A stretch of DNA of 64,000 bases, taken from contig NZ_JAPPRA010000001.1 of the NCBI RefSeq assembly GCF_026672375.1, forward strand, positions 496,001-560,000. Direction: 5' to 3'. The translations under genes and the position numbers were made by a program. This document shows, piece after piece, positions 1-64,000 of this stretch (the stretch's first letter is position 1; each line of letters opens with the position of its first letter). The notes under the pieces are model-generated. The model worked only from the letters and a program-made list of their open reading frames with translations. It did no database searches and was not told where the DNA came from. This stretch comes from Caulobacter sp. SL161. Lineage in GTDB: Bacteria > Pseudomonadota > Alphaproteobacteria > Caulobacterales > Caulobacteraceae.

Positions 1-333
1 GGCCACCTGGGTGACGCCCACGGCGGCCTCCGGAGGAACCAGGACCAGACTCGCCCTGTCCAGCGCCTTGTTCAGGCGCGGGCTGTTCCACTTCAGCTGA
101 TGCGGCAGCGGCGGGGCCGAGCCCAGGATGTAGAGCTTGGCGCCGTCCTTCTCGACCAGCCACACGGCCGGCCCGGGGGGCTTGGCCATGATCGTCAGCT
201 CGGCGACGACGGCGCTTTCGTCCGGCGCGGGGGCCTGGCCCAGGTCGACAGGCGTCGGAGGCGCGATCTGGGTCGGCGCGGGTCCGCTGAGGGCCAAGGT
301 CATGGCGAACGGAGCAAACTTGAGCGCGAACAT
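1..333 (-). CDS. TraB/GumN-like protein, N-terminal part
   Basis: Partial gene running off the left edge; 111 codons are visible from the ATG, preceded by a good AAGGAG ribosome site. A short hydrophobic N-terminus (residues 1-20) suggests export. From about residue 54 the sequence GPAVWLVEKDG followed by LYILGS resembles the start of the TraB/GumN (TIKI-like) domain, which normally reads W-x-v-x3-g-x-x-yl-fGTxHxLP. Here the segment after the strand is GSAPPLP (residues 71-77), so the His of the usual GxxH motif is missing. The family is a predicted metalloprotease fold. Assignment rests on the first 110 residues only. Confidence 0.6.
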   Translation of the reverse strand, partial: MFALKFAPFAMTLALSGPAPTQIAPPTPVDLGQAPAPDESAVVAELTIMAKPPGPAVWLVEKDGAKLYILGSAPPLPHQLKWNSPRLNKALDRASLVLVPPEAAVGVTQVA

Positions 334-455
334 CGATACTCCTTCAGCCCCTTTGCGTGATCTAACGTTTCTCACCGCCGACGAGAAGGTGCGCCAAAAG
401 GCGATGTTGGCGTCCGTTCGTGGACGCGTCGGGGTTTGGCGGCTAAACCTGCCCC

Positions 456-1304
456 ATGATCGGCGTCTTTGACTCTGGCGTGGGCGGCCTCTCGGTCCAC
501 CGCGCCCTCGTGCAACGTCTGCCCCAGGCGGACTTCACCTATCTGGCCGACCAGGCCAATGCGCCCTACGGCGTGCGCACCGGCGAGGACATCGTCGAGC
601 TGACCAAGGCCGGCTGCGTGCGCCTGTTCGAGCGGGGCGCCAACCTTGTGGTCCTGGCCTGCAACACCGCCTCGGCCATCGCCCTGCGCCGCCTGCAGCA
701 GACCTGGCTGCCCGGCTATCGCAAGGCGATCGGCCGTCCGGTCAACATCCTGGGCATCATCGTGCCGACCATCGAAAAGGCCACGGGCCTGCCCTGGGAG
801 CACGAGGCCGAGCGCCGCGGTGAGATGGTCCAGGCCCTGGACATCCTGGGCGTCTTCGCCACCCAGGCCACGGTGCGCTCGCGCGTCTACGAGATCGAGA
901 TCGACAAGCGCAAGCAGGACCTGGCGGTGTTCTCCGAGGCCTGCCCGGGCCTGGTCCCGCTGATCGAGGGCGACGCCAGCGTCGTCGAGATCGCCAAGGC
1001 GGTGGAGGGCCACGTCCAGGCGCTCAAGACCCGCATCGGCCGCCATCCCGACCGCGTCGTGCTGGGCTGCACCCACTACGAGATCATCGCCGACATCTTC
1101 CGCGCCGCCCTGCCGGCGGGAACCCCGCTGATCCAGCAGCCGGCGGCCACGGCTGAGGGCCTGGCCCTCTATCTGGAGCGCCACCCCGAATATGATCCGG
1201 GAACCGGCGCGAGCCGCGTGTTCCTGACGACCGGAACGCCCGGCCCACAAAACGGCCTGGTCCAGAGCTTCTGGGGCGCCCCGCTGGCGTTCGAGGCGGC
1301 TTAG
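456..1304 (+). CDS. murI: glutamate racemase
   Basis: Interconverts L- and D-glutamate to supply D-Glu for peptidoglycan precursors in the cytoplasm. 282 aa, normal for the family. The N-terminal GVFDSGVGGL motif is present (residues 3-12). The two catalytic cysteines are visible as ACNTAS (Cys69) and GCTHYE (Cys205), one in each half of the pseudo-symmetric Asp/Glu racemase fold. The start at MIGVFDS leaves no room for an N-terminal extension, as usual. It is divergent from the TraB-like gene, with a 122 bp shared upstream region, and is followed by a long non-coding stretch. Confidence 0.96.
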   Translation: MIGVFDSGVGGLSVHRALVQRLPQADFTYLADQANAPYGVRTGEDIVELTKAGCVRLFERGANLVVLACNTASAIALRRLQQTWLPGYRKAIGRPVNILGIIVPTIEKATGLPWEHEAERRGEMVQALDILGVFATQATVRSRVYEIEIDKRKQDLAVFSEACPGLVPLIEGDASVVEIAKAVEGHVQALKTRIGRHPDRVVLGCTHYEIIADIFRAALPAGTPLIQQPAATAEGLALYLERHPEYDPGTGASRVFLTTGTPGPQNGLVQSFWGAPLAFEAA

Positions 1305-1370
1305 GGCGCGAGCAGGTCCGCTTTCGGCGGCGATGGCGGAGACGGGTTTCGACCCTTGGCGGACACTCGG

Positions 1371-1487
1371 AAAATCCTCCCCCCAGAGGGGGAGGAGGCC
1401 GAAGGCCGGAGGGGGAAGTGCTGCCGAGCCGGCTTCTTCCCCCTCCGTCGGCTTCGCCGACACCTCCCCCGCTAGGGGGAGGATTTG
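1371..1487. repeat. palindromic intergenic repeat, copy 1
   Basis: Inverted pair of GC-rich stem-loops. The left half begins aaaatcctccccc and returns as gggggagg, followed by a short ggccgaaggcc-type hairpin and ggagggggaag. The right half is the inverse: cttccccctcc, gtcggcttcgccgac, acctccccc, gggggaggattt. The same layout recurs at 2184-2306, 30967-31083 and, degraded, at 33303-33414. All copies are intergenic. Confidence 0.8.
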
Positions 1488-2183
1488 GTCCCCATTCCAC
1501 CCTTGGGCGACATCCGGAACGTCCGATATCGGGCGATGCCGTCTAAGGGTTCAATGCGCCCCTGACGCGGGCCAACAGCAATTCCCCCCGCTCGATGGGC
1601 GAACAACGCCTCGGTGAATAGACATGTTTACGGGGATTGGCGGGCGTGAACGCTCGGAATTGGCGGGGCGGAAGTCAACAAAATCAACGCCTTCTCACTT
1701 TTACGCGCCAACTTATCCTCCGCGCTGGAGCCACCCCCATAATCATAGCCATCCCCGTCGCGGGGGAGGGCGTTTGGATCCGGCCCAATACGGCGGCGGG
1801 GCTAGGTTGAGCGGGGCCGCGTGGCCTCGAAGCGGTTTCGACCGGGGTCTGTTCGTTGGATAGATCCGGGACCTCGGAAGAAGCCGCAGAGAGGCGAGCG
1901 CGGAGCGACAGGGCGGTGATCGTACAAGCCGCCTATCGTGGATCGTCGGGCTGGACACGGATGTAGCCGCTCCAGTTGATCCGCGCCCGTCCGGGGGCTC
2001 CTGGGGTCCCGAGCTGAAAGACGCTCACGCCCCCCATCCTCACGGGCAAGAACAACCTGGCGGAGCGGAAGCGCGAGCCGAAACGCAAACAACACTCACG
2101 GTACTCCGGGTTCGCCCGGCCGCTCCGTCGCCTCCCCAACACCTTCAGCGGTCACGCCGCGTGAAGCGGCGGACGCGCGCCCC
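1488..2183. other. ~700 bp with no recognisable gene
   Basis: Between two copies of the palindromic repeat lies sequence in which short frames are open on both strands but none has a convincing ribosome site, domain or codon pattern. I looked for tmRNA, RNase P, SRP and tRNA signatures (T-loop GGTTCGANTCC, a tag reading frame) and found none that holds. A short GGTTTCGAC-like string near 1835 is not backed by a tag frame. It could hold an unrecognised RNA or a decayed gene. Confidence 0.5.
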
Positions 2184-2306
2184 AAAATCCTCCCCCAAGC
2201 GGGGGAGGGGTCGGCTCGAAGAGACGACGGAGGGGGAAGAGGCCGGTTCAGCAGGACTTCCCCCTCCGTCCGCTGCGCGGACACCTCCCCCGCTGGGGGG
2301 AGGATT
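2184..2306. repeat. palindromic intergenic repeat, copy 2
   Basis: Same architecture as the copy at 1371-1487: aaaatcctccccc, loop, gggggagg, then the inverted half cttccccctccgtc with an arm complementary to it, ending gggggaggatt. It lies in the ftsK upstream region, about 180 bp before the ftsK start. Confidence 0.8.
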
Positions 2307-2317
2307 GTTCACCCCGG

Positions 2318-2340
2318 CCCTTCCCCATCTAGGGGAAGGG
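2318..2340. terminator. isolated perfect hairpin before ftsK
   Basis: Nine-base perfect stem ccccttccc-type: CCCTTCCCC at 2318-2326, loop ATCTA, GGGGAAGGG at 2332-2340, followed by agaatttt. It could act as a terminator of plus-strand read-through or be a truncated relative of the neighbouring palindromic repeat. Confidence 0.4.
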
Positions 2341-2482
2341 AGAATTTTCTCGAACCCGCGACGTCATGACCGCCGTCCTAACGGACGTCGTAAACAGCCC
2401 TTAACGCTCTTCGGGCACAACATCGCGGTTCGACCCGCCTTGCATGGGTCCAAAGATACGACGGTTGAGTTCGGAGACTTTC

Positions 2483-4942
2483 ATGGCGCGAGCCGCGCGG
2501 CGATCCACGACGGAGCTCCTTTGGGATGCGATCCGTTATGGCTGGGCCCAGCCCTGGACGGCCCGGTTCCGGGGCGGGATCGTCACCGTCGTCGGGGCGG
2601 TGCTGCTGCTGGCCATCGCCACCTATAACGCCACCGATCCGAGCTTCAACGCCGTGACGGGCGAGCCCGCCCGCAATGCGCTGGGTGGCCTGGGCGCGGC
2701 GATTTCCGACATCCTGATGCAGTCTCTGGGCCTGTCGGCTTGGGGCATCGCGCTGCTGATGCTGGTGTTCGGCGTCACCCGGGTGGCCCAGGCCGACCCG
2801 GACGCCGAGCGCAAGGACCTGCGCCAGCGGGCGCTGGTCGGCGCGCTGGGCCTCTTGGCGCTGTCGGCCGTGCTGGCCGCGCCGCCGCCGCCGGCCATCT
2901 GGCAGCTGGAGAAGGGCCTGGGCGGCTTCTGGGGCGACTCCCTGCTGCATATGGTCGCCGCCGTCCTGAGCTTCGCCCACATCCCCGGCGCGACCATCAT
3001 CTCGGCCATCCTGTTCGGCGTCGCCGCCATCGCCGCGCTCGGCTTCGCCATCGGCGTGCGTGAGGTCAACCCCGACGCCATCCACGCCGCCGTCAGCAAC
3101 GCCCTGCAAGCCCGCGCACGTCCTGAGCCGGAACCTGAACCCGCACCCGTAGCCAAGCCTGTCCGCGCCAGACGCGAAAAGGCCGAACCCGCGGCCCCGC
3201 GAGCCGGTCGCCTGCCCCCGCTGGAGGCCGACGACGACGAAACCCCGATCGCGGCGTCACAACCGGCCGCCGCGCAGCGCGCCTACACCCCGCCTCCCGT
3301 GGCCCAGGACGACGAAGACGACTTCGAAGACAGCAAGGACGCCCGGCCCATGGCCATCGCCAAGCCCAAGGGGACCGTGAAGGAGTCTGGTCGCGAGCAG
3401 CGCGAACAGCAGAAGGCGTTCGACTTCGAGGAAGACGCCGGCTTCCAGCTGCCCGAGTTGGCCATGCTGGCCAAGTCCAAGCCGCGTTCGTCCGAGGTGG
3501 ACGCTGCGGCCCTGCGCCAGAACGCCCGCCTGCTGGAAAGCGTGCTGGCCGAGTTCGGCGTCAAGGGTCAGATCGACCAGATCCGCCCCGGCCCTGTGGT
3601 CACCATGTACGAGCTGGTGCCCGCGCCGGGCGTCAAGACCGCCCGCGTCGTTGCGCTCGCCGATGACATCGCCCGCTCGATGAGCGTGATCTCGTGCCGC
3701 GTCGCCGTGGCCCAGGGCCGCAACGCCATCGGCATCGAGATGCCCAACCAGCGGCGCGAGACCGTCTATCTGCGCGACCTGCTCTCCAGCGCCGACTACG
3801 AGAAGGCCAGCCAGATCCTGCCCATGGCGCTGGGCGAAACGATCGGCGGCGAGCCGTATATCGCCGACCTCGCCAAGATGCCCCACTTGCTGATCGCCGG
3901 CACCACCGGCTCGGGCAAGTCGGTCGGCGTCAACGCCATGATCCTGTCGATCCTGTACAAGCTGCCGCCCGAGAAGTGCCGCTTCATCATGGTCGATCCC
4001 AAGATGCTGGAGCTGAGCGTCTACGACGGCATCCCGCACCTCCTGGCCCCCGTCGTGACCGATCCGAAGAAGGCCGTCGTGGCCCTGAAGTGGACCGTCC
4101 GCGAGATGGAGGACCGTTATCGCCGCATGTCCAAGATCGGCGTGCGCAACATCGGCGGCTATAACGAAAAGGCCAACGAAGCCGCCGCCAAGGGCGAGCA
4201 CTTCGAGCGCACCGTCCAGACGGGCTTCGACGACGCCGGCCGTCCGATCTACGAGACCGAGCAGATCCGCCCCGAGCCGATGCCCTATCTCGTCGTGGTC
4301 ATCGACGAGGTCGCCGACCTGATGATGGTGGCCGGCAAGGACATCGAAGGCGCCGTGCAGCGTCTGGCCCAGATGGCGCGCGCCGCCGGCATCCACCTGA
4401 TCATGGCCACCCAGCGCCCGTCAGTCGACGTCATCACCGGCACCATCAAGGCCAACTTCCCGACCCGGATCAGCTTCCAGGTCACCAGCAAGATCGACGC
4501 CCGCACCATCCTGGGCGAGCAGGGCGCCGAGCAGCTGCTGGGCCAGGGCGACATGCTCTACATGGCCGGCGGCGGGCGTATCACCCGCCTGCACGGTCCG
4601 TTTGTGTCGGACGGCGAGGTCGAGGCGGTGGCCAAGTTCCTGCGCGACCAGGGCATTCCGCAGTATCTCGACGAGGTCACCGCCGGCGGCGACGAGGAAC
4701 AGGAAGAAGCCATCGAGGGCGCGTTCTCGGGCGAGGGCGGGGCCAACGACCTCTACGACCACGCCGTGGCCGTGGTCACCCGCGACCGCAAGGCCTCGAC
4801 CAGCTACATCCAGCGCCGCCTGCAGATCGGCTACAACCGCGCCGCCTCGCTGATGGAGCGGATGGAGAAGGAGGGCGTCGTCGGGGCCGCCAACCACGCC
4901 GGCAAGCGCGAGATCCTCGCGCCGCCGCCGCCACCGCTCTAG
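2483..4942 (+). CDS. ftsK: DNA translocase FtsK
   Basis: Septal, membrane-anchored motor that pumps DNA toward dif and activates XerCD during division. An ATG lies at 2444, but the ATG at 2483 has a GGAG site 8-10 nt upstream and the earlier one has none, so I use 2483 (819 aa). Hydrophobic segments lie in the first ~200 residues, then a Pro/Ala/Glu-rich linker of about 150 residues. The motor follows: Walker A GTTGSGKS with Lys479, Walker [11 protein letters not shown] near residue 605, and the Fts[13 protein letters not shown] region. A C-terminal winged-helix gamma domain ([14 protein letters not shown] onward) reads polar KOPS-type sequences. Confidence 0.97.
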
Positions 4943-5065
4943 GCAACCGCAGATGCGGCTACGGCGTTTCGGACGCTCCCAACCTGAACGCGGCTTCATC
5001 GCGCCGCCGGAAAATGGCCTTGCGACGGCCTTCGCGGCGGCCAAGGTAGCGGCTAAGGAGTCCAG

Positions 5066-5725
5066 ATGACCACGCGCCGTATCCTGCTGGCGGCCGGCCT
5101 CGCCGCCGCCCTCGCCTCGCCCGCCCTGATCACGCCCGCCTGGGCCCAGAGCTCGACTGCGCCGGTTCCGGCCAAGCTGTCCGCCGAACAGAAGGCCCTG
5201 CTGGACAAGGCCACCGCCTACATTCAGGGCCTGTCCTCGGCCAAGGGTCGCTTCGTGCAGACTGATCAGCGCGGAACCCAGACGCAAGGGACCTTCTATC
5301 TGCAGCGTCCCGGCAAGGCGCGGTTCGCCTATGACCCGCCGGCGGGGCTGCTGGTCGTCAGCAACGGCGCCAACGTCAACATCTTCGACAGCCGCCTAAA
5401 GACCTATGAGAGTTATCCGCTCAGCAAGACGCCGCTGAACCTCTTGCTAGCCCGCGAGGTTCGCCTGGATCGCGGCGTGGTGATCACCGATGTCCGCCCG
5501 CTGGCCGATGGGTTCACGATCGTGGCCCAGGACGCCAAGCGCCAGGCGCTGGGCAAGATCTCGATGGACTTCTCCAATGGTCCCGTCGGCCTGATGGGCT
5601 GGACGGTCACAGACATCAAAGGCGGCCAGATCCGCGTGCGCCTCAGCGACTTCGCCGAGACGGCGGATCTCGACTCCAAGCTGTTCGTCCTAACCGATCC
5701 TCGTCGCAAGGTCGGTAAACCCTAG
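5066..5725 (+). CDS. lolA: periplasmic lipoprotein carrier LolA
   Basis: Ferries outer-membrane lipoproteins from the LolCDE transporter across the periplasm. 219 aa with a typical signal peptide (two Arg, then an Ala/Leu core) ending PAWA before Gln28. The mature part matches LolA in layout: a KGRFVQTDQRGTQTQGTFYL strand region, RPGKARFAYDPPAG and SRLKTYESYPLSKTPL. The ATG follows an AAGGAG site at optimal spacing. It is separated from ftsK by about 120 bp. LolA after FtsK is also the order in other proteobacteria. Confidence 0.93.
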   Translation: MTTRRILLAAGLAAALASPALITPAWAQSSTAPVPAKLSAEQKALLDKATAYIQGLSSAKGRFVQTDQRGTQTQGTFYLQRPGKARFAYDPPAGLLVVSNGANVNIFDSRLKTYESYPLSKTPLNLLLAREVRLDRGVVITDVRPLADGFTIVAQDAKRQALGKISMDFSNGPVGLMGWTVTDIKGGQIRVRLSDFAETADLDSKLFVLTDPRRKVGKP

Positions 5726-5735
5726 GTTGGCGACT

Positions 5736-5752
5736 TTGTGACATTCTCACAA
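5736..5752. promoter_or_regulatory. perfect dyad, possible operator
   Basis: TTGTGA-CATTC-TCACAA, a perfect 6-bp inverted repeat with a 5-nt centre, just after the lolA stop and 26 bp upstream of the -35-like element at 5779. TGTGA/TCACA half-sites resemble those of CRP/FNR-superfamily regulators, but the usual CRP spacing is 6, so the binding protein cannot be named. It could instead be a weak lolA terminator stem, although no T-run follows. Confidence 0.4.
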
Positions 5753-5778
5753 CAGGCAAGAATCAACAGCCGGATCGC

Positions 5779-5808
5779 TTGACTAAAAATTAGGACGTGG
5801 CATATTTA
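5779..5808 (+). promoter_or_regulatory. sigma-70-like promoter of the short transcript before xth
   Basis: TTGACT at 5779-5784. Downstream are two overlapping -10 choices: CATATT at 5801-5806 (16-bp spacer) or TATTTA at 5803-5808 (18-bp spacer). The surrounding DNA is unusually A+T-rich for this genome. Transcription would start around 5811-5815, giving an RNA of about 120 nt up to the terminator at 5898-5933. Confidence 0.5.
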
Positions 5809-5814
5809 ACACGC

Positions 5815-5892
5815 ATGGCGATGGGCGACCGACCCGCTCCTCGCAAACCGTGCCGGAACCTATCCCCTCCCGGCGGCGGCATGAGAGACTAG
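5815..5892 (+). CDS. 25-codon mini-ORF (leader peptide or sRNA body)
   Basis: ATG GCG ATG GGC begins only a few bases after the predicted transcription start and runs 25 codons to TAG at 5890-5892, with the terminator stem starting 6 nt later. The peptide is Pro/Arg/Gly-rich and has no recognisable domain. There is no Shine-Dalgarno sequence, so translation would have to be leaderless, which is common in Caulobacter. The alternative is a non-coding RNA of about 120 nt in which the ORF is incidental. Confidence 0.3.
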   Translation: MAMGDRPAPRKPCRNLSPPGGGMRD

Positions 5893-5897
5893 ACTTT

Positions 5898-5933
5898 CGC
5901 CCAGATGCTCGACGCATCTGGGCGTTTTTCTTT
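5898..5933 (+). terminator. intrinsic terminator upstream of xth
   Basis: Perfect 11-bp stem CGCCCAGATGC / GCATCTGGGCG (5898-5908 and 5914-5924) with loop TCGAC, followed by TTTTTCTTT. Being 172 bp past the lolA stop and 33 bp before the xth start, it appears to end the short transcript from the promoter at 5779. It could also attenuate read-through into xth. Confidence 0.85.
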
Positions 5934-5965
5934 CCGGTCCCCAAAAACCGCGATAGAGCGAGGCC

Positions 5966-6772
5966 ATGCGCCTCCGTATCGCCACCTGGAACGTCAACTC
6001 CGTCCGCCTCCGCGCCGAGCAGGCCGCCCGCTTCGTCGATGAGCAGGCCCCGGACGTGCTCTGCATGCAGGAGATCAAGTGCCAGGAGGGCGAGTTCCCG
6101 CGGGAAGCGTTCGAGGCGATGGGCTTGCCGCACCTGAAGATCGCAGGCCAGAAAGGCTGGCATGGCGTCGCCATCGCCTCGCGCCTGCCGATCGAGGATG
6201 TTCCCACCCTGATGACCTGCCGCGAGGGCCACGCCCGCTGTGTGGCGGTCAAGGTGGCCGGAGTCGAGATCCAGAACTTCTACATTCCGGCCGGCGGGGA
6301 CACGCCCGATCGGATCGGCAATCCGAAGTTCGACCACAAGCTCGATTTCTACGAGACCCTGACCGCCGCCCTGAAAAGGCGTGACCCCAAGGCTCCGCTG
6401 ATCGTTACCGGCGACCTCAATATCGCGCCGGGCGAGCATGACGTCTGGAGCCACCGCCAGATGCTGAAGGTGGTCAGCCATACGCCGCCAGAGCTGGAAG
6501 CCTTCGACGCATTGATCAAGTCGATGGACCTCTTGGACCTGCCGCGCCTGGCGACGCCGGAGCCGCAGAAACTGTTTTCCTGGTGGAGCTACCGCGCCGC
6601 CGACTTCCGCAAGTCCAACCGCGGCCTGCGCCTGGACCACATCCTGGCCAGCCCCGGCCTGCGCGATGCGGCGATCCTTGATGGCAAGGTCTCCTCGCGA
6701 GTCCACGATGACGTGCGCGAATGGGAGCGCCCCAGCGATCACGCGCCGGTCACGGCCGACCTGAAGGTCTGA
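5966..6772 (+). CDS. xth: exodeoxyribonuclease III
   Basis: AP endonuclease and 3'-5' exonuclease of base-excision repair. 268 aa, the ExoIII length. Metal and catalytic motifs are in order: ATWNVNS near the N-terminus, LCMQEIKC with Glu36, GDLNIAP with Asp150/Asn152, SWWSYR, LRLDHILAS, and the terminal SDHAP with Asp258/His259. It lies directly downstream of a strong terminator and is convergent with mutM, another base-excision repair gene, 12 bp away. Confidence 0.96.
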   Translation: MRLRIATWNVNSVRLRAEQAARFVDEQAPDVLCMQEIKCQEGEFPREAFEAMGLPHLKIAGQKGWHGVAIASRLPIEDVPTLMTCREGHARCVAVKVAGVEIQNFYIPAGGDTPDRIGNPKFDHKLDFYETLTAALKRRDPKAPLIVTGDLNIAPGEHDVWSHRQMLKVVSHTPPELEAFDALIKSMDLLDLPRLATPEPQKLFSWWSYRAADFRKSNRGLRLDHILASPGLRDAAILDGKVSSRVHDDVREWERPSDHAPVTADLKV

Positions 6773-6784
6773 GGCGATGGACGC

Positions 6785-7648
6785 TCAGACCTGACAGACC
6801 GGACAGAAGAAGGTTGAACGTCCCGCCTGGACCTCCCGGGCGATCACGCCCTTGCAGCCAGATGTCGGGCACGGCTCTCCCTCGCGGTCGTAGACGCGGA
6901 ACCGATGCTGGAAATAGCCCAGCGCGCCATCAGCGGCGGCGAAGTCCTTCAGCGTCGAGCCCCCGACCTCGACCGCCTCCGCCAGAACGTCCTTGATCGC
7001 GGCGGTGAGCGGAGTCAGCCGCTTCTTCGCGATGTTTCCAGACGGCTTGAAGGGCGAGATGCCGGACCGGTGCAGGGCTTCACAGACATAGATGTTGCCC
7101 AGGCCGGCGACCGTGCGCTGGTCCAGAAGCAGGGTCTTGGGCCCCTGCTTGCGGTTGGCGAAGGCCTTTTCCAGCGTGCGGGCGTCGAAATCCCCGCCCA
7201 GCGGCTCGGGGCCCATGGCGGCGAACCAGGCATGGTGGCTGACGCGATCTGTCGGGATCAGGTCCATGAAGCCGAAGCGGCGCGGGTCGAAATAGGTGAC
7301 CGTCGCGCCGTCCTCGGTCTGGAACACGACATGGGCATGCTTGTCGTCAGGCGTGACCTCGCGGGCGAAATCGCCGGGCCGCACGGTCCCCTCGGGCGCG
7401 GCGATCTCGAAGCGGCCGGTCATGCCCAGGTGCATCACAAGGGTGTCGCCCCGATCAAGCGGAGCCAGGATGTACTTGGCGCGGCGATCCAGCCGCAGGA
7501 TCCGCGCCCCCGTCAGCCGCTGCACGAAGCCGTCGGGCAGCGGGAAGCGCAGGTCGGGCCGGTTGGCGCGGACGCTGGAAAGACGCGCCCCGGACAGGAC
7601 GGGTTCCAGGCCTCGACGGACGGTCTCGACTTCGGGCAATTCGGGCAC
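6785..7648 (-). CDS. mutM: formamidopyrimidine-DNA glycosylase
   Basis: Removes 8-oxoguanine and FaPy lesions, with AP-lyase activity. The start is the GTG at 7648, because Pro2 must follow the initiator to act as the catalytic amine (PELPEVETVRRGLEP), giving 287 aa. Longer in-frame options upstream run into ubiE and are not supported. The helix-2-turn-helix region (LDQRTVAGLGNIYVCEALH) and a C-terminal zinc finger (CPTSGC ... CPVC) are intact. It is divergent from ubiE across about 80 bp. Confidence 0.95.
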   Translation of the reverse strand: MPELPEVETVRRGLEPVLSGARLSSVRANRPDLRFPLPDGFVQRLTGARILRLDRRAKYILAPLDRGDTLVMHLGMTGRFEIAAPEGTVRPGDFAREVTPDDKHAHVVFQTEDGATVTYFDPRRFGFMDLIPTDRVSHHAWFAAMGPEPLGGDFDARTLEKAFANRKQGPKTLLLDQRTVAGLGNIYVCEALHRSGISPFKPSGNIAKKRLTPLTAAIKDVLAEAVEVGGSTLKDFAAADGALGYFQHRFRVYDREGEPCPTSGCKGVIAREVQAGRSTFFCPVCQV

Positions 7649-7729
7649 GGGGGACCTTCGGCGGATGACGGCGCGCGTGTCGCGGGCTAATAGCGAACCT
7701 ACATACAGAAAGTCCGGCCCAAAGACGTC

Positions 7730-8488
7730 ATGAGCAACACCTCCGCCAGCTTCGGTTTCAAGGATGTCGACGCCTCGCTGAAGGCGGGCCTGGTGCGCGG
7801 GGTCTTCGACCGCGTCGCCAAGAACTACGACATCATGAACGACCTGATGAGCGGCGGCGTCCACCGGCTATGGAAGGACGCGGTGGCTGCGCGTCTCAAT
7901 CCGCAACCCGGCGAGGTGATCATCGACTGCGCCGGCGGCACCGGTGATATGGCGCGGCGCTTCGCCAAGATGGCGCGCAAGGCCCAGGAACGCCGGGGCG
8001 GCCCCGACGCGACGATCAACATCGTCGACTACAACGCCGAGATGATCATAGCCGGCATTGAGCGCGGCGGCGAACCGGAGATCACCTGGACCGTCGGCGA
8101 CGCCCAGCGCCTGCCGCTGCCGGACGCCTATGCCGACGCCTATGTGATCTCGTTCGGCATCCGCAACGTGACCGACATTAACGCGGCCCTGCGCGAAGCC
8201 CGGCGCGTGCTCAAGCCGGGCGGCCGGTTCCTGTGCCTGGAATTCTCGCGGCCGGTCACCGAGCCTTTGGCCAAGGCCTATGACGCCTACAGCTTCAAGG
8301 TCATTCCGCAGGTCGGCGAGTGGGTCGCCAAGGACCGCGAGGCCTACCAGTACCTGGTGGAGAGCATCCGGCGCTTCCCCGATCAGCGGACCTTCGCGGG
8401 CATGATCGAGGCCGCCGGGTTCAAACGCGTGACCTTCACCAACTTCACCGGCGGCGTCGCGGCCCTTCACCAGGGCTGGGCGATCTAG
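7730..8488 (+). CDS. ubiE: ubiquinone biosynthesis C-methyltransferase
   Basis: SAM-dependent C-methylation of 2-polyprenyl-6-methoxy-1,4-benzoquinol. 252 aa. The SAM-binding glycine motif [13 protein letters not shown] is at about residue 64. UbiE signatures are visible: the [20 protein letters not shown] region near residue 25, FGIRNVTD, and the C-terminal [15 protein letters not shown] stretch. It is followed 4 bp later by ubiB, so the two are probably cotranscribed. Confidence 0.95.
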
Positions 8489-8492
8489 GATC

Positions 8493-10001
8493 GTGGCCAC
8501 GCTCGAAGCCTTCTGGCGCCTGACCGGCGCGGGCTGGGCCCTGGTCCGGGCCGACGCCCTGATCCCGCGTGAACTGGAGCCGCTGCTACCGCCCGGCGCC
8601 AAGCTGGCGGGGCGCGTCCTGCGCCTCTTCGCAGGCTCAGCCGCCCGCAAGGGACGGCCGGGGGAACGCCTGGCGGCGGTGCTCGAGCATCAAGGGCCGG
8701 CCGCAATCAAGATGGGCCAGTTCCTGTCGACCCGCGCCGACATCTTTGGCGCGGCTTTCGCCGAAGACCTGTCGCGCCTGAAGGATCGGCTGCCGGCATT
8801 CCCGCTGAGCGTCGCCAAGGCCGAGATCGCCCGCAACCTCGGCAAGCCGCTGGACGAGATCTTCGCCGAGATCGGTGAACCGGTGGCCGCCGCCTCTCTG
8901 GCTCAGGCCCACCCCGCAACGCTCGTCGATGGCCAAAAGGTTGCGGTCAAGGTCCTGCGGCCAGGCGTCGAGCGGCAGGTCGCCCGAGACACCGCCGTCC
9001 TGCGCCTGGCTGCGCGTCTCGCCGAGACCCTCGTCCCAGCCTCGCGACGTCTGCGTCCGACCGAGTTCGTCGAGGTCGTGATCCGCGCACTCGATCTTGA
9101 GATGGACCTGCGCTTCGAGGCCGCCGGCTGCGCCGAGCTGGGCGAGGCCATGGCCAAAGACCCCTATATGCGCGCGCCCGCCGTCTGCTGGGATGGCGTC
9201 GGCAAACGCGTCCTGACCTTGAACTGGGCGGAAGGCGCACCCTTGTCCGACCCCGCCGCACTGGATCTGCCCGGCCTGGACCGCAAGGCGCTGGCCGAGA
9301 ACGTCACGCGCGGCTTCCTCGCCCAAGCGCTCGACCACGGCCTGTTCCACGCCGATCTACACGAGGGCAATCTGTTCATCGCCGCGCCGGCGGCGATTAC
9401 GGCGGTGGACTATGGCATTGTCGGTCGGCTGGGGCCCGGTGAGCGCCGCTACCTCGCCGAGATCCTCTACGGCTTTCTCAATCGTGACTATGCGCGCGTG
9501 GCCAAGATCCATTTCGACGCCGGCTATGTGCCCGCCCACCAGGATATGGACGCCTTTGCCCAAGCCCTGCGCGCTGTCGGCGAGCCGGTGTTTGGCCGCA
9601 ACGCGCGCGAGGTCTCGATGGGCCGACTGCTGGCGCAGCTGTTCGAGATCACCGCCCTGTTCGATATGGCGCTGCGCCCAGAGCTCGTTCTGCTCCAGAA
9701 GACCATGGTCACCGTTGAAGGCGTCGCTCGCCGGATTGATCCCACCCACGACCTTTGGGCGGCCGCAGATCCGGTCGTACGGCGGTGGATCGGCCGTGAA
9801 CTCTCCCCCACCGCCAAGGCGCGAGACTTCGCCGAAGAGGCGATACGGGCGATCAAGGCTCTCGCGCGGCTGGCGGAGACGCCCGCCGCACCCCCGCCCG
9901 TGGCCGCCGAACGCCTTCACACCTGGCCCCTGCTCTGGTTTCTGGTCGGCGCGGCCACGGCGGGAGCGGCCTTTGTGACCGGCGTGCTCCTGGCCCGGTA
10001 G
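8493..10001 (+). CDS. ubiB: UbiB atypical kinase/ATPase
   Basis: ADCK/UbiB family protein needed for the hydroxylation steps of ubiquinone synthesis, probably as a membrane-associated ATPase. 502 aa with a GTG start 4 bp after ubiE. The diagnostic KxGQ motif (IKMGQFLSTRAD, Lys73) is present, as are the A-rich nucleotide loop AAASLAQAHPA and the HADLHEGN catalytic loop (HxDxxxxN). One hydrophobic helix at the extreme C-terminus would anchor the protein. Coupling with ubiE supports the assignment. Confidence 0.94.
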   Translation: MATLEAFWRLTGAGWALVRADALIPRELEPLLPPGAKLAGRVLRLFAGSAARKGRPGERLAAVLEHQGPAAIKMGQFLSTRADIFGAAFAEDLSRLKDRLPAFPLSVAKAEIARNLGKPLDEIFAEIGEPVAAASLAQAHPATLVDGQKVAVKVLRPGVERQVARDTAVLRLAARLAETLVPASRRLRPTEFVEVVIRALDLEMDLRFEAAGCAELGEAMAKDPYMRAPAVCWDGVGKRVLTLNWAEGAPLSDPAALDLPGLDRKALAENVTRGFLAQALDHGLFHADLHEGNLFIAAPAAITAVDYGIVGRLGPGERRYLAEILYGFLNRDYARVAKIHFDAGYVPAHQDMDAFAQALRAVGEPVFGRNAREVSMGRLLAQLFEITALFDMALRPELVLLQKTMVTVEGVARRIDPTHDLWAAADPVVRRWIGRELSPTAKARDFAEEAIRAIKALARLAETPAAPPPVAAERLHTWPLLWFLVGAATAGAAFVTGVLLAR

Positions 10002-10007
10002 GATCAA

Positions 10008-10322
10008 TCATCCAGAGGCAGCCGGCGCACCTCCCGTTCGTTGAGCGGTGGGGCGTGTGGCCTCGACGTTGAAACTCCCGACGATCGCCTCATAAAGCGC
10101 CGACCTTGGACCCATGCCCTCGGCGCTGAGGGCATCGGCGACGTGTCCTGCCAGATCGGCCAGGATAATGCCCCAGGCGGTGGTTTCCATGACCACGCTT
10201 TCCTCGGCGTAGAGGCCAAATTTCAGCGAGCAATGAAGGCCACGCTCGGCGATCCAGACGCGCGCCAGCTCAACGGCGCTGGTGTCGCGAAGGGCGGCGG
10301 CGGGCACTGTAAGGGCATCCAT
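10008..10322 (-). CDS. DUF5076 domain protein
   Basis: 104 aa from the ATG at 10322, chosen because GGAGG lies 8 nt upstream; farther in-frame starts at 10340 and 10367 lack this. The central part (VELARVWIAERGLHCSLKFG ... WGIILADLAGHVADAL) matches what I recall of DUF5076, a small alphaproteobacterial family of unknown function. No signal peptide or membrane segment. It is convergent with ubiB and probably cotranscribed with the lipoprotein gene upstream (45 bp gap). Confidence 0.75.
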   Translation of the reverse strand: MDALTVPAAALRDTSAVELARVWIAERGLHCSLKFGLYAEESVVMETTAWGIILADLAGHVADALSAEGMGPRSALYEAIVGSFNVEATRPTAQRTGGAPAASG

Positions 10323-10367
10323 GACGACTTCCTCCGGCATGCCAGACCGAGCGTGAACACGCCCCAC

Positions 10368-10922
10368 CTATCCTTCCGCCTGATCTCGACCGCGCGCCTT
10401 CGCCGCCGACGCTCGGCGTGCTTCGCGAGCCTTCTGTTCATCCCAGTAAGCTCCGCCCTCCTCTGGTCGGAACATCGTGCGCGGCGCGCCCTCGCGCGAA
10501 ACCACCGCGAAGACGTTGTCCTTGGGATCGTAGATGAGAAGATCGCCATTCGGCCGCTTGAGCGTCTCGGCGCCCCTTGGCGGATCACTGACGAAGGCGT
10601 GGACCTTCGATACATAGTCATCCACCGAATTCGCCGAGAAACTGGCCCCATTTCGCTCGAAGGATCGCTGGGCGTTCTCATCGGCCGAGCGTGTACGATT
10701 GGCGGCCCAGTAGGGCTTGCCCGCGATCAGCTTGACCGGCGCATCGCGCGGATCGTCTCTACGGCCCTCTCCGCTGGGGGGCACGTCGACGCCCTCCCTC
10801 GCCGCGATCCGGTCGCTCCCCGTCGGAGCCTTCACCGCAGAAGCCCCGCTATCGCAGCCCGCAAGGCCAACCATGATCAAGATTGTCAGGGCGCAGGCGG
10901 GCAGACATTGCACAATCTTCAT
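10368..10922 (-). CDS. putative lipoprotein with toxin-like C-terminal motif
   Basis: 184 aa. Signal peptide with lipobox VGLAGC (Cys23) implies a lipid-anchored envelope protein. Residues ~105-165 contain a pattern (KVHAFVSDPP ... LIYDPKDNVFAVVSREGAP ... MFRPEEGG-YWDEQ) that resembles the short domain often seen at the C-termini of secreted or polymorphic toxins and phage proteins (Y-D-x-x-N-x-F-x-V...G-x-x-T-x-F-x-P). That resemblance is from memory and the function is unknown. The C-terminal tail is Ala/Arg-rich. Divergent from coaBC. Confidence 0.65.
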   Translation of the reverse strand: MKIVQCLPACALTILIMVGLAGCDSGASAVKAPTGSDRIAAREGVDVPPSGEGRRDDPRDAPVKLIAGKPYWAANRTRSADENAQRSFERNGASFSANSVDDYVSKVHAFVSDPPRGAETLKRPNGDLLIYDPKDNVFAVVSREGAPRTMFRPEEGGAYWDEQKAREARRASAAKARGRDQAEG

Positions 10923-11071
10923 GATCGTAAAAACCCAGTTGCTCTACCTAGGCGATTGATGAACGAAAGCGGAACGCGAGTCGAGTCCCTTTTTCATTCT
11001 CCGATTGGCTCTGGCGCTTTGGCGCGCGGATGGGCATGTGCTGGGGGAACGACCGGAGCGTGGAGCGGGAC

Positions 11072-12268
11072 GTGGGCGAGAAGCGGGTTCTTCTGATCGT
11101 CGGCGGCGGTGTGGCGGCCTACAAGGCGCTGCTGCTGACGCGCCTTCTAAGAAAGGCCGGCGTGGCCGTGCGACCGATCCTGACCAAGGCCGGCGCCGCG
11201 TTCGTCACGCCCTTGTCTCTGGCGGCGCTGGCTGAGGACAAGGTCTACGAGGATCTCTTCTCGCTGACCGACGAGCATGAGATGGGCCATATCGAGCTGT
11301 CGCGCTCGGCTGATCTCGTGGTGGTGGCGCCGGCGACCGCAGACCTGATCGCCAAGGCGGCCCAGGGTCTGGCCGGAGACCTGGCCTCCACCACGCTGCT
11401 GGCCACCGACAAGCCCGTCCTGATGGCCCCGGCTATGAACGTGCGCATGTGGCTGCATCCAGCCACCCAACGCAACATCGCAACTCTCAAGGCCGACGGC
11501 GTGCGCTTCGTCGGCCCTGAGGAGGGCGCCATGGCATGCGGTGAATTTGGCCCCGGTCGCCTGGCCGAACCCGAGGCGATCTTCGCCGCGATCATGGCGG
11601 CGCTGGAAGGTCCCGCCGCCCGACCGCTGGAGGGCAAGCGGGCGCTGGTCACCGCTGGACCCACGTTCGAACCCATCGATCCTGTGCGTGGCATTACAAA
11701 CCGGTCCAGCGGCAAACAGGGCTTCGCGATCGCCGAAGCCCTGGCCAGGCTCGGCGCGGAGGTGACCTTGATCGCAGGCCCCGTCGCGCTTCCAACCCCA
11801 CCCGGCGTCCGCCGGATCGATGTCGAGACCGCCCGACAGATGCTGGCGGCCAGCCAGGCCGCCCTGCCCGCCGACGTCGGCGTCTTTGTCGCGGCCGTGG
11901 CCGACTGGCGGGTCGACGAGGCGTTTGGCAGCAAGTTGAAGAAGGAGAAGGGCGGACCGCCGGCCCTGACCTTCGTCGAGAACCCTGACATCCTGGCGAC
12001 CTTGTCGGCCAGCGGCCCCCATCGCCCACGCCTTGTCGTCGGTTTCGCGGCGGAGACCGACCATGTCGAGGAGCACGCCCGCGCCAAGCTGGCGCGCAAG
12101 GGTTGCGACTGGATCATCGCCAACGATGTCACCGAGCCCGGTGTCATGGGGGGCGGCGAGAACGCCGTGCTGCTGGTGACCAAAACCGGAACCGAGCGCT
12201 GGGACCGCGCCGCCAAGGATCGGGTCGCCGCTCAGATCGCCCAACGGATCGCAGAGGCCCTGGGTTAG
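11072..12268 (+). CDS. coaBC: phosphopantothenoylcysteine decarboxylase / phosphopantothenate-cysteine ligase
   Basis: Bifunctional Dfp enzyme that makes 4'-phosphopantetheine for coenzyme A. The N-terminal flavoprotein decarboxylase half has [18 protein letters not shown] and the catalytic [10 protein letters not shown] motif. The C-terminal ligase half has [23 protein letters not shown] and the KLKKEKG region. I use the GTG at 11072 because GGAG sits 6 nt upstream and the protein then starts a few residues before the first strand, as in E. coli Dfp. ATG 11030 and GTG 11060 are in frame but less supported. Confidence 0.93.
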
Positions 12269-12327
12269 CCTTCAGAGCGCCGGGCAAATCAGCTACAGCC
12301 GGAGCTAACGCGTCCGAGGAGCTCCGC

Positions 12328-12795
12328 ATGTCCGCCATCCCCGCTGGTCTCGCCATCCGTTTCAAGCGCTGGGAGGGCAACGCCGACCTGCCGGTTCCCG
12401 CCTACGCCACGGCCGGCGCGGCGGGTTTCGATCTGCGGGCCCATGTGCCGGATGACGCGCCGATTGTCCTGAAGCCGGGCGCCCGTTGCATGGCCCCGAC
12501 GGGCTTTTCGGTTGCGATCCCCGACGGCTACGAGATGCAGGTGCGTCCGCGCTCGGGACTTGCGCTCAAGAACGGCGTCACGGTCGTCAACGCGCCGGGC
12601 ACCGTCGACAGCGACTATCGCGGCCAGGTCTGCGTCTTGCTGATCAATCTGGGCGAAGAGGACTTCACGATCCGCCGTGGCGACCGCATCGCCCAGGGCG
12701 TCATCGCAGCCGCGCCCCAATGGCCCCTGGTCGAGGTCGAGGACCTGGACGCGACAGAGCGAGGCGCGGGCGGTTTCGGATCGACCGGAGTCTAG
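12328..12795 (+). CDS. dut: dUTP diphosphatase
   Basis: Hydrolyses dUTP to dUMP, limiting uracil in DNA and feeding dTMP synthesis. 155 aa from an ATG preceded by GAGGAG. The five trimeric-dUTPase motifs are visible: [16 protein letters not shown], the [12 protein letters not shown] uridine loop with catalytic Asp, GDRIAQ, and the C-terminal [10 protein letters not shown]-loop-like arm. It follows coaBC by 59 bp, the dfp-dut order also seen in E. coli. Its stop overlaps a convergent small gene. Confidence 0.96.
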
Positions 12796-12932
12796 TTGGC
12801 TACGGGCTGGATGGCTCGCAGGCCCAGCACAAGGTAGCCGCCAAACCCTGCGGCGAAGGCGGCGGCGGCCATCCACAGAACCGGGCGGATCATGTCGAGC
12901 GGCGTCTGGCCGGTCGGGGACTGGGACTTCAC
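12792..12932 (-). CDS. 46-aa single-pass membrane protein
   Basis: Small gene read opposite to dut, sharing 3 bp of its stop region. A GTG start at 12932 is preceded by a near-perfect AGGAGG site 5 nt away, the best evidence that it is translated. About 17 polar residues are followed by one hydrophobic helix ([20 protein letters not shown]) and a short tail. Function unknown. A longer in-frame upstream extension has no ribosome site and an Arg-rich composition typical of spurious frames. Confidence 0.6.
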
Positions 12933-13134
12933 GGTAACCTCCTGCGGCCAATAGGCGGAACCGACGAACACACGTCGGCGGAGATACGCACTCCCGAAGC
13001 CTTGGCTGCGATGGGGAGCGGCTTTTAAGGTGGCGCGATTCCAATGCAAGCGGAAATTGCGGCGCGGTGTCGCAGCGCCATGGCCCGGCCTCTCCGTCCT
13101 GAACCGGATCTGGGTGTTTGATGGGGCGCCCCTG

Positions 13135-13164
13135 TTGATTTTTGGACGCCTGCGTCCATTTATC
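13135..13164 (+). promoter_or_regulatory. emrAB promoter with operator in the spacer
   Basis: TTGATT at 13135-13140 can serve as a -35. A 16-bp dyad TGGACGC-CT-GCGTCCA (13143-13158, perfect 7-bp arms) fills the spacer, and a TTTATC-like -10 follows at 13159. A palindrome between the promoter hexamers is where TetR-family repressors usually bind, and a TetR gene closes this operon. The protein-site pairing is inferred. Confidence 0.55.
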
Positions 13165-13228
13165 CCTTGTATGATGCGTCGGACCTGACTATCCGGCGCG
13201 CTTGTTGTCATTCGACAAGGGCTTGGCC

Positions 13229-14332
13229 ATGGCGACGTCAGAGAAGAAGAAGCTGGTTCCCCTGATCGCCGGCGGCGTGGCGCTTGCGGCGGTTCTAGTC
13301 GGTGGAACCCTTTGGTTCCTGGACAAGCAGCACTTCGAGAGCACCGACAACGCCTTCGTCCAGGCCGACACCGTGCAGGTCAGCCCGCAGGTCTCCGGCT
13401 ATGTCGCCGAGGTCCTTGTCGCGGATAACCAGCGCGTCGAGCCCGGCCAGGTGCTGGCCAAGATCGATCCGTCGACCTTCCAGGCGCGGGTGGACCAGGC
13501 GATCGCCAACGCCGCGGCGGCGGACGCCGCCGTTAGGGCGATCGATGACAAGAACAGCCTGGAGCAGGCCGTGATCGCCCAGAGGGCGGCCGGCGTGACC
13601 AGCGCCCAGGCCGACGCCAGCCGCGCCAAGGCCGACCTTGACCGCTACAACGCCCTGGCCGACCAGGGCTGGGTGTCGCAGCAGAAGGTGCAGACCACAC
13701 GCGCCGCCGCGACGCAGTCCGCCGCCGGCGTCGCCAGCGCCCAGGCCGCGCTGGAAGCCGAGAAGCGCGCCGCCCAATCGCTGGGCTCGGCCAAGGCCCA
13801 GGCGATCGCACAGGCCGCCGCCGCCCATGCCGCTGTCGAGCAGGCCAAGCTGGACCTCGAACGCACCGTGATCCGGGCGCCGGTCAGCGGCGTGGTCGGC
13901 GCCCGCGCCGTCCGCCCGGGCCAGCTGGTTCAGCCGGGCGTCGCCCTGATGTCGGTGGTGCCGCTGGGCCAGGCCTATGTCGTCGCCAACTTCAAGGAGA
14001 CCCAGGTCGCCCGCCTGCGCATCGGCCAGCCCGTCGAAATCAAGGCCGACGCCTTCGGCAAGGAAAAGATCGTCGGCAAGGTCGACAGCTTCGCACCCGC
14101 CACGGGCCAGGAGTTCGCGCTGATCCCGGTGGAGAACGCCGTCGGCAACTTTACCAAGATCACCCAGCGCCTTCCGGTGAAGATCGCCGTCGACCGCAGC
14201 CAGTTGGGCGCAGCCCTGCGGCCTGGTCTGTCGGTCGAGATCAAGGTGGATGTCCGCGATCGCTCGGGTCCATCGTTCGCAGAGGCGGCGCAGGTGACAC
14301 CGCAGGTGGCCCGACAGGGCGCGGCCCGCTAG
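13229..14332 (+). CDS. HlyD/EmrA-type membrane fusion protein
   Basis: Periplasmic adaptor of a tripartite efflux pump. Start at ATG 13229 with AAGGG 8 nt upstream (367 aa); earlier TTG codons are not supported. One N-terminal membrane anchor (about residues 9-30) is followed by the biotinyl-lipoyl half VSGYVAEVLVADNQRVEPGQ, a ~110-residue Ala/Gln-rich coiled-coil hairpin, the second lipoyl half (IRAPVSGVVGARAVRPGQLV) and a beta-barrel domain. The immediate neighbour is the EmrB-type transporter, 14 bp downstream. Confidence 0.9.
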   Translation: MATSEKKKLVPLIAGGVALAAVLVGGTLWFLDKQHFESTDNAFVQADTVQVSPQVSGYVAEVLVADNQRVEPGQVLAKIDPSTFQARVDQAIANAAAADAAVRAIDDKNSLEQAVIAQRAAGVTSAQADASRAKADLDRYNALADQGWVSQQKVQTTRAAATQSAAGVASAQAALEAEKRAAQSLGSAKAQAIAQAAAAHAAVEQAKLDLERTVIRAPVSGVVGARAVRPGQLVQPGVALMSVVPLGQAYVVANFKETQVARLRIGQPVEIKADAFGKEKIVGKVDSFAPATGQEFALIPVENAVGNFTKITQRLPVKIAVDRSQLGAALRPGLSVEIKVDVRDRSGPSFAEAAQVTPQVARQGAAR

Positions 14333-14346
14333 TCGGCCCGCCTGTC

Positions 14347-15948
14347 ATGGCCGACGCCGCCCTCCCCGCCGATAGCCCCAGCGCGCCCGCAACGCCCGGC
14401 GCGACAGCGCCGGTCGATTGGACAAAGCTGTTTCTGGGCTTTGGCGCCATGGTCATCGGCCAGTTCATGGCCATCCTCGACATCCAGATCGTGGCGGCGT
14501 CCCTGCCGCAGATCCAGGCCGGGGTCGGGGCCAGCACCGACCAGGTCAGCTGGATCCAGACCGCCTATCTGATCCCAGAAGTCGTGATGATCCCGCTATC
14601 GGGATACCTCTCGCGCCTGTGGGGCACGCAGAGGCTCTATCTGGCGTCCTGCGCCGGCTTCATCGTCATGAGCATCCTGACGGGGCTGTCGACCTCGATC
14701 GACATGATGATCATCACCCGGGCCCTGCAGGGCTTCATCGGCGGGGCGATGATCCCGACGGTGTTCGCCGTCGCCTTCACGGCTTTTCCGCCTGAGCGTC
14801 GGGTGACGGCCAGTGTGATCATGGGCCTGATCGTCACCCTGGCTCCGACGGTCGGCCCGACCCTGGGCGGTCACCTGACCGAGTGGCTGAGCTGGCGATG
14901 GCTGTTCTTCATCAACGTACCGACCGGCCTGATCGTGCTGTTCGGCGTGGCGCGCTGGGGCGACTTCGACAAGGGCGATCCCAGCCTGGCCAAGGGCTTC
15001 GACTGGTTCGGCCTGGCCGTCATGGCCGTTTTCCTGATGAGCATGCAGTACGTGCTGGAGGAAGGCGCCAAGGAGGACTGGTTCTCCGACAGCCTGATCC
15101 TGTGGCTAACCGTCGTCGCGGTCTTCGGCGGGATCGTCTTCGTGTGGCGTCAGCTGACCTATCGCAACCCGATCGTCGAGCTGCGCGCCTTCGCCAATCG
15201 GAATTTCACGGTGGGCGTCCTGATGACCGCAGTGTCCGGGGCCAGCCTGTTTGGCGGCACCTTCCTGCTGCCGCAGTTCCTGGGCCGCGTGCGGCAATAC
15301 TCGGCGTCCGAGGTGGGCACGACCATGGTCATATCGGGCCTGTCGATGTTCCTGACCGGCCCGATCGCCGGGCGCCTCGTCCGCAAGACCGATCCACGCC
15401 TGCCGATGTGCGTGGGTTTCCTGCTGGCGGGTTTTGGCATGTACATGGCCCACGGCGTGACCAAGGACTGGGGTTTCTGGGAGTTCGCCGGCGTTCAGGC
15501 TTGCCGGGGGGTCGGCGTCATGATCGCCATGATCGCCACCCAGCAGATCACGATGAGCACCCTGCCGCCTCACATGGTCAAGAACGCCTCGGGGCTCGTG
15601 AACCTGTCGCGTAACACCGGCGGCGCGATCGGCCTCGCCTTGTTGGCCACCTCGATCACGCAACAGACGGCGCTCTACTACGACGACCTGACCTCGAAGG
15701 TGACCCAGGGCAGCGCTGCGGCCGGCATGATCGCGGGCCTCACCGAGCGCATGATGCAGCTGGGCGTCGCCGATCCGGCCGGCGCAGCGCGCAAGGCCGT
15801 CGGCGGCATGATGCAACAGCAGGCGACGGTCATGGCGTTCGGCGACAGCTTCACGCTGCTGGCGATCGGCTGCTTCATCGCCGCGGCCGTGTCCCTGTTG
15901 GCCGCGCCCGTCAAAAACGCTCCGCCCCCGCCGGCGGACTCTCACTGA
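14347..15948 (+). CDS. DHA2-family MFS drug exporter (EmrB/QacA type)
   Basis: 533 aa, the 14-helix DHA2 size. After about 25 residues rich in Ala and Pro come TM1 and the family motif LDIQIVAASLPQIQ. WIQTAYLIPEVVMIPLSGYL (motif A region) and the motif C-like stretch LAPTVGPTLGGHL follow. Proton-driven multidrug export through the adaptor encoded upstream is the expected role; substrate cannot be read from the sequence. Probably one transcript with the adaptor and the TetR gene 16 bp downstream. Confidence 0.9.
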   Translation: MADAALPADSPSAPATPGATAPVDWTKLFLGFGAMVIGQFMAILDIQIVAASLPQIQAGVGASTDQVSWIQTAYLIPEVVMIPLSGYLSRLWGTQRLYLASCAGFIVMSILTGLSTSIDMMIITRALQGFIGGAMIPTVFAVAFTAFPPERRVTASVIMGLIVTLAPTVGPTLGGHLTEWLSWRWLFFINVPTGLIVLFGVARWGDFDKGDPSLAKGFDWFGLAVMAVFLMSMQYVLEEGAKEDWFSDSLILWLTVVAVFGGIVFVWRQLTYRNPIVELRAFANRNFTVGVLMTAVSGASLFGGTFLLPQFLGRVRQYSASEVGTTMVISGLSMFLTGPIAGRLVRKTDPRLPMCVGFLLAGFGMYMAHGVTKDWGFWEFAGVQACRGVGVMIAMIATQQITMSTLPPHMVKNASGLVNLSRNTGGAIGLALLATSITQQTALYYDDLTSKVTQGSAAAGMIAGLTERMMQLGVADPAGAARKAVGGMMQQQATVMAFGDSFTLLAIGCFIAAAVSLLAAPVKNAPPPPADSH

Positions 15949-15964
15949 TGCCCGGAATCTCCTG

Positions 15965-16573
15965 ATGCCCCGTGTTCCTGGACAGATCGATGTCGCCAAG
16001 ACCGAAGCCATCCTCGACGCCGCCGTCGAGGTGATCGGCGAGCGTGGTCTGGCCGCGCCCATGTCGGCCATCGCCCGCCAGGCGGGCGTCTCCAAACAGA
16101 CGGTTTACAACCACTACGGCTCGAAGGCCGAGCTCATGCGGGCCCTGATGCAGCGCCGTGTCGATAGCATCACCGCCGCCCTGCGCGAGCCCGGCGCGGT
16201 GGACAATCCCACCGAGGCGCTGGAGGCCTATGCGCGGTCCGTGCTGGAAACGGTGATCACCACCAAGAGCCATTCGATGATGCGGGTCATCATCCTGGGT
16301 TCAGGCGAAATGCCGGACATCGCCCAGGAGGTCTTCGAGGCCGGCCCGCTGAACGCCCGTCGCCAACTGGCCGCTTTTCTGGAAACCGAGACGCGGCTGG
16401 GGCGGATGAAGGTGGAGGATTTCGACCAGGCCGCCGAGTTCTTCTCGGGCATGGTCATGGGTCACAACCAGCTTCGCTCTTTGCTGCGCCTGCCGACGGA
16501 GAGAAGCCAGGAACAGCTCGGCCGCCTCGCGCGGGAGGCGGCCGAACGCTTCATGCGGGCCTACGCGCCGTAG
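15965..16573 (+). CDS. TetR-family transcriptional regulator
   Basis: 202 aa. The N-terminal helix-turn-helix (residues ~10-57) has the usual TetR features: ILDAAVEVIGERGL, then MSAIARQAGVSKQTVYNHYGSK. The C-terminal ligand domain is unrecognised in detail. It is the last gene of the efflux cluster, so autoregulation by binding the dyad at 13143-13158 is likely but inferred. It ends 16 bp before the convergent fabI stop. Confidence 0.92.
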   Translation: MPRVPGQIDVAKTEAILDAAVEVIGERGLAAPMSAIARQAGVSKQTVYNHYGSKAELMRALMQRRVDSITAALREPGAVDNPTEALEAYARSVLETVITTKSHSMMRVIILGSGEMPDIAQEVFEAGPLNARRQLAAFLETETRLGRMKVEDFDQAAEFFSGMVMGHNQLRSLLRLPTERSQEQLGRLAREAAERFMRAYAP

Positions 16574-16589
16574 ACCCTTTGGACGAAGC

Positions 16590-17405
16590 TTACGCCTCCT
16601 CGGCGTCGGGCATGCCCATCATGTGGAAGCCGGCGTCGACGTGGACGACTTCGCCCGTGGTCGACTTGCCAAGATCCGAGGCCAGCCAAAGGGCGCAGCC
16701 GGCGACACCTTCCATCGAGGTGTCTTCCTTCATCGCCGAGAAGGCGCGGCCTTGGGCGATCATGCCGCGGCCGCCCGAGATGCCGGCCAGGGACAGGGTG
16801 CGCATGGCGCCGGCCGAGATGGCGTTGGCGCGGATGCCCTTGGGTCCGAGGTCCCGGGCGATATAGCGCGTGGCCGCTTCCAGCGCCGCCTTGGCCACGC
16901 CCATGGTGTTGTAGTTCGGAATGGTCCGCTCCGACCCCAGATAGGTCATGGTGACCAGCGAACCGCCGTTCGGCATCAGCTTGGAGGCGCGCTTGGCGAC
17001 GTCCACGAAGCTGAAGGCCGAGATGTTCATCGCCGTCAGGAAGCCCTCGCGGGTCGTGTTGTCCACGAACGAGCCCTTCAGCTCGTTCTTGTTGGCGAAG
17101 GCCACCGAGTGGATCACGAAGTCCAGCGTGCCGAATTCCTTCTCGATCAGCGCGAAGGCCGCGTCCATCGAGGCGTCGTCGGTGACGTCGGCCGGGATCA
17201 TTGTCTTGACGCCGATGCTTTCGGCCAGCGGGCGCACGCGGCGCTCAAGATCTTCGCCCTGATAGGTGAAGGCCATCTCTGCGCCCTGGGCGGCCAGCTG
17301 GCTGGCGATGCCCCAGGCGATCGAGTTGTGGTTGGCCACGCCCATGACGAGGCCCTTCTTGCCTCGCATCAGCTCGCCCTTGGGGAACGCGTAATCGTCG
17401 GCCAT
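16590..17405 (-). CDS. fabI: enoyl-[acyl-carrier-protein] reductase (NADH)
   Basis: Last reductive step of fatty-acid elongation and the target of triclosan-like inhibitors. 271 aa from ATG 17405 (GAGGG upstream; a TTG at 17426 is unlikely). SDR fold: GLVMGVANHNSIAWGIA nucleotide loop and the Y-x6-K catalytic pair in TIPNYNTMGVAKAALEA (the FabI spacing). It lies downstream of fabA-fabB in the same direction, with the glycosyltransferase gene between. The tail MMGMPDAEEA is short and acidic. Confidence 0.95.
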   Translation of the reverse strand: MADDYAFPKGELMRGKKGLVMGVANHNSIAWGIASQLAAQGAEMAFTYQGEDLERRVRPLAESIGVKTMIPADVTDDASMDAAFALIEKEFGTLDFVIHSVAFANKNELKGSFVDNTTREGFLTAMNISAFSFVDVAKRASKLMPNGGSLVTMTYLGSERTIPNYNTMGVAKAALEAATRYIARDLGPKGIRANAISAGAMRTLSLAGISGGRGMIAQGRAFSAMKEDTSMEGVAGCALWLASDLGKSTTGEVVHVDAGFHMMGMPDAEEA

Positions 17406-17470
17406 GTGTGGGGCCCTCTTTCGCAAATCGTTGACCGCTGGTTAGCAGGCGCCGTCGCCCGGCGGAACCC

Positions 17471-19261
17471 TCAGCGACGGACAAGGCCGGCGTAGGCGGC
17501 TTCCAGCGAGCGAGCGAAGGCGACCGGATCAAACAGGGCCGAGCGCCGGACGGCCTCGGCGACGCGGGACTTGAGGGTCGGATCGGCCGCCAGGACCAGG
17601 GCCCTCGCGACATAGTCGGCTTTCGAGGTCGCGATCAGCTCGGTCATGCCGATGGCGGTCGCCAGACTGGCCCCGACCCGGCTGGCGAAGCTCTCGCCCG
17701 GCAGGGTCAACACCGGAACGCCCATCCGCAAGGCGTCGCTGGCGGTGGTGTGGGCCCCATACGGCCAGGTGTCGAGAACCAGATCGGCCAGGGCGTGGCG
17801 GGCCAGATGCGCGTCGTGCGGCGCCGGTTCGGCGAAGACCAGGCGTTCGGGCGCGACGCCCGCCGCCCGCGCGTAGCCACGAAGATTGTCTGCTGCGCCC
17901 GGCGCGCCGGCGTACAGCCAGAGGACACTATCGGGCGCGGCGCGCAGGATCGCCATCCAGGTCGCGAACACCTCGGGCGTGATCTTCGCCGGGTTGTTGA
18001 AGCAGCAGAACACCCGCACGCGCTCCGGCAGGCCCATATCGGCCCGGCTGGGAGCGGGTATGACCGAGGTCAGACCGTCGTTTGGCTGGTAGCACGGTAA
18101 ACGAACCACCGCTTCGGACCAGTTCGCCTCCGCGCCCGGCGGAATCGTCACGGCGTCCGCCAGGACCACGTCGGCGTGCGCCCCCAGGGTCCCGGGATAG
18201 CCCAGCCAGCTCACCTGCACAGGCGCGGCGCGATGGGCCAGAATCCCGGGACGTCCGTCCTGGGTGGACCCCTTGAGATCTACAGCGATATCAACGCCTT
18301 GCTGGCGACATTTCAGAGCGATCTCGGCGTCGGAAAATCGGCGCGCCTCGATCCAGTGTTCGCAGGCGGCCCGTAGCCGCTCTTGCATGGCCCCGCCGGT
18401 CTCGGGCCCGTAGGAAACCGCGAAAACCTCGAAGCGCGATCGGTCATGAGCCTCGAGAACCCCCGCCAGAAGCCGCGCCGTGGCGTGTTCGTGCAGGTCG
18501 GAGGACAGATAGGCCACGCGCAGCCTCTCGCCGGGCGGCCTGGCCGGCCATACCGGCGCCGGAACGCTTGGCGGCGCGGAAAGCGCGGCGCAGCGGCGGT
18601 GAAGAACGGGAAGGTCGAACAAGGCCAGGGCGGCGAAGGGCGCGACGCCCGCACGGCCCAGCTTCAGGTCCGCCTTGACCAGCATGTCCAGCGCCGCGTC
18701 CTCCCGCCAGTCACAGGTCTGACGGCGAGCCCACATCAGGTCTCCGGCGACGCGTGGATGGCTCGGGTTCACCTCCAGCACGGCCTCCAGGTCGCGCGCG
18801 GCCTCGGCAGGACGGTTGAGCAAGACCAGCAACGCCGCGCGATGCGCCCGATAGGCCGCTTCGCGCGGGGCGGCCGCGACCGCGTGGTCGATCGCCGCCA
18901 GCGCTTCGGAAAATCCACCCAGCCGCTGAAGCGAAACCGCCAGAGCGTGGAAGACTGGCGGATTGTCCGGGTCGACCGCCAAGGCCGCGCGCGCCGCGAC
19001 CACCGCCTCATCGTCTCTGTGCAGGCTCGTCAGGGCCAGGGTCCTGGCCGACAGCAAGCCTGGACGAGCCGGGTCCAAAGCCAAACCCTCATTCATGGCC
19101 GCCAGCGCCGCTTGCGCCAAACCCTGCTCAAGCCGAGAGACGCCCAGCAGGTGCCAGGCCTCGACGCTCGGCGCGTCAGCGACGAGCCGCTCGCACAGCG
19201 CAGCCGCCTCCGGCAGTCGCCCGGCGCGATAGAGATCGAAGGCCTCGCGGGCGCTGGTCAA
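17471..19261 (-). CDS. TPR-repeat glycosyltransferase (OGT/SPINDLY-like)
   Basis: 596 aa. Residues 1-~190 are tandem TPR-like helical repeats. The rest matches the GT41 (O-GlcNAc transferase-type) catalytic region, with LRVAYLSSDLHEHATARLL, the VDIAVDLKGSTQDGRPGILAHR stretch, APVQVSWLGYPGTLGA, CFNNPAKITPEV and DTWPYGAHTTASDALRMGVP. Cytoplasmic protein O-glycosylation is the family role; the acceptor here is unknown. Start is a TTG 12 bp after the fabB stop. Caulobacter FlmG, a flagellin glycosyltransferase, has similar TPR-GT architecture, but nothing here links this gene to flagella. Confidence 0.88.
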   Translation of the reverse strand: MTSAREAFDLYRAGRLPEAAALCERLVADAPSVEAWHLLGVSRLEQGLAQAALAAMNEGLALDPARPGLLSARTLALTSLHRDDEAVVAARAALAVDPDNPPVFHALAVSLQRLGGFSEALAAIDHAVAAAPREAAYRAHRAALLVLLNRPAEAARDLEAVLEVNPSHPRVAGDLMWARRQTCDWREDAALDMLVKADLKLGRAGVAPFAALALFDLPVLHRRCAALSAPPSVPAPVWPARPPGERLRVAYLSSDLHEHATARLLAGVLEAHDRSRFEVFAVSYGPETGGAMQERLRAACEHWIEARRFSDAEIALKCRQQGVDIAVDLKGSTQDGRPGILAHRAAPVQVSWLGYPGTLGAHADVVLADAVTIPPGAEANWSEAVVRLPCYQPNDGLTSVIPAPSRADMGLPERVRVFCCFNNPAKITPEVFATWMAILRAAPDSVLWLYAGAPGAADNLRGYARAAGVAPERLVFAEPAPHDAHLARHALADLVLDTWPYGAHTTASDALRMGVPVLTLPGESFASRVGASLATAIGMTELIATSKADYVARALVLAADPTLKSRVAEAVRRSALFDPVAFARSLEAAYAGLVRR

Positions 19262-19273
19262 CGCCCGCCGGCT

Positions 19274-20485
19274 CTAGACGCGGCTGAAGATCAGCGTGCC
19301 GTTGGTGCCGCCAAAGCCGAAGCTGTTGGACATCACCGTCTCGAGCGGCTTGTCGACGCGCTGGCGCAGGATCGGCAGGTCGGCGAACTCGGGGTCGAGC
19401 TCTTCGATGTTGGCGCTCTCGGCCGCGAAGTCGTTGTTGAGCATCAGGATCGAATAGATCGCCTCCTGCGCGCCGGCGGCGCCCAGGCTGTGCCCGGTCA
19501 GCGACTTGGTCGAGGAGATCATCGGGGCCTTGTCGCCGAACACCTCGCGGACCGCGCCCATCTCCTTGCTGTCGCCGACCGGCGTCGAGGTGCCGTGCGG
19601 GTTCAGATAGTCGATGGCGCGATTGCCCGCTTCGGCCATGGCCAGGCGCATGCAACGCGCAGCGCCTTCGCCCGAGGGGGCCACCATGTCATAGCCGTCG
19701 GAATTGGCCGCGTAGCCCACGACCTCGCCATAGATCTTGGCCCCGCGGGCCTTGGCGTGTTCGTACTCTTCCAGCACCACGATGCCCGCGCCGCCGGCGA
19801 TCACGAAGCCGTCGCGGTTCTTGTCATAGGCGCGGCTGGCCACGGCCGGGCGGTCGTTGAAGTTGCTGCTCATGGCGCCCATGGCGTCGAACAGGTTCGA
19901 CAGGCTCCAGTCCAGCTCCTCGCAGCCGCCGGCGAAGATCACGTCCTGCTTGCCCATCTGGATCTGTTCAGCGGCCGCGCCGATGCAGTGGGCGCTGGTC
20001 GCGCAGGCCGAGCTGATCGAATAGTTGATCCCGCGGATCTTGAACCAGGTCGACAGCACCGCCGACGGACCCGAGCTCATGGCCTTGGGCACGGCGAACG
20101 GGCCGATCCGCTTGGGACCCTTTTCCTTGGTGATCGCCGCCGCATCGATGATGACGCGGGTCGAGGGGCCGCCCGAACCGACGATCAGGCCGGTGCGCTC
20201 ATGGGAGATCTCGGTCTCCGACAGGCCGGAATCAGCGATCGCCTGCTCCATGGCGATGTGGGCGTAGGCCGTGCCGGGCGCTAGGAAGCGCGCCGCGCGG
20301 CGATCCACCAGCGACTCCCATTCGATCTGGGGCGCGGCGTGGACCTGGCATCGGAAGCCGAGCTCGGCGTACTCCGGCGCGGCGATCACGCCGGACTTGG
20401 CTTCGCGCAGCGAGGCCAAGACCTCTTGGGCGTTGTTGCCGATGGACGAGACGATCCCCAGTCCTGTGACGACGACGCGACGCAT
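19274..20485 (-). CDS. fabB: beta-ketoacyl-ACP synthase I
   Basis: Condensing enzyme for chain elongation, required for unsaturated fatty acids with FabA. 403 aa. The thiolase-fold triad is present: Cys161 in [10 protein letters not shown], His297 in NPHGTSTP and His332 in [12 protein letters not shown]. The [10 protein letters not shown] glycine loop lies near the C-terminus. It sits 70 bp downstream of fabA. The fabA-fabB pairing marks the anaerobic unsaturated-fatty-acid pathway. Confidence 0.96.
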
Positions 20486-20555
20486 ATTCTAAATCCTCTT
20501 CTCCCCCTACGATCCATCAGGGGCCAGCTCTCTAGGGCCGGTCTCGTCTAACGGA

Positions 20556-21068
20556 TCAAGCCATTTGTTCGGGCGTGAACAGGCCAACCTTCAGGTCACT
20601 GGTTTCGTAGATCACCTTGCCGTCGGCTTCCAGGACGCCGTCAGCGATGCCCATGACCAGCTTGCGCATGATCACACGCTTCAGATCGATCTTGTAGACG
20701 ACCTTCTTGATGTCGGGCGTGACCTGACCCGTGAATTTCACCTCGCCGACGCCCAGGGCGCGGCCACGGCCGGGACCGCCCGACCAGCCCAGGAAAAAGC
20801 CGACCAGTTGCCACATGGCGTCCAGGCCCAGGCAGCCGGGCATGACGGGGTCGCCGATGAAGTGGCAGTCGAAAAACCAGAGGTCGGGGCGGATGTCGAA
20901 CTCAGCCTCGACATAGCCCTTGCCGTACTTGCCGCCCTCGGCTTCGATCCGGACGATCCGGTCGAACATCAGCATCGGCGGCGCCGGCAGTTGGGCGTTG
21001 CCGGGACCGAACATCTCGCCGCGACCGCAAGCCAGGAGTTCTTCGAAGGTGTAGGCGTTCTTCTGCAT
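20556..21068 (-). CDS. fabA: 3-hydroxydecanoyl-ACP dehydratase/isomerase
   Basis: Introduces the cis double bond at the C10 stage. 170 aa, with the catalytic pair His69 ([15 protein letters not shown]) and Asp83 ([11 protein letters not shown]). It starts the fabA-fabB-GT-fabI minus-strand array. About 70 bp separate it from the SH3-domain gene upstream, and its promoter probably lies there, though I see no clear operator. Confidence 0.96.
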
Positions 21069-21138
21069 GGCGCACGCCCTAGCACGACGGTGGGTGAGGT
21101 CTCAACGTTTCCCTACGCGAACCCGATCCCGAGCCGAT

Positions 21139-21684
21139 CTATCGTTTGCGACACTGAACGGCCGGATCCGCGCCCCAGATCTCACCCTCGCGCGCCCAAC
21201 CCGACGATCCATCGGCGCGAAGCCTGCACCAGCCGTTCTCGCACTTGTCCAGCGAGGCCACCGCCCGCGCCTTCAGATAGGCGTTGACCTTGGCGCCGTC
21301 CTTGGGCGCGCTGAGCAGAGCCAGATTGGTTGGCTGGACGCGCATCGCCGATCGGCGGCCGTCGGTGGTGCGCTTGTGAACCCACGCCAGACCGCCTTCC
21401 GGATCACAGATCCGGCGCCATTCGCGGGTTTCAGCCACAACCTGAACCGGCAGGCCCTTGGCGTGATAGACCCAGAGAAGCTGATGGTCCTCATCCGGGC
21501 CGTTACGGGCGTTGACCTCAGCGTACTTGAGCGAGACGTAGCGAGGCACCTCCAGGCCCGAAGGGGTGACCTTAGGGCCCTGGGCCGCAACGGGCCCAGC
21601 CAGAAGGGGCGCTCCCGCCGCAATTGCGACCATGACACGGGTCAAACCCATTCGAGACGAACCTTGTTCTGTTTTTGACCGCAT
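21139..21684 (-). CDS. secreted bacterial SH3-domain protein
   Basis: 181 aa with an N-terminal signal peptide (hydrophobic run ending PVAAQG). Two bacterial SH3-like modules follow: one around LKYAEVNARNGPDEDHQLLWVY and one around LKARAVASLDKCENGWCRLR, with Trp at the usual positions. Such domains bind peptidoglycan or peptides in the periplasm. The start could also be the internal ATG at 21651, which shortens only the n-region. Divergent from the dehydrogenase gene. Confidence 0.75.
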   Translation of the reverse strand: MRSKTEQGSSRMGLTRVMVAIAAGAPLLAGPVAAQGPKVTPSGLEVPRYVSLKYAEVNARNGPDEDHQLLWVYHAKGLPVQVVAETREWRRICDPEGGLAWVHKRTTDGRRSAMRVQPTNLALLSAPKDGAKVNAYLKARAVASLDKCENGWCRLRADGSSGWAREGEIWGADPAVQCRKR

Positions 21685-21756
21685 GTTGCTTGGCCCCCAC
21701 CGGCCCCTTTGCTACAGCTTTCAAACGCCTGTCAGAGAGAGCTTTTCAAACCGCCC

Positions 21757-22743
21757 ATGGCCGCCCGCAAGCTCAAAGTCATCGTCACCCGCAAACTTCC
21801 CGATCCGGTGGAGACGCGGATGTGCGAACTGTTCGACACCGAACTGAACGTCTCCGACAAACCCATGACGGCGGATGAGCTGGTCGACGCCATGGGCCGC
21901 GCCGACGTGCTGGTGCCGACGATCACTGACCGCATCGACTCACGCCTTCTGTCGCGATCCGGCGATCGGCTCAAGCTGATCGCCAATTTTGGCGCCGGCG
22001 TGGACAATATCGACGTCGCCACCGCCAACGCCCGCGGCATCATTGTCACCAACACCCCGGGCGTCCTGACCGAAGACACCGCCGACCTGACCATGACCCT
22101 GATCATGGCCGCTTCGCGTCGGATCGTAGAGGGGGCGGAAGTCGTCAAGGCCGGCGGTTTCCACGGCTGGTCGCCGACCTGGATGATGGGCCGTCGCCTG
22201 TGGGGCAAGCGCCTGGGCATCATCGGCATGGGTCGCATCGGCCAAGCCGTGGCCCGCCGCGCCAAGGCGTTCGGCATGCAGGTCCACTACCATAACCGCA
22301 AGCCGGTCAGCCCGCGCATCGCTGAGGAACTGGGCTGCACCTACTGGGAAAGCCTCGACCAGATGCTGGCCCGGATGGACTTCGTGTCGGTCAACTGCCC
22401 GCACACCCCGGCCACCTACCACCTGCTGTCGGCCCGCCGCCTGAAACTGCTGCGCCCGCACGCCGTGGTGGTCAACACCGCGCGGGGCGAGGTGATCGAC
22501 GAAGGCGCCCTGGCCAACATGCTGGCCAAGGGCGAGATCGCCGGGGCCGGTCTCGACGTCTACGAGCACGAACCGGCCATCAATCCCAAGCTCCTGAAGC
22601 TGCCCAACGTGGTGCTGCTGCCCCACATGGGCTCGGCCACGGTCGAGGGCCGCATCGACATGGGCGAGAAGGTCATCGTCAACGTGAAGACCTTCATGGA
22701 CGGGCACCGCCCGCCGGACCGGGTCATCCCAGCGATGCTGTAG
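21757..22743 (+). CDS. D-2-hydroxyacid dehydrogenase (glyoxylate/hydroxypyruvate reductase type)
   Basis: NAD(P)H-dependent reductase of short 2-oxoacids. I start at ATG 21757 (328 aa, MAARKLKV); an upstream frame from 21709 adds 16 residues without family similarity. The Rossmann loop is GIIGMGRIGQAVARRAKAFG. The catalytic Arg-Glu-His set is in NTARGEVID, LDVYEHEP and LLPHMGSATVE. Substrate preference (glyoxylate, hydroxypyruvate, D-glycerate) cannot be settled from motifs alone. Confidence 0.88.
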   Translation: MAARKLKVIVTRKLPDPVETRMCELFDTELNVSDKPMTADELVDAMGRADVLVPTITDRIDSRLLSRSGDRLKLIANFGAGVDNIDVATANARGIIVTNTPGVLTEDTADLTMTLIMAASRRIVEGAEVVKAGGFHGWSPTWMMGRRLWGKRLGIIGMGRIGQAVARRAKAFGMQVHYHNRKPVSPRIAEELGCTYWESLDQMLARMDFVSVNCPHTPATYHLLSARRLKLLRPHAVVVNTARGEVIDEGALANMLAKGEIAGAGLDVYEHEPAINPKLLKLPNVVLLPHMGSATVEGRIDMGEKVIVNVKTFMDGHRPPDRVIPAML

Positions 22744-22838
22744 GCGCGGCCTTAGCGCCTGCGCGCCGCCGCCGATCGAGAGACTTGCTTGTGGCGACTT
22801 CCCTCAATACGCTCGCTTGAGTTGAGGGGAACAGAGCC

Positions 22839-24842
22839 ATGCTTAGCCGTCGCGCCATTGTCGCGTCGGGCGTTTTCGCGCCCGCGCTGGCCAGCTTTTC
22901 GATCGCTAGGGCTCAGGCCTCACCTCACACCATCGAGGAACTCAGCGCGCCGCCGGTCGACCGCGATGCGGCGCTGTCTCCGAACGGCAAGTTCATCGCC
23001 TTGGCGTCAACGCGTCGGATCGACGAGAACAAGGATGACTCCAGCATCACGATCATCCCGGCCGACAATCCCGAGAAGACCCTGACCGTGCTGCCGCTCG
23101 GCGATCGAGATATCGCGAACGTCACCTGGGCCAGTGACCGCCGCCTGCTCATCACCCTGGTGATCCCCCTGCGACGCGGCGGGCCGTCCATCGGGACTCG
23201 CCTCGCCTCGACATCAGATCCGGACGAGCGGCCGAAGGCGCGCCGGGTTCTGGCCATCGACATGGACGGCAAGAACAGTGTCATGCTCTTCGGTAACGAT
23301 CAGATGCTGCGCGAGGTGCCGGACCTGGGGGACATCGTTGACCTTTTGCCCGATGATCCCGACCACATCCTGGTCAAGGCTGCCAACTTCAGCGCTGGGA
23401 TCTATTGCCTCTACAAGGTCAACATCCTGACCGGTGAACCGGAGCTCTTCGAGCGCGGCACGCTAAAGACCCGCCGCTGGTTGACCCAAGCCGGCGTTCC
23501 GGTTGTCCGCTATGACTACAATGATCGCGGCACCGTGCAGACGATTTATGTCCGGGCGCCGGGAGAGGCCGCGTGGCGGTTCTTCCGCAAGCTACGCGGC
23601 GATCAGCAATCGAAGGCCGAGTTCGAGTTCATAGGCGCAGCGCCTCAGCCCGGCGTGATGCTGGCGCTCGCGCCCCAGGGCGACGATGGGGCGCTGGCGC
23701 TACGCGAGTTTGATCTGCGCACCCTGGCCCTGGGCAAGACCCTGGCCGGCAAACCCAATCGCGACGCCGAATGGGTTTTGCGAAGCCGCAAGGGCGAGCT
23801 TATGGGCGTGGCCTTCATCGAAGATCGCCTGACCTACCAATTCACCGATCCGCGCATGGAGTCGGTCTATCGCGGCCTCAATCGTTACCTCGGCGATGTC
23901 TGCAACATTCGCATTTTCGATATCAGCGACGACGGCATGCGGTTCCTGGCGCGCGTCACCGGCCCCCGTGAACCTGGAACGCTCTATTTCTATGACCGAG
24001 TGACAAAGCGCTTCGACGGGATCGGCCAAGCCTATCCGACACTGACGCCCGAGCGCCTGGCGCCCATGGAGACCCTCAGCGTCCGCACCCGCGACGGTGC
24101 GACGATCACCGCCTATCTGACCATTCCGCTGGCGCCTGGCCCCCGGCCCCTGGTCGTGTTTCCGCACGGTGGACCGGAACTGCGCGACCACTACGACTAT
24201 CAGACCTTTGTCCAGGTTCTGGCCGCGCAGGGCTGGTTGGTGTTGCAGCCCAATTTCAGGGGCTCAGGCGGCTACGGGAAGGCGTTCGCCGACGCCGGTC
24301 GCAAGCGCTGGGGCGACCGGATGCAGGAAGACCTCGAGGACGCCGTGGCGCATGTCCTGGCCAGCGGACGCGCTGATCCAAAGCGTGTGGCCATCGCCGG
24401 CGCGAGTTACGGCGGCTATGCGGCGCTGCAGGGCGCGGTCCGCCATCCAGATCTCTACAAGGCCGTGGTGTCCATCGCAGGGGACTGCGATCTGGTGGAG
24501 TCGATCGCCTTTTCCAGGATGCAGGACGGGCCCGATTCACCCTCCTATCTCTATTGGTTGGAGACAATCGGAGACCCCGCCAAGGATCGCGACATGCTGA
24601 GAGCCGCTTCGCCGGCCTTGCACGCCGAAAAGGTGCAAGCGCCGGTGCTGCTGATCCACGGTCTGGAGGACGTGATCGTTGCGCCCAAACAATCACGAAT
24701 CATGCAGAGCGCTCTGAAATCGGCGGGAAAGTCGGTCGAACTGATCGAGTTGAAGGACGTGGGCCACCGCGATTTGCGTGAGGAGCATTGGAATCTCGTC
24801 TACTCGCGAACCGTCCAACACATCGCCAAGGCCTTAGCCTGA
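22839..24842 (+). CDS. S9 family (prolyl-oligopeptidase-like) serine peptidase, exported
   Basis: 667 aa. N-terminal signal peptide with twin Arg (MLSRRAIVASG ... SIARAQ) suggests export, possibly by Tat, to the periplasm. Residues ~40-400 form the beta-propeller part. The C-terminal alpha/beta hydrolase holds the triad Ser523 in GASYGGYAAL, Asp611 in GLEDVIV and His643 in VGHRD. This resembles acylaminoacyl-peptidase/DPP-type S9 enzymes abundant in Caulobacter. It is convergent with the CoA-transferase gene 4 bp away. Confidence 0.87.
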   Translation: MLSRRAIVASGVFAPALASFSIARAQASPHTIEELSAPPVDRDAALSPNGKFIALASTRRIDENKDDSSITIIPADNPEKTLTVLPLGDRDIANVTWASDRRLLITLVIPLRRGGPSIGTRLASTSDPDERPKARRVLAIDMDGKNSVMLFGNDQMLREVPDLGDIVDLLPDDPDHILVKAANFSAGIYCLYKVNILTGEPELFERGTLKTRRWLTQAGVPVVRYDYNDRGTVQTIYVRAPGEAAWRFFRKLRGDQQSKAEFEFIGAAPQPGVMLALAPQGDDGALALREFDLRTLALGKTLAGKPNRDAEWVLRSRKGELMGVAFIEDRLTYQFTDPRMESVYRGLNRYLGDVCNIRIFDISDDGMRFLARVTGPREPGTLYFYDRVTKRFDGIGQAYPTLTPERLAPMETLSVRTRDGATITAYLTIPLAPGPRPLVVFPHGGPELRDHYDYQTFVQVLAAQGWLVLQPNFRGSGGYGKAFADAGRKRWGDRMQEDLEDAVAHVLASGRADPKRVAIAGASYGGYAALQGAVRHPDLYKAVVSIAGDCDLVESIAFSRMQDGPDSPSYLYWLETIGDPAKDRDMLRAASPALHAEKVQAPVLLIHGLEDVIVAPKQSRIMQSALKSAGKSVELIELKDVGHRDLREEHWNLVYSRTVQHIAKALA

Positions 24843-24846
24843 CGCT

Positions 24847-26361
24847 TCACCCGCGCATATCGCCTGTTTCGATGAACCGCTGGTGCCAGGCGAAGGCCTC
24901 CATCAGCAGGGTCGGCGACTGCTGGCCGTAGGAGTCGCGCCGGGCGCGGGCCAGATAGTCCTTCAAGGCCGGGCGATAGTCCGGATGGGCGCAGTTCTCG
25001 ATGATCACCTCGGCCCGCTGCCGCGGCGACAGGGCCCGCAGATCGGCCAGGCCCTGCTCGGTGACCAGGACCTGGACGTCCTGGTTGATGTGATCGACGT
25101 GCGGGGCCTTGGGGACAATGGTCGAGATCTTGCCGCCCTTGGCCGTCGACGGGGCCATGAAGATCGAGACATAGGCGTTGCGGGCGAAGTCGCCGCTGCC
25201 GCCAATGCCGTTCTGAATGCGCGAACCCATAAGGTGGGTCGAGTTCACCGCCCCGTGGATGTCGGCCTCGATCATGCCGTTCATGGCGATGCAACCGAGG
25301 CGCCGGATCAGCTCCGGATGATTGCTGATCTCCTGCGGTCGCAGCACCAGACGGTCGCGGAGCCGGTCGAGATCGGCGTTCAGCGTATGCGCCGCCTCGG
25401 GGCTGAGCGAGAAGGCCGTGGCCGAGGCGCTGAGCAGCCTGCCGGACTCCAGCAGCGCCAGCATCCCGTCCTGCAGGACCTCGGTATAGGCGGTCATACC
25501 GTCGAACGGTCCGTCGACCAGACCGAACATCACCGCGTTGGCGATATTGCCGACGCCCGACTGCAGTGGCAGCAGATTGGCCGGCAGGCGGCCGCGCGCC
25601 ACCTCGTGGCGGAAGAACTCCAGAAGGTGGCCGGCGATCGCACGGTGATCCTCTCCCGGCGCATCGAACGGCAGATTACGGTCGGGGGTGTCGGTTTCGA
25701 CCACCGCCACGACCTTCGCCGGGTCGCACCGGAAATAGGCCTCGCCGATCCGCTGGTCGGGCCGTGTCAGCGGAATGGGCCGACGGTCTGGTGGCAGGGC
25801 CGTGCCGTAGTAGATGTCGTGCATCCCCTCCAAGGCGGGGTTTTGCCAACGGTTCACCTCGAGGATCACCTTCGAGGCCCGGTCGATCCAGGTCTTGTTG
25901 TTGCCCACGGACGAGGACGGGATCAGCGACCCGTCCGGCCGGATCCCGGTGACCTCGATCAGGGCGGTGTCAAGCGGTCCGAGGAACCCCTGCCAGGCCA
26001 TCGGGGCCACCTGCGACAGGTGCATGTCGAAATAGTCCATCTCGCCGCGATTGATCATCTCGCGTGCGATGGGGTCGGAGTTGTAGGGCAGCCGAAACTC
26101 GATGCCATTGGCCTTGGCCAGGGCCCCGTCCAGCTCGGGTCCCGTCGAGGCGCCGGTCCAGACCCGCAGCTTGAAGGGGCGCCCAGCGGCGTGCTCGGCC
26201 TCGATGCGGCGCGCCAGGGCCGTAGGCACGGCCTTGGGATAGCCCGATCCGGTGAAGCCGCTCATGCCGACGGTTTCGCCAGGACCGATCAGCGCCGCCG
26301 CGTCGTCGGCGGACATCACCCTGGCCTTCAGCGCGTCCAGCCCGATCCGTGATCCGCTCAT
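24847..26361 (-). CDS. acetyl-CoA hydrolase/succinate CoA-transferase family protein
   Basis: 504 aa from ATG 26361; an earlier ATG at 26391 lacks a ribosome site. Class I CoA-transferase layout with two tandem domains. N-terminal GPGETVGMSGFTGSGYPKAVP and the catalytic-Glu motif TAYTEVLQDG are visible, along with GSRIQNGIGGSGDF. Closest in my memory to succinate:acetate CoA-transferases (AarC, Cat1, YgfH). Exact acyl donor uncertain. Transcribed with the hydrolase and MoeB-like genes upstream on the same strand. Confidence 0.85.
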   Translation of the reverse strand: MSGSRIGLDALKARVMSADDAAALIGPGETVGMSGFTGSGYPKAVPTALARRIEAEHAAGRPFKLRVWTGASTGPELDGALAKANGIEFRLPYNSDPIAREMINRGEMDYFDMHLSQVAPMAWQGFLGPLDTALIEVTGIRPDGSLIPSSSVGNNKTWIDRASKVILEVNRWQNPALEGMHDIYYGTALPPDRRPIPLTRPDQRIGEAYFRCDPAKVVAVVETDTPDRNLPFDAPGEDHRAIAGHLLEFFRHEVARGRLPANLLPLQSGVGNIANAVMFGLVDGPFDGMTAYTEVLQDGMLALLESGRLLSASATAFSLSPEAAHTLNADLDRLRDRLVLRPQEISNHPELIRRLGCIAMNGMIEADIHGAVNSTHLMGSRIQNGIGGSGDFARNAYVSIFMAPSTAKGGKISTIVPKAPHVDHINQDVQVLVTEQGLADLRALSPRQRAEVIIENCAHPDYRPALKDYLARARRDSYGQQSPTLLMEAFAWHQRFIETGDMRG

Positions 26362-26442
26362 GCTCGCCCCACGCGCTTGCTCCGCCCGCATATGGCGGGT
26401 CTGGCGCTGCGCTGTCAGGTCCGTACGAACCCGAAGACGACG

Positions 26443-27402
26443 TTATTCGACCGGATGGGCGGCGAGCCAGGCCTCGAGATCCGCCGCCGAGCGGTCGGGA
26501 ATCTGCTCCATCGGCACATGGCCCACGCCCGGATAGAGGATCAGGGTCGCCCCCGGTATGGCCTTGTGGAACTTCTCGCCGTCGGCGGCCGGAATGATCC
26601 GGTCCTCCTGGCCGAACATGATCAGGGTCGGCGCGTGGATCGTCGAAAGCTCGGCCACGGTGGCGTCACGACGCGGCCCGCTCTGCAGAGACAGCAGAAT
26701 GTCGCGATGACCGGGCCCGCGGGACAGTTCGACATAGCGATCGATCAAGGCCGGGGTGACCAGGCTCTGATCCCAGTAGCCCGAGCGTAGCCCTTGAGCG
26801 ACCAGAGGCCGGGTGTCGACGTCCTTCAGCACCGCGCGGCCAATAGGGGTGCGAAGTATGGTGAAGATCAAAGCTCCGCCTGATTTCTCGGACGGCCAAC
26901 CCGCCGCATCGACCAGTACGAGCCGCTGAACCTTGTCGGGATGATCGACTGCGTAGGTCCAGGCGACCGCGCCGCCCATCGAATTGCCGGCCAGGGTGAA
27001 GCGGGTCAGGCCCAGCCGGGCCGTCAGAGCGTCGACCACCGCGACGAACCCTTGACGCCCCGCGACATAGGGGCCCGATGTCCGCGTCAGACCATGACCC
27101 GGAAGATCCAGAACGATCACGCGATAGGACTTGGACAGCCGCGCCGCCCAGGCGTCCCAGGCGTGAGTCGAGGCCGAATAGCCGTGCACCAGAACAATCG
27201 CCGGGGCGTCACGCGGTCCAAGGTCGCGATAATGCGCCCGCACGCCGCCCGGAAGCTCCATGTAGCGGGAGTCCGGATAGCCATACTTGGCTTCCAGCGT
27301 CGCATAGGGAATGTCTGGCCTCTGCAACAGGAACCAGGCCCCCACGGCGACAGCGATCAACACACCCAGCGCGATCGCCAGGCCCCGCGCCCAGGTTTTC
27401 AT
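26443..27402 (-). CDS. membrane-anchored alpha/beta hydrolase
   Basis: 319 aa. An N-terminal hydrophobic helix (residues 7-26) anchors a periplasmic-facing alpha/beta-hydrolase domain. Oxyanion motif LVHGYSAS (residues 71-78), nucleophile Ser141 in GNSMGGA, acid Asp267 in FGQEDRI and His295 in GVGHVPM complete a triad. Substrate unknown; lipase/esterase-like or haloperoxidase-like proteins look similar. Located 54 bp downstream of the MoeB-like gene. Confidence 0.82.
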   Translation of the reverse strand: MKTWARGLAIALGVLIAVAVGAWFLLQRPDIPYATLEAKYGYPDSRYMELPGGVRAHYRDLGPRDAPAIVLVHGYSASTHAWDAWAARLSKSYRVIVLDLPGHGLTRTSGPYVAGRQGFVAVVDALTARLGLTRFTLAGNSMGGAVAWTYAVDHPDKVQRLVLVDAAGWPSEKSGGALIFTILRTPIGRAVLKDVDTRPLVAQGLRSGYWDQSLVTPALIDRYVELSRGPGHRDILLSLQSGPRRDATVAELSTIHAPTLIMFGQEDRIIPAADGEKFHKAIPGATLILYPGVGHVPMEQIPDRSAADLEAWLAAHPVE

Positions 27403-27456
27403 CCCAAGACTCCCACAGACAGACAGCCCATAGCGAACGGTGTTACGCTAGGGAGG

Positions 27457-28194
27457 TCAAGCGCCGCAGGACGGGCACTGAGGGTCGCGCCCGATCCGGA
27501 CGGTGCGGGTTTCACCGGCCAAACCATCGTAGATCAGCAAGCGCCCCGAAAGGGGCTCACCCGCGCCCGTGATCAGCTTCACCGCCTCCAAGGCCATCAT
27601 GGAGCCGATCACGCCGGCGAGCGCCCCGACCACGCCCACCAGGGCGCAGGTCTCCGCGTCGGGCGGGATGTCCGGCACCAGACATCGATAGCAGGGCTGG
27701 CCGTGGAACACGCCGACCTGTCCCGTCCAGCGCCCCAGAGCGCCACTGACGAGGGCCTTGCCCTGCGCAACGCAAGCATCGCTCACAGCAAATCGGGTCG
27801 CGAAATCGTCTGTGCCGTCCAGAACCAGGTCATACCCGGAAACCACCGCCTGGGCGTTGGAGGCGTCCAGCCATACCGGGTGGTTTTCGACGCTTGTGTT
27901 CGGATTGAGCGCGCGCAGGTGCTCGCTCGCGACCTCCACCTTGGGCCGGCCCACATCGGCTGTGGCGTAAAGCACCTGACGCTGCAGGTTCGACAGCGAG
28001 ACGATGTCCGGGTCGACCAGGCCGATTGTCCCAACCCCGGCGGCGGCCAGATACAGCGCGGCGGGCGCGCCGAGGCCGCCCGCCCCCACCATCAGAACCC
28101 GCGCGGCCTTCAGCTTCTGCTGGCCCGGGCCACCGACCTCGCGCAGCACCAGGTGGCGGGCGTAGCGCTCGACTTCGGCTTCCGAAAAACTCAT
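27457..28194 (-). CDS. MoeB/ThiF-type adenylyltransferase
   Basis: E1-like enzyme that adenylates the C-terminus of a ubiquitin-fold sulfur carrier (MoaD or ThiS). 245 aa from ATG 28194 with GGAGGG upstream; an upstream in-frame extension overlaps hslV antisense and is rejected. Rossmann loop [31 protein letters not shown], and a zinc site Cys168/Cys171 with Cys240/Cys243. No rhodanese domain. MoaD-type versus ThiS-type partner cannot be decided here. Divergent from hslV with only 41 bp between starts. Confidence 0.9.
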
Positions 28195-28235
28195 GGCGCT
28201 TGACCCTCCGCCCCGGCCTCGCCACATGCGAAGCC

Positions 28236-28802
28236 ATGCAAAGCAACAGCTCTTCCTTCCCCGACTGGCACGGCACGACCATTCTGGCGGTGCGCAAGAA
28301 CGGTTCGACCGTGATCGCCGGCGACGGACAGGTCTCCATGGGCCCAACCGTCGTCAAGGGCAACGCCCGCAAGGTGCGTCGCCTGGCCGGTGGCAAGGTG
28401 GTCGCGGGCTTCGCCGGCGCCACGGCCGACGCCTTCACGCTCATTGAGCGCTTGGAAGCTAAACTGGAACAGTATCCCGACCAGCTGGCCCGCGCCTGCG
28501 TGGACCTGGCCAAGGACTGGCGGACCGACCGCTACCTGCGCCGGCTGGAAGCCATGCTGCTGGTGGCCGACAAGACGGCCATCTACACCGTCACCGGCGT
28601 CGGCGATGTTCTGGAGCCTGGCGAGAGCCTTGGCGGCGGGGCGGTCGCGGCCATCGGCTCGGGCGGCAACTACGCCCTGGCGGCCGGCAAGGCCTTGATC
28701 GATCTGGACCTCTCGGCCGAGGACATCGCCCGCAAGGCGATGGGCATCGCCGCCGAGATTTGCGTCTACACAAACGGTAACCTGACGGTCGAAAGCCTTT
28801 AG
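28236..28802 (+). CDS. hslV: ATP-dependent protease peptidase subunit HslV
   Basis: Proteasome-like threonine peptidase that works with HslU. 188 aa. The mature N-terminal Thr is Thr14 ([12 protein letters not shown]), so a 13-residue propeptide ending in Gly must be removed, unlike E. coli HslV where only Met is lost. [11 protein letters not shown] and the [16 protein letters not shown] region are typical. The ATG has no good Shine-Dalgarno sequence. Possible heat-shock promoter elements lie within the 41-bp gap to the divergent gene. Confidence 0.95.
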
Positions 28803-28830
28803 GCTTTACTCCCGCCGGGAGGACTTTCGC

Positions 28831-29673
28831 ATGTTCAAGATCATGCTGATCGCCGGGCTCGCCGCCGCTGGCTGGACGACGTCCGCATGGGCCGAGCCCG
28901 GTCCCGCCGCCCAGGTTGAAGCCGCCGAACGCGCTTTCGCGGCGGACGGCTTGGCGCTGGGAATCCGGGATTCGTTTCTCAAGCACATGGCTGATGACGC
29001 GATCATGTTCGCGCCAGGGCCGGTGAGCGCCAGAGCCCTCTACGAGAAGCGGCCCTCCAGCAAGACGCCGAAACTGGAGTGGTGGCCCCAGAGGATCGTC
29101 GCGGCCCGATCGGGCGATCTCGCGCTCTCGGTCGGCCCCTCCGAGATCAACGACAAGCGCGGCGGCTACTTCGCGACCATCTGGCGCAAGGCGCCGGACG
29201 GGCGGTGGAGATGGATCTATGATGGCGGAGCGGCCGCCGACGCCGCCAGCGCCCCAGGTCCGGATGCGCCGACCACGCTCGATCCCGTCGCCAAGTCCGG
29301 CGAGCACTCGGCGGCCCTCGCCTTCGACAAGGTCCGAGCGGCGGAGAGCGCCTTGGCCCAGGCGGCTGAAAGCGACGCGCCCGCCGCCTATCGACGCGCC
29401 CTGGCGGCAGACGCCTGGTTGCTGGGCCCGAAGGGAACCGAAGGCCTGACGCCCGCCGCCGTCGCCGAACGCACAAACGCGCGGCCCCAGCGCATGGTCC
29501 TCACTCTGCGTGGCGGCGGCGCCTCGAAGGCAGGCGACTTCGTCTGGACCCATGGCGAGGCCGGATGGGCCGACCACCAGGAAATCATCGAACACGCGCA
29601 CTATATGCATGTCTGGCAGAAGCGCCCCGAAGGGTGGCGCTTGATCTTCGAGGCCCTGATCAACGACCGATGA
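28831..29673 (+). CDS. exported NTF2/SnoaL-like protein between hslV and hslU
   Basis: 280 aa, starting after a GGGAGGAC ribosome site. Signal peptide ([15 protein letters not shown] ... AWAEP). The mature part appears as two NTF2-like (DUF4440/SnoaL) repeats: residues ~30-125, ending in [10 protein letters not shown], and ~150-280, ending in [12 protein letters not shown]. Both end with the typical W-x-I/L-x-D/E strand. No catalytic residues are obvious. Its stop overlaps the hslU start (ATGA), so it is cotranscribed with the protease subunits although it appears to act outside the cytoplasm. Confidence 0.8.
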
Positions 29674-30962
29674 CTGAGTTTTCCCCCCGCGAGATCGTTT
29701 CCGAACTGGACCGCTACATCGTCGGCCACGCCGAGGCCAAGAAGGCTGTGGCGGTAGCCCTGCGCAACCGCTGGCGCCGCCGCCGCGTGCCCGTCGACCT
29801 GCGCGATGAGGTGACCCCGAAGAACATCCTGCTGATCGGTCCCACCGGCGTCGGCAAGACCGAGATCGCCCGTCGTCTGGCCAAGCTGGCCCAGGCGCCG
29901 TTCCTGAAGGTGGAAGCCACCAAGTTCACCGAGGTCGGCTATGTCGGCCGCGACGTCGACCAGATCGTCCGCGATCTCGTCGAAAGCGCCCTGGCCATGG
30001 TGCGCGACAAGCGCCGCGCCGCCGTGAAGGCCAAGGCCGAGGGCGCCGCCGAGGAGCGCATCCTCGACGCGCTGACCGGTCCGGGCTCGACCGCCGCCCG
30101 CGAGGCGTTCCGCCGAAAGCTGCGCGCCGGCGAGCTGGACGATAAGGAGGTCGAGCTGCAGCTGGCCGACACCGGCGGCCCCAGCTTCGACATTCCCGGC
30201 CAGCCGGGCGCTGCGGTGTTCAACCTGTCGGACATGATGAAGTCGCTGGGCGGCGGCCGCACCAAGACCCACAAGACCACCGTCTCGGGCGCCTGGGCGC
30301 CGCTGATCGCCGAAGAGAGCGACAAGCTGCTGGACCAGGAAGCCCTGACCCAGGAGGCGCTGGAGCTGGCCGAGAACCACGGCATCGTCTTTCTGGACGA
30401 GATCGACAAGGTCGCCAGCTCGTCTCAGCGCTCCGGCGCCGACGTCAGCCGCGAGGGCGTGCAGAGGGATCTTCTGCCGCTGATCGAGGGCACGACAGTC
30501 TCGACCAAGCACGGGCCGGTCAAAACCGACCACATCCTGTTCATCGCTTCGGGCGCTTTCCACGTCGCCAAACCGTCGGACCTCTTGCCCGAACTGCAGG
30601 GCCGCCTGCCGATCCGGGTGGAGCTGAAGGGCCTGTCGCGCGACGACATGCGCCGCATCCTCACCGAGCCGGAAGCCAATCTGATCCGCCAGCACCAGGC
30701 GCTGATGGCGACCGAAGAGGTCACGCTGGTCTTCACTGATGAGGCCATCGACGCCCTGGCCGACGCAGCGGTGGCCGTGAACGGCTCGGTCGAGAACATC
30801 GGCGCCCGCCGGTTGCAGACGGTCATGGAGAAGGTGGTCGAGGAGATCAGCTTCACCGCCGCCGATCGCGGCGGCGAAACGGTGACGATCGACGCGGCCT
30901 ATGTGCAGGAGCGGGTGGGCGCGCTAGCGGCGAACGCGGATCTGAGCCGGTTTATTCTGTAA
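29670..30962 (+). CDS. hslU: ATP-dependent protease ATPase subunit HslU
   Basis: AAA+ unfoldase that feeds substrates to HslV. 430 aa, with the ATG overlapping the preceding TGA. Walker [15 protein letters not shown] (Lys63), Walker B VFLDEIDK, the inserted I domain from about residue 110 to 235, sensor region [14 protein letters not shown], and the conserved C-terminal tail SRFIL that docks into HslV. An upstream in-frame extension through the NTF2-like gene is rejected. Confidence 0.96.
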
Positions 30963-30966
30963 CCCC

Positions 30967-31083
30967 AAAATCCTCCCCCTCGCGGGGGAGGTGGTCGCAA
31001 AGCGACCGGAGGGGGAAGTTCTGCTGAGCTTGCGACTTCCCTCTCCGTCGGCTTCGCCGACACCTCTCCCTTGGGGAGAGGGT
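30967..31083. repeat. palindromic intergenic repeat, copy 3
   Basis: aaaatcctccccctcgcgggggagg, then ggtcgcaaagcgacc and ggagggggaag, followed by the inverted half cttccctctccgtcggcttcgccgac and acctctcccttggggagagg. It fills the gap between the convergent hslU and Ada-like genes and may serve as their transcription terminator. Confidence 0.8.
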
Positions 31084-31086
31084 TCA

Positions 31087-31989
31087 TCACCTCGCCGCCG
31101 CCACCGCCTCCATCCCCAGGATCGCCGCCTTGCGGGCGAGACCCCAGTGATAGCCGGTCAGCCGGCCATCCTTGGCGATGGCGCGGTGACAGGGGATCAG
31201 CAGCGAGATGGGATTGGCCCCGATGGCGCCGCCCGTCGCCTGGAACGCCTTGGGCTTGCCCGCCCAAGCCGCGACCTGTCCGTAGGTGGCCGTCTCGCCG
31301 GTCGGTATCCGTAAAAGCGCTTTCCAGACCTGGACGTGAAACGGCGAGCCGATCAGGACAACCGGCAAAGGCCCCTCGCCGCCGGCGAAGGCGTGCAGGG
31401 CCGTGGCCTGAGCCGAAAGGTCGTCGCGGCTCCAGTCAGCGGCCGGGAAGCGACGATGCATGTCGGCGAAGCTGGCCTCGTCATCGCCATCGGAAAACGC
31501 CAGGCCCGCCAGACCTCGCTCGGCAATTACGAAAAGTCCTCTGCCGAACGGCGTCGGCGCCCAGCCCCAGCGCAGCCGCATGCCCGCACCGCGCCGACGC
31601 ACCTCGCCCGGGGTCGCCGCCTCCTGGGCGATGAACAGGTCGTGCAGGCGCGAGGGTCCGGAGAGTCCCGCGTCGAAGGCGGCGTCCAGCACTGTGCCGC
31701 CAGCCTCGAGCGAGCGTCGCGCCTCGGCGTGGGCGATGGCCGAGACGAAGGTCTTGGGGCTCACCCCCGCCCAACGCGTGAAAATGCGTTGGAAGTGGAA
31801 GGGCGATAAGCCGACGGCTTGGGCGGCGTCGTCCAGCGACGGATGGTCCGACCATCGCTCGGCCAGCCAGTCCAGCGCCTTGGCCATGCGGTGATAGTCG
31901 ACCGAGCGCTCGGCCAAGCGGGCCAGCTCCTGGCGCGCGGCCTCGGAAATGGCGTCGGAAAGGGGGGATGCGTCGTAAGCCATGGTCAT
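31087..31989 (-). CDS. Ada-like AraC/methylated-DNA-cysteine methyltransferase fusion
   Basis: 300 aa. Residues ~35-135 are an AraC-type helix-turn-helix domain (DAAQAVGLSPFHFQRIFTRW). Residues ~140-300 are an O6-alkylguanine transferase with acceptor Cys267 in IPCHR and the TYGQVAAWAG DNA-binding segment. The N-terminal zinc domain of E. coli Ada, which accepts methyl from phosphotriesters, is missing, so it cannot be activated in the same way. Either of two adjacent ATGs (31989 or 31983) may initiate. Confidence 0.9.
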   Translation of the reverse strand: MTMAYDASPLSDAISEAARQELARLAERSVDYHRMAKALDWLAERWSDHPSLDDAAQAVGLSPFHFQRIFTRWAGVSPKTFVSAIAHAEARRSLEAGGTVLDAAFDAGLSGPSRLHDLFIAQEAATPGEVRRRGAGMRLRWGWAPTPFGRGLFVIAERGLAGLAFSDGDDEASFADMHRRFPAADWSRDDLSAQATALHAFAGGEGPLPVVLIGSPFHVQVWKALLRIPTGETATYGQVAAWAGKPKAFQATGGAIGANPISLLIPCHRAIAKDGRLTGYHWGLARKAAILGMEAVAAAR

Positions 31990-32035
31990 AGGCTAGGCCC
32001 ACGGCCCGCAGCCGTCCGCCCGGTTCTTGCGCTGA

Positions 32036-32512
32036 TCACGACCAGCGCTCGTTGCGGGCCGATCGGATCGCGTCCTGCAGCGCATTGCCGAACTCAAGTC
32101 GCTGATCCGGCCCCAGCGCTCGCGCCAGGGTCATCCGCTTGCGATGAATCATCAGCCGAATCCGGACCTCGTGCTCGCCCGGCTGCTCCACACCGACCCG
32201 CGTAAAGGCTGTCGGCGAGGTCCAGACCATGCGTGCGCCCTTTTCGTCCTCGCGGCTGACGGTCACGGCCTCGGCGGTGACCTGGATACGCTCGACCCGC
32301 CGAGCGGCCCGCGCGCTGGCGCGCAAGGCGAGCCACAGCGCCAGGACGTCGAGGCCCAGAAACGGCAGCACCGGCGGCGCGTCGATCACGATCAGAAAGA
32401 TAGCGACCAGCACATTGAACGCCATGACCACGGCCAGAAGCACCGCGCCGCCCTGCGGGCTGAGCGAACGGTGGGGGGCGATCACCCGGTCCATGTAGAT
32501 CGGCTTGGCCAT
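32036..32512 (-). CDS. DUF2244 integral membrane protein
   Basis: 158 aa. Short N-terminus with APHRSLSPQG, then two closely spaced hydrophobic helices (about residues 22-62), then a ~90-residue cytoplasmic part with SREDEKGARMVWTSP and a basic HRKRMTLARAL segment. This arrangement matches DUF2244, a family often adjacent to nth in alphaproteobacteria as here (divergent, 63 bp apart). Function unknown. Confidence 0.82.
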   Translation of the reverse strand: MAKPIYMDRVIAPHRSLSPQGGAVLLAVVMAFNVLVAIFLIVIDAPPVLPFLGLDVLALWLALRASARAARRVERIQVTAEAVTVSREDEKGARMVWTSPTAFTRVGVEQPGEHEVRIRLMIHRKRMTLARALGPDQRLEFGNALQDAIRSARNERWS

Positions 32513-32575
32513 GGCGCGAATTTAGGGGTCAGCCGCGCTCTTGGCGAGCGGAGTCCCCCACGGCATGGTCGCCCC

Positions 32576-33301
32576 ATGGTCAAGACTCCCCGCAAAGCCG
32601 CTTCGGTCAGCAAGACGCCGGTCCGCAAGGCCGCCAAGAAGCCCGTCAAACGCCTCTCCCCGGCCCAGCGTGAGCGTGTCGCGGTTCTGTTCGACCGGTT
32701 CGAGGGTCTGGACCTGCACCCCAAGACCGAGCTGAACTATTCCAACCCGTACGAACTGGTCACGGCCGTCGCCCTGTCGGCCCAGGCCACCGACGTCCAG
32801 GTCAACAAGGCCACCGGCCCGCTGTTTCAGGTCGCGAACAGCGCCGAGGCGATGCTGGCGCTCGGGGAAGAGGGGCTGATCAAGTACATCGCCTCGATCG
32901 GCCTGTTCCGCAGCAAGGCCAAGAACGTGATCGCCGCCGCCCGGATCATCATGGATAAGCATGGCGGCCAGGTTCCGCTGAACCGCGAGGATCTCGAGGC
33001 TCTCCCCGGCGTTGGCCGCAAGACCGCCAGTGTGGTGCTGAACGAACTGGACATCGAACCCGCCATCGCCGTCGACACCCACGTCTTCCGGGTCTCGCAT
33101 CGTCTCAAGCTGTCGGCCGGCAAGACCCCGGATGCGGTGGAGCAAGACCTTATGCGGGTTGTCCCCCCACCCTACCAGACCCGCGCGCACCACTGGCTGA
33201 TCTTGCACGGCCGCTATGTCTGCGTGGCGAGGAAGCCCAAGTGCGAGATTTGCAAGATCAGCGACCTGTGCCCGTCGCGGGAGCTGTTCCTGGGGGCGTG
33301 A
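32576..33301 (+). CDS. nth: endonuclease III
   Basis: DNA glycosylase/AP lyase for oxidised pyrimidines. 241 aa from ATG 32576; no good ribosome site, but upstream codons have no family similarity. A Lys/Ala-rich tail of about 27 residues precedes the usual domain. The helix-hairpin-helix LPGVGRKTAS carries catalytic Lys149, Asp167 lies in AVDTHVFR, and the [4Fe-4S] ligands are Cys216, 223, 226 and 232 with C-x6-C-x2-C-x5-C spacing. Confidence 0.96.
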   Translation: MVKTPRKAASVSKTPVRKAAKKPVKRLSPAQRERVAVLFDRFEGLDLHPKTELNYSNPYELVTAVALSAQATDVQVNKATGPLFQVANSAEAMLALGEEGLIKYIASIGLFRSKAKNVIAAARIIMDKHGGQVPLNREDLEALPGVGRKTASVVLNELDIEPAIAVDTHVFRVSHRLKLSAGKTPDAVEQDLMRVVPPPYQTRAHHWLILHGRYVCVARKPKCEICKISDLCPSRELFLGA

Positions 33302-33302
33302 C

Positions 33303-33414
33303 TTGCCCCCTCCGCGCCTCCGGCGCTCCTCCCCCGGAGGGGGAAGAAGGATGGCGGGGCCTTCTGTCCCCTTTGGGGGCGGCCGACTTCGCAAAGCGAA
33401 GTCAGGTGGGAGCC
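33303..33414. repeat. palindromic intergenic repeat, degraded copy 4
   Basis: Gccccctccgc, cctcccccggagggggaag, then gacttcgcaaagcgaagtc and aggtgggag. The element keeps the stem sequences of the other copies but in a rearranged, less symmetrical form. It fills the gap between convergent nth and the ATP-grasp gene. Confidence 0.65.
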
Positions 33415-33421
33415 TGCTGAG

Positions 33422-34291
33422 CTAGCCGATCGCCCGCAACACCGCCGCCGCGAAGGCCGCGCCCTGGTCATGGGCGTGCTCCAGGAAAAGGTCAGGCTCG
33501 ATGACCTCCAGCTCCATCAGCTGGGGCGTGTGGTCGAGGCCCCGGATCAAATCAACGCGGGCATAGGTCAGGGGCGGTCCGGCGGCTTCCAGCACCATGG
33601 CGGCAGCGCGCAGGGCTTCGGGCTCGGGCGCGACCTCGCTGACCCGGCCGCCGAACTGCGGCTGGACGCGGAAATCGCCATCGACGGCGACCTTGGTCAC
33701 CGCATGGCTAAACTGGCCGTCGAAGAAGAACAGCGAAAGCTCCCCCTCCTCGCCCACCGCCGGCAGGAAGGGCTGGATGAGCGCCGGGCCGGTCGGACCG
33801 CCGTCCAGCGAACCGCGACGCTTGACCCGGATGGTCTCGTGCGAGCCGGCCGAGACCTGCGGCTTGACCACCACCTCGTCGACCCCGAAGGCGTCGAACG
33901 CAGCCTCGAGCGCCTCGGGCGTCAGACGGTCGCGAGCCTGGGTCGGCACGACGGGCGCGCCCTTTCCCGCCAGCTCGACCAGATAGGTCTTGGTCGAATT
34001 CCAGCGCAGCACCGAGGGCGGATTCACCATGCGCACCCCGCTCGCCTCGAAGGCGTCGAGCTGCGCGAACCAGTCCGCCTGCCGGGCGTGGTAGCCCCAG
34101 GCCAGGGACGGCATGACCAAGCGCGCCTGGCCTGGCGCGACAGGATCGGTCCATGGCTGAGCCTCGACGGTCAGGCCGTGGGCGTGCAGTGGCGCCGCCA
34201 GGCGCTCGAACAGGGTCAACCAGCTGTCGCCATAGCGATGCTCATCGCGAGCCGGGACCAGGAGCAGGACATCGACCATCGGTTTACCCAT
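33422..34291 (-). CDS. ATP-grasp family protein (glutathione-synthase-like)
   Basis: 289 aa from ATG 34291 (another ATG at 34279). N-terminal strand VDVLLLVPARDEHRYGDSW, a central NPPSVLRWNSTKTYLVELAGKG region, nucleotide-binding Lys in EVVVKPQVSAGSHET, and the metal-binding end YARVDLIRG ... LMELEVIEPDLFLE. These follow the RimK/GshB ATP-grasp plan of carboxylate-amine ligation. No substrate can be assigned. Gene stands alone between convergent nth and divergent kinase. Confidence 0.8.
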   Translation of the reverse strand: MGKPMVDVLLLVPARDEHRYGDSWLTLFERLAAPLHAHGLTVEAQPWTDPVAPGQARLVMPSLAWGYHARQADWFAQLDAFEASGVRMVNPPSVLRWNSTKTYLVELAGKGAPVVPTQARDRLTPEALEAAFDAFGVDEVVVKPQVSAGSHETIRVKRRGSLDGGPTGPALIQPFLPAVGEEGELSLFFFDGQFSHAVTKVAVDGDFRVQPQFGGRVSEVAPEPEALRAAAMVLEAAGPPLTYARVDLIRGLDHTPQLMELEVIEPDLFLEHAHDQGAAFAAAVLRAIG

Positions 34292-34341
34292 GCTTGCTAG
34301 AACAGCGCAGCTAGGATGTCGCAGGACTTTGGGCAACCCTC

Positions 34342-34397
34342 GCGTTGCCACGGCCGACTACATCCTTTAATCGCAACGCTGCTTGGACCTTCGGTCC
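34342..34397 (+). promoter_or_regulatory. inverted repeats in the leader of the kinase-his operon
   Basis: GCGTTGC (34342-34348) pairs with GCAACGC (34373-34379). A second short hairpin GGACC-TTC-GGTCC follows (34385-34397), then a T-rich stretch before the kinase ATG at 34424. It could be a weak attenuator. No run of His codons is present, so it is not a classic his leader. Confidence 0.3.
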
Positions 34398-34423
34398 TGT
34401 TCTTTCAAAGGTTTTTCCGTCCC

Positions 34424-35413
34424 ATGACCGCGCTCTACGACGTCGCCGCCATCGGCAACGCCATCGTCGACGTCATCGCCCAGTGCGACGACGCCTTCCT
34501 CGAGCGCGAGGGCCTGGTGAAGGGCTCGATGGCCCTGATCGATCCGGCGCGCGCCGCCAGCCTGTACGACGTGATGTCGGCGGCGATCGAAGCCTCGGGC
34601 GGCAGCGCCGCCAACACCGTGGCCGGCGTCGCCAGCTTCGGCGGCAAGGCCGCGTTCCTGGGCAAGGTCGCCGACGACCAGCTGGGCCGCGTGTTCCGCC
34701 ACGACATGAACGCGATCGGCTGCGTCTTCACGACCCCGCCGCTCGCGGAAGGCCCGGCGACAGCGCAGAGCCTGATCAACGTCACCCCCGACGCCCAGCG
34801 CACCATGTCGACCTATCTGGGCGCGTGCGTGGAGCTGAACCCCGCCGACGTCGACCCGGACATCATCGAGGCCGCGCAGATCTCGTATCTGGAAGGCTAT
34901 CTCTTCGATCCGCCCGAAGCGCGCCGCGCCTTCGCCAAGGCCGCCGCCCTCGCACACGGCTCGGGCCGCAAGATCGCCCTGACCCTGTCCGACAGCTTCG
35001 TCGTCGATCGCCACCGCGGCGCCCTGCTGGGCTTTGTCGAAACCCAGTGCGACATCGTCTTCGCCAACGCCGCAGAGGTCTGCGCCCTGTTCGAGACCGA
35101 CGATTTCGACGCGGCGGTGAAGGCCCTGGCCGAACGCTGCGAGATCGCCGCCGTGACCCGCAGCGAAAAAGGCTCGGTGGTCGCGGCAAACGGGCAGTTG
35201 CACGAAATCTCGGCCTATCCCGTGGAAAAAGTCGTGGACACGACCGGCGCAGGCGACCAATACGCGGCGGGTTTCCTCTTTGGCCTTTCCCACGGCCGCC
35301 CGCTGCCTATCTGTGGCCAGCTGGGCAGCCTGGCGGCCGCCGAGGTGATCGACCACTACGGTCCGCGTCCGCAGGTCTCCCTGCGCGAGCTGGCTGAAAA
35401 GAACGGACTTTAG
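34424..35413 (+). CDS. PfkB-family sugar/nucleoside kinase (adenosine kinase-like)
   Basis: 329 aa. Ribokinase fold: N-terminal [15 protein letters not shown], glycine-rich [24 protein letters not shown], and the C-terminal PfkB signature [18 protein letters not shown] with the catalytic Asp. Adenosine or a related nucleoside is the likely substrate by resemblance to alphaproteobacterial adenosine kinases, but this is not certain. It ends 7 bp before hisB. AMP/AICAR chemistry connects purine and histidine metabolism, making cotranscription plausible. Confidence 0.87.
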
Positions 35414-35420
35414 AGCTCAA

Positions 35421-36011
35421 ATGGCCCGCACCGCTGAAGTGGTCCGCGAGACGAAGGAGACCCAGATCCGGGTCTGGATCGATCTCGACGGGACCGGCGT
35501 CTCGACGATCTCCACCGGCATTGGTTTCTATGACCATATGCTGGAGAGCTTCGCGCGCCATGGCGGCTTCGACCTGAAGGTCGAGACCAAGGGCGACCTG
35601 CATATCGACATGCACCACACGGTCGAGGACACCGGCATCGTGCTGGGCCAGGCGATCCACAAGGCGCTGGACGGCTTCAAGGGCATCCGCCGCTTCGGCT
35701 CGGCCTATATCCCGATGGACGAGACCCTGACCCGTTGCGCCATCGACCTCTCCAACCGGCCGTATCTGATCTGGAAGGTCGAGTTCAAGCGCCCCAAGGT
35801 CGGGGAGATGGACACCGAGCTCTTCAAGGAGTTCCACCACGCGTTCGCCATGAACAGCGGGGCGTGCGTGCATCTGGAGACCCTGTACGGCGACAACACC
35901 CACCACGTCGCCGAAAGCGGCTTCAAGGCCCTGGCCCGGGCGCTGCGTCAGGCGGTCGAGATCGACCCCAAGACCGGCGGTCAGGCGCCGTCCACCAAGG
36001 GCGTGCTGTAG
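35421..36011 (+). CDS. hisB: imidazoleglycerol-phosphate dehydratase
   Basis: Manganese enzyme of histidine synthesis. 196 aa, monofunctional without the phosphatase half found in E. coli HisB. Metal-binding histidine clusters are [31 protein letters not shown] and [17 protein letters not shown]. First his gene of hisBHAFE here; hisG, hisD, hisC and hisI are not in this window. Confidence 0.97.
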
Positions 36012-36023
36012 GAACCTGATTTC

Positions 36024-36665
36024 ATGCAGACCGTCGCCCTGATCGATTACGGGTCGGGCAACCTGCGTTCGGCCGAGAAGGCCCTGCGCGAGGCGGCCCG
36101 CCGTCGCGCGCTCGACGCCGACATCGTTGTCACCGCTGACCCCGACCTTGTCGCCAAGGCCGATCGCGTCTTCCTGCCCGGCGTCGGGGCCTTCGCCTCC
36201 TGCCGCGCGGGCCTGGACGCCACCGGCGTCTATGAAGCGATGAACCAGGCCGTCCACGGCCGGGGTGTTCCGTTCATGGGCATCTGCGTCGGCCACCAGC
36301 TCCTGGCCACCGAGGGGCTGGAGTTCGGCGTCACCCCAGGCCTGAACTGGATTCAGGGCCAGGTGAAGAAGCTCGAGCCCAGCGATCCGACGCTGACCAT
36401 CCCGCACATGGGCTGGAACGCGATCAGCCTCGTGCGTCCTCATGCCCTGTTCGCGGGCATCGACGACGGCGCCCACATGTATTTCGCCAACTCGTTCGCC
36501 CTGACCCCTTCCCATGTGGAAGATGTCGTCGCCACCGCCGACCACGGCGGGCCGTTCACGGCCGCTGTGGCCAAGGACAATGTCGCGGGCGTACAGTTCC
36601 ACCCTGAAAAATCACAAGCATCAGGGCTCGCCCTGCTCGCCAACTTCCTGGAATGGCGCCCATGA
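36024..36665 (+). CDS. hisH: imidazole glycerol phosphate synthase, glutaminase subunit
   Basis: Releases ammonia from glutamine and channels it to HisF. 213 aa. N-terminal ALIDYGSGNLRS, class I amidotransferase nucleophile Cys88 in GICVGHQLL, and the His/Glu pair in VQFHPEKSQ near the C-terminus. Stop overlaps the hisA start by an ATGA junction, implying coupled translation. Confidence 0.97.
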   Translation: MQTVALIDYGSGNLRSAEKALREAARRRALDADIVVTADPDLVAKADRVFLPGVGAFASCRAGLDATGVYEAMNQAVHGRGVPFMGICVGHQLLATEGLEFGVTPGLNWIQGQVKKLEPSDPTLTIPHMGWNAISLVRPHALFAGIDDGAHMYFANSFALTPSHVEDVVATADHGGPFTAAVAKDNVAGVQFHPEKSQASGLALLANFLEWRP

Positions 36666-37387
36666 TCCTCTATCCCGCCATCGACCTGAAGGACGGCCAG
36701 TGCGTGCGCCTGCTGCATGGCGACATGGACAAGGCCACGGTCTTCAACACCTCGCCCGCCGACCAGGCCCAGCGCTTCGTCCAGGACGGCTTCTCGTGGC
36801 TGCACGTCGTTGACCTGAACGGCGCCATCGAGGGCAAGTCGGTCAACACCGCCGCTGTCGAGCAGATCCTGGAGTCGATCTCGATCCCAGTGCAGCTGGG
36901 CGGCGGCATCCGCACCCTGGAAGGCGTCGAGGCCTGGATCGAGGCGGGCGTGTCCCGCGTGATCCTCGGCACCGTGGCCGTGCACGATCCCGAACTGGTC
37001 AAGAAGGCCGCGCGCCTGTGGCCCGAGCAGATCGCCGTCGCGGTCGACGTGCGCGACGGCAAGGTCGCCATCGACGGCTGGACGGGCCTGTCGGACCTGT
37101 CGGCGATCGACCTGTCGCGCCGTTTCGAGGACGCCGGTGTCGCAGCCCTGATTATCACTGACATCAGCCGCGACGGCGCCCTGACCGGCGTCAATGTCGA
37201 GGGCGTAGGCGAGCTCGCCGACGCGGTCTCGATCCCCGTCATCGCCTCGGGCGGTGTGGCCGCCGTGGCCGATATCGAGCGCCTGAAGGCCCGTCAGGGC
37301 GTCGAGATCGCCGGCGCCATCCTGGGCCGTTCGCTCTATGCCGGCACGATCAAGCCGTCCGAAGCGTTGATCGCGGCGGCCGCCTGA
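36662..37387 (+). CDS. hisA: ProFAR isomerase
   Basis: Amadori rearrangement of ProFAR to PRFAR. 241 aa from ATG 36662 ([12 protein letters not shown]), preferred over the ATG at 36653 because it gives the usual N-terminus and the ATGA overlap with hisH. (beta-alpha)8 barrel with catalytic Asp8 and a second Asp in [20 protein letters not shown] and SGGV phosphate loops are intact. Confidence 0.97.
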
Positions 37388-38169
37388 TGCTGAAGACCCG
37401 GATCATTCCCTGCCTCGACGTGAAGGACGGGCGGGTGGTCAAGGGGGTCAATTTCGTCTCCCTGCGCGACGCCGGCGATCCGGTGGAGCAGGCGCGCGCC
37501 TATGACGCCGCCGGCGCCGACGAGCTGATGTTCCTGGACATCACCGCCTCCAGCGAAGGCCGGGGCCTGATCCTGGACGTCATCTCGCGCACCGCCGAGG
37601 TCTGCTTCATGCCCGTCTCTGTGGGCGGCGGCGTGCGGCAGGTCGGTGACATGCGCCGCCTGCTGCTGGCCGGGGCCGACAAGGTCTCGGTCAACACCGC
37701 CGCCGTCGAGAATCCCGACCTGATCGCCGGGGGCGCCGACGCCTTCGGGGCCCAGTGCGTGGTCGTGGCCATCGACGCCAAGGCGCGCGAGGACGGCTCG
37801 GGCTGGAACGTATGGACCTATGGCGGCCGCAAGGACACCGGGATCGACGTGGTCGAATGGGCCACCAAGATCGTGGAACGCGGCGCGGGCGAGATCCTGC
37901 TGACCTCGATGGACCGCGACGGCGCCAAGATCGGCTACGACATCCCGCTGCTGAAGGCCGTGACGGGCGCGGTCAGCGTGCCGGTGATCGCCTCGGGCGG
38001 CGCCGGCAAGACCGAACATCTGGTCGAAGCCGCCCGCGACGGCCACGCCGCCGCCGTGCTGGCCGCCTCGATCTTCCACTTCGGCGAGATTTCGATCGGC
38101 GAGGCCAAGCAGGCCATGGCCGACGCCGGCATCCCGGTGCGCCTGGACAAGATGAAGGACGTGGCATGA
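37387..38169 (+). CDS. hisF: imidazole glycerol phosphate synthase, cyclase subunit
   Basis: Converts PRFAR plus ammonia to IGP and AICAR with HisH. 260 aa barrel sharing ancestry with HisA. Catalytic Asp11 in [15 protein letters not shown] and the second Asp in [14 protein letters not shown]. Start overlaps the hisA stop (TGATG). Confidence 0.97.
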
Positions 38170-38492
38170 GCCAGCGCCTCACCGACGTCCTGCAACGCCT
38201 GTCAGCGACGATCGAGGCCCGCAAGGGCGGCGATCCGTCGGTGTCCTATACGGCGAAGCTCCTGAACGACCCGGCCCTGGCGGCCAAGAAGCTCGGCGAG
38301 GAAGCCATCGAGACAGTAATCGCCGCTGTGGCGCAAGGTCCGGACGCGTTGGCGGCCGAAAGCGCCGACCTGCTCTACCACTGGCTGGCCTTGATGGCGG
38401 CCTCAGGCGTCTCGCTGGACGCCGTGGCCGAGAAGCTGGAAGCCCGCGAGGGCACCTCCGGCATCGCCGAGAAGGCGTCGCGGAAGGGATAA
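38166..38492 (+). CDS. hisE: phosphoribosyl-ATP pyrophosphohydrolase
   Basis: Second step of histidine synthesis. 108 aa, all-alpha MazG-like fold with the acidic motif [14 protein letters not shown] and ESADLLYHW. Starts within the hisF stop (ATGA). Separate from hisI, unlike the fused HisIE of enterics. Confidence 0.96.
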
Positions 38493-38550
38493 GCCTCTTC
38501 TAGTTACGGGACGCATTGCGGGCGCCCATTCTGGATGGCAGCTTCGCGGG

Positions 38551-38826
38551 ATGAAATTAAAAGTCGCGCTGAAGCTTGGCGTTCTGGCTCTGTCGATTTC
38601 CTTGGCCAGCGCCTTGGCGGGCTGCTTTGTCGGCGACGAGAACACATGGGCTGATCGCCAGCAGATTATCGACGCGGCAGCACGATGCGGCTTGAAGGAT
38701 TTTGCGCCGACAAAGGTCGGCGATGCTTGGGCCGCATACGTTGATCAGGGCGTCGAGGGGCAGAAAACAAAAGAAGACTGCATCTACAGCGACCTTCAGA
38801 AGCAAGGCTTGTTAGTCACGAGATAG
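38551..38826 (+). CDS. small putative lipoprotein
   Basis: 91 aa. Signal peptide with lipobox ALAGC (Cys25) followed by a mature part with two further Cys (CGLKDF, EDCIYSD) that could form a disulfide. No family recognised. Codon use is noticeably less GC-rich than its neighbours (early AAA, TTA; several A/T-ending codons), so it may be a more recent or fast-evolving gene. It lies 58 bp after hisE. Confidence 0.65.
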   Translation: MKLKVALKLGVLALSISLASALAGCFVGDENTWADRQQIIDAAARCGLKDFAPTKVGDAWAAYVDQGVEGQKTKEDCIYSDLQKQGLLVTR

Positions 38827-38835
38827 ACAGACGCC

Positions 38836-39420
38836 TCACACCCGCCGCTTCAGCGCCACGTACAGCGCCCCCTCGCCGCCGTGGCGGCGGTCGGCGGTGG
38901 AGACGCCGGCGACCATCTCGCGCAGGGACGGGTCGGTCAGCCATTCGGGCGTGCGAGACCTCAAGACCCCCTGCCCCACCTTGCCCTTGCCGGTGATCAC
39001 CAGCACCGCCCGGTGGCCCTGGCTGAATGAGCGCCGGATGAAGGCCTCCAGCGTCGCGCGAGCCTGGTCCTGGTCCAGGCCGTGCATATCGAGCCGCGCG
39101 CCGATCGGGTCGCGCTCCTTGACGATCCGCAGCTTGCGATTGGGCTCGATATGGCCGGCCGGGCCCTTCAGCGGCTTGGGCGGGGTTGGTTTGAGGTCCT
39201 CGGGATGCAGCCGCAGCGGCGCGATCGAGGCCAGGCGCGTCGGCGGCTCGGCCGGCAAGGCCGCATCCGACTTCAGCGACGGCCGGATCCGCGCCTTGCT
39301 GCGCATCTTTTCAGGCTTCACCGGCGCGCGCGGCGTCACGGTTGAGGCGACCAGCCGCCAGAGGCGCTTGTCATCTTCGGGTCCCATTTTGCCGGGAGGG
39401 GGCGGCGGCTTCTTGGCCAC
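38836..39420 (-). CDS. Smr-domain protein
   Basis: 194 aa with a GTG start one base after the mltA stop, so probably translationally coupled. N-terminal half is Pro/Lys-rich and disordered-looking. C-terminal Smr (MutS2-type) domain at ~105-194 with LDMHGLDQDQA, VLVITGKGKVGQGVLR and the ALYVALKRR end. Smr domains can nick DNA or RNA; stand-alone forms have unclear roles. MltA-Smr adjacency is common in alphaproteobacteria. Confidence 0.87.
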   Translation of the reverse strand: MAKKPPPPPGKMGPEDDKRLWRLVASTVTPRAPVKPEKMRSKARIRPSLKSDAALPAEPPTRLASIAPLRLHPEDLKPTPPKPLKGPAGHIEPNRKLRIVKERDPIGARLDMHGLDQDQARATLEAFIRRSFSQGHRAVLVITGKGKVGQGVLRSRTPEWLTDPSLREMVAGVSTADRRHGGEGALYVALKRRV

Positions 39421-39421
39421 G

Positions 39422-40606
39422 TCAGGGGTTCGGCGTCAGCCGATAGAGACGCAGGGTGTGGCGCACCCGGCCGGCCTCGACGCCGGCCGCCGCGCCCGAG
39501 CCCATATAGAGATCGGCGCGCACCTCGCCTTTGATCGCCCCGCCGGTATCCAGCGCCGTGACCGCGCGACGATAGACCGGGAAGGCCCCGACCAGCTTCG
39601 GGGCCGCCGCGTCCAGCCAATAGAAGCCGCCATAGGCGTGATGGCCAGGATCAACCGCGATCGCCCGGCCCGGCGGCAGGGCCACGCCCGCTGCGCCGGC
39701 GGGCTCCTTGCCGTCGTCGGGAACCGTGCGGAAGAACACATAGCGAGGGTTCAGCCGCATGATCGCATCGGCCTCGGGCCCACGATGCTCGGCCAGCCAG
39801 GTCCGGATCGCCTCGGCCGAAGTGTTGTTGTCGGGCAGCAGCCCCTTGTCCCGCATGGCGATCGCGATGCCGACGAAGGGTTTCCCGTTCGTGCCGGCGA
39901 AGACCGCGCGTACCCGGCGGCCGTCCGGCAGCACCAGGACACCCGAGCCCTGGATCTGCAGGAAAAACAGCTCCTCTGGCCGCATCCAGGCCAGGGGCTT
40001 GTCGGACGGGGTCGCCTCGATCTCGGCGCGGTCCGGATAGGGGACGAAGGTCGAGCCCTCGACATGGCCGGTGATCTTCTTGCCGACCAGGGCCGGCTCG
40101 AAGGGGCCCAGATCCAGGACCACCAGATCGGCGGGCAGGCCGCGCAGCGGCGCGCTGAACTCGGCGTTGCGCGACATGCGCGCCTCATACTGGGGCGCGA
40201 AATAGGCCGTCAGCAGTCCATCCCCACCGCCGCCGACAGCCTCGACCCTGAAATTCGCCTCGATGAAGGCCTTGGCGCCGGAGACGTCCAGATCCTTGGT
40301 CGCCTTGGCCAGGCCGCAAACCCGCGTCGCGGCCGGGTCTCTGGAGACCCCGCAGCCCGCACGAAACGCGTTCAGCGCCGCCAGATGGTCTTCTTCAGCC
40401 CATCCCGCCAGACCCGCAAAGGACAACGCCGAAGGCATAGCGCTTTGCGGCGCGCTCGCGACGGGCGCTTGGCCGGAAGGCGGCGTTGGCGCGGGCGTGG
40501 GCGCAGATACGGGCGCCGGCGGTGGTGTGGCCGGGGTGCTGGCGCACGCGCTCAGGAACGCCGCCAAGGCCAGCGGCGCCAGCGAGGTGTAGGCCGGGCG
40601 GGTCAT
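39422..40606 (-). CDS. mltA: membrane-bound lytic murein transglycosylase A
   Basis: Cleaves peptidoglycan glycan strands to 1,6-anhydro ends from the outer membrane. 394 aa. Lipobox LSAC (Cys21), then a Pro/Ala linker to about residue 55. MltA domain with LTAYFAPQYEA, EELFFLQIQGSGVLVL and the 3D domain ALDTGGAIKGEVRADLYMGSG holding the catalytic Asp. Start overlaps the stop of the Tim44-like gene (TGATG). Confidence 0.94.
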   Translation of the reverse strand: MTRPAYTSLAPLALAAFLSACASTPATPPPAPVSAPTPAPTPPSGQAPVASAPQSAMPSALSFAGLAGWAEEDHLAALNAFRAGCGVSRDPAATRVCGLAKATKDLDVSGAKAFIEANFRVEAVGGGGDGLLTAYFAPQYEARMSRNAEFSAPLRGLPADLVVLDLGPFEPALVGKKITGHVEGSTFVPYPDRAEIEATPSDKPLAWMRPEELFFLQIQGSGVLVLPDGRRVRAVFAGTNGKPFVGIAIAMRDKGLLPDNNTSAEAIRTWLAEHRGPEADAIMRLNPRYVFFRTVPDDGKEPAGAAGVALPPGRAIAVDPGHHAYGGFYWLDAAAPKLVGAFPVYRRAVTALDTGGAIKGEVRADLYMGSGAAAGVEAGRVRHTLRLYRLTPNP

Positions 40607-41193
40607 CAGGCCTCGGCGGCGGCCACGAACGTCAGATGCCAGTTGGGATCGGTGCTCTTGACCTCCCGCTCGAAGGTCCAGAGTTCGGCGGTGCGACGAT
40701 CGTCGACGCCCTCGCCCCGCTCGTCCTTGGTGCGCGTGCGCACCTCGGCAAGGATCCGGACCACCGCCTTGGCGGTGTCGCCGACGACGTCGACACGCTC
40801 GAGATCAACGCGCGGCGGCGTCAGGAACTCGACCTTCTCGGTGCGACCGGCGGTCTCTCGGGCGACCATGGCGCGCTCGAAGTTCTCCATCACATCGGGC
40901 GCCAGAAGCGGCGTCAGCGTCTCGCGATCGCCCTCGGCATAGGCCTTGACGATCTGTTCGTAGGCCGCGCGGGCGCCCATCAGGAACCGGGCGGGATCAA
41001 AGTCCGGCTGGCGCGCCCTCAGCGTGGCGACGCCTTCGGCTTGCAAGACAGGATCAACAGGCGCGGGCGCAGCGCCTGGCGTAGCGGTGACGGCGGCGTC
41101 CTCCGGTTGGCGGCCGACACGACGCCCAAGGGTCGCGTAAAGCTGGTAGAGGACCAGGGCGGCCACGGCGGCGAGGAATAGGATCTGGAACAC
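40606..41193 (-). CDS. Tim44/TimA-family membrane-associated protein
   Basis: 195 aa when begun at GTG 41193, giving the usual VFQILFLAAVAALVLYQLY N-terminal helix; a longer frame from 41310 is possible. A short basic/Pro linker leads to the Tim44-like domain (DFDPARFLMGARAAYEQIVKAYAEGD ... LLAPDVMENFERAM ... FEREVKSTDPNWHLTFV). In alphaproteobacteria this family is genomically tied to mltA and smr, as here. It probably acts at the inner membrane in envelope assembly; precise role unknown. Confidence 0.85.
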   Translation of the reverse strand: MFQILFLAAVAALVLYQLYATLGRRVGRQPEDAAVTATPGAAPAPVDPVLQAEGVATLRARQPDFDPARFLMGARAAYEQIVKAYAEGDRETLTPLLAPDVMENFERAMVARETAGRTEKVEFLTPPRVDLERVDVVGDTAKAVVRILAEVRTRTKDERGEGVDDRRTAELWTFEREVKSTDPNWHLTFVAAAEA

Positions 41194-41353
41194 GTCGGGG
41201 TCCGGCAGCGGGCTTTGGGCCCAGGGTTTGACTCTTATATAGGTGAGACAGGTTCGCCCGTCAGGCGCCTGGCGTTGCGCCAGATCGGCCCTCATGGTAG
41301 CAGCGCCCACCTTTCTTTTGGCGTTCTAGCCGCCGATTACGGATTTTATCCTA

Positions 41354-41845
41354 ATGACCGACACCACCGCCCCCGAGGCGACCCCGGAAGGCGCCGAGGC
41401 CGGCCAAGCGGGCATCCGCATCCTGGCCCAGTTCGTCCGCGATTTCTCGTTCGAGAACCCGCTGGCTCCCGACGCGCTGCGCGCCGGCGCCGCCCAACCC
41501 GCCATCGACATGGGCGTGGAAATGAACGCCCGGGGCCGCGCTGACGGTCTGTTCGAAGTGGACCTGAAGCTGTCGGCGCGCGCCGAGCGCGAAGGCCAGG
41601 CCGTGTTCCACGTCGAAGTGGTCTATGGCGGCCTCTTCCACATCGTCGGCATTGCCGAAGAGGATCTGGAGCCCGTTCTGCTGATCGAGTGCCCGCGCTT
41701 CCTCTTCCCCTACGCCCGTCGCCTGATTTCGGACGTGACGGCGGAAGGTGGTTTCCCGCCGTTCCTGATCGATCCGATCGACTTCGCCGGCGTCTACGCC
41801 GCGCGCAAGGCCCAGGCCGAAGGCCAGCAGGTCGGCAACGCGTAA
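41354..41845 (+). CDS. secB: protein-export chaperone SecB
   Basis: Tetrameric cytosolic chaperone that hands preproteins to SecA. 163 aa. Core motifs [22 protein letters not shown], and [21 protein letters not shown], plus [13 protein letters not shown] that contacts SecA. Divergent from the Tim44-like gene over 160 bp and followed by a strong terminator. Confidence 0.96.
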
Positions 41846-41872
41846 GTGACGCGGAGACGCTGAAACGAAAGA

Positions 41873-41902
41873 GGCCCGGTCATCGCTGACCGGGCCTTTT
41901 TT
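41873..41902 (+). terminator. intrinsic terminator after secB
   Basis: Perfect 10-bp stem GGCCCGGTCA / TGACCGGGCC (41873-41882, 41887-41896) with TCGC tetraloop, then TTTTTT. Lies between convergent secB and cenR. The A-rich flank on the left is modest, so it mainly serves the plus strand. Confidence 0.9.
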
Positions 41903-41907
41903 GTTGG

Positions 41908-42594
41908 TCAGGGCTGCAGCCGATAGCCGCCCATCTCGGTGATCAAGATCCGCGCTACGGTGGGATCAGGCTCAATCTTCTGACGCAGGCGATAGACGTG
42001 GGTTTCCAGCGTGTGGGTGGTGACCCCGGCGTTGTAGCCCCAGACCTCGGTCAGCAGTTCCTCGCGCGACACAGGCTTGGAGCCGGCGCGGTAGAGGTAC
42101 TTGAGGATATTGGTTTCCTTTTCGGTCAGCCGCACCTTCTTCTGCTTCTCATCGACCAGGAGCTTGGCCGACGGGCGGAATTCGTAGGGGCCGATCCGGA
42201 AGAGCGCGTCTTCCGACGCCTCGTAGCTGCGCAGCTGGGCGCGGATGCGGGCCAGCAGCACGCCGAAGCGGAACGGCTTGGTCACATAGTCGTTGGCGCC
42301 GGATTCAAGACCCAGGATCGTGTCACTGTCGCTGGCGGCCGCCGTCAGCATGATCACCGGCGCGGTGACGCCGTTCTTGCGCATCAGGCGGCAGGCCTCG
42401 CGGCCGTCCATGTCGGGCAGATCAACGTCAAGCAGGATCAGGTCGGGTTTGAGCTCGCGCGACAGCTTCACGCCCTCACCCGCGCTCGAGGCCTCGTTGA
42501 CCGCGAACTCTTCATGCAGGGCCAACTGTTCCGCCAGCGCGCCGCGCAGGTCGTCATCGTCGTCGATCAGAAGAAGCGTCTTGCGTTGCGCCAT
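41908..42594 (-). CDS. cenR: essential envelope response regulator CenR
   Basis: OmpR-class two-component regulator. 228 aa from ATG 42594 (42606 also possible). Receiver domain: acidic pocket IDDDDD, phospho-Asp56 in LILLDVDLPD, Lys106 in YVTKPF. C-terminal winged helix with LTEKETNILKYLYRAG and THTLETHVYRLRQKIE. I name it cenR because the gene order (two genes before yggS, ahead of ntrZ and leuS near parB) matches the C. crescentus location of CenR, the essential partner of CenK that controls envelope integrity. Naming is thus by synteny plus family. Confidence 0.85.
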   Translation of the reverse strand: MAQRKTLLLIDDDDDLRGALAEQLALHEEFAVNEASSAGEGVKLSRELKPDLILLDVDLPDMDGREACRLMRKNGVTAPVIMLTAAASDSDTILGLESGANDYVTKPFRFGVLLARIRAQLRSYEASEDALFRIGPYEFRPSAKLLVDEKQKKVRLTEKETNILKYLYRAGSKPVSREELLTEVWGYNAGVTTHTLETHVYRLRQKIEPDPTVARILITEMGGYRLQP

Positions 42595-42667
42595 AAGCCG
42601 GAACATGCACCGCTGCGCCCCCCGGGGACAACCCCGCGCGCGGCCTTAAGTCGAGGAGTCGCCGCTT

Positions 42668-43177
42668 ATGCTGTTTCGAGCCCATGCTGACGGCCGCTTC
42701 GAGCTTGCGGGACGGATTGTGCGCTGCGCTGTCGGCAAGGCCGGCGCGATCCCCGCCCCGGACAAGAGGGAGGGCGACAACAGAAGCCCGCTCGGCGTCT
42801 GGGTGATGCGCGAGGTCTGGTATCGACCGGATGTCTATCCCCAAGGTCCGAAGACCGCCTTGCCCCTGCGCGCCACGCGACCGGAAGACGGCTGGTGCGA
42901 TGCGCCCAGCGATCCGAACTACAACCGGCCGGTCACCCTCCCCTATCCGGCCAGCGCCGAGCGGATGTGGCGCGACGACGCCGTGTACGACCTCGTGGTG
43001 ATCCTCGGCCATAATGACGATCCGCCGACGCCGGGCATGGGATCGGCCATCTTCATGCATCTGGCGCGCGACGGTTATCCGGGCACCGAGGGCTGCGTGG
43101 CGCTGGCCCGCGCGGATCTCGAAGCTGTGCTGGCGACCGCCGGGCCCGGCGACGCCGTCCAGATTCTCGCGGACTAG
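42668..43177 (+). CDS. YkuD-type L,D-transpeptidase domain protein
   Basis: 169 aa consisting mostly of the L,D-transpeptidase domain. SPLGVWVMREVWYRP, ILGHNDDPP, and the catalytic signature ending HLARDGYPGTEGCVAL with His131 and nucleophile Cys143. No signal peptide visible at the annotated N-terminus, which is unusual for an enzyme that cross-links or processes peptidoglycan. Divergent from cenR across 73 bp. Its stop overlaps the convergent yggS stop by 4 bp. Confidence 0.87.
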   Translation: MLFRAHADGRFELAGRIVRCAVGKAGAIPAPDKREGDNRSPLGVWVMREVWYRPDVYPQGPKTALPLRATRPEDGWCDAPSDPNYNRPVTLPYPASAERMWRDDAVYDLVVILGHNDDPPTPGMGSAIFMHLARDGYPGTEGCVALARADLEAVLATAGPGDAVQILAD

Positions 43178-43827
43178 CCGTAGACGCGACTGCCGAACAG
43201 CGCCGATCCCACCCGCACCGAGGTCGCCCCTTGCGCGATGGCGATCTCGAAATCGTCGCTCATGCCCATGGAGAGCTTGTCGAGACCATTGCGCTCGGCG
43301 ATGGACGCCAGTTGCGCAAAGTGCGGCGCCGGGTCCTGGTCGAACGGCGGAATGCACATCAGGCCCTCGATCGTCAGGCCGTAGGTCGTCCGGCAGGCGC
43401 CGATAAAGCTGTCGGCGTCGCCTGGCGCGACACCGGCCTTCTGCGTTTCTTGGCCGACATTGACCTGGACATAGAGGCGCGGCGCCTTGCCCGCCCGCTG
43501 AACCTCGTCCGCCAACACGCGCGCCAGCTTTTCCCGGTCCAGGGTTTCGATCACATCGAAAAAGCCGACCGCCTCACGCGCCTTGTTGGTTTGCAAGGGT
43601 CCGATCAGCCTGAGTTCCAGCCCCTGACGATGCGGGCCCCAGCGTTCCATCGCCTCCTGGACCCTGTTTTCGCCGAACACTTTCTGTCCCGCTTCGAGCA
43701 CGGGCGCGATATGGTCCCAGGGCTGGGTCTTGGACACCGCGACGAGGGTCACGCTCCCCGCCGGTCGTTCGGCGCGGGCCTCGGCGGCGGCGATACGGGC
43801 GCGGATCTCGGCGAGCGCTTGCGACAT
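43174..43827 (-). CDS. YggS-family PLP homeostasis protein
   Basis: Single-domain alanine-racemase-like barrel that binds pyridoxal phosphate and buffers its level. 217 aa from ATG 43827, which follows GGAGG-like sequence. PLP lysine Lys33 in LVAVSKTQP, then VFGENRVQEAMERW, LIGPLQTNKAREA, and the C-terminal LSMGMSDDFEIAIAQGATSVR phosphate loop. Divergent from thiE. Confidence 0.94.
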   Translation of the reverse strand: MSQALAEIRARIAAAEARAERPAGSVTLVAVSKTQPWDHIAPVLEAGQKVFGENRVQEAMERWGPHRQGLELRLIGPLQTNKAREAVGFFDVIETLDREKLARVLADEVQRAGKAPRLYVQVNVGQETQKAGVAPGDADSFIGACRTTYGLTIEGLMCIPPFDQDPAPHFAQLASIAERNGLDKLSMGMSDDFEIAIAQGATSVRVGSALFGSRVYG

Positions 43828-43911
43828 GGAGGTCCTGCCTTGGACGGTGAGAACGAACTGGAAGTCCTCTCTAGAGCGGCCTCGGCCTTCCCGCCAAGAA
43901 CCGTGCGCGGA

Positions 43912-44460
43912 ATGGCGCTGCCCCGCTTGTTGTTCTTTACCGATCCGGCCCGCATTACAGACCCCGAGGCTGTCGCTGAGCGTCTGCCCCCCGGTTCGGC
44001 GATCGTGTTTCGCGCTTTCGGCGCGACGGACGCGGTCGAGCAGGGGCGACGCCTGCGGACGATCGCCACCGCGCGAGACCTGATCCTGCTGGTCGGCGCA
44101 CATGCCGGCCTCGCCGAGGGCGTCGGGGCGGACGGCGTCCACCTACCCGAGCGAATGGCGGCAAATCTGCCGCGTCTGAGGGCTGAACATCCGCGCTATC
44201 TGGTCACCGTCGCCGCCCACGATCTGGCCGCCGTCCAGACGGCCGAACGTTCGGGCGCGGATGCCGTTGTGGTCTCTCCGGTCTTTCCGAGCAACAGCCC
44301 GTCAGCCGGGGAGCCCTTGGGCCTTGAGGGCTTGATGAGGCTGGTCGAGGCGACGGCGCTGCCCGTCTATGCCTTGGGCGGCGTCAGAGCGCACACCGTC
44401 GACCAGCTGTTTGTCAGCGGCGTGGCCGGAATCGCGGCGGTGGAGGCCTTGGCGCGCTGA
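43912..44460 (+). CDS. thiE: thiamine-phosphate synthase family protein
   Basis: 182 aa TenI/ThiE barrel, slightly short. FTDPARITDPEAVAERLP, GADGVHLPE, a VTVAAHDLAAVQTAERSGADAVVVSPVF-type stretch ending in the SPVFPS phosphate loop, and YALGGV near the C-terminus. Some Mg/PPi residues of true ThiE are hard to place (for example the N-terminal Q-R-K set), so a TenI-like isomerase or divergent enzyme remains possible. Start at ATG 43912 by alignment of the first strand. Confidence 0.75.
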   Translation: MALPRLLFFTDPARITDPEAVAERLPPGSAIVFRAFGATDAVEQGRRLRTIATARDLILLVGAHAGLAEGVGADGVHLPERMAANLPRLRAEHPRYLVTVAAHDLAAVQTAERSGADAVVVSPVFPSNSPSAGEPLGLEGLMRLVEATALPVYALGGVRAHTVDQLFVSGVAGIAAVEALAR

Positions 44461-44466
44461 AACCGC

Positions 44467-44877
44467 TTAGAACTTGAAGGCGGTTTCCAGGCGCACGCGC
44501 GGCGCGGGATCAGCCTGCTGAGCCTTGCGAGCGGCCAGAGCGGGGTTTGTTTCGCCCAGGCTGACGGCGCCGCCAACGCGGATCGAAGGCGTAACCTTGA
44601 AATAGGCGCCCGCCTTGACGTCCTGCAGTTCCATTTCGCGGCTGGAGGGCTGGTCAAGGTCCAGCTTCAGGCCCCAACGGCCCTTCTTGGCGTCCCAGCG
44701 CAGGGTGCGCTTGTCATCGCGCGGATACTGAACGCCCGCGGCGGCGCTGGTGAAGTCGTTCTTGACGGTGAAGTCGGGAGCAACCGCGTGGGGCTTGGCC
44801 TGAGCGAACGCCGTCGCGGCCGATCCCGTTAGGATCAGTGCGGCAGTCCCCGCCAAGATGAAACGCGTCGCGACCAT
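44467..44877 (-). CDS. ntrZ: periplasmic regulatory protein NtrZ
   Basis: 136 aa with a clear signal peptide cleaved near AFAQ (residues 1-25). The mature part has a beta-rich pattern (KGRWGLKLDLDQP, AYFKVTPSIRVGGAVSLG ... VRLETAFKF) with no enzyme motif. In C. crescentus the gene at this position, five before parB, is ntrZ, a periplasmic modulator of the NtrY-NtrX two-component system. I assign it by that synteny together with size and export signal. Start 44877 is preferred to 44919. Confidence 0.75.
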   Translation of the reverse strand: MVATRFILAGTAALILTGSAATAFAQAKPHAVAPDFTVKNDFTSAAAGVQYPRDDKRTLRWDAKKGRWGLKLDLDQPSSREMELQDVKAGAYFKVTPSIRVGGAVSLGETNPALAARKAQQADPAPRVRLETAFKF

Positions 44878-45006
44878 CGCTACTCGCCGCCTATACTCGG
44901 TTGTCCCCACCCGTCCCATATAGGAACGAGCCCCTCGAGAAGCGATTAAAGGCTTGCCCGGAACGCGGTCAACCGGCGTTTGGTCGCACGGGCCCGCTCA
45001 ATCGGC

Positions 45007-45045
45007 GATTCAATCGACTCCTGTGGCGGTGAGGTCACGCGATTC
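45007..45045. promoter_or_regulatory. three CcrM methylation sites in 39 bp
   Basis: GATTC at 45007, GACTC at 45016 and GATTC at 45041 (all GANTC) in the ntrZ / DUF3576 divergent region, 100-140 bp before the DUF3576 start. GANTC is sparse in Caulobacter DNA, and clusters in promoters are a hallmark of methylation-sensitive, cell-cycle-timed genes. The rest of this 268 bp region shows no other clear element. Confidence 0.55.
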
Positions 45046-45145
45046 CTGTTTTGAGGCGACGCAGCCATGCTATAGACCGGCTCCCGGCCGCGGGGGCGCG
45101 CCTGGACGCGCGACACGCGTCGGCGAGACATTGGAGCGAGGTACT

Positions 45146-45658
45146 ATGGCGTTTGAGCGTGGGTCTGTGATGCGCGGCGTCGCCGCGGGCGTCCTGGCTC
45201 TGTCGATGCTGGGCGTGACGGCGTGCGCCAGCAACAAGGCCCCCAAAACCTTCTCCGCACAGGACGAGAAAGCGGGCTTCAATCCGTTTAAGCGTCTGGG
45301 CGGCGGCGAAAAGGCGCCGGCCACCGAAGGCTCGATCGGCGTGAACGGCTATCTGTGGCGCGCCAGCCTGGACACCCTGGCGTTCATGCCTCTGGCCTCG
45401 GCTGATCCCTACGGCGGCGTGATCGTCACCGACTGGTATGTGAATCCGGAGACCCCGGCCGAGCGGTTCAAGGCCACGGTCTACATCCTGGACACCCGCC
45501 TGCGCGCCGATGGCCTGAATGTCGCCGTGTTCAAGCAGTCCAAGGATATCAACGGCGCCTGGGTCGACGCCCCGGTGTCTGACCAGACCGCCGCCGATAT
45601 CGAGAACGCGATCCTGACGCGCGCGCGCCAGCTTCGACTTTCGAACATCAAGGGCTAG
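45146..45658 (+). CDS. DUF3576 lipoprotein
   Basis: 170 aa. Signal peptide with lipobox VTAC (Cys27) and a mature domain IGVNGYLWRASLDTLAFMPLASADPYGGVIVTDWY-type, the DUF3576 hallmark (quoted in parts: GVNGYLWRASLDTL, YGGVIVTDWYVNPE). Function unknown; the family regularly precedes leuS-lptE-holA in alphaproteobacteria, suggesting an outer-membrane assembly role. ATG 45146 has GGAG/GAGG upstream. An internal ATG at 45170 would also leave a signal peptide. Confidence 0.85.
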   Translation: MAFERGSVMRGVAAGVLALSMLGVTACASNKAPKTFSAQDEKAGFNPFKRLGGGEKAPATEGSIGVNGYLWRASLDTLAFMPLASADPYGGVIVTDWYVNPETPAERFKATVYILDTRLRADGLNVAVFKQSKDINGAWVDAPVSDQTAADIENAILTRARQLRLSNIKG

Positions 45659-45667
45659 ACGCCCGGT

Positions 45668-45694
45668 CAGGCCCCTGTCACGGACGGGGGCCTG
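45668..45694 (+). terminator. hairpin after the DUF3576 gene
   Basis: CAGGCCCC (45668-45675) pairs with GGGGCCTG (45687-45694), perfect 8-bp stem with 11-nt loop, followed by a T-containing but not continuous T-run. Possible weak terminator or attenuator before leuS. Confidence 0.5.
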
Positions 45695-45797
45695 TTCCAA
45701 ATTCCGCTTTTTCCGCGCGCCTGGACCGCGAAACCGCTTATGACATCGCGGACGCTCTTCCCGGGAGCGCTCTCCGCCGATCAAGATCTGGTTTCCG

Positions 45798-48383
45798 ATG
45801 GCCCGCTACAATCCCAAAGACACCGAACCCAAGTGGCGTGAAGCCTGGGCGAAGGCCGACGTCTTCAAGACCGGCGAGATCAACGACGGCCGGCCGAAAT
45901 ACTACGTCCTCGAGATGTTCCCGTATCCGTCGGGCCGCATCCACATGGGCCACGTCCGCAACTACGCGATGGGCGACGTCGTGGCGCGCTACAAGCGCGC
46001 CCAGGGCTTCAACGTCCTGCATCCGATGGGGTGGGACGCCTTCGGGATGCCGGCGGAGAACGCCGCGATGGAGCGCGGCGTCCACCCCAAGGGCTGGACC
46101 TACGACAACATCGCCGCCATGCGCGAGCAACTGAAGTCGCTGGGCATTTCGGTCGACTGGTCGCGCGAGTTCGCCACCTGCGACCCGGAATACTACGGCA
46201 AGCAGCAGGCCTGGTTCCTGCGTCTGCTCAAGCGCGGTCTGGTCTATCGCAAGGAAGCCTCGGTCAACTGGGACCCGGTCGACATGACCGTGCTGGCCAA
46301 CGAGCAGGTCATCGACGGCAAGGGCTGGCGCTCGGGCGCTGTCGTCGAGAAGCGCAAGCTGACCCAGTGGTTCCTGCGCATCACCGACTACGCTGACGCC
46401 CTGATCGACGGTCTGAAGACCCTGGACCGCTGGCCCGACAAAGTTCGCCTGATGCAGGAGAACTGGATCGGCCGCTCCAAGGGCCTGCGCTTCAAGTTCC
46501 AATTTGACGGTGAGGCGCCCGACGGCCTGGCCGAAGGGCTGGAAGTGTATACCACCCGCCCCGACACCCTGTTCGGCGCCAGCTTCGTCGGCATCGCGCC
46601 CGAACACCCGCTGGCCGAGCAGCTGGCGGTCGAGAACCCGCAGATTCAGCAGTTCATCGCTGACTGCCGCAAGGGCGGCACCTCGGAAGCCGAGATCGAG
46701 AGCGCCGAAAAGCTGGGCTACGACACGGGCCTGCGCGTCAAGCACCCGCTGGACCCGTCGATCACCCTGCCCGTCTGGATCGCCAACTTCATCCTGATGG
46801 ATTACGGCACGGGCGCGATCTTCGCCTGCCCCGCTCACGACCAGCGCGACCTGGATTTCGCCCGCAAGTACGACCTGCCCGTCCTGCCCGTGGTGCTGCC
46901 GAACGGCGAGGATCCAGCGACCTTCACGGTCGGCAAGGAGGCCTATGTCGGTCCCGGCAAGATCTTCAACTCGCAGTTCCTGGACGGGCTGGACGTCGAA
47001 GCCGCCAAGGCCGAGGCCATCGCGCGCATCGAGGCGGCGAACCAGGGCCAGGGCGCGACCGTCTATCGCCTGCGCGACTGGGGCGTCTCGCGCCAGCGCT
47101 ATTGGGGCTGCCCGATCCCGGTGATCCACTGCCAAAGCTGCGGCGTGGTCCCGGTTCCGGAAGACCAGCTGCCGGTCGCCCTGCCCGAGGACGTCACCTT
47201 CGACAAGCCCGGCAACCCGCTGCTGCGTCACCCGACCTGGCGTCACACGACCTGCCCGACCTGCGGCGGCGCGGCCGAGCGTGAAACCGACACGCTGGAT
47301 ACGTTCATCGACTCCAGCTGGTACTTCGCCCGCTTCGCCGACACCAAGGCCGCCGAGCCGGTCGGCAAGGCCGCAGCCGACTACTGGCTGCCGGTCGACC
47401 AGTATATCGGCGGCGTCGAGCACGCGATCCTGCACCTGCTGTACGCCCGCTTCATCACCCGCGCCCTCAAGGACGAGGGCCTGGTCTCGGTCGAGGAGCC
47501 GTTCGCGGGCCTGTTCACCCAAGGCATGGTCACCCACGAGGCCTACAAGAACGAGGCTGGCGAGTGGGTCGAGCCCTCGGACGTGGTGATTACCACCGAG
47601 GGCAATACGCGCACGGCCAGGCACGCCAAGACGGGTGCGCCGATCATCATCGGCGACATCGAGAAGATGTCGAAGTCCAAGAAGAACGTCGTCGCGCCCG
47701 AGGACATCTTCGAAGCCTACGGCGTCGACGCTGCGCGCCTGTTCGTGATGTCCGACAGTCCGCCCGAGCGCGACGTCCAGTGGACCAACTCTGGCGTCGA
47801 GGGCTCCTGGCGCTTTACGCACCGCCTGTGGAATGAGTTCGACAGCCAGCCGGCCGGCGACTTCGCCCATGACGACAGCGACGAGGCCGCCCTGGCCCTG
47901 CGCAAGGCCGCCCACAAGCTGATCGGCTTCGTCACCGACAGCATCGAGGGCTTCCGCTTCAACAGCGGCGTGGCGCGTCTGTACGAGTTCCTGAACGCCC
48001 TGAAGGCGGCTCCGGCGGAAGGCGCGTCGCAAGCCGTTCTGGCCGCCCGCGCCGAGGCGCTGAACATCCTTGCCCGCCTGGTCGCCCCGTTCACGCCGCA
48101 CCTGGCCGAGGAAGCCTGGGCGCGCATGGGTGGGGAAGGCATGGTCGTCGACGCCCCCTGGCCGAAGGCCGATCCTGCCCTGGCCGCCGACGACGAGCGC
48201 GTCCTGCCGATCCAGATCAACGGCAAACGCCGCGGCGAGATCAAGGTCAAGGCGGGCGCACCGGACGACGAGGTTCAGAAAATCGCTCTGGCGGATCCGA
48301 ACGTGATGGCTCACCTTGAGGGCCTGACGGTCCGCAAGGTGATCGTGGTCAAGGACCGTATCGTCAACATCGTGGCCAACTGA
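45798..48383 (+). CDS. leuS: leucyl-tRNA synthetase
   Basis: Class Ia synthetase, 861 aa. HIGH-type motif HMGH in [15 protein letters not shown], the editing CP1 domain (about residues 230-420, [10 protein letters not shown] and the [16 protein letters not shown] region), zinc-binding-like Cys pairs (CQSCG ... CPTCGG) and KMSKSKKN near residue 625. Strongly codon-biased as expected for a highly expressed gene. First of leuS-lptE-holA. Confidence 0.97.
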
Positions 48384-48394
48384 GACCCCAAGCG

Positions 48395-48895
48395 ATGAAG
48401 CGCACCCTGGCGGCCGCCGTCCTGGCCTTTTCGACGATCACGCTCACGGCGTGCGCAGGTTTCACGCCCCTGTACGGCCGTGCAGGGGTGGAGAGCGGCC
48501 TCTCGAGCATCGAGACCGTCGCCGCCGAAGGGCGTGGCGGCTACCTGCTTCGCGAGCAGCTCGACGACGCCTTGGCGCATCGCCAAGGCTCGCCCGCCGC
48601 CTACAAGCTCTATCTGTCGGTCAACGAGCAGCGCTTCGCCCGGGGCGTCCGCCTCGACAACGTCGCCAACCGCTTCGAACTGCGGATGAGCGTCGACTGG
48701 CGCCTTCTGGACGCCAAGAACGGGGCCGAGGTCCACAAGGGGCGGACCGACGTCTCGGTGACCTACGATTCCGCCGACCAGCCCTACGCCGCCATCGCCG
48801 CGCAGCAGGATGGTCAAGAACGCGCCGCCGCAGAGGCCGCGCGCAAGATTCAGCTGGACCTCGCCACCTGGCTGGCGGGCAAGAAGCCGGCCTGA
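48395..48895 (+). CDS. lptE: LPS-assembly lipoprotein LptE
   Basis: 166 aa. Lipobox LTAC (Cys20) then GFTPLYG, the conserved start of mature LptE. The following alpha/beta sandwich ends in a Gln/Ala-rich helix (EAARKIQLDLATWLA). Plugs the LptD outer-membrane barrel for LPS insertion. Position between leuS and holA is the conserved LptE location across proteobacteria, which supports the call despite weak sequence conservation. Confidence 0.92.
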   Translation: MKRTLAAAVLAFSTITLTACAGFTPLYGRAGVESGLSSIETVAAEGRGGYLLREQLDDALAHRQGSPAAYKLYLSVNEQRFARGVRLDNVANRFELRMSVDWRLLDAKNGAEVHKGRTDVSVTYDSADQPYAAIAAQQDGQERAAAEAARKIQLDLATWLAGKKPA

Positions 48896-48900
48896 CCTAG

Positions 48901-49953
48901 ATGATCCTGTCCAAGCGTCCGGACGTCGAACGCTTCCTCAAGGAGCCGACCCCGGACATCCGGGCCGTAGTGATCTACGGCAAGGACCGGGGCGTTGTGC
49001 GGGACCGGGCCAATGCGCTGGCCCGGCGCGTGGTCGAGCGCCCGGATGATCCCTTCGATACGGCGCAACTGACCGACGGCGATCTCGACGCCGACCCGGC
49101 CAAGCTTGAGGACGAACTGTCGGCGATGTCGCTAATGGGGGGGCGGCGCCTGGTGCGCCTGCGACTGTCCAGCGACAAGGCTGGCCCCGACAAGCAGGCC
49201 GCCGAAGCCCTGACCCGCCATGTCGAGGGTCAACTCAATCCGGGCGCCTTCTTTCTGGTCGAGGCCGGCGCGCTGGGCCGAGACTCACAGCTTCGCAAGG
49301 TCGGCGAGAAGGCCAACGGCTGCGCCGTCATCCCCTGTTACGAGGACGAGGCCGGGGACCTGGCCCGCCTGACGCGCGACACCCTGGCCAACGACAAGGT
49401 CAGCCTGAACAGCGAGGCGCTGGAACTCTTCGTTTCGCGCCTGCCCAAGGAACGGGGCGTGGCCCGCGCCGAGATCGAACGGCTGGCCCTCTACCTCGGC
49501 CCGGGCAGCGGTATCAACGCCACCGCCGCAGACCTGACCGACTTCCTGGGAGTCGAACCCGAGGCCTCCCTCAGTGACGCCGCTGCCGATGCGTTCGGCG
49601 GAAAGGTGGGCGCCGCCCAGCAGGCGCTTCGCCGCGCCGCCGCCGAGGGGGAAGGCGGACCGGCCGCTGTCAGGGCGATGGGCTACTATCTCGGTCGTCT
49701 GCGTCGCGTCCTGACCCTGCACAAGAACGGCGTCGACCTGCAAGCCGCGGCCAAGGCCGCCGGCGTGTTCTGGAAGCAGGAGCGAGAATTCCTCCGTCAG
49801 GCGCGAGCCTGGAACCTGGAGGCCATTCTCGAGATCCAGGGCGAGATCCTGACCGCCGACCGAGCCTGCAAGACGTCGGGCTCCCCCGATCAACTGATCG
49901 CCGAACGTTTGGCCCTGATGATAGCCGGCCGCGCCCGCCGACTGGGCCTGTAG
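48901..49953 (+). CDS. holA: DNA polymerase III subunit delta
   Basis: Clamp-loader subunit that opens the beta clamp. 350 aa. N-terminal AAA-like domain without a P-loop (VVIYGKDRGVVRDRANALARR, LEDELSAMSLMGGRRLVRLR) and C-terminal helical collar (AVRAMGYYLGRLRRVLTLHKNGVDL ... FLRQARAWNLE). Follows lptE by 5 bp and is convergent with parB. Confidence 0.93.
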   Translation: MILSKRPDVERFLKEPTPDIRAVVIYGKDRGVVRDRANALARRVVERPDDPFDTAQLTDGDLDADPAKLEDELSAMSLMGGRRLVRLRLSSDKAGPDKQAAEALTRHVEGQLNPGAFFLVEAGALGRDSQLRKVGEKANGCAVIPCYEDEAGDLARLTRDTLANDKVSLNSEALELFVSRLPKERGVARAEIERLALYLGPGSGINATAADLTDFLGVEPEASLSDAAADAFGGKVGAAQQALRRAAAEGEGGPAAVRAMGYYLGRLRRVLTLHKNGVDLQAAAKAAGVFWKQEREFLRQARAWNLEAILEIQGEILTADRACKTSGSPDQLIAERLALMIAGRARRLGL

Positions 49954-50041
49954 TCGCCGCTCGCCCTCCAGGCGCGGGAAATCAGAGGCTTTGCGGCGCT
50001 GTGGATGCTTTTCAGGAAAGCCTTATTCCACAATCGCTTGC

Positions 50042-50177
50042 GGCGCATATCTCGAGAATGCGCCCTCGCCTCACGAAAACGGCGCCTCCCTGAGTACGGA
50101 AAGGCGCCGCTTCATGCGCGACAGAGGCGATTTTCAAAGGGTGATTTTGCACCCGAAACCGGGCGATCGCACCCTTT
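50042..50177. terminator. series of hairpins between convergent holA and parB
   Basis: Three inverted repeats in a 237-bp gap: GGCGCAT/ATGCGCC (50042-50064) around a TCTCGAGA core; CGGCGCCT/AGGCGCCG (50080-50109); and AAAGGGTG/CACCCTTT ending near 50177. None has a classical long T-run on the plus strand, though the third reads into AAAA/TTTT. Likely bidirectional transcription end; otherwise nothing seen in this gap. Confidence 0.4.
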
Positions 50178-50190
50178 TACGTGCGCCTGA

Positions 50191-51105
50191 TCAGATCCCG
50201 CGCGTCAGTCGGTTGCAGAGGTCGTCGAGCTGCTCGAGCGTGGCGTAGGTGATGGTCAGCGTGCCGGTAGACCCGCGATGGTCGATCGAGACATCCAGGC
50301 CCAAAACCGAGGACAGGTCAGACTCCAGCGCCTGGGTGTCGGTGTCCTTCACGCGTGGCGGGCGGCCGCCCTTACTCTTGCCCGGAGACGGGCTGGGCGC
50401 CTTACGGGCCAGGGCCTCGGTCTCGCGCACCGACAAGCCGCCCTCGATGATCTGCTTGGCGAGGGCCACCGGGTCAGCCGCTGCAGCGATGGCGCGGGCG
50501 TGGCCGGCCGTCAGCTCACCACTGACCAGGTACGATTGAACCTCATCCGGTAGGGCCAGCAAGCGCATGGTGTTGGCCACATGGCTGCGGCTTTTGCCGA
50601 TGGTCTGAGCGATGTTCTCCTGGGTGCGCTCGAACTTCTCCATCAGCACCTTGTAGGAGAGCGCTTCTTCCAGGACGTTCAGATCAGCGCGCTGGACGTT
50701 CTCGATGATGCCGATCTCCAGCACCGCCAGGTCGTCGAGCTCACGCACCATGATCGGCACGGTCTTGAGGCCCGCCCGCTGGGCTGCGCGCCAACGGCGC
50801 TCGCCGGCGACGATCTGGTACTCGCCAGCCGTATCCGGCGATGGCCGCACCAGGATCGGCTGCAGAACGCCCTTCTCACGGATCGAGTTTGACAGGTCCT
50901 CGAGGTCTTCCTCGCGGAAGGTCCGACGGGGCTGGTCGGGATTGCGCTGCAGGATCTCGATCGGCGCTTCACGGGAACCGCCAAGCTGCTCGCCCGGCGC
51001 CTGAGCCGGCGCGGCGTCGACCTCGCCCAGCAGGGCGGAAAGCCCTCGACCCAGACCACGACGCCCTTCGGACATACCGGGCTCTCCCACCACGACGGAC
51101 TCCAT
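50191..51105 (-). CDS. parB: chromosome-partitioning CTPase ParB
   Basis: Binds parS, slides along DNA as a CTP-gated clamp and stimulates ParA. 304 aa if begun at ATG 51105, which puts the GERRWR motif Arg at position 104 as in published C. crescentus numbering; ATG 51075 has a better GGGAGAG site and would give 294 aa. RRGLGRGLSALLG start, ParB/Srx CTP-binding domain (RNPDQPRR, ENVQRADLN), helix-turn-helix IAQTIGKSRSHVANTMRLL, basic linker GKSKGGRPPR and C-terminal dimer domain. Confidence 0.97.
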   Translation of the reverse strand: MESVVVGEPGMSEGRRGLGRGLSALLGEVDAAPAQAPGEQLGGSREAPIEILQRNPDQPRRTFREEDLEDLSNSIREKGVLQPILVRPSPDTAGEYQIVAGERRWRAAQRAGLKTVPIMVRELDDLAVLEIGIIENVQRADLNVLEEALSYKVLMEKFERTQENIAQTIGKSRSHVANTMRLLALPDEVQSYLVSGELTAGHARAIAAAADPVALAKQIIEGGLSVRETEALARKAPSPSPGKSKGGRPPRVKDTDTQALESDLSSVLGLDVSIDHRGSTGTLTITYATLEQLDDLCNRLTRGI

Positions 51106-51143
51106 CACAATCTCAGTCAAGCTACGGTTCTTGTTCTTTGGAC

Positions 51144-51947
51144 TTAGGCGGCCTTGGCCTGGCGATCGCGTTCGCGGCTGATCACCTCGCGCGCCAGCTT
51201 CAGATAGGCCTGGCTACCCGCGCATTTCAGGTCGTAGAGCAGCACGGGCTTGCCGAATGACGGCGCCTCGGAGACCCGAACATTCCGCGGGATGACCGCG
51301 TCATAGACCTTGTCGCCGAAGTGGGCGCGCACGTCCTTGGCAACCTGTTCCGACAAGCTGTTGCGGCGGTCGTACATGGTCAGCACAACCCCTTGGATCT
51401 CCAGCCGCGGATTGAGGCTGCCGCGCACGCGTTCGATCGTCCGCATCAGCTGGGTCAGGCCCTCCAGGGCGAAGAACTCACACTGCAGCGGCACGAACAC
51501 CGCATCGGCGGCCGTCATGGCGTTGACCGTCAGCACGTTCAGCGACGGCGGGCAGTCGATCAGCACATAGGTATAGGGGCCGTTGGCGCGGATCGCCTCA
51601 AGGGCGTCGCGCAAGCGGTAGGACCGGCGGGCGGTCTGACCCAGTTCGATCTCCACACCCGAGAGATCCGCATCGGCCGGTATGACGTCCAGGCCCGGCA
51701 ACTCGGTCTTCACGGCTGCGTCGACCACGGGGGCCTCGCCCATCAACACGTCATAGAGCGTGGTGCGCCGCTGGGTGCGGCCGATGCCCAACCCCGTGGA
51801 ACAGTTGCCCTGCGGATCGGCGTCGATCAGCAGTACGCGTTCGCCGCAAGCGGCCAGGGCCGTGCCCAGATTGATCGCGGTCGTGGTCTTCCCCACCCCG
51901 CCCTTCTGATTGGCGATGGCCAGTACGCGGAGAGGATTAGCGGACAC
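51144..51947 (-). CDS. parA: chromosome-partitioning ATPase ParA
   Basis: Non-specific DNA-binding ATPase whose gradient pulls the ParB-parS complex poleward. 267 aa, GTG start. Deviant Walker A QKGGVGKTTTAINLG, Walker B VLIDCPPSLN and the switch/DNA-binding region YDRRNSLSEQVAKDVR. Start overlaps the end of rsmG by 11 bp. parB follows 38 bp later. Confidence 0.97.
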   Translation of the reverse strand: MSANPLRVLAIANQKGGVGKTTTAINLGTALAACGERVLLIDADPQGNCSTGLGIGRTQRRTTLYDVLMGEAPVVDAAVKTELPGLDVIPADADLSGVEIELGQTARRSYRLRDALEAIRANGPYTYVLIDCPPSLNVLTVNAMTAADAVFVPLQCEFFALEGLTQLMRTIERVRGSLNPRLEIQGVVLTMYDRRNSLSEQVAKDVRAHFGDKVYDAVIPRNVRVSEAPSFGKPVLLYDLKCAGSQAYLKLAREVISRERDRQAKAA

Positions 51948-52587
51948 GGGAAAGCCTCTTCACTTGAACGATGCGGCCCCGAGGGTCGCTTTGACTGGTG
52001 CGCAGTTCACTCTCGAACGTCCAGGCCTTGCGGGCCTCGGAGAGCTCGGCCTCGACATCCTGCCCCTTGAGGAACAGTCCGACCGCCCCATTGCGCAGAT
52101 AAGGTTCGGCGAAGCCCAGAAGCTTGGTCATCGGCGCGCAGGCGCGGGCGGTGACGATGTCGACCTTCAGCTTCAGATCCTCGGCCCGGGCGTTGTGGAT
52201 CTGGACGGGCAGGTCGAGATCCTTGGCCACGACCTCGAGAAAGCGGCAGCGCTTGGTCATCGACTCGACCAGATGCACCTTGGCGCCAGCCCTACCCTTC
52301 AAAAGTATGGCCAGGACGACGCCGGGCAAGCCAGCGCCGGCGCCCAGATCGGCCCAGACCGTCGCCTCCGGCGCCAAAGGGATCAGCTGGGCGCTGTCCA
52401 GGGCATGGCGGGTCCAGTAGGTCGCAATGGTGAGCGGCCCCACGAGGTTCATGACCTCGTTCCATTCGGCCAGCAGCGTCTGGAAGCGCGTCAGGTCTTC
52501 GATCTGGGCGTCGGTGGCGCCGACCAGGGCCTGAAAGCCGGCGGCGTCCAGAGCGGCCTCGGGAGCAAGAGCGAGATCAGGCTGCAC
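51937..52587 (-). CDS. rsmG: 16S rRNA (guanine527-N7)-methyltransferase
   Basis: 216 aa SAM-dependent methyltransferase (GidB). [26 protein letters not shown] loop [17 protein letters not shown] and the [12 protein letters not shown] motif are present. GTG start inside the last 11 bp of mnmG, with the end overlapping parA by 11 bp: a tightly coupled mnmG-rsmG-parA string. Confidence 0.95.
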
Positions 52588-54433
52588 GGTCGCGCCTCAC
52601 ATGGGCCAGCAGAGCCGTCAGGGCGCCGGGGGTGACACCCTCGATCCGCGCCGCCTGGCCCAGAGTCAGGGGGCGCACTCGCGCCAGCTTTTCCCGCACC
52701 TCGTTGGAGAGGCTGCCGATCTCGGCATAGTCGAGATCAGCCGGCAGGCGCAGATCCTCGTCCTTGCGGAGGGACTCAGCGTCGGCGCGCTGGCGATCCA
52801 GATAGCCGGCATAGGCGGCCTCGATCTCGATCTGCTCGCGGACGTCGGTGTTCCACGTGAAAACCTCAGGCCAGATCCGGCCGAGGTCATCCAACGTCAC
52901 ATCCGGATAGGCCAACATGGCGAAGACGTCGCGCCGGACGCCGTCGCTATTGACCTTGAACCCCGCCTTCACCGCCTCGTTCGGCGTCAGGGTCACCGAT
53001 CGCGCGAAGGCGCGCGCGGCATCAAGGCGCGCCTTCTTCTCGGTCCATGCCGCCGCGCGAACCGGACCAACCACGCCCAGGGATATCCCACGATCGGTCA
53101 GGCGCTGGTCGGCGTTGTCGGCGCGCAAGGTCAGGCGGAACTCGGCCCGGCTGGTGAACATCCGATAAGGCTCAGTAACGCCCCGGGTGACGAGGTCGTC
53201 GATCATCACCCCGATATAGGCCTCATCGCGCGCGAAGATCGCCGGCTCTCGGCCCTGCACAGCCAAGGCCGCGTTGAGACCCGCGACCAGACCCTGGGCG
53301 CCGGCCTCTTCATAGCCCGTGGTGCCGTTGATCTGTCCGGCCAGGTAAAGACCCGGCAAGCGCTTGGTCTCCAGCGTCGGATACAGCTCGCGCGGGTCGA
53401 CATAGTCGTACTCGATGGCGTAGCCGTAGCGGATGACTTCCACCTGCTCGAGGCCAGGAATGGTCCGCAGGAACAGCAGTTGGGTCTCTTCCGAAACCGA
53501 GGTCGAGATGCCGTTCGGATAGACCGTATCGTCGTCCAGACCCTCGGGCTCCAGGAAGATCTGGTGGCTGGTCTTGTCGGCGAAGCGGACGACCTTGTCC
53601 TCGATCGACGGGCAATAGCGCGGACCGACACCCGTGGCGCGACCGCTGTAGACCAAAGACTCGCCGATGCGCTCGGCGATGATCCGGTGGGTTTCTTCGG
53701 TCGTGTAGGTGACCCCGCAGGCGATCTGCTGCACGTCGATGCGGTCGTTCAGGTAAGAGAACGGCACGGGCGTGTCGTCGGCCGCCTGGCTCTCCAGGCG
53801 ATCCCACGCGATGGTCTTTCCGTCGAGACGCGCAGGCGTGCCAGTCTTGAGGCGTCCCATCTGGAAACCCAGACCATAGAGACGGTCCGACAGGCCGACC
53901 GCGGGCTGGTCCCCTACCCGCCCAGCGGGGATACGATCCTCGCCACGATGGATAACCCCCTTCAGGAAGGTGCCGGTCGTCAGGATCACACGCGACGCCC
54001 GGTAAACTTGCCCGTCCGCGTCCACTGCCCCGGCGACCGCGCCGTTCTCGACGACCAGGTCTTCTGCGGCCGCGGCGATGATGTCGAGGTTTCCCGTGGA
54101 AAACAGTTCGGCCTGCATCGCTTCGCGATACAGGCGACGATCAATCTGCGACCGCGGGCCCCGGACGGCGGGACCCTTGGAACGGTTCAGCATCCGGAAC
54201 TGGATCCCGGCCTTGTCAGCCATCCGACCCATGACGCCATCCAGAGCGTCGATCTCGCGGACAAGATGCCCCTTGCCCAGGCCGCCAATGGCCGGGTTGC
54301 ACGACATCTCGCCGATGGTTTCCAGCTTATGGGTCAACAGCAGGGTGCGCGCGCCGGCGCGCGCTGAGGCGGCCGCCGCCTCGCAGCCGGCGTGACCGCC
54401 GCCGATGACAATAACATCCCAAGACTTGGACAA
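52577..54433 (-). CDS. mnmG: tRNA uridine-5-carboxymethylaminomethyl synthesis enzyme MnmG
   Basis: FAD-dependent partner of MnmE that modifies wobble U34. 618 aa from a TTG at 54433 (then [15 protein letters not shown]), preceded by GAGGCGAG; no ATG or GTG fits. FAD dinucleotide loop [37 protein letters not shown] and the C-terminal helical MnmE-binding domain. A parS-like site lies inside the gene at 52849-52864. The upstream 170 bp contain two parS sites and a GC-rich hairpin. Confidence 0.95.
52849..52864. promoter_or_regulatory. parS-like site inside mnmG
   Basis: TGTTCCACGTGAAAAC, 13 of 16 against the symmetric TGTTTCACGTGAAACA (position 5 and the last two bases differ). Embedded in codons for VFTWNT on the minus strand. 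About 3.2 kb from the parAB junction centre and about 10 kb from Cori. Confidence 0.65.
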
Positions 54434-54529
54434 GACGCTCGCCTCAATGCGAACGCCCCCGGGTTCGAGCGGGGGCGCTGGACTCGATCTATACGCCAAT
54501 CAGGCGAGCGGGTCGATGTGACTCATCGG

Positions 54530-54545
54530 CGTTTCACGTGAAACA
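54530..54545. promoter_or_regulatory. parS site, mnmE-mnmG intergenic
   Basis: CGTTTCACGTGAAACA matches the palindromic parS consensus at 15 of 16 positions (only the first base differs). Together with the site at 54588 it forms the strongest pair, in the 170-bp gap between mnmE and mnmG. ParB nucleation here would load the origin region about 8 kb from Cori. Confidence 0.9.
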
Positions 54546-54587
54546 CCCCCACCGCAACTGTGGGCGCGCTGTGGACAATATGGGGGA

Positions 54588-54603
54588 TGTTCCACGTGAA
54601 ACA
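54588..54603. promoter_or_regulatory. parS site abutting the mnmE stop
   Basis: TGTTCCACGTGAAACA, 15 of 16 to consensus, ending directly at the mnmE stop codon and 42 bp from the preceding site (four helical turns), so both would lie on the same DNA face. Confidence 0.9.
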
Positions 54604-55944
54604 TCACTTGCCGATGCAGAAGGTCGAAAAGACCCGTCCTAGAACGTCCTCGGGATCGATGCGGCCGGAGATGCGCTCCAAGGCTCTTGCCGCCAGCCGC
54701 ACATCTTCAGCGGCCAACTCGACCTCCAGCCCGACATCCGACAGCGCGCGTTCCAGATAGGACCGCGCCTCTGACAGGCGCTCGGCATGTCTCAAACGCG
54801 TTGCGGCCGGGAATTCCGCGCCCGACAAGGCGTCCGCCACGTGAGACGCGAGCGCAGCGCGGAGGGCCTCGGGGCCCTCAGCAGACGTGCCTGCAATATG
54901 CAGAACAGTAAGCCCCTCCACCGCCCAGCGCTCCGCCACGTGCGCCAAGGCGTCGGCATCGGCGATATCCGTCTTGTTGAGGATCAGCCAGTCGCCACCG
55001 CGGATCGCTTCAGGCCGTGCGTCGGCTTGTTTCACGTGAAAACCATCGACGACCCAAAGACGAAGATCCGCCGCCTCGGCCCACGCCTTGGCCCGACGAA
55101 CACCCTCGGCCTCGATCACATCCGCAGTCTCGCGGATACCTGCCGTATCCGCGACCAGCACCTTGTAGCCCCCCAGCACCAGGGGGACCTCGATCACGTC
55201 ACGTGTAGTCCCGGCCACATCGGTCACGATCGCCGCGTCCCGCTCGGCGAGGCCATTGAGTAAGGTGCTCTTCCCGGCGTTTGGCGCACCAATGAGCGCA
55301 ATACGGAAGCCGTCCCGCACCCGCCGCCCCCGCGAAACGTCCGCAAGCGCCGCGTTCAGTTCCGCGCTGAGTTGGCGCAGTCCCGGACGGGCGCGCTCAG
55401 CGACTTCCTCGGGCAGGTCCTCATCAGGAAAGTCTACGGCCGCCTCCAGCATGGCCAAGGCCTGGACCAGCAGGTCGCGCCAGCGATCGTAGCGCTGGCT
55501 CAGGGCGCCGCCCACTTGGCCCAGGGCCTGACGCCTCTGAGCCTCGGTCTCGGCGTCGATCAGGTCGGCCACGCCCTCCGCCTGGGCAAGATCGAGCTTG
55601 CCGTTCTCGAACGCCCGCCGCGTGAACTCACCCGCCTCGGCCAGGCGAGCCCCAAGTTCCGACAGCGCCGCGAGCAACGCTTCCACCACGGCGCGGCCGC
55701 CGTGCACGTGAAACTCCACGCTATCTTCGCCGGTATAGCTGGCCGGCTTTTCGAAGCGCAGGACCAGCGCCTCGTCCAGGGCCACGCCATTGTGCTTCAG
55801 CGTCCGGACCGACGCCAAGCGGGGCGATGGCAGGCGACCGCAAAGCGCAGCGGCGATCTCCGACGACCGGGGACCGGATACGCGCACCACTGCAACGGCC
55901 GAGCGGCCGGCCGCCGTCGCCAGGGCGAAGATCGTGTCCGTCAT
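54604..55944 (-). CDS. mnmE: tRNA modification GTPase MnmE
   Basis: 446 aa from ATG 55944. N-terminal formyl-THF-binding domain ([22 protein letters not shown]), helical domain, inserted G domain with G1 [13 protein letters not shown]3 DTAGIRET and G4 NKTD, and the C-terminal CIGK with Cys443. Works with MnmG. A parS-like site (55028-55043) lies in the G domain and encodes part of GFHVKQA. Orthologues lead the mnmE-mnmG-rsmG-parA-parB order. Confidence 0.96.
55028..55043. promoter_or_regulatory. parS-like site inside mnmE
   Basis: TGTTTCACGTGAAAAC, 14 of 16 to consensus with a perfect left half. On the coding (minus) strand it reads as codons for FHVKQ. Confidence 0.75.
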
Positions 55945-55948
55945 AGGA

Positions 55949-56206
55949 TCAGTCGCGCTTGACGCCCGCACCGCCGACCGCAGCACCGGCGGCGGCCGTC
56001 ATCAACTTGCGGAAAGATTCCTGGGCCCCAGCGCCAAAGGCCATCCAGTTCTTCATCAGCTCCTCGGGCGCCAACATCGCCATGTTGGCGTCCATGCGGT
56101 TCTGCATCTCCTTGACCAGGTGGTCGTTCAAAGCGCTCACGTCGGGGAGGCCCAGAAAGGCGCGCGCTTCCACCGGCGTGCAGTCGATCTCGATCGTCAT
56201 CTTCAT
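55949..56206 (-). CDS. DUF6489-type small protein
   Basis: 85 aa from ATG 56206 with GAAGGGA upstream. [23 protein letters not shown] start, amphipathic helices, then a Gly/Ala-rich tail ([11 protein letters not shown]). I recall similar short proteins as DUF6489 (phasin-like size and composition); function unknown. Ends 4 bp before the mnmE start, hence likely cotranscribed with it. Confidence 0.75.
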
Positions 56207-56326
56207 CAGAGGTTCCCTTCGGTCAGGGCACGATTTTGTTATGGGGCAAGCCCGCCGGGTCAGGGTAGAGCGCTTCGGTCGAAAGTCACATTGGTCCTGT
56301 GGACCCGAAAGCGACGGAGAGCCCCG

Positions 56327-57022
56327 ATGAGCGAGACCCTCACGATCAACACCCCGGATGGCGCCTTCTCGGCCTATGTGGCGCGCCCCAAGGCGGCCAG
56401 CGCCCCAGCAGTCGTCGTGATCCAGGAGATCTTCGGCGTCAACAAGGTGATGCGCGACATCTGCGACGGTCTGGCCGCCCAGGGCTTTGTCGCTATCTGC
56501 CCCGATCTCTTCTGGCGGATCGAGCCCGGCATCGACATCACCGACCAGAGCGAAGCCGAATGGAAGAAGGCGTTCGAGCTGTTCAACGCGTTTGACGTGG
56601 ACGCCGGTGTCTCGGACATCGCCGCGACCATAGCCGCCGCCCGCAAGCTGGACGGCGTCAACGGCAAGGTCGGCGCGGTCGGCTACTGCCTGGGCGGCCT
56701 GCTGGCGTTCCTCACCGCGACCCGCACCGACATCGATGCGGCCGTCTCCTACTACGGCGTCGGGATCGAGAAGCATGTCGGCGAGGCCGAGAAGCTGAAC
56801 CATCCGTTGCTCATGCATGTCGCCGAGAAGGACCAGTTCGTACCGCCCGAGGCGCAGCAGCTGATCCTCAACGCCTTGAAGGATCATCCGCAGATCGAGA
56901 TCCATACCTACGAAGGCCGCGACCACGCCTTCGCCCGCGAGGGTGGCGCGCACTATGACGCGGCCGACGCCGCCAAGGCCAACGGCCGCAGCCTGGCCTT
57001 TTTCCAGAAGGCGCTGGCCTGA
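56327..57022 (+). CDS. dienelactone hydrolase family protein
   Basis: 231 aa alpha/beta hydrolase. ATG follows CGGAG. DLH-type Cys nucleophile in VGYCLGG (near residue 123), Glu in IQEIFGVN (near 36), Asp in EKDQFVPP and His in GRDHAFAR. Carboxymethylenebutenolidase-like; in genomes without the catabolic pathway these often have unknown substrates. Stop overlaps the start of the quinone oxidoreductase gene (TGATG). Confidence 0.9.
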   Translation: MSETLTINTPDGAFSAYVARPKAASAPAVVVIQEIFGVNKVMRDICDGLAAQGFVAICPDLFWRIEPGIDITDQSEAEWKKAFELFNAFDVDAGVSDIAATIAAARKLDGVNGKVGAVGYCLGGLLAFLTATRTDIDAAVSYYGVGIEKHVGEAEKLNHPLLMHVAEKDQFVPPEAQQLILNALKDHPQIEIHTYEGRDHAFAREGGAHYDAADAAKANGRSLAFFQKALA

Positions 57023-57987
57023 TGCTGGCGGTCCAAGCCATCAGGACCGGCGGTCCCGAGGTTCTGGAAGTCGTCGATCTTCCCCTGCCCTCGCCAGGTC
57101 CGGGTCAGATCCTCGTCCGCCACCACGCGGTGGCTCTGAACTATATCGACACCTATCACCGGTCCGGCCTGTATCCCGTGAAAACACCGCTGGTGATCGG
57201 GCTGGAAGCGGCTGGCGTCGTCGAGTCCGTCGGCGAGGCGGTCACACGGTTCAAGGTCGGTGACCGAGTAGGCTATAACGGAACCATGGGCGCCTATGCC
57301 GAAGCCGCCGTCGTGCCAGCGGACCGCGCGGTGCATGTTCCCGAAGATGTCAGCCTGGAGGTCGCGGCCGCCGCTCTGCTGAAGGGCATGACCGCCGAGT
57401 TTCTGGTCCGCCGATGTTTCCACGTGAAACAGGGCGACTGGGTTCTGGTCCATGCGGCGGCCGGCGGCGTCGGACAGATCCTGATCCAATGGTGCAAGGC
57501 GCTTGGCGCCACGGTGGTGGCCACAGTGGGATCGACGGCGAAGGCCGCGATCGCCCGTGATCTCGGCGCCGATCATGTGATCGACTACAGCCAAGAAGAT
57601 GTCGCGGCGCAGGTCGCTGAGCTCACAGGCGGCCAAGGCGTGGCGGTCGTCTATGACGGTGTCGGCAAGGATACTTGGGAGGCCAGTCTGGCCAGCCTCG
57701 CCCGGCGCGGGATGCTGGTGACGTTCGGCAACGCCTCGGGTCCGGCGCCCGCCTTCCCGCCGCTGGCGCTGGCGCCCAAGTCCGCCTTCGTCACCCGGCC
57801 CAAGCTGTTCGACTACATCGTCACGACCGAGGAACTGGACGAAAGCGCCCAGGCGCTGTTCGCGGTGATCGCCTCGGGCGCCGTCAAGATCGACATCGGC
57901 CAGACCTTCCCGCTCGCCGAAGCCCGCGCAGCGCATGAAGCGCTGGAAGGGCGTAGGACCGTGGGCGCCACCCTGCTCCTTCCGTAG
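57022..57987 (+). CDS. NADPH:quinone oxidoreductase (zeta-crystallin type)
   Basis: 321 aa medium-chain reductase without zinc ligands. N-terminal GGPEVLEVVDLPLP, YNGTMGAYAEAAVVPA, the nucleotide loop VLVHAAAGGVGQILIQWCKALGA-type (HAAAGGVGQ) and LGADHVIDY. Similar to E. coli Qor. The codons for CFHVKQ near residue 133 coincide with a parS-like site. Confidence 0.9.
   Translation: MLAVQAIRTGGPEVLEVVDLPLPSPGPGQILVRHHAVALNYIDTYHRSGLYPVKTPLVIGLEAAGVVESVGEAVTRFKVGDRVGYNGTMGAYAEAAVVPADRAVHVPEDVSLEVAAAALLKGMTAEFLVRRCFHVKQGDWVLVHAAAGGVGQILIQWCKALGATVVATVGSTAKAAIARDLGADHVIDYSQEDVAAQVAELTGGQGVAVVYDGVGKDTWEASLASLARRGMLVTFGNASGPAPAFPPLALAPKSAFVTRPKLFDYIVTTEELDESAQALFAVIASGAVKIDIGQTFPLAEARAAHEALEGRRTVGATLLLP
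57416..57431. promoter_or_regulatory. parS-like site inside the quinone oxidoreductase gene
   Basis: GTTTCCACGTGAAACA, 13 of 16 with a perfect right half (CACGTGAAACA). Encodes FHVKQ on the plus strand. Most Cori-proximal of the parS-like sites in this window, about 5.4 kb from Cori. Confidence 0.65.
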
Positions 57988-58016
57988 GGCCCGACCGAGT
58001 ACGACCGAACAAAAAA

Positions 58017-58045
58017 GGCGCCGGGTAGCACCGGCGCCTTTCTCG
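58017..58045. terminator. bidirectional terminator between quinone oxidoreductase and rho
   Basis: GGCGCCGG (58017-58024), loop GTAGCA, CCGGCGCC (58031-58038), flanked by AAAAAA on the left and TTTCTCGTTTT on the right, so it can end transcripts from both convergent genes. Confidence 0.85.
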
Positions 58046-58068
58046 TTTTGGTATGAGTCTGTTTGGAC

Positions 58069-59502
58069 TCAGGTGTTCATCGACTGGAAGAAGTCACCGT
58101 TGGTCTTCGACTGGCGCAGCTTGTCGAGCAGGAACTCGATCGCGTCCGACGCGCCCATCGGGTTGAGGATGCGGCGCAGGACGTAGGTCTTCTGCAGCTG
58201 GTCGCGCGGGGTGATGAGCTCTTCCTTGCGGGTGCCCGACTTGAGCACGTCGATGGCCGGGAAGATGCGCTTGTCGGCCACCTTACGATCCAAGACGATT
58301 TCCGAGTTACCGGTGCCCTTGAACTCTTCGAAGATGACTTCGTCCATGCGGCTGCCGGTGTCGATCAGGGCCGTGGCGATGATCGAGAGCGAGCCGCCCT
58401 CCTCCACATTCCGCGCCGCGCCGAAGAAACGCTTGGGGCGTTGCAGGGCGTTGGCGTCGACACCGCCGGTCAGCACCTTGCCCGAGGACGGGACGGTGGT
58501 GTTGTAGGCGCGGCCCAGACGGGTGACCGAGTCCAGCAGGATGACGACGTCACGCTTGTGCTCAACCAGGCGCTTGGCCTTCTCGATGACCATCTCGGCC
58601 ACCTGGACGTGGCGGGTCGCCGGCTCGTCGAAGGTCGAGGCGATCACCTCGCCCTTCACCGTGCGCTGCATGTCGGTGACTTCTTCCGGGCGCTCGTCGA
58701 TCAGAAGGACGATCAGATAGCACTCGGGGTGGTTGGTCTCGATCGACTTGGCGATGTTCTGCAGCATCACCGTCTTACCCACGCGCGGCGGGGCGACGAT
58801 CAGGCAGCGCTGGCCCTTGCCGAGCGGCGCGACGATGTCGATCACGCGGCCCGAGCGATCCTTCACGGTCGGGTCGGGCAGCTCCATGTTCAAGCGCTCT
58901 TCAGGATAGAGCGGCGTCAGGTTGTCGAAGTGCACCTTGTGGCGCACGTTGTCGGGGCTTTCGAAATTGATCTTGGTGACGCTGGTCAGAGCGAAGTAGC
59001 GCTCGCCTTCCCGCGGCGATCGGATCGCGCCCTCGACGCTGTCGCCGGTGCGCAGGCCATACTTCCGGATCTGCGACGGCGAGACATAGATGTCGTCCGG
59101 ACCCGGCAGGTAGTTGGCTTCCGGCGAGCGCAGGAAGCCAAAGCCGTCCTGCAGCACTTCCATGGTGCCCGAGCCCGAGATCTCCACGCCTTCCTCGGCG
59201 AGAGTCTTCAGGATCGCGAACATCATGTCCTGCTTGCGCATGGAGTTGGCGTTCTCGACCTCGAACGTCTCGGCGAAGGCCAGCAGGTCGGCCGGGGATT
59301 TCTCCTTCAGCTCCTGCAGGGACATGGACTTGAGGCCCAGCGCTGCGACGGCGGCGGCGATGTCGGACCCTTCGTCCTCGCCCTCGCCTTCCACGCCCGC
59401 CTCGACGGCCGCTTCGGTGGTGATGTCAGCCGTATCGGCGACGGTGTTCTCGACGGTCGCCTCGTCGGCGGCCGGAACCTGGTTTTCGGTGTCTTCGGTC
59501 AT
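58069..59502 (-). CDS. rho: transcription termination factor Rho
   Basis: Hexameric RNA helicase. 477 aa from ATG 59502; longer than E. coli Rho (419) because of an acidic, Glu/Ala/Thr-rich N-terminal extension of about 45 residues before [22 protein letters not shown]-binding cold-shock-like domain [22 protein letters not shown], Walker [12 protein letters not shown], Walker [17 protein letters not shown] and the R-loop/Q-loop region SGGLSI-type (EEGGSLSII). Start fixed by the conserved N-terminal methionine context; a frame upstream is composition-driven. Confidence 0.96.
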
Positions 59503-59750
59503 GGCAAGACTCAAGAAGGGGCGCGGTCCCCACGACGGAGCCCGGCCGATAGAATGGCGATGATCACATCCGGAAGACCGGACATGCGCGTCCATTGACG
59601 ATGACGCGGATCGTTCGGGGAACGGACCTTGGAGCGGAGAGCTCGCGGGGCGCGCCAGGACGGGCGCCGGTCCGTGAAAGGAAGGGGTTCGGCGAGACCG
59701 AACCTATCGGCGATGCAAATCACGCGGCGGGCGGCGGGTCAAGCGCCTGA

Positions 59751-60170
59751 CTAAGGCGCGGGTCCCACATCCATCCCGTCATAGTGCACGCCCGAGAACT
59801 TTCGAGCTAATCCGTAAAACTCACTATTGCGGGCCTGAAGGCTGTCGACGGTGTGTGTCTCGACGCGTTCGACATGTAGCCACCACACGTCCGGATCACC
59901 AGGGCTTGCCTTGTCTCCGGCGTAAATGCCGATCAAACGATAGCCGCGATCCGCCAAAATCTTCGCCAACGGCTCCAGCGCGGCTTGCTTTGGCGAAGTG
60001 AAGAAGTAGCCCCAAAGCAACGGACCATCCACGTTCCAGGACGGGTTTGCCCGCATGTTCGAAAACATTTCGACAAGCTTTTGTCGGGAGATCGTCTCCG
60101 CCAGCGAAGGTTCAGCCACCGCTAGAATGGCCGCCAAGATCGCGGGGGTCAGAAACTTCTTCGCGGCCAC
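59751..60170 (-). CDS. RraB-domain protein with apparent signal peptide
   Basis: 139 aa from GTG 60170, preceded by GAGG 7 nt away and 8 bp after hemJ. Residues 1-25 look like a cleavable signal (AAKKFLTPAILAAILAVAEP, cleavage after SLA). The rest resembles the RraB (ribonuclease E inhibitor) fold: GYFFTSPKQAALEPLAKIL, RGYRLIGIY, WWLHVERVETHT, ARNSEFYGLARKF, and YDGMDVGP at the end. RraB acts on cytoplasmic RNase E in E. coli, so an exported version would need another role. The 248 bp to rho show nothing clear. Confidence 0.75.
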   Translation of the reverse strand: MAAKKFLTPAILAAILAVAEPSLAETISRQKLVEMFSNMRANPSWNVDGPLLWGYFFTSPKQAALEPLAKILADRGYRLIGIYAGDKASPGDPDVWWLHVERVETHTVDSLQARNSEFYGLARKFSGVHYDGMDVGPAP

Positions 60171-60178
60171 GGCGCGCC

Positions 60179-60643
60179 TCAGTGGTTCAGGAACTTGGTC
60201 GTCACCGAGACGACGATCACGATCGCCAGGACGAACGGGATCTCGTTGACCATCCGCCAGAACTTCTCCGAGCGGACGTTCTCCCCCCGCTCGAACTTCT
60301 TGCGGGAGGCCGACAGGAAGCCATGGAAGCCGTAGAGCCCCACGAGGGCGACCAGCTTGGCGATCATCCAGGGCTGGAGCAGGAAGTCCCAGCCCCGGAT
60401 CTGGCCATCGGCCAGGATCAGACCCAGGCCAAACACCGCCGTCGCGATCGAGGCTGGGTTGATGATCCCGCGCAGAAGTCGACGCTCCATGACCTTGAAG
60501 GTCTCGTCCATCTCTGAGCCCGGCGTCGCCTGGGTGTGATAGACGAACAGCCGCGGCAGATAGAGCATGCCGGCCATGAAGGCGATCACTGCCAGGATGT
60601 GCAGCCCGCGCACCAGATTGAAGTGCGCCACCAGGAAGTCCAT
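60179..60643 (-). CDS. hemJ: protoporphyrinogen oxidase HemJ
   Basis: 154 aa integral membrane protein with four hydrophobic helices, oxidising protoporphyrinogen IX. AAGGAG upstream of ATG 60643. HemJ features: N-terminal RGLHILAVIAFMAGMLYLPRLFVYH with the conserved His residues, MERRLLRGIINPA, and AKLVALVGLYGFHG. The start overlaps the hemH stop (TGATG), placing the last two haem steps together. Confidence 0.93.
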   Translation of the reverse strand: MDFLVAHFNLVRGLHILAVIAFMAGMLYLPRLFVYHTQATPGSEMDETFKVMERRLLRGIINPASIATAVFGLGLILADGQIRGWDFLLQPWMIAKLVALVGLYGFHGFLSASRKKFERGENVRSEKFWRMVNEIPFVLAIVIVVSVTTKFLNH

Positions 60644-61686
60644 CACGCGGAGACTCCTTCGCGGCACGGGCACTTGGACCAATCCGCGCCACACCGCCAG
60701 CCGCAGGCGGAAGACACCGTCCCCGGCGCCCTCCCCACTGAGTCTCGCACGGCCTTGGCGAGGCCGTCGATAAACTCTGGCGCTGTGCCCAGGGCCGATA
60801 CGCGCAGATAGGGCGTGGCGCCGACCTCTTCGGCCAGCTCGGCATATTCGTGATCCAGCTCAACCAGGGTCTCGACGTGTTCCGAGACAAAGGCGATCGG
60901 GGTGATCATCACCCCCTTGGCTTCGGCGCCGGCGCGGCGGATCTCGTCATCGGTCGACGGTCCGATCCACTTCAGCGGCCCGACCCGGCTCTGGTAACAG
61001 ACAGTCCATTCGATCTGCGACGGCAGATGCGCGGCGACGGCGGCGGCCGTGGCCTCGACCTGCTTCTGATAGGGGTCGCCGGCCAGGATCACCTTCTCCG
61101 GCAGACCATGGGCCGAGAACAGCAAGCGGATGTTCGTCGGCGAGCCGGCTTTCTCCCAGGACTCCCGGATCATCCGGGCGTGAGCTTCGATGAGCCCGCC
61201 TTCAGTGGGATAGCAGCCGACCGTCGTCTGCACACCCGAGCCCCTGTAGGTCTTCTTCCAGGCCTTCAGCGACGAGCCCGTCGTGGTGGTGGAAAACTGC
61301 GGATAGAGCGGCAGCAGCACCACCTGGTCGGGCGCGAAGGCCGCGACCTGGCGCGCCGTCTCGTCCGTCAACGGATGCCAGTAGCGCATGGCGATGAAGC
61401 ACTTGGCTTCGACGCCCGGCATGGCGACGGTCAAGGCGGCTTCCAGGGCCCGCGCCTGCTTTTCTGTTTCCGGCAGCAAGGGCGAGCCGCCGCCCATGAT
61501 CGCATAGTTGGCCTTGGCCGACTTCTCGCGCGTGGTCGAGATCAGCGCCGCCAGCGGATAGCGGATCAGCGCCGGTGCGCCGATGATCGCGGGATCGCGG
61601 AACAGGTTGAACAGAAACGGCCGAACCGCGTCCGGACCATCAGGCCCGCCGAGATTGAAGAGAACGACGGCGAGCTTCTGGGTCAT
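60643..61686 (-). CDS. hemH: ferrochelatase
   Basis: Inserts Fe2+ into protoporphyrin IX. 347 aa. VVLFNLGGPDGPDAVRPFLFNLF, metal-site His in FSAHGLPEKV, and the VCYQSRVGPLKWIGPST signature. A C-terminal tail of about 35 residues contains several Cys (CGWRCGADWSKCPC), reminiscent of [2Fe-2S]-binding tails in some ferrochelatases. Start overlaps the hemE stop (ATGA). Confidence 0.96.
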   Translation of the reverse strand: MTQKLAVVLFNLGGPDGPDAVRPFLFNLFRDPAIIGAPALIRYPLAALISTTREKSAKANYAIMGGGSPLLPETEKQARALEAALTVAMPGVEAKCFIAMRYWHPLTDETARQVAAFAPDQVVLLPLYPQFSTTTTGSSLKAWKKTYRGSGVQTTVGCYPTEGGLIEAHARMIRESWEKAGSPTNIRLLFSAHGLPEKVILAGDPYQKQVEATAAAVAAHLPSQIEWTVCYQSRVGPLKWIGPSTDDEIRRAGAEAKGVMITPIAFVSEHVETLVELDHEYAELAEEVGATPYLRVSALGTAPEFIDGLAKAVRDSVGRAPGTVSSACGWRCGADWSKCPCREGVSA

Positions 61687-62738
61687 TGGCCAACCTTCTG
61701 ACCAGTCACGCGTTCGAGCACAGCCTCGACATGGGCGATCGGCGTGTCAGGCAGGATGCCGTGACCCAGGTTGAAGATATAGGGACCCTGGTTCCACTGC
61801 TCGAGCATCTCATCGACGCGCTTCAACAGCGCATCGCCGCCGGCGCGGAGCAACAGCGGATCGAGCGCGCCCTGAATGGTCTTGGTCTTCTGGATCGTCT
61901 GGCCAAGCTTGGCCGAGGCCGAGGTGTCCAGCGCCACGCCCTGCACGGGGGTTCTGGTAGCGTAGTCCTCGACCAGGGTCCCGGCCCCGCGCGGGAAACC
62001 AATGACCGGCACGGTGACGCCCCGCGCACGCAAGCCCTCGATGATCCGAATGTGCGGCTGGGTGACCAGCCGTTCGAACAACGGCTCCGACAGGCCCTCG
62101 GCCCAGCTCTCGAACAGCTTCAGCGCCTGAGCGCCGGCGTCAACCTGCATGGCCAGATAGTCGATCGTCGCATCGACCAGAACCTGGATCAGAGCGTCCA
62201 GCGTCTCAGCGTTCTGATACGCGAAGGTCCGCGCGCCGCTGCGGTCGCTGGAGCCCTTCTCGATCATGTAGGTCGCCACGGTCCAGGGCGCGCCGGCGAA
62301 GCCGATCAGGGCCTTCTCCGGATCAAGCGCCGAACGAACCCGGGTCAGCGTCTCCCCGACCAGCGAAAGGGCCTTACCCGCCTCTCCGGCCTTCTCGGCC
62401 ATGGACTCCACGGACGGCATGTCGCCGAGCTTGGGGCCCTCGCCGGCTTCGAACCAGACCTTCTGTCCCAGAGCGCCCGGGATCAGCAGGATGTCCGCAA
62501 AGACGATCGAGGCGTCGAAGGGAAACCGCCGCATAGGCTGCAGCGTAACTTCCGCCGCCTTCTCGGGATCAAAGCAGAAGCTGATGAAGTCCGGCGCCGT
62601 GGCGCGCACCGCGCGATACTCCGGCAGATACCGGCCCGCCTGGCGCATGAACCACACCGGAGGGTTCGCATGCGACTGGCCTTCCAGCGCGGAGAGAAAC
62701 TTCGGTGTCTGCTTTAGGATGGGAGAGGAAGACGTCAT
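61683..62738 (-). CDS. hemE: uroporphyrinogen decarboxylase
   Basis: Makes coproporphyrinogen III. 351 aa from ATG 62738 (MTSSSPILKQTP). PVWFMRQAGRYLPEYR motif with substrate-binding Arg, FCFDPEKAAEVTLQP, GFAGAPWTVATYM, and NLGHGILPDTPIAHV. First gene of hemE-hemH-hemJ-rraB-like, transcribed away from Cori. No Shine-Dalgarno precedes the ATG; two hairpins occupy the space. In C. crescentus, hemE promoters are intertwined with Cori. Confidence 0.97.
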   Translation of the reverse strand: MTSSSPILKQTPKFLSALEGQSHANPPVWFMRQAGRYLPEYRAVRATAPDFISFCFDPEKAAEVTLQPMRRFPFDASIVFADILLIPGALGQKVWFEAGEGPKLGDMPSVESMAEKAGEAGKALSLVGETLTRVRSALDPEKALIGFAGAPWTVATYMIEKGSSDRSGARTFAYQNAETLDALIQVLVDATIDYLAMQVDAGAQALKLFESWAEGLSEPLFERLVTQPHIRIIEGLRARGVTVPVIGFPRGAGTLVEDYATRTPVQGVALDTSASAKLGQTIQKTKTIQGALDPLLLRAGGDALLKRVDEMLEQWNQGPYIFNLGHGILPDTPIAHVEAVLERVTGQKVGQ

Positions 62739-62741
62739 GGA

Positions 62742-62779
62742 CCGGGTTAAAGCCCGGCGCGGGCTTCGGCTCAAGCCCG
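62742..62779 (-). promoter_or_regulatory. two hairpins in the hemE leader
   Basis: CCGGG/CCCGG (62742-62757) ends 3 nt before the hemE ATG, and CGGGCTT/AAGCCCG (62760-62779) lies next to it. Complementary CCGGGC/GCCCGG arms also allow alternative pairing between the two. They occupy the position of a ribosome site. Confidence 0.45.
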
Positions 62780-62787
62780 GACGTCCC

Positions 62788-62802
62788 TTAAGATCTTTCT
62801 AA
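62788..62802. promoter_or_regulatory. CtrA box 1 (hemE side)
   Basis: TTAA-GATCTTT-CTAA: one base off the TTAA-N7-TTAA consensus in the second half-site. It lies in the A+T-rich segment 50-64 bp upstream of hemE, so bound CtrA could affect both strand opening and hemE transcription. Confidence 0.75.
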
Positions 62803-62808
62803 CATATC

Positions 62809-62823
62809 TTAATAAGAAATTAA
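62809..62823. promoter_or_regulatory. CtrA box 2
   Basis: Perfect TTAA-TAAGAAA-TTAA, 6 bp from box 1. The two adjacent sites probably bind CtrA cooperatively over the unwinding region. Confidence 0.92.
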
Positions 62824-62930
62824 GATTGAAGGAGGGAGCGGAAGGGCAACTGCAAAGTGGGGAAAACGCCTGTGAGGCGAGTGACTCGCACAGCCCGTCC
62901 CGGCTTTCCCCCAGGCCTTCCCACATGGGG

Positions 62931-62945
62931 TTAACGATCTGTTAA
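62931..62945. promoter_or_regulatory. CtrA box 3
   Basis: Perfect TTAA-CGATCTG-TTAA in the centre of Cori. A CCCACA string just upstream (62921) could be a weak DnaA contact, but it is a poor match. Confidence 0.92.
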
Positions 62946-62978
62946 TCATGGGGATGGATGGACAGCGCCTTGAACACC

Positions 62979-62993
62979 TTAATGAATTCTTAA
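62979..62993. promoter_or_regulatory. CtrA box 4
   Basis: Perfect TTAA-TGAATTC-TTAA, 33 bp beyond box 3. Confidence 0.92.
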
Positions 62994-63184
62994 CGTCCTG
63001 AGACGCGACAGCGACCTCTGACCGGACTCGTTCCGCGTCTTTGGACAATCGGGATTCAGACTTCGGGGGATGCGGCGCAGGCTTGGGGATGATAGGCGAG
63101 CAATGCGACCGTTGATCACAGCGGCGCCGTGTCACGACGCTCCAGGGGCCGTTCGGCGCCCGAGCGTCCCCAGAGGCAGGGCAA

Positions 63185-64000
63185 GTGGTTAAGCAACCGT
63201 TAACGGATGATCCACAGGAGAGTCTGGCGCAGGGCGAGAGCGAAAGGCTGCCGCCACGCTTCGCCACCTACTTCCATATACACCTGGTTTCAGACTCCAC
63301 CGGCGAGACGCTGAATGCGATGGCGCGGGCGGTCTGCGCGCGGTTCACCGACATCCTGCCGATCGAGCACATCTATGCGCTGGTGCGGTCGACCCGGCAG
63401 TTGGATCGCGCTCTGGAAGAGATCGCCGGTGCGCCGGGTGTGGTGATGCACACGATCGTTGACCCCGGCCTTCGCGCTGCGCTCGAGGAAGGCTGCCGCA
63501 AGCTGGAAATGCCGTGCATCGCCGCGCTGGATCCGGTGATCAGCGCCATGTCCCGTTATCTGGGCGCGCGGATCTCGACCCGGGTCGGCGCCCAGCACGC
63601 CCTGACCAATGACTATTTCGACCGCATCGAGGCGCTGGACTACGCCATCGCCCACGATGACGGCCAGGGCGGACAGGATCTGACCCAGGCCGACGTCATT
63701 CTGGTGGGCGTGTCACGGACCTCCAAGACTCCCACCTGCATCTATCTGGCGCATCGAGGCGTGCGCGCCGCCAATGTGCCGCTGGTCCCGGGCCGCCCGC
63801 CGCCTCCTGAGCTGTTCGAGCTGAAGAACACCTTGATCGTCGGCCTGATCACCTCGCCGGATCGGTTGATCCAGATCCGTCGCAATCGCCTGCTCTCTCT
63901 GAAAGAGAACCGCGAGAGCGACTATGTCGACGCCGACGCGGTGCGTCAGGAGATCATCGCTGCGCGCCGCCTGTTCGAGCGCCAGAACTGGCCGGTCATC
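63185..64000 (+). CDS. PEP-synthase/PPDK regulatory kinase-pyrophosphorylase (DUF299), partial
   Basis: Begins at GTG 63185 (VVKQPLTDDPQE), preceded by GAGGCAGGG, and runs off the right edge after 272 codons. The domain starts at HIHLVSDSTGETLNAMARA. The ADP-binding P-loop GVSRTSKTPTCIYLAHRG and DYFDRIEALDYAIAHDDG are visible. This family phosphorylates and dephosphorylates PEP synthase or pyruvate-phosphate dikinase using ADP. It corresponds to the first gene right of Cori in C. crescentus. About 25 residues precede the conserved core, and they overlap CtrA box 5 and a DnaA box. Confidence 0.92.
   Translation, partial: MVKQPLTDDPQESLAQGESERLPPRFATYFHIHLVSDSTGETLNAMARAVCARFTDILPIEHIYALVRSTRQLDRALEEIAGAPGVVMHTIVDPGLRAALEEGCRKLEMPCIAALDPVISAMSRYLGARISTRVGAQHALTNDYFDRIEALDYAIAHDDGQGGQDLTQADVILVGVSRTSKTPTCIYLAHRGVRAANVPLVPGRPPPPELFELKNTLIVGLITSPDRLIQIRRNRLLSLKENRESDYVDADAVRQEIIAARRLFERQNWPVI
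63189..63203. promoter_or_regulatory. CtrA box 5, inside the first codons of the downstream gene
   Basis: Perfect TTAA-GCAACCG-TTAA occupying codons 2-7 of the regulator gene (VKQPLT). Bound CtrA could block both origin function and transcription entering this gene. Confidence 0.9.
63208..63216 (+). promoter_or_regulatory. DnaA box
   Basis: TGATCCACA, 8 of 9 to the TTATCCACA consensus, 5 bp from CtrA box 5. This form corresponds to the moderate-affinity DnaA sites described for Cori. Close spacing suggests direct competition between DnaA and CtrA. Confidence 0.75.

Follow-up and report, generated by a model that had tools for sequence, protein, structure and literature searches.

The replication origin of Caulobacter crescentus, Cori, was experimentally defined in the interval between hemE and a DUF299/COG1806 gene, as the available part of PMC1914354 states. 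Published accounts give it two G-boxes and five W-boxes for DnaA. Its IHF site is given as TAACGCTCTGTT, overlapping CtrA box c, in the accessible sections of PMC4285127. According to the portion of the review PMC4468827 at hand, parS lies within 8 kb of Cori and four of the five CtrA sites are conserved among freshwater Caulobacter. A 182-nt non-coding RNA from within Cori has been reported as CCNA_R0094 (PMC4287350) and studied as CcnA (excerpts of PMC8959179). Here we describe a segment of the same kind in another Caulobacter strain. Its anatomy was checked against PMC1914354, PMC4468827, PMC4285127 and PMC8959179, each available in part. By window we mean the whole 64 kb stretch analyzed, which covers 496001-560000 on a contig of 3.95 Mb; the genome has 4,015,769 bases in 2 contigs.

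Anatomy and chromosomal setting of the segment

The features of the segment follow in window coordinates; conservation counts refer to 71 aligned origins of the genus.

61683-62738, minus strand: hemE, left flank; open reading frame from the ATG at 62738; TIGR01464, 400.7 bits
62787-62827, no strand: A+T-rich segment, candidate unwinding element; 80% A+T over 41 bp
62788-62802, no strand: CtrA box a, one mismatch (TTAAGATCTTTCTAA), by motif scan; one mismatch in 10/71
62809-62823, no strand: CtrA box b, perfect, by motif scan; perfect in 53/71, one mismatch in 4/71
62858-62863, minus strand: DnaA W-box, TCCCCA on that strand; motif from the available part of PMC4285127
62931-62945, no strand: CtrA box c, perfect, by motif scan, holding the IHF-like site; perfect in 20/71, one mismatch in 1/71
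62932-62943, within box c: IHF-like site TAACGATCTGTT; 11 of 12 bases as in the C. crescentus site
62949-62954, minus strand: DnaA W-box, motif match
62979-62993, no strand: CtrA box d, perfect, by motif scan, holding the predicted ccnA 3' end; perfect in 38/71, one mismatch in 15/71
62984-63165, minus strand: predicted ccnA (CCNA_R0094) ncRNA gene, 182 nt; start and length transferred through genome G072
63084-63089, minus strand: DnaA W-box, best-kept of the four, giving a CCCC of predicted CcnA; TGGGGA in 61/71 at this column
63111-63121, plus strand: conserved element GTTGATCACAG; pattern conserved across genus origins
63167-63172, plus strand: DnaA W-box; TCCCCA in 51/71 at this column
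63185-64000, plus strand: DUF299/PpsR-like gene, right flank, running off the window; NF003742, 278.3 bits
63189-63203, no strand: CtrA box e, perfect, by motif scan; perfect in 59/71, one mismatch in 9/71
63208-63216, plus strand: DnaA G-box TGATCCACA, beside box e; exact match to the sequence in the available part of PMC4285127

A first-pass annotation of this DNA had claimed four perfect TTAA-N7-TTAA sites and one single-base variant within 416 bp, with no other complete CtrA box in the 64 kb. The motif scan agrees on both counts: the cluster spans 62788-63203, and the sole outsider, at 2390, carries one mismatch. In fact, the window holds six sites with at most one mismatch, five of them in the cluster, against 0.65 expected and a maximum of four in 100 shuffles. 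Genome-wide there are 17 perfect sites, and Cori accounts for four. A Poisson estimate for four perfect sites in 395 bp is about 3e-13, and 0/400 first-order Markov resamples of the Cori intergenic sequence reached four perfect boxes. The genome also encodes CtrA itself (NF045991, 410.2 bits; model cut-off 350), and the one-mismatch box a is apparently among the five published CtrA sites.

The remaining elements claimed by that annotation are also in place. The flanking genes are identified by the two family models listed above, the DnaA box is the exact published C. crescentus G-box, and no 40-mer in the window is richer in A+T than the one at 62788 (82.5%). A second G-box would need two mismatches here, for example at a site overlapping box c, and a fifth W-box would likewise have to be an imperfect one. 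The pattern GTTNANCACAG, to which the conserved element belongs, occurs in 45/71 origins, and all 45 have a TGGGGA 27 bp away from it. Between 62740 and 63270 there are four GANTC sites (62883, 63025, 63053 and 63220), GANTC being the CcrM motif. The right-flank gene encodes a DUF299-type regulator of pyruvate phosphate dikinase/PEP synthase; it falls short of the cut-off set for the narrower PpsR model NF049928. Its start as called (GTG 63185) would place box e and the G-box in its coding sequence; as NF003742 aligns only from residue 28 onward, the gene may in truth start downstream of 63185.

On the contig the origin is set at 558,788-559,203. The parS-like sites, rsmG, mnmG, mnmE, rho and the hem genes are thereby origin-proximal, and the origin anchors both window and contig; the first-pass annotation wrote that Cori fixes the chromosomal context of the whole window. 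The palindrome we scanned for, which we take to be parS, occurs 7.7-8.3 kb from the origin:

54531-55042, no strand: three parS-like palindromes, the one at 54531 exact, those at 54589 and 55029 with one mismatch each

Adjoining rsmG, mnmG and mnmE are the open reading frames 50191-51120 and 51144-51947, which to our eyes look like ParB and ParA. An OmpR-type response regulator DNA-binding domain lies at 41917-42141 on the minus strand (L228).

GC skew was measured on 60 samples of 20 kb around the chromosome. It is positive in 25/30 samples from 560 kb to 2.53 Mb, and in only 1/13 below 560 kb and 3/17 above 2.53 Mb. The best half-chromosome split falls at 580 kb, with 560 kb nearly equal, and Cori is at 559 kb. 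Within 480-640 kb the cumulative minima are at 589 kb (G-C) and 576 kb (keto), 30 and 17 kb to the right of Cori. Of the skew switch proposed as a check, a change of sign at about 560-580 kb is seen, but the local minima do not coincide with Cori. The skew supports an origin in the region without pinpointing the base. With two reservations, the displaced skew minimum and a comparison with NA1000 that goes through published features and relatives, neither outcome that the first-pass annotation had named as refuting was encountered.

The displaced minimum is what would favor a decayed or duplicate copy of the origin, the working one being elsewhere. Yet a Cori DNA query finds a single match in its own genome (E <= 0.001), the four perfect boxes have been kept, and nowhere else do the 17 perfect sites cluster comparably, the next closest grouping being a pair 182 bp apart. 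We regard such a copy as exceedingly improbable. Only slightly more credible, and still very unlikely, is that the boxes mainly form a CtrA-regulated promoter region for hemE, ccnA and the DUF299 gene that merely happens to be near the origin. The predicted ccnA start is indeed 23 nt from box e, and the other 13 perfect boxes of the genome are scattered, as expected of promoter sites. However, experiments in C. crescentus defined this very interval as the origin (PMC1914354, part available), the parS linkage and the skew count against a mere promoter region, and the CtrA boxes are interleaved with DnaA boxes and the A+T-rich segment.

The sites, their spacing, the flanks, their conservation, the parS linkage and the skew at Cori are seen directly in this strain. 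Because the flanks, the number and spacing of the boxes, the DnaA and IHF-like sites, the A+T-rich segment, the parS-like sites and the genome-scale skew all match the described Cori, we read the segment as almost certainly the chromosomal replication origin, orthologous to the experimentally known Cori of C. crescentus; the first-pass annotation had called it the Caulobacter origin on a subset of these features.

Protein binding and function at this Cori we infer from C. crescentus. By analogy, DnaA would load at the G-box and the weak W-boxes and, near hemE, open the A+T-rich segment. In swarmer cells DnaA would be kept out by phosphorylated CtrA bound at the TTAA-N7-TTAA boxes; once CtrA is cleared at the swarmer-to-stalked transition, one initiation would be allowed. 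IHF would work at box c. CtrA on box e would probably also drive the minus-strand ncRNA ccnA.

The ncRNA gene ccnA within Cori

The start site of ccnA is given as 182, minus strand, in the accessible part of a table in PMC5988900. We carried it over through G072, whose contig starts at the base equivalent to window 62984. The gene is thus predicted at complement(62984..63165), provided that the NA1000 numbering starts at the same base as G072. What is published of CcnA in the excerpts of PMC8959179 is a +1 of G, a CtrA box 23 bp upstream and a CtrA box at the very end. The transferred gene matches these statements: its +1 is G, box e lies 23 nt upstream and box d is at its 3' end. A plus-strand alternative at 63016-63197, whose spacing also fits boxes d and e, is ruled out by the published minus-strand start at 182 (same part of PMC5988900).

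As a weak test, the minus-strand fold energy is -59.8, -55.9, -75.8 and -67.0 kcal/mol in G000, G069, G072 and G070; that of the plus strand is about -72, and the value published for CcnA, -56.37 in the source portion available, comes from another program. Searching Rfam with ccnA gave a sole match, at chance level. Over an alignment of 20 close genomes, 51/59 columns between 27 and 85 are invariant; a DnaA W-box falls within this conserved stretch, where covariation is almost absent. In fact, the RNAalifold consensus of the 20 sequences has a compensatory change in 2/27 pairs, most pairs hardly varying, and its covariation term is -0.33 of -22.86 kcal/mol. Because the W-box inside ccnA is conserved, the GTTNANCACAG element is conserved and covariation is almost absent, conservation of ccnA cannot be told apart from conservation of protein sites in these data. 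Conservation of ccnA alone is therefore no evidence for RNA function.

The CCCC from the W-box at 63084 falls in a hairpin loop in the minimum-energy folds of 4/4 genomes, and on the strength of this placement it may correspond to the published Loop A of CcnA. Counter to this, the RNAalifold consensus pairs the four CCCC bases, and the RNA has other CCCC stretches.

CtrA boxes at origins across the genus

We compared 75 genomes of the genus, 71 of which gave a usable hemE-DUF299 interval. Left out were G008 (hemE and DUF299 apart), G043 and G060 (neither flank) and G054 (no DUF299 match); G021, cut by a contig end, and the incomplete G067 were kept. A 591-base Cori query matches 55/75 genomes at E <= 0.001; 24 of the 55 cover at least 480/591 bases, and the other 31 match in part, mostly at the box e end. 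The nearest genome, G069, is 98% identical across the full query. In the plasmid collection the Cori segment has no match.

Some loci stand apart from the 71. In G008, about 290 kb separate hemE from DUF299 (across contig ends, if circular; loci C1:95500-96900, L213, and 4380700-4382150, L214). CtrA boxes, one perfect and two with one mismatch, and parS sites stay with hemE; on the DUF299 side, the stretch read has no CtrA box with at most one mismatch. A scan of named loci covered 50/80 of them, over up to 900 bases upstream of hemE. In it, L106, labelled Bordetella sp. and possibly a mislabelled bin, has a hemE 65% identical to that of the window and carries the same one-mismatch DnaA-like site, at an identical offset, as the Brevundimonas loci L108 and L131.

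Among the window's 20 closest genomes, boxes c, d and e are perfect in 20/20, and box b is perfect in 16 and has one mismatch in 4. The statement that four of five sites are conserved is thus true for these 20 genomes and false for the whole genus as sampled. In fact, 10/71 genomes have no perfect CtrA box at Cori. The tenth is the incomplete G067, and the other nine (G001, G002, G003, G006, G009, G029, G034, G071 and G074) form one clade with a support of 1.0 (FastTree, origin alignment).

In this box-poor clade box e reads TAAA-N7-TTAA in 9/9 genomes, the place of box b has no site with at most one mismatch in 9/9, and spacers relaxed to N5 through N9 bring up no perfect box at the origin. 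Three one-mismatch CtrA sites remain, a number reached in at most 1/400 resamples for either of the two genomes so treated, G003 and G006. It is for this excess over chance that we dropped the description of these origins as CtrA-free in favor of weakened. CtrA itself is present in 9/9 genomes of the clade, at 97-98% identity; it is not found at E <= 1e-90 in 5/75 genomes overall (G021, G036, G060, G067 and G070), each at most 86% complete. Of five parS-like sites in G003, four are 4.3-8.4 kb away from the origin locus.

The comparison suggests that one Caulobacter branch lost the consensus form of the CtrA sites at its origin. Was the loss confined to Cori? By raw count, perfect boxes elsewhere in the genome number 9.0 in the nine clade genomes versus 10.0 in the 62 others (P = 0.17). 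Since genomes of the clade are large, we also compared per Mb (1.65 versus 2.40, P = 7e-5) and with the 16 genomes outside the clade that reach 5.0 Mb or more (9.0 versus 12.0, P = 0.0014), the genomes in both comparisons being related and not independent. Confinement to Cori is therefore not supported, the clade having fewer perfect boxes elsewhere both per Mb and at equal size; for this latter reason a clade-wide change in CtrA motif use is possible. The likeliest reading of these sequences is weaker CtrA binding at the origin, through a cis change at Cori or a broader drift of CtrA sites. Binding is probably not abolished, as one-mismatch box a appears among the five published sites. Among the titles and abstracts listed in a literature search, none gave a description of a clade-wise loss of CtrA boxes at Cori, subscription papers such as Shaheen 2009 being outside that coverage.

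Taken together, we envision CtrA control of the origin as an elaboration specific to a clade and open to loss in cis, with the W-box at 63084 doubling as the seed CCCC of CcnA. The nine-genome clade, which keeps the place of the origin, its DnaA sites and CtrA, may replicate under weak CtrA gating; the CCCC of CcnA proposed to seed mRNA pairing may be this W-box, six bases then serving both replication and RNA regulation. The joint proposal is a tentative one that we think will rather fail than hold, its odds being lowered by the perfect boxes elsewhere, which are also fewer in the clade than in relatives of equal size. Natural species could nevertheless answer whether CtrA binding at Cori is needed, a question usually asked with engineered strains. 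The Cori locus itself is ordinary, and this comparative lead is of more note.

Comparison with described origins

Other Caulobacter origins occupy the same hemE-DUF299 position, and most have boxes e, b and d in perfect form (59, 53 and 38 of 71). They differ in that box c is perfect in only 20/71 and box a is found, with one mismatch, in only 10/71.

The closest described system is the Cori of C. crescentus NA1000/CB15. The two have in common the hemE and DUF299 flanks, five CtrA sites, a G-box and W-boxes, an IHF site at box c, an A+T-rich segment, parS about 8 kb away and ccnA inside, a likeness drawn from published features and the genomes of relatives. They differ in the number of exact DnaA sites, one G-box here versus two and four W-boxes (TCCCCA/TGGGGA) versus five, and in one base of the box c spacer and IHF site, which reads TAACGATCTGTT here and TAACGCTCTGTT in C. 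crescentus.

Origins outside Caulobacter can be set beside it by description, as found in the available part of PMC1914354. Those of Rickettsia and the Anaplasmataceae are adjacent to hemE and have CtrA, DnaA and IHF sites, like the Caulobacter Cori; Rickettsia also shares the COG1806 flank, whereas the Anaplasmataceae have a different flanking gene. The origin described here is thus a Caulobacter Cori of an already known kind, in a close relative of C. crescentus, and what it adds to the known Cori is the mapping of ccnA in the window and the genus-wide comparison of the boxes.
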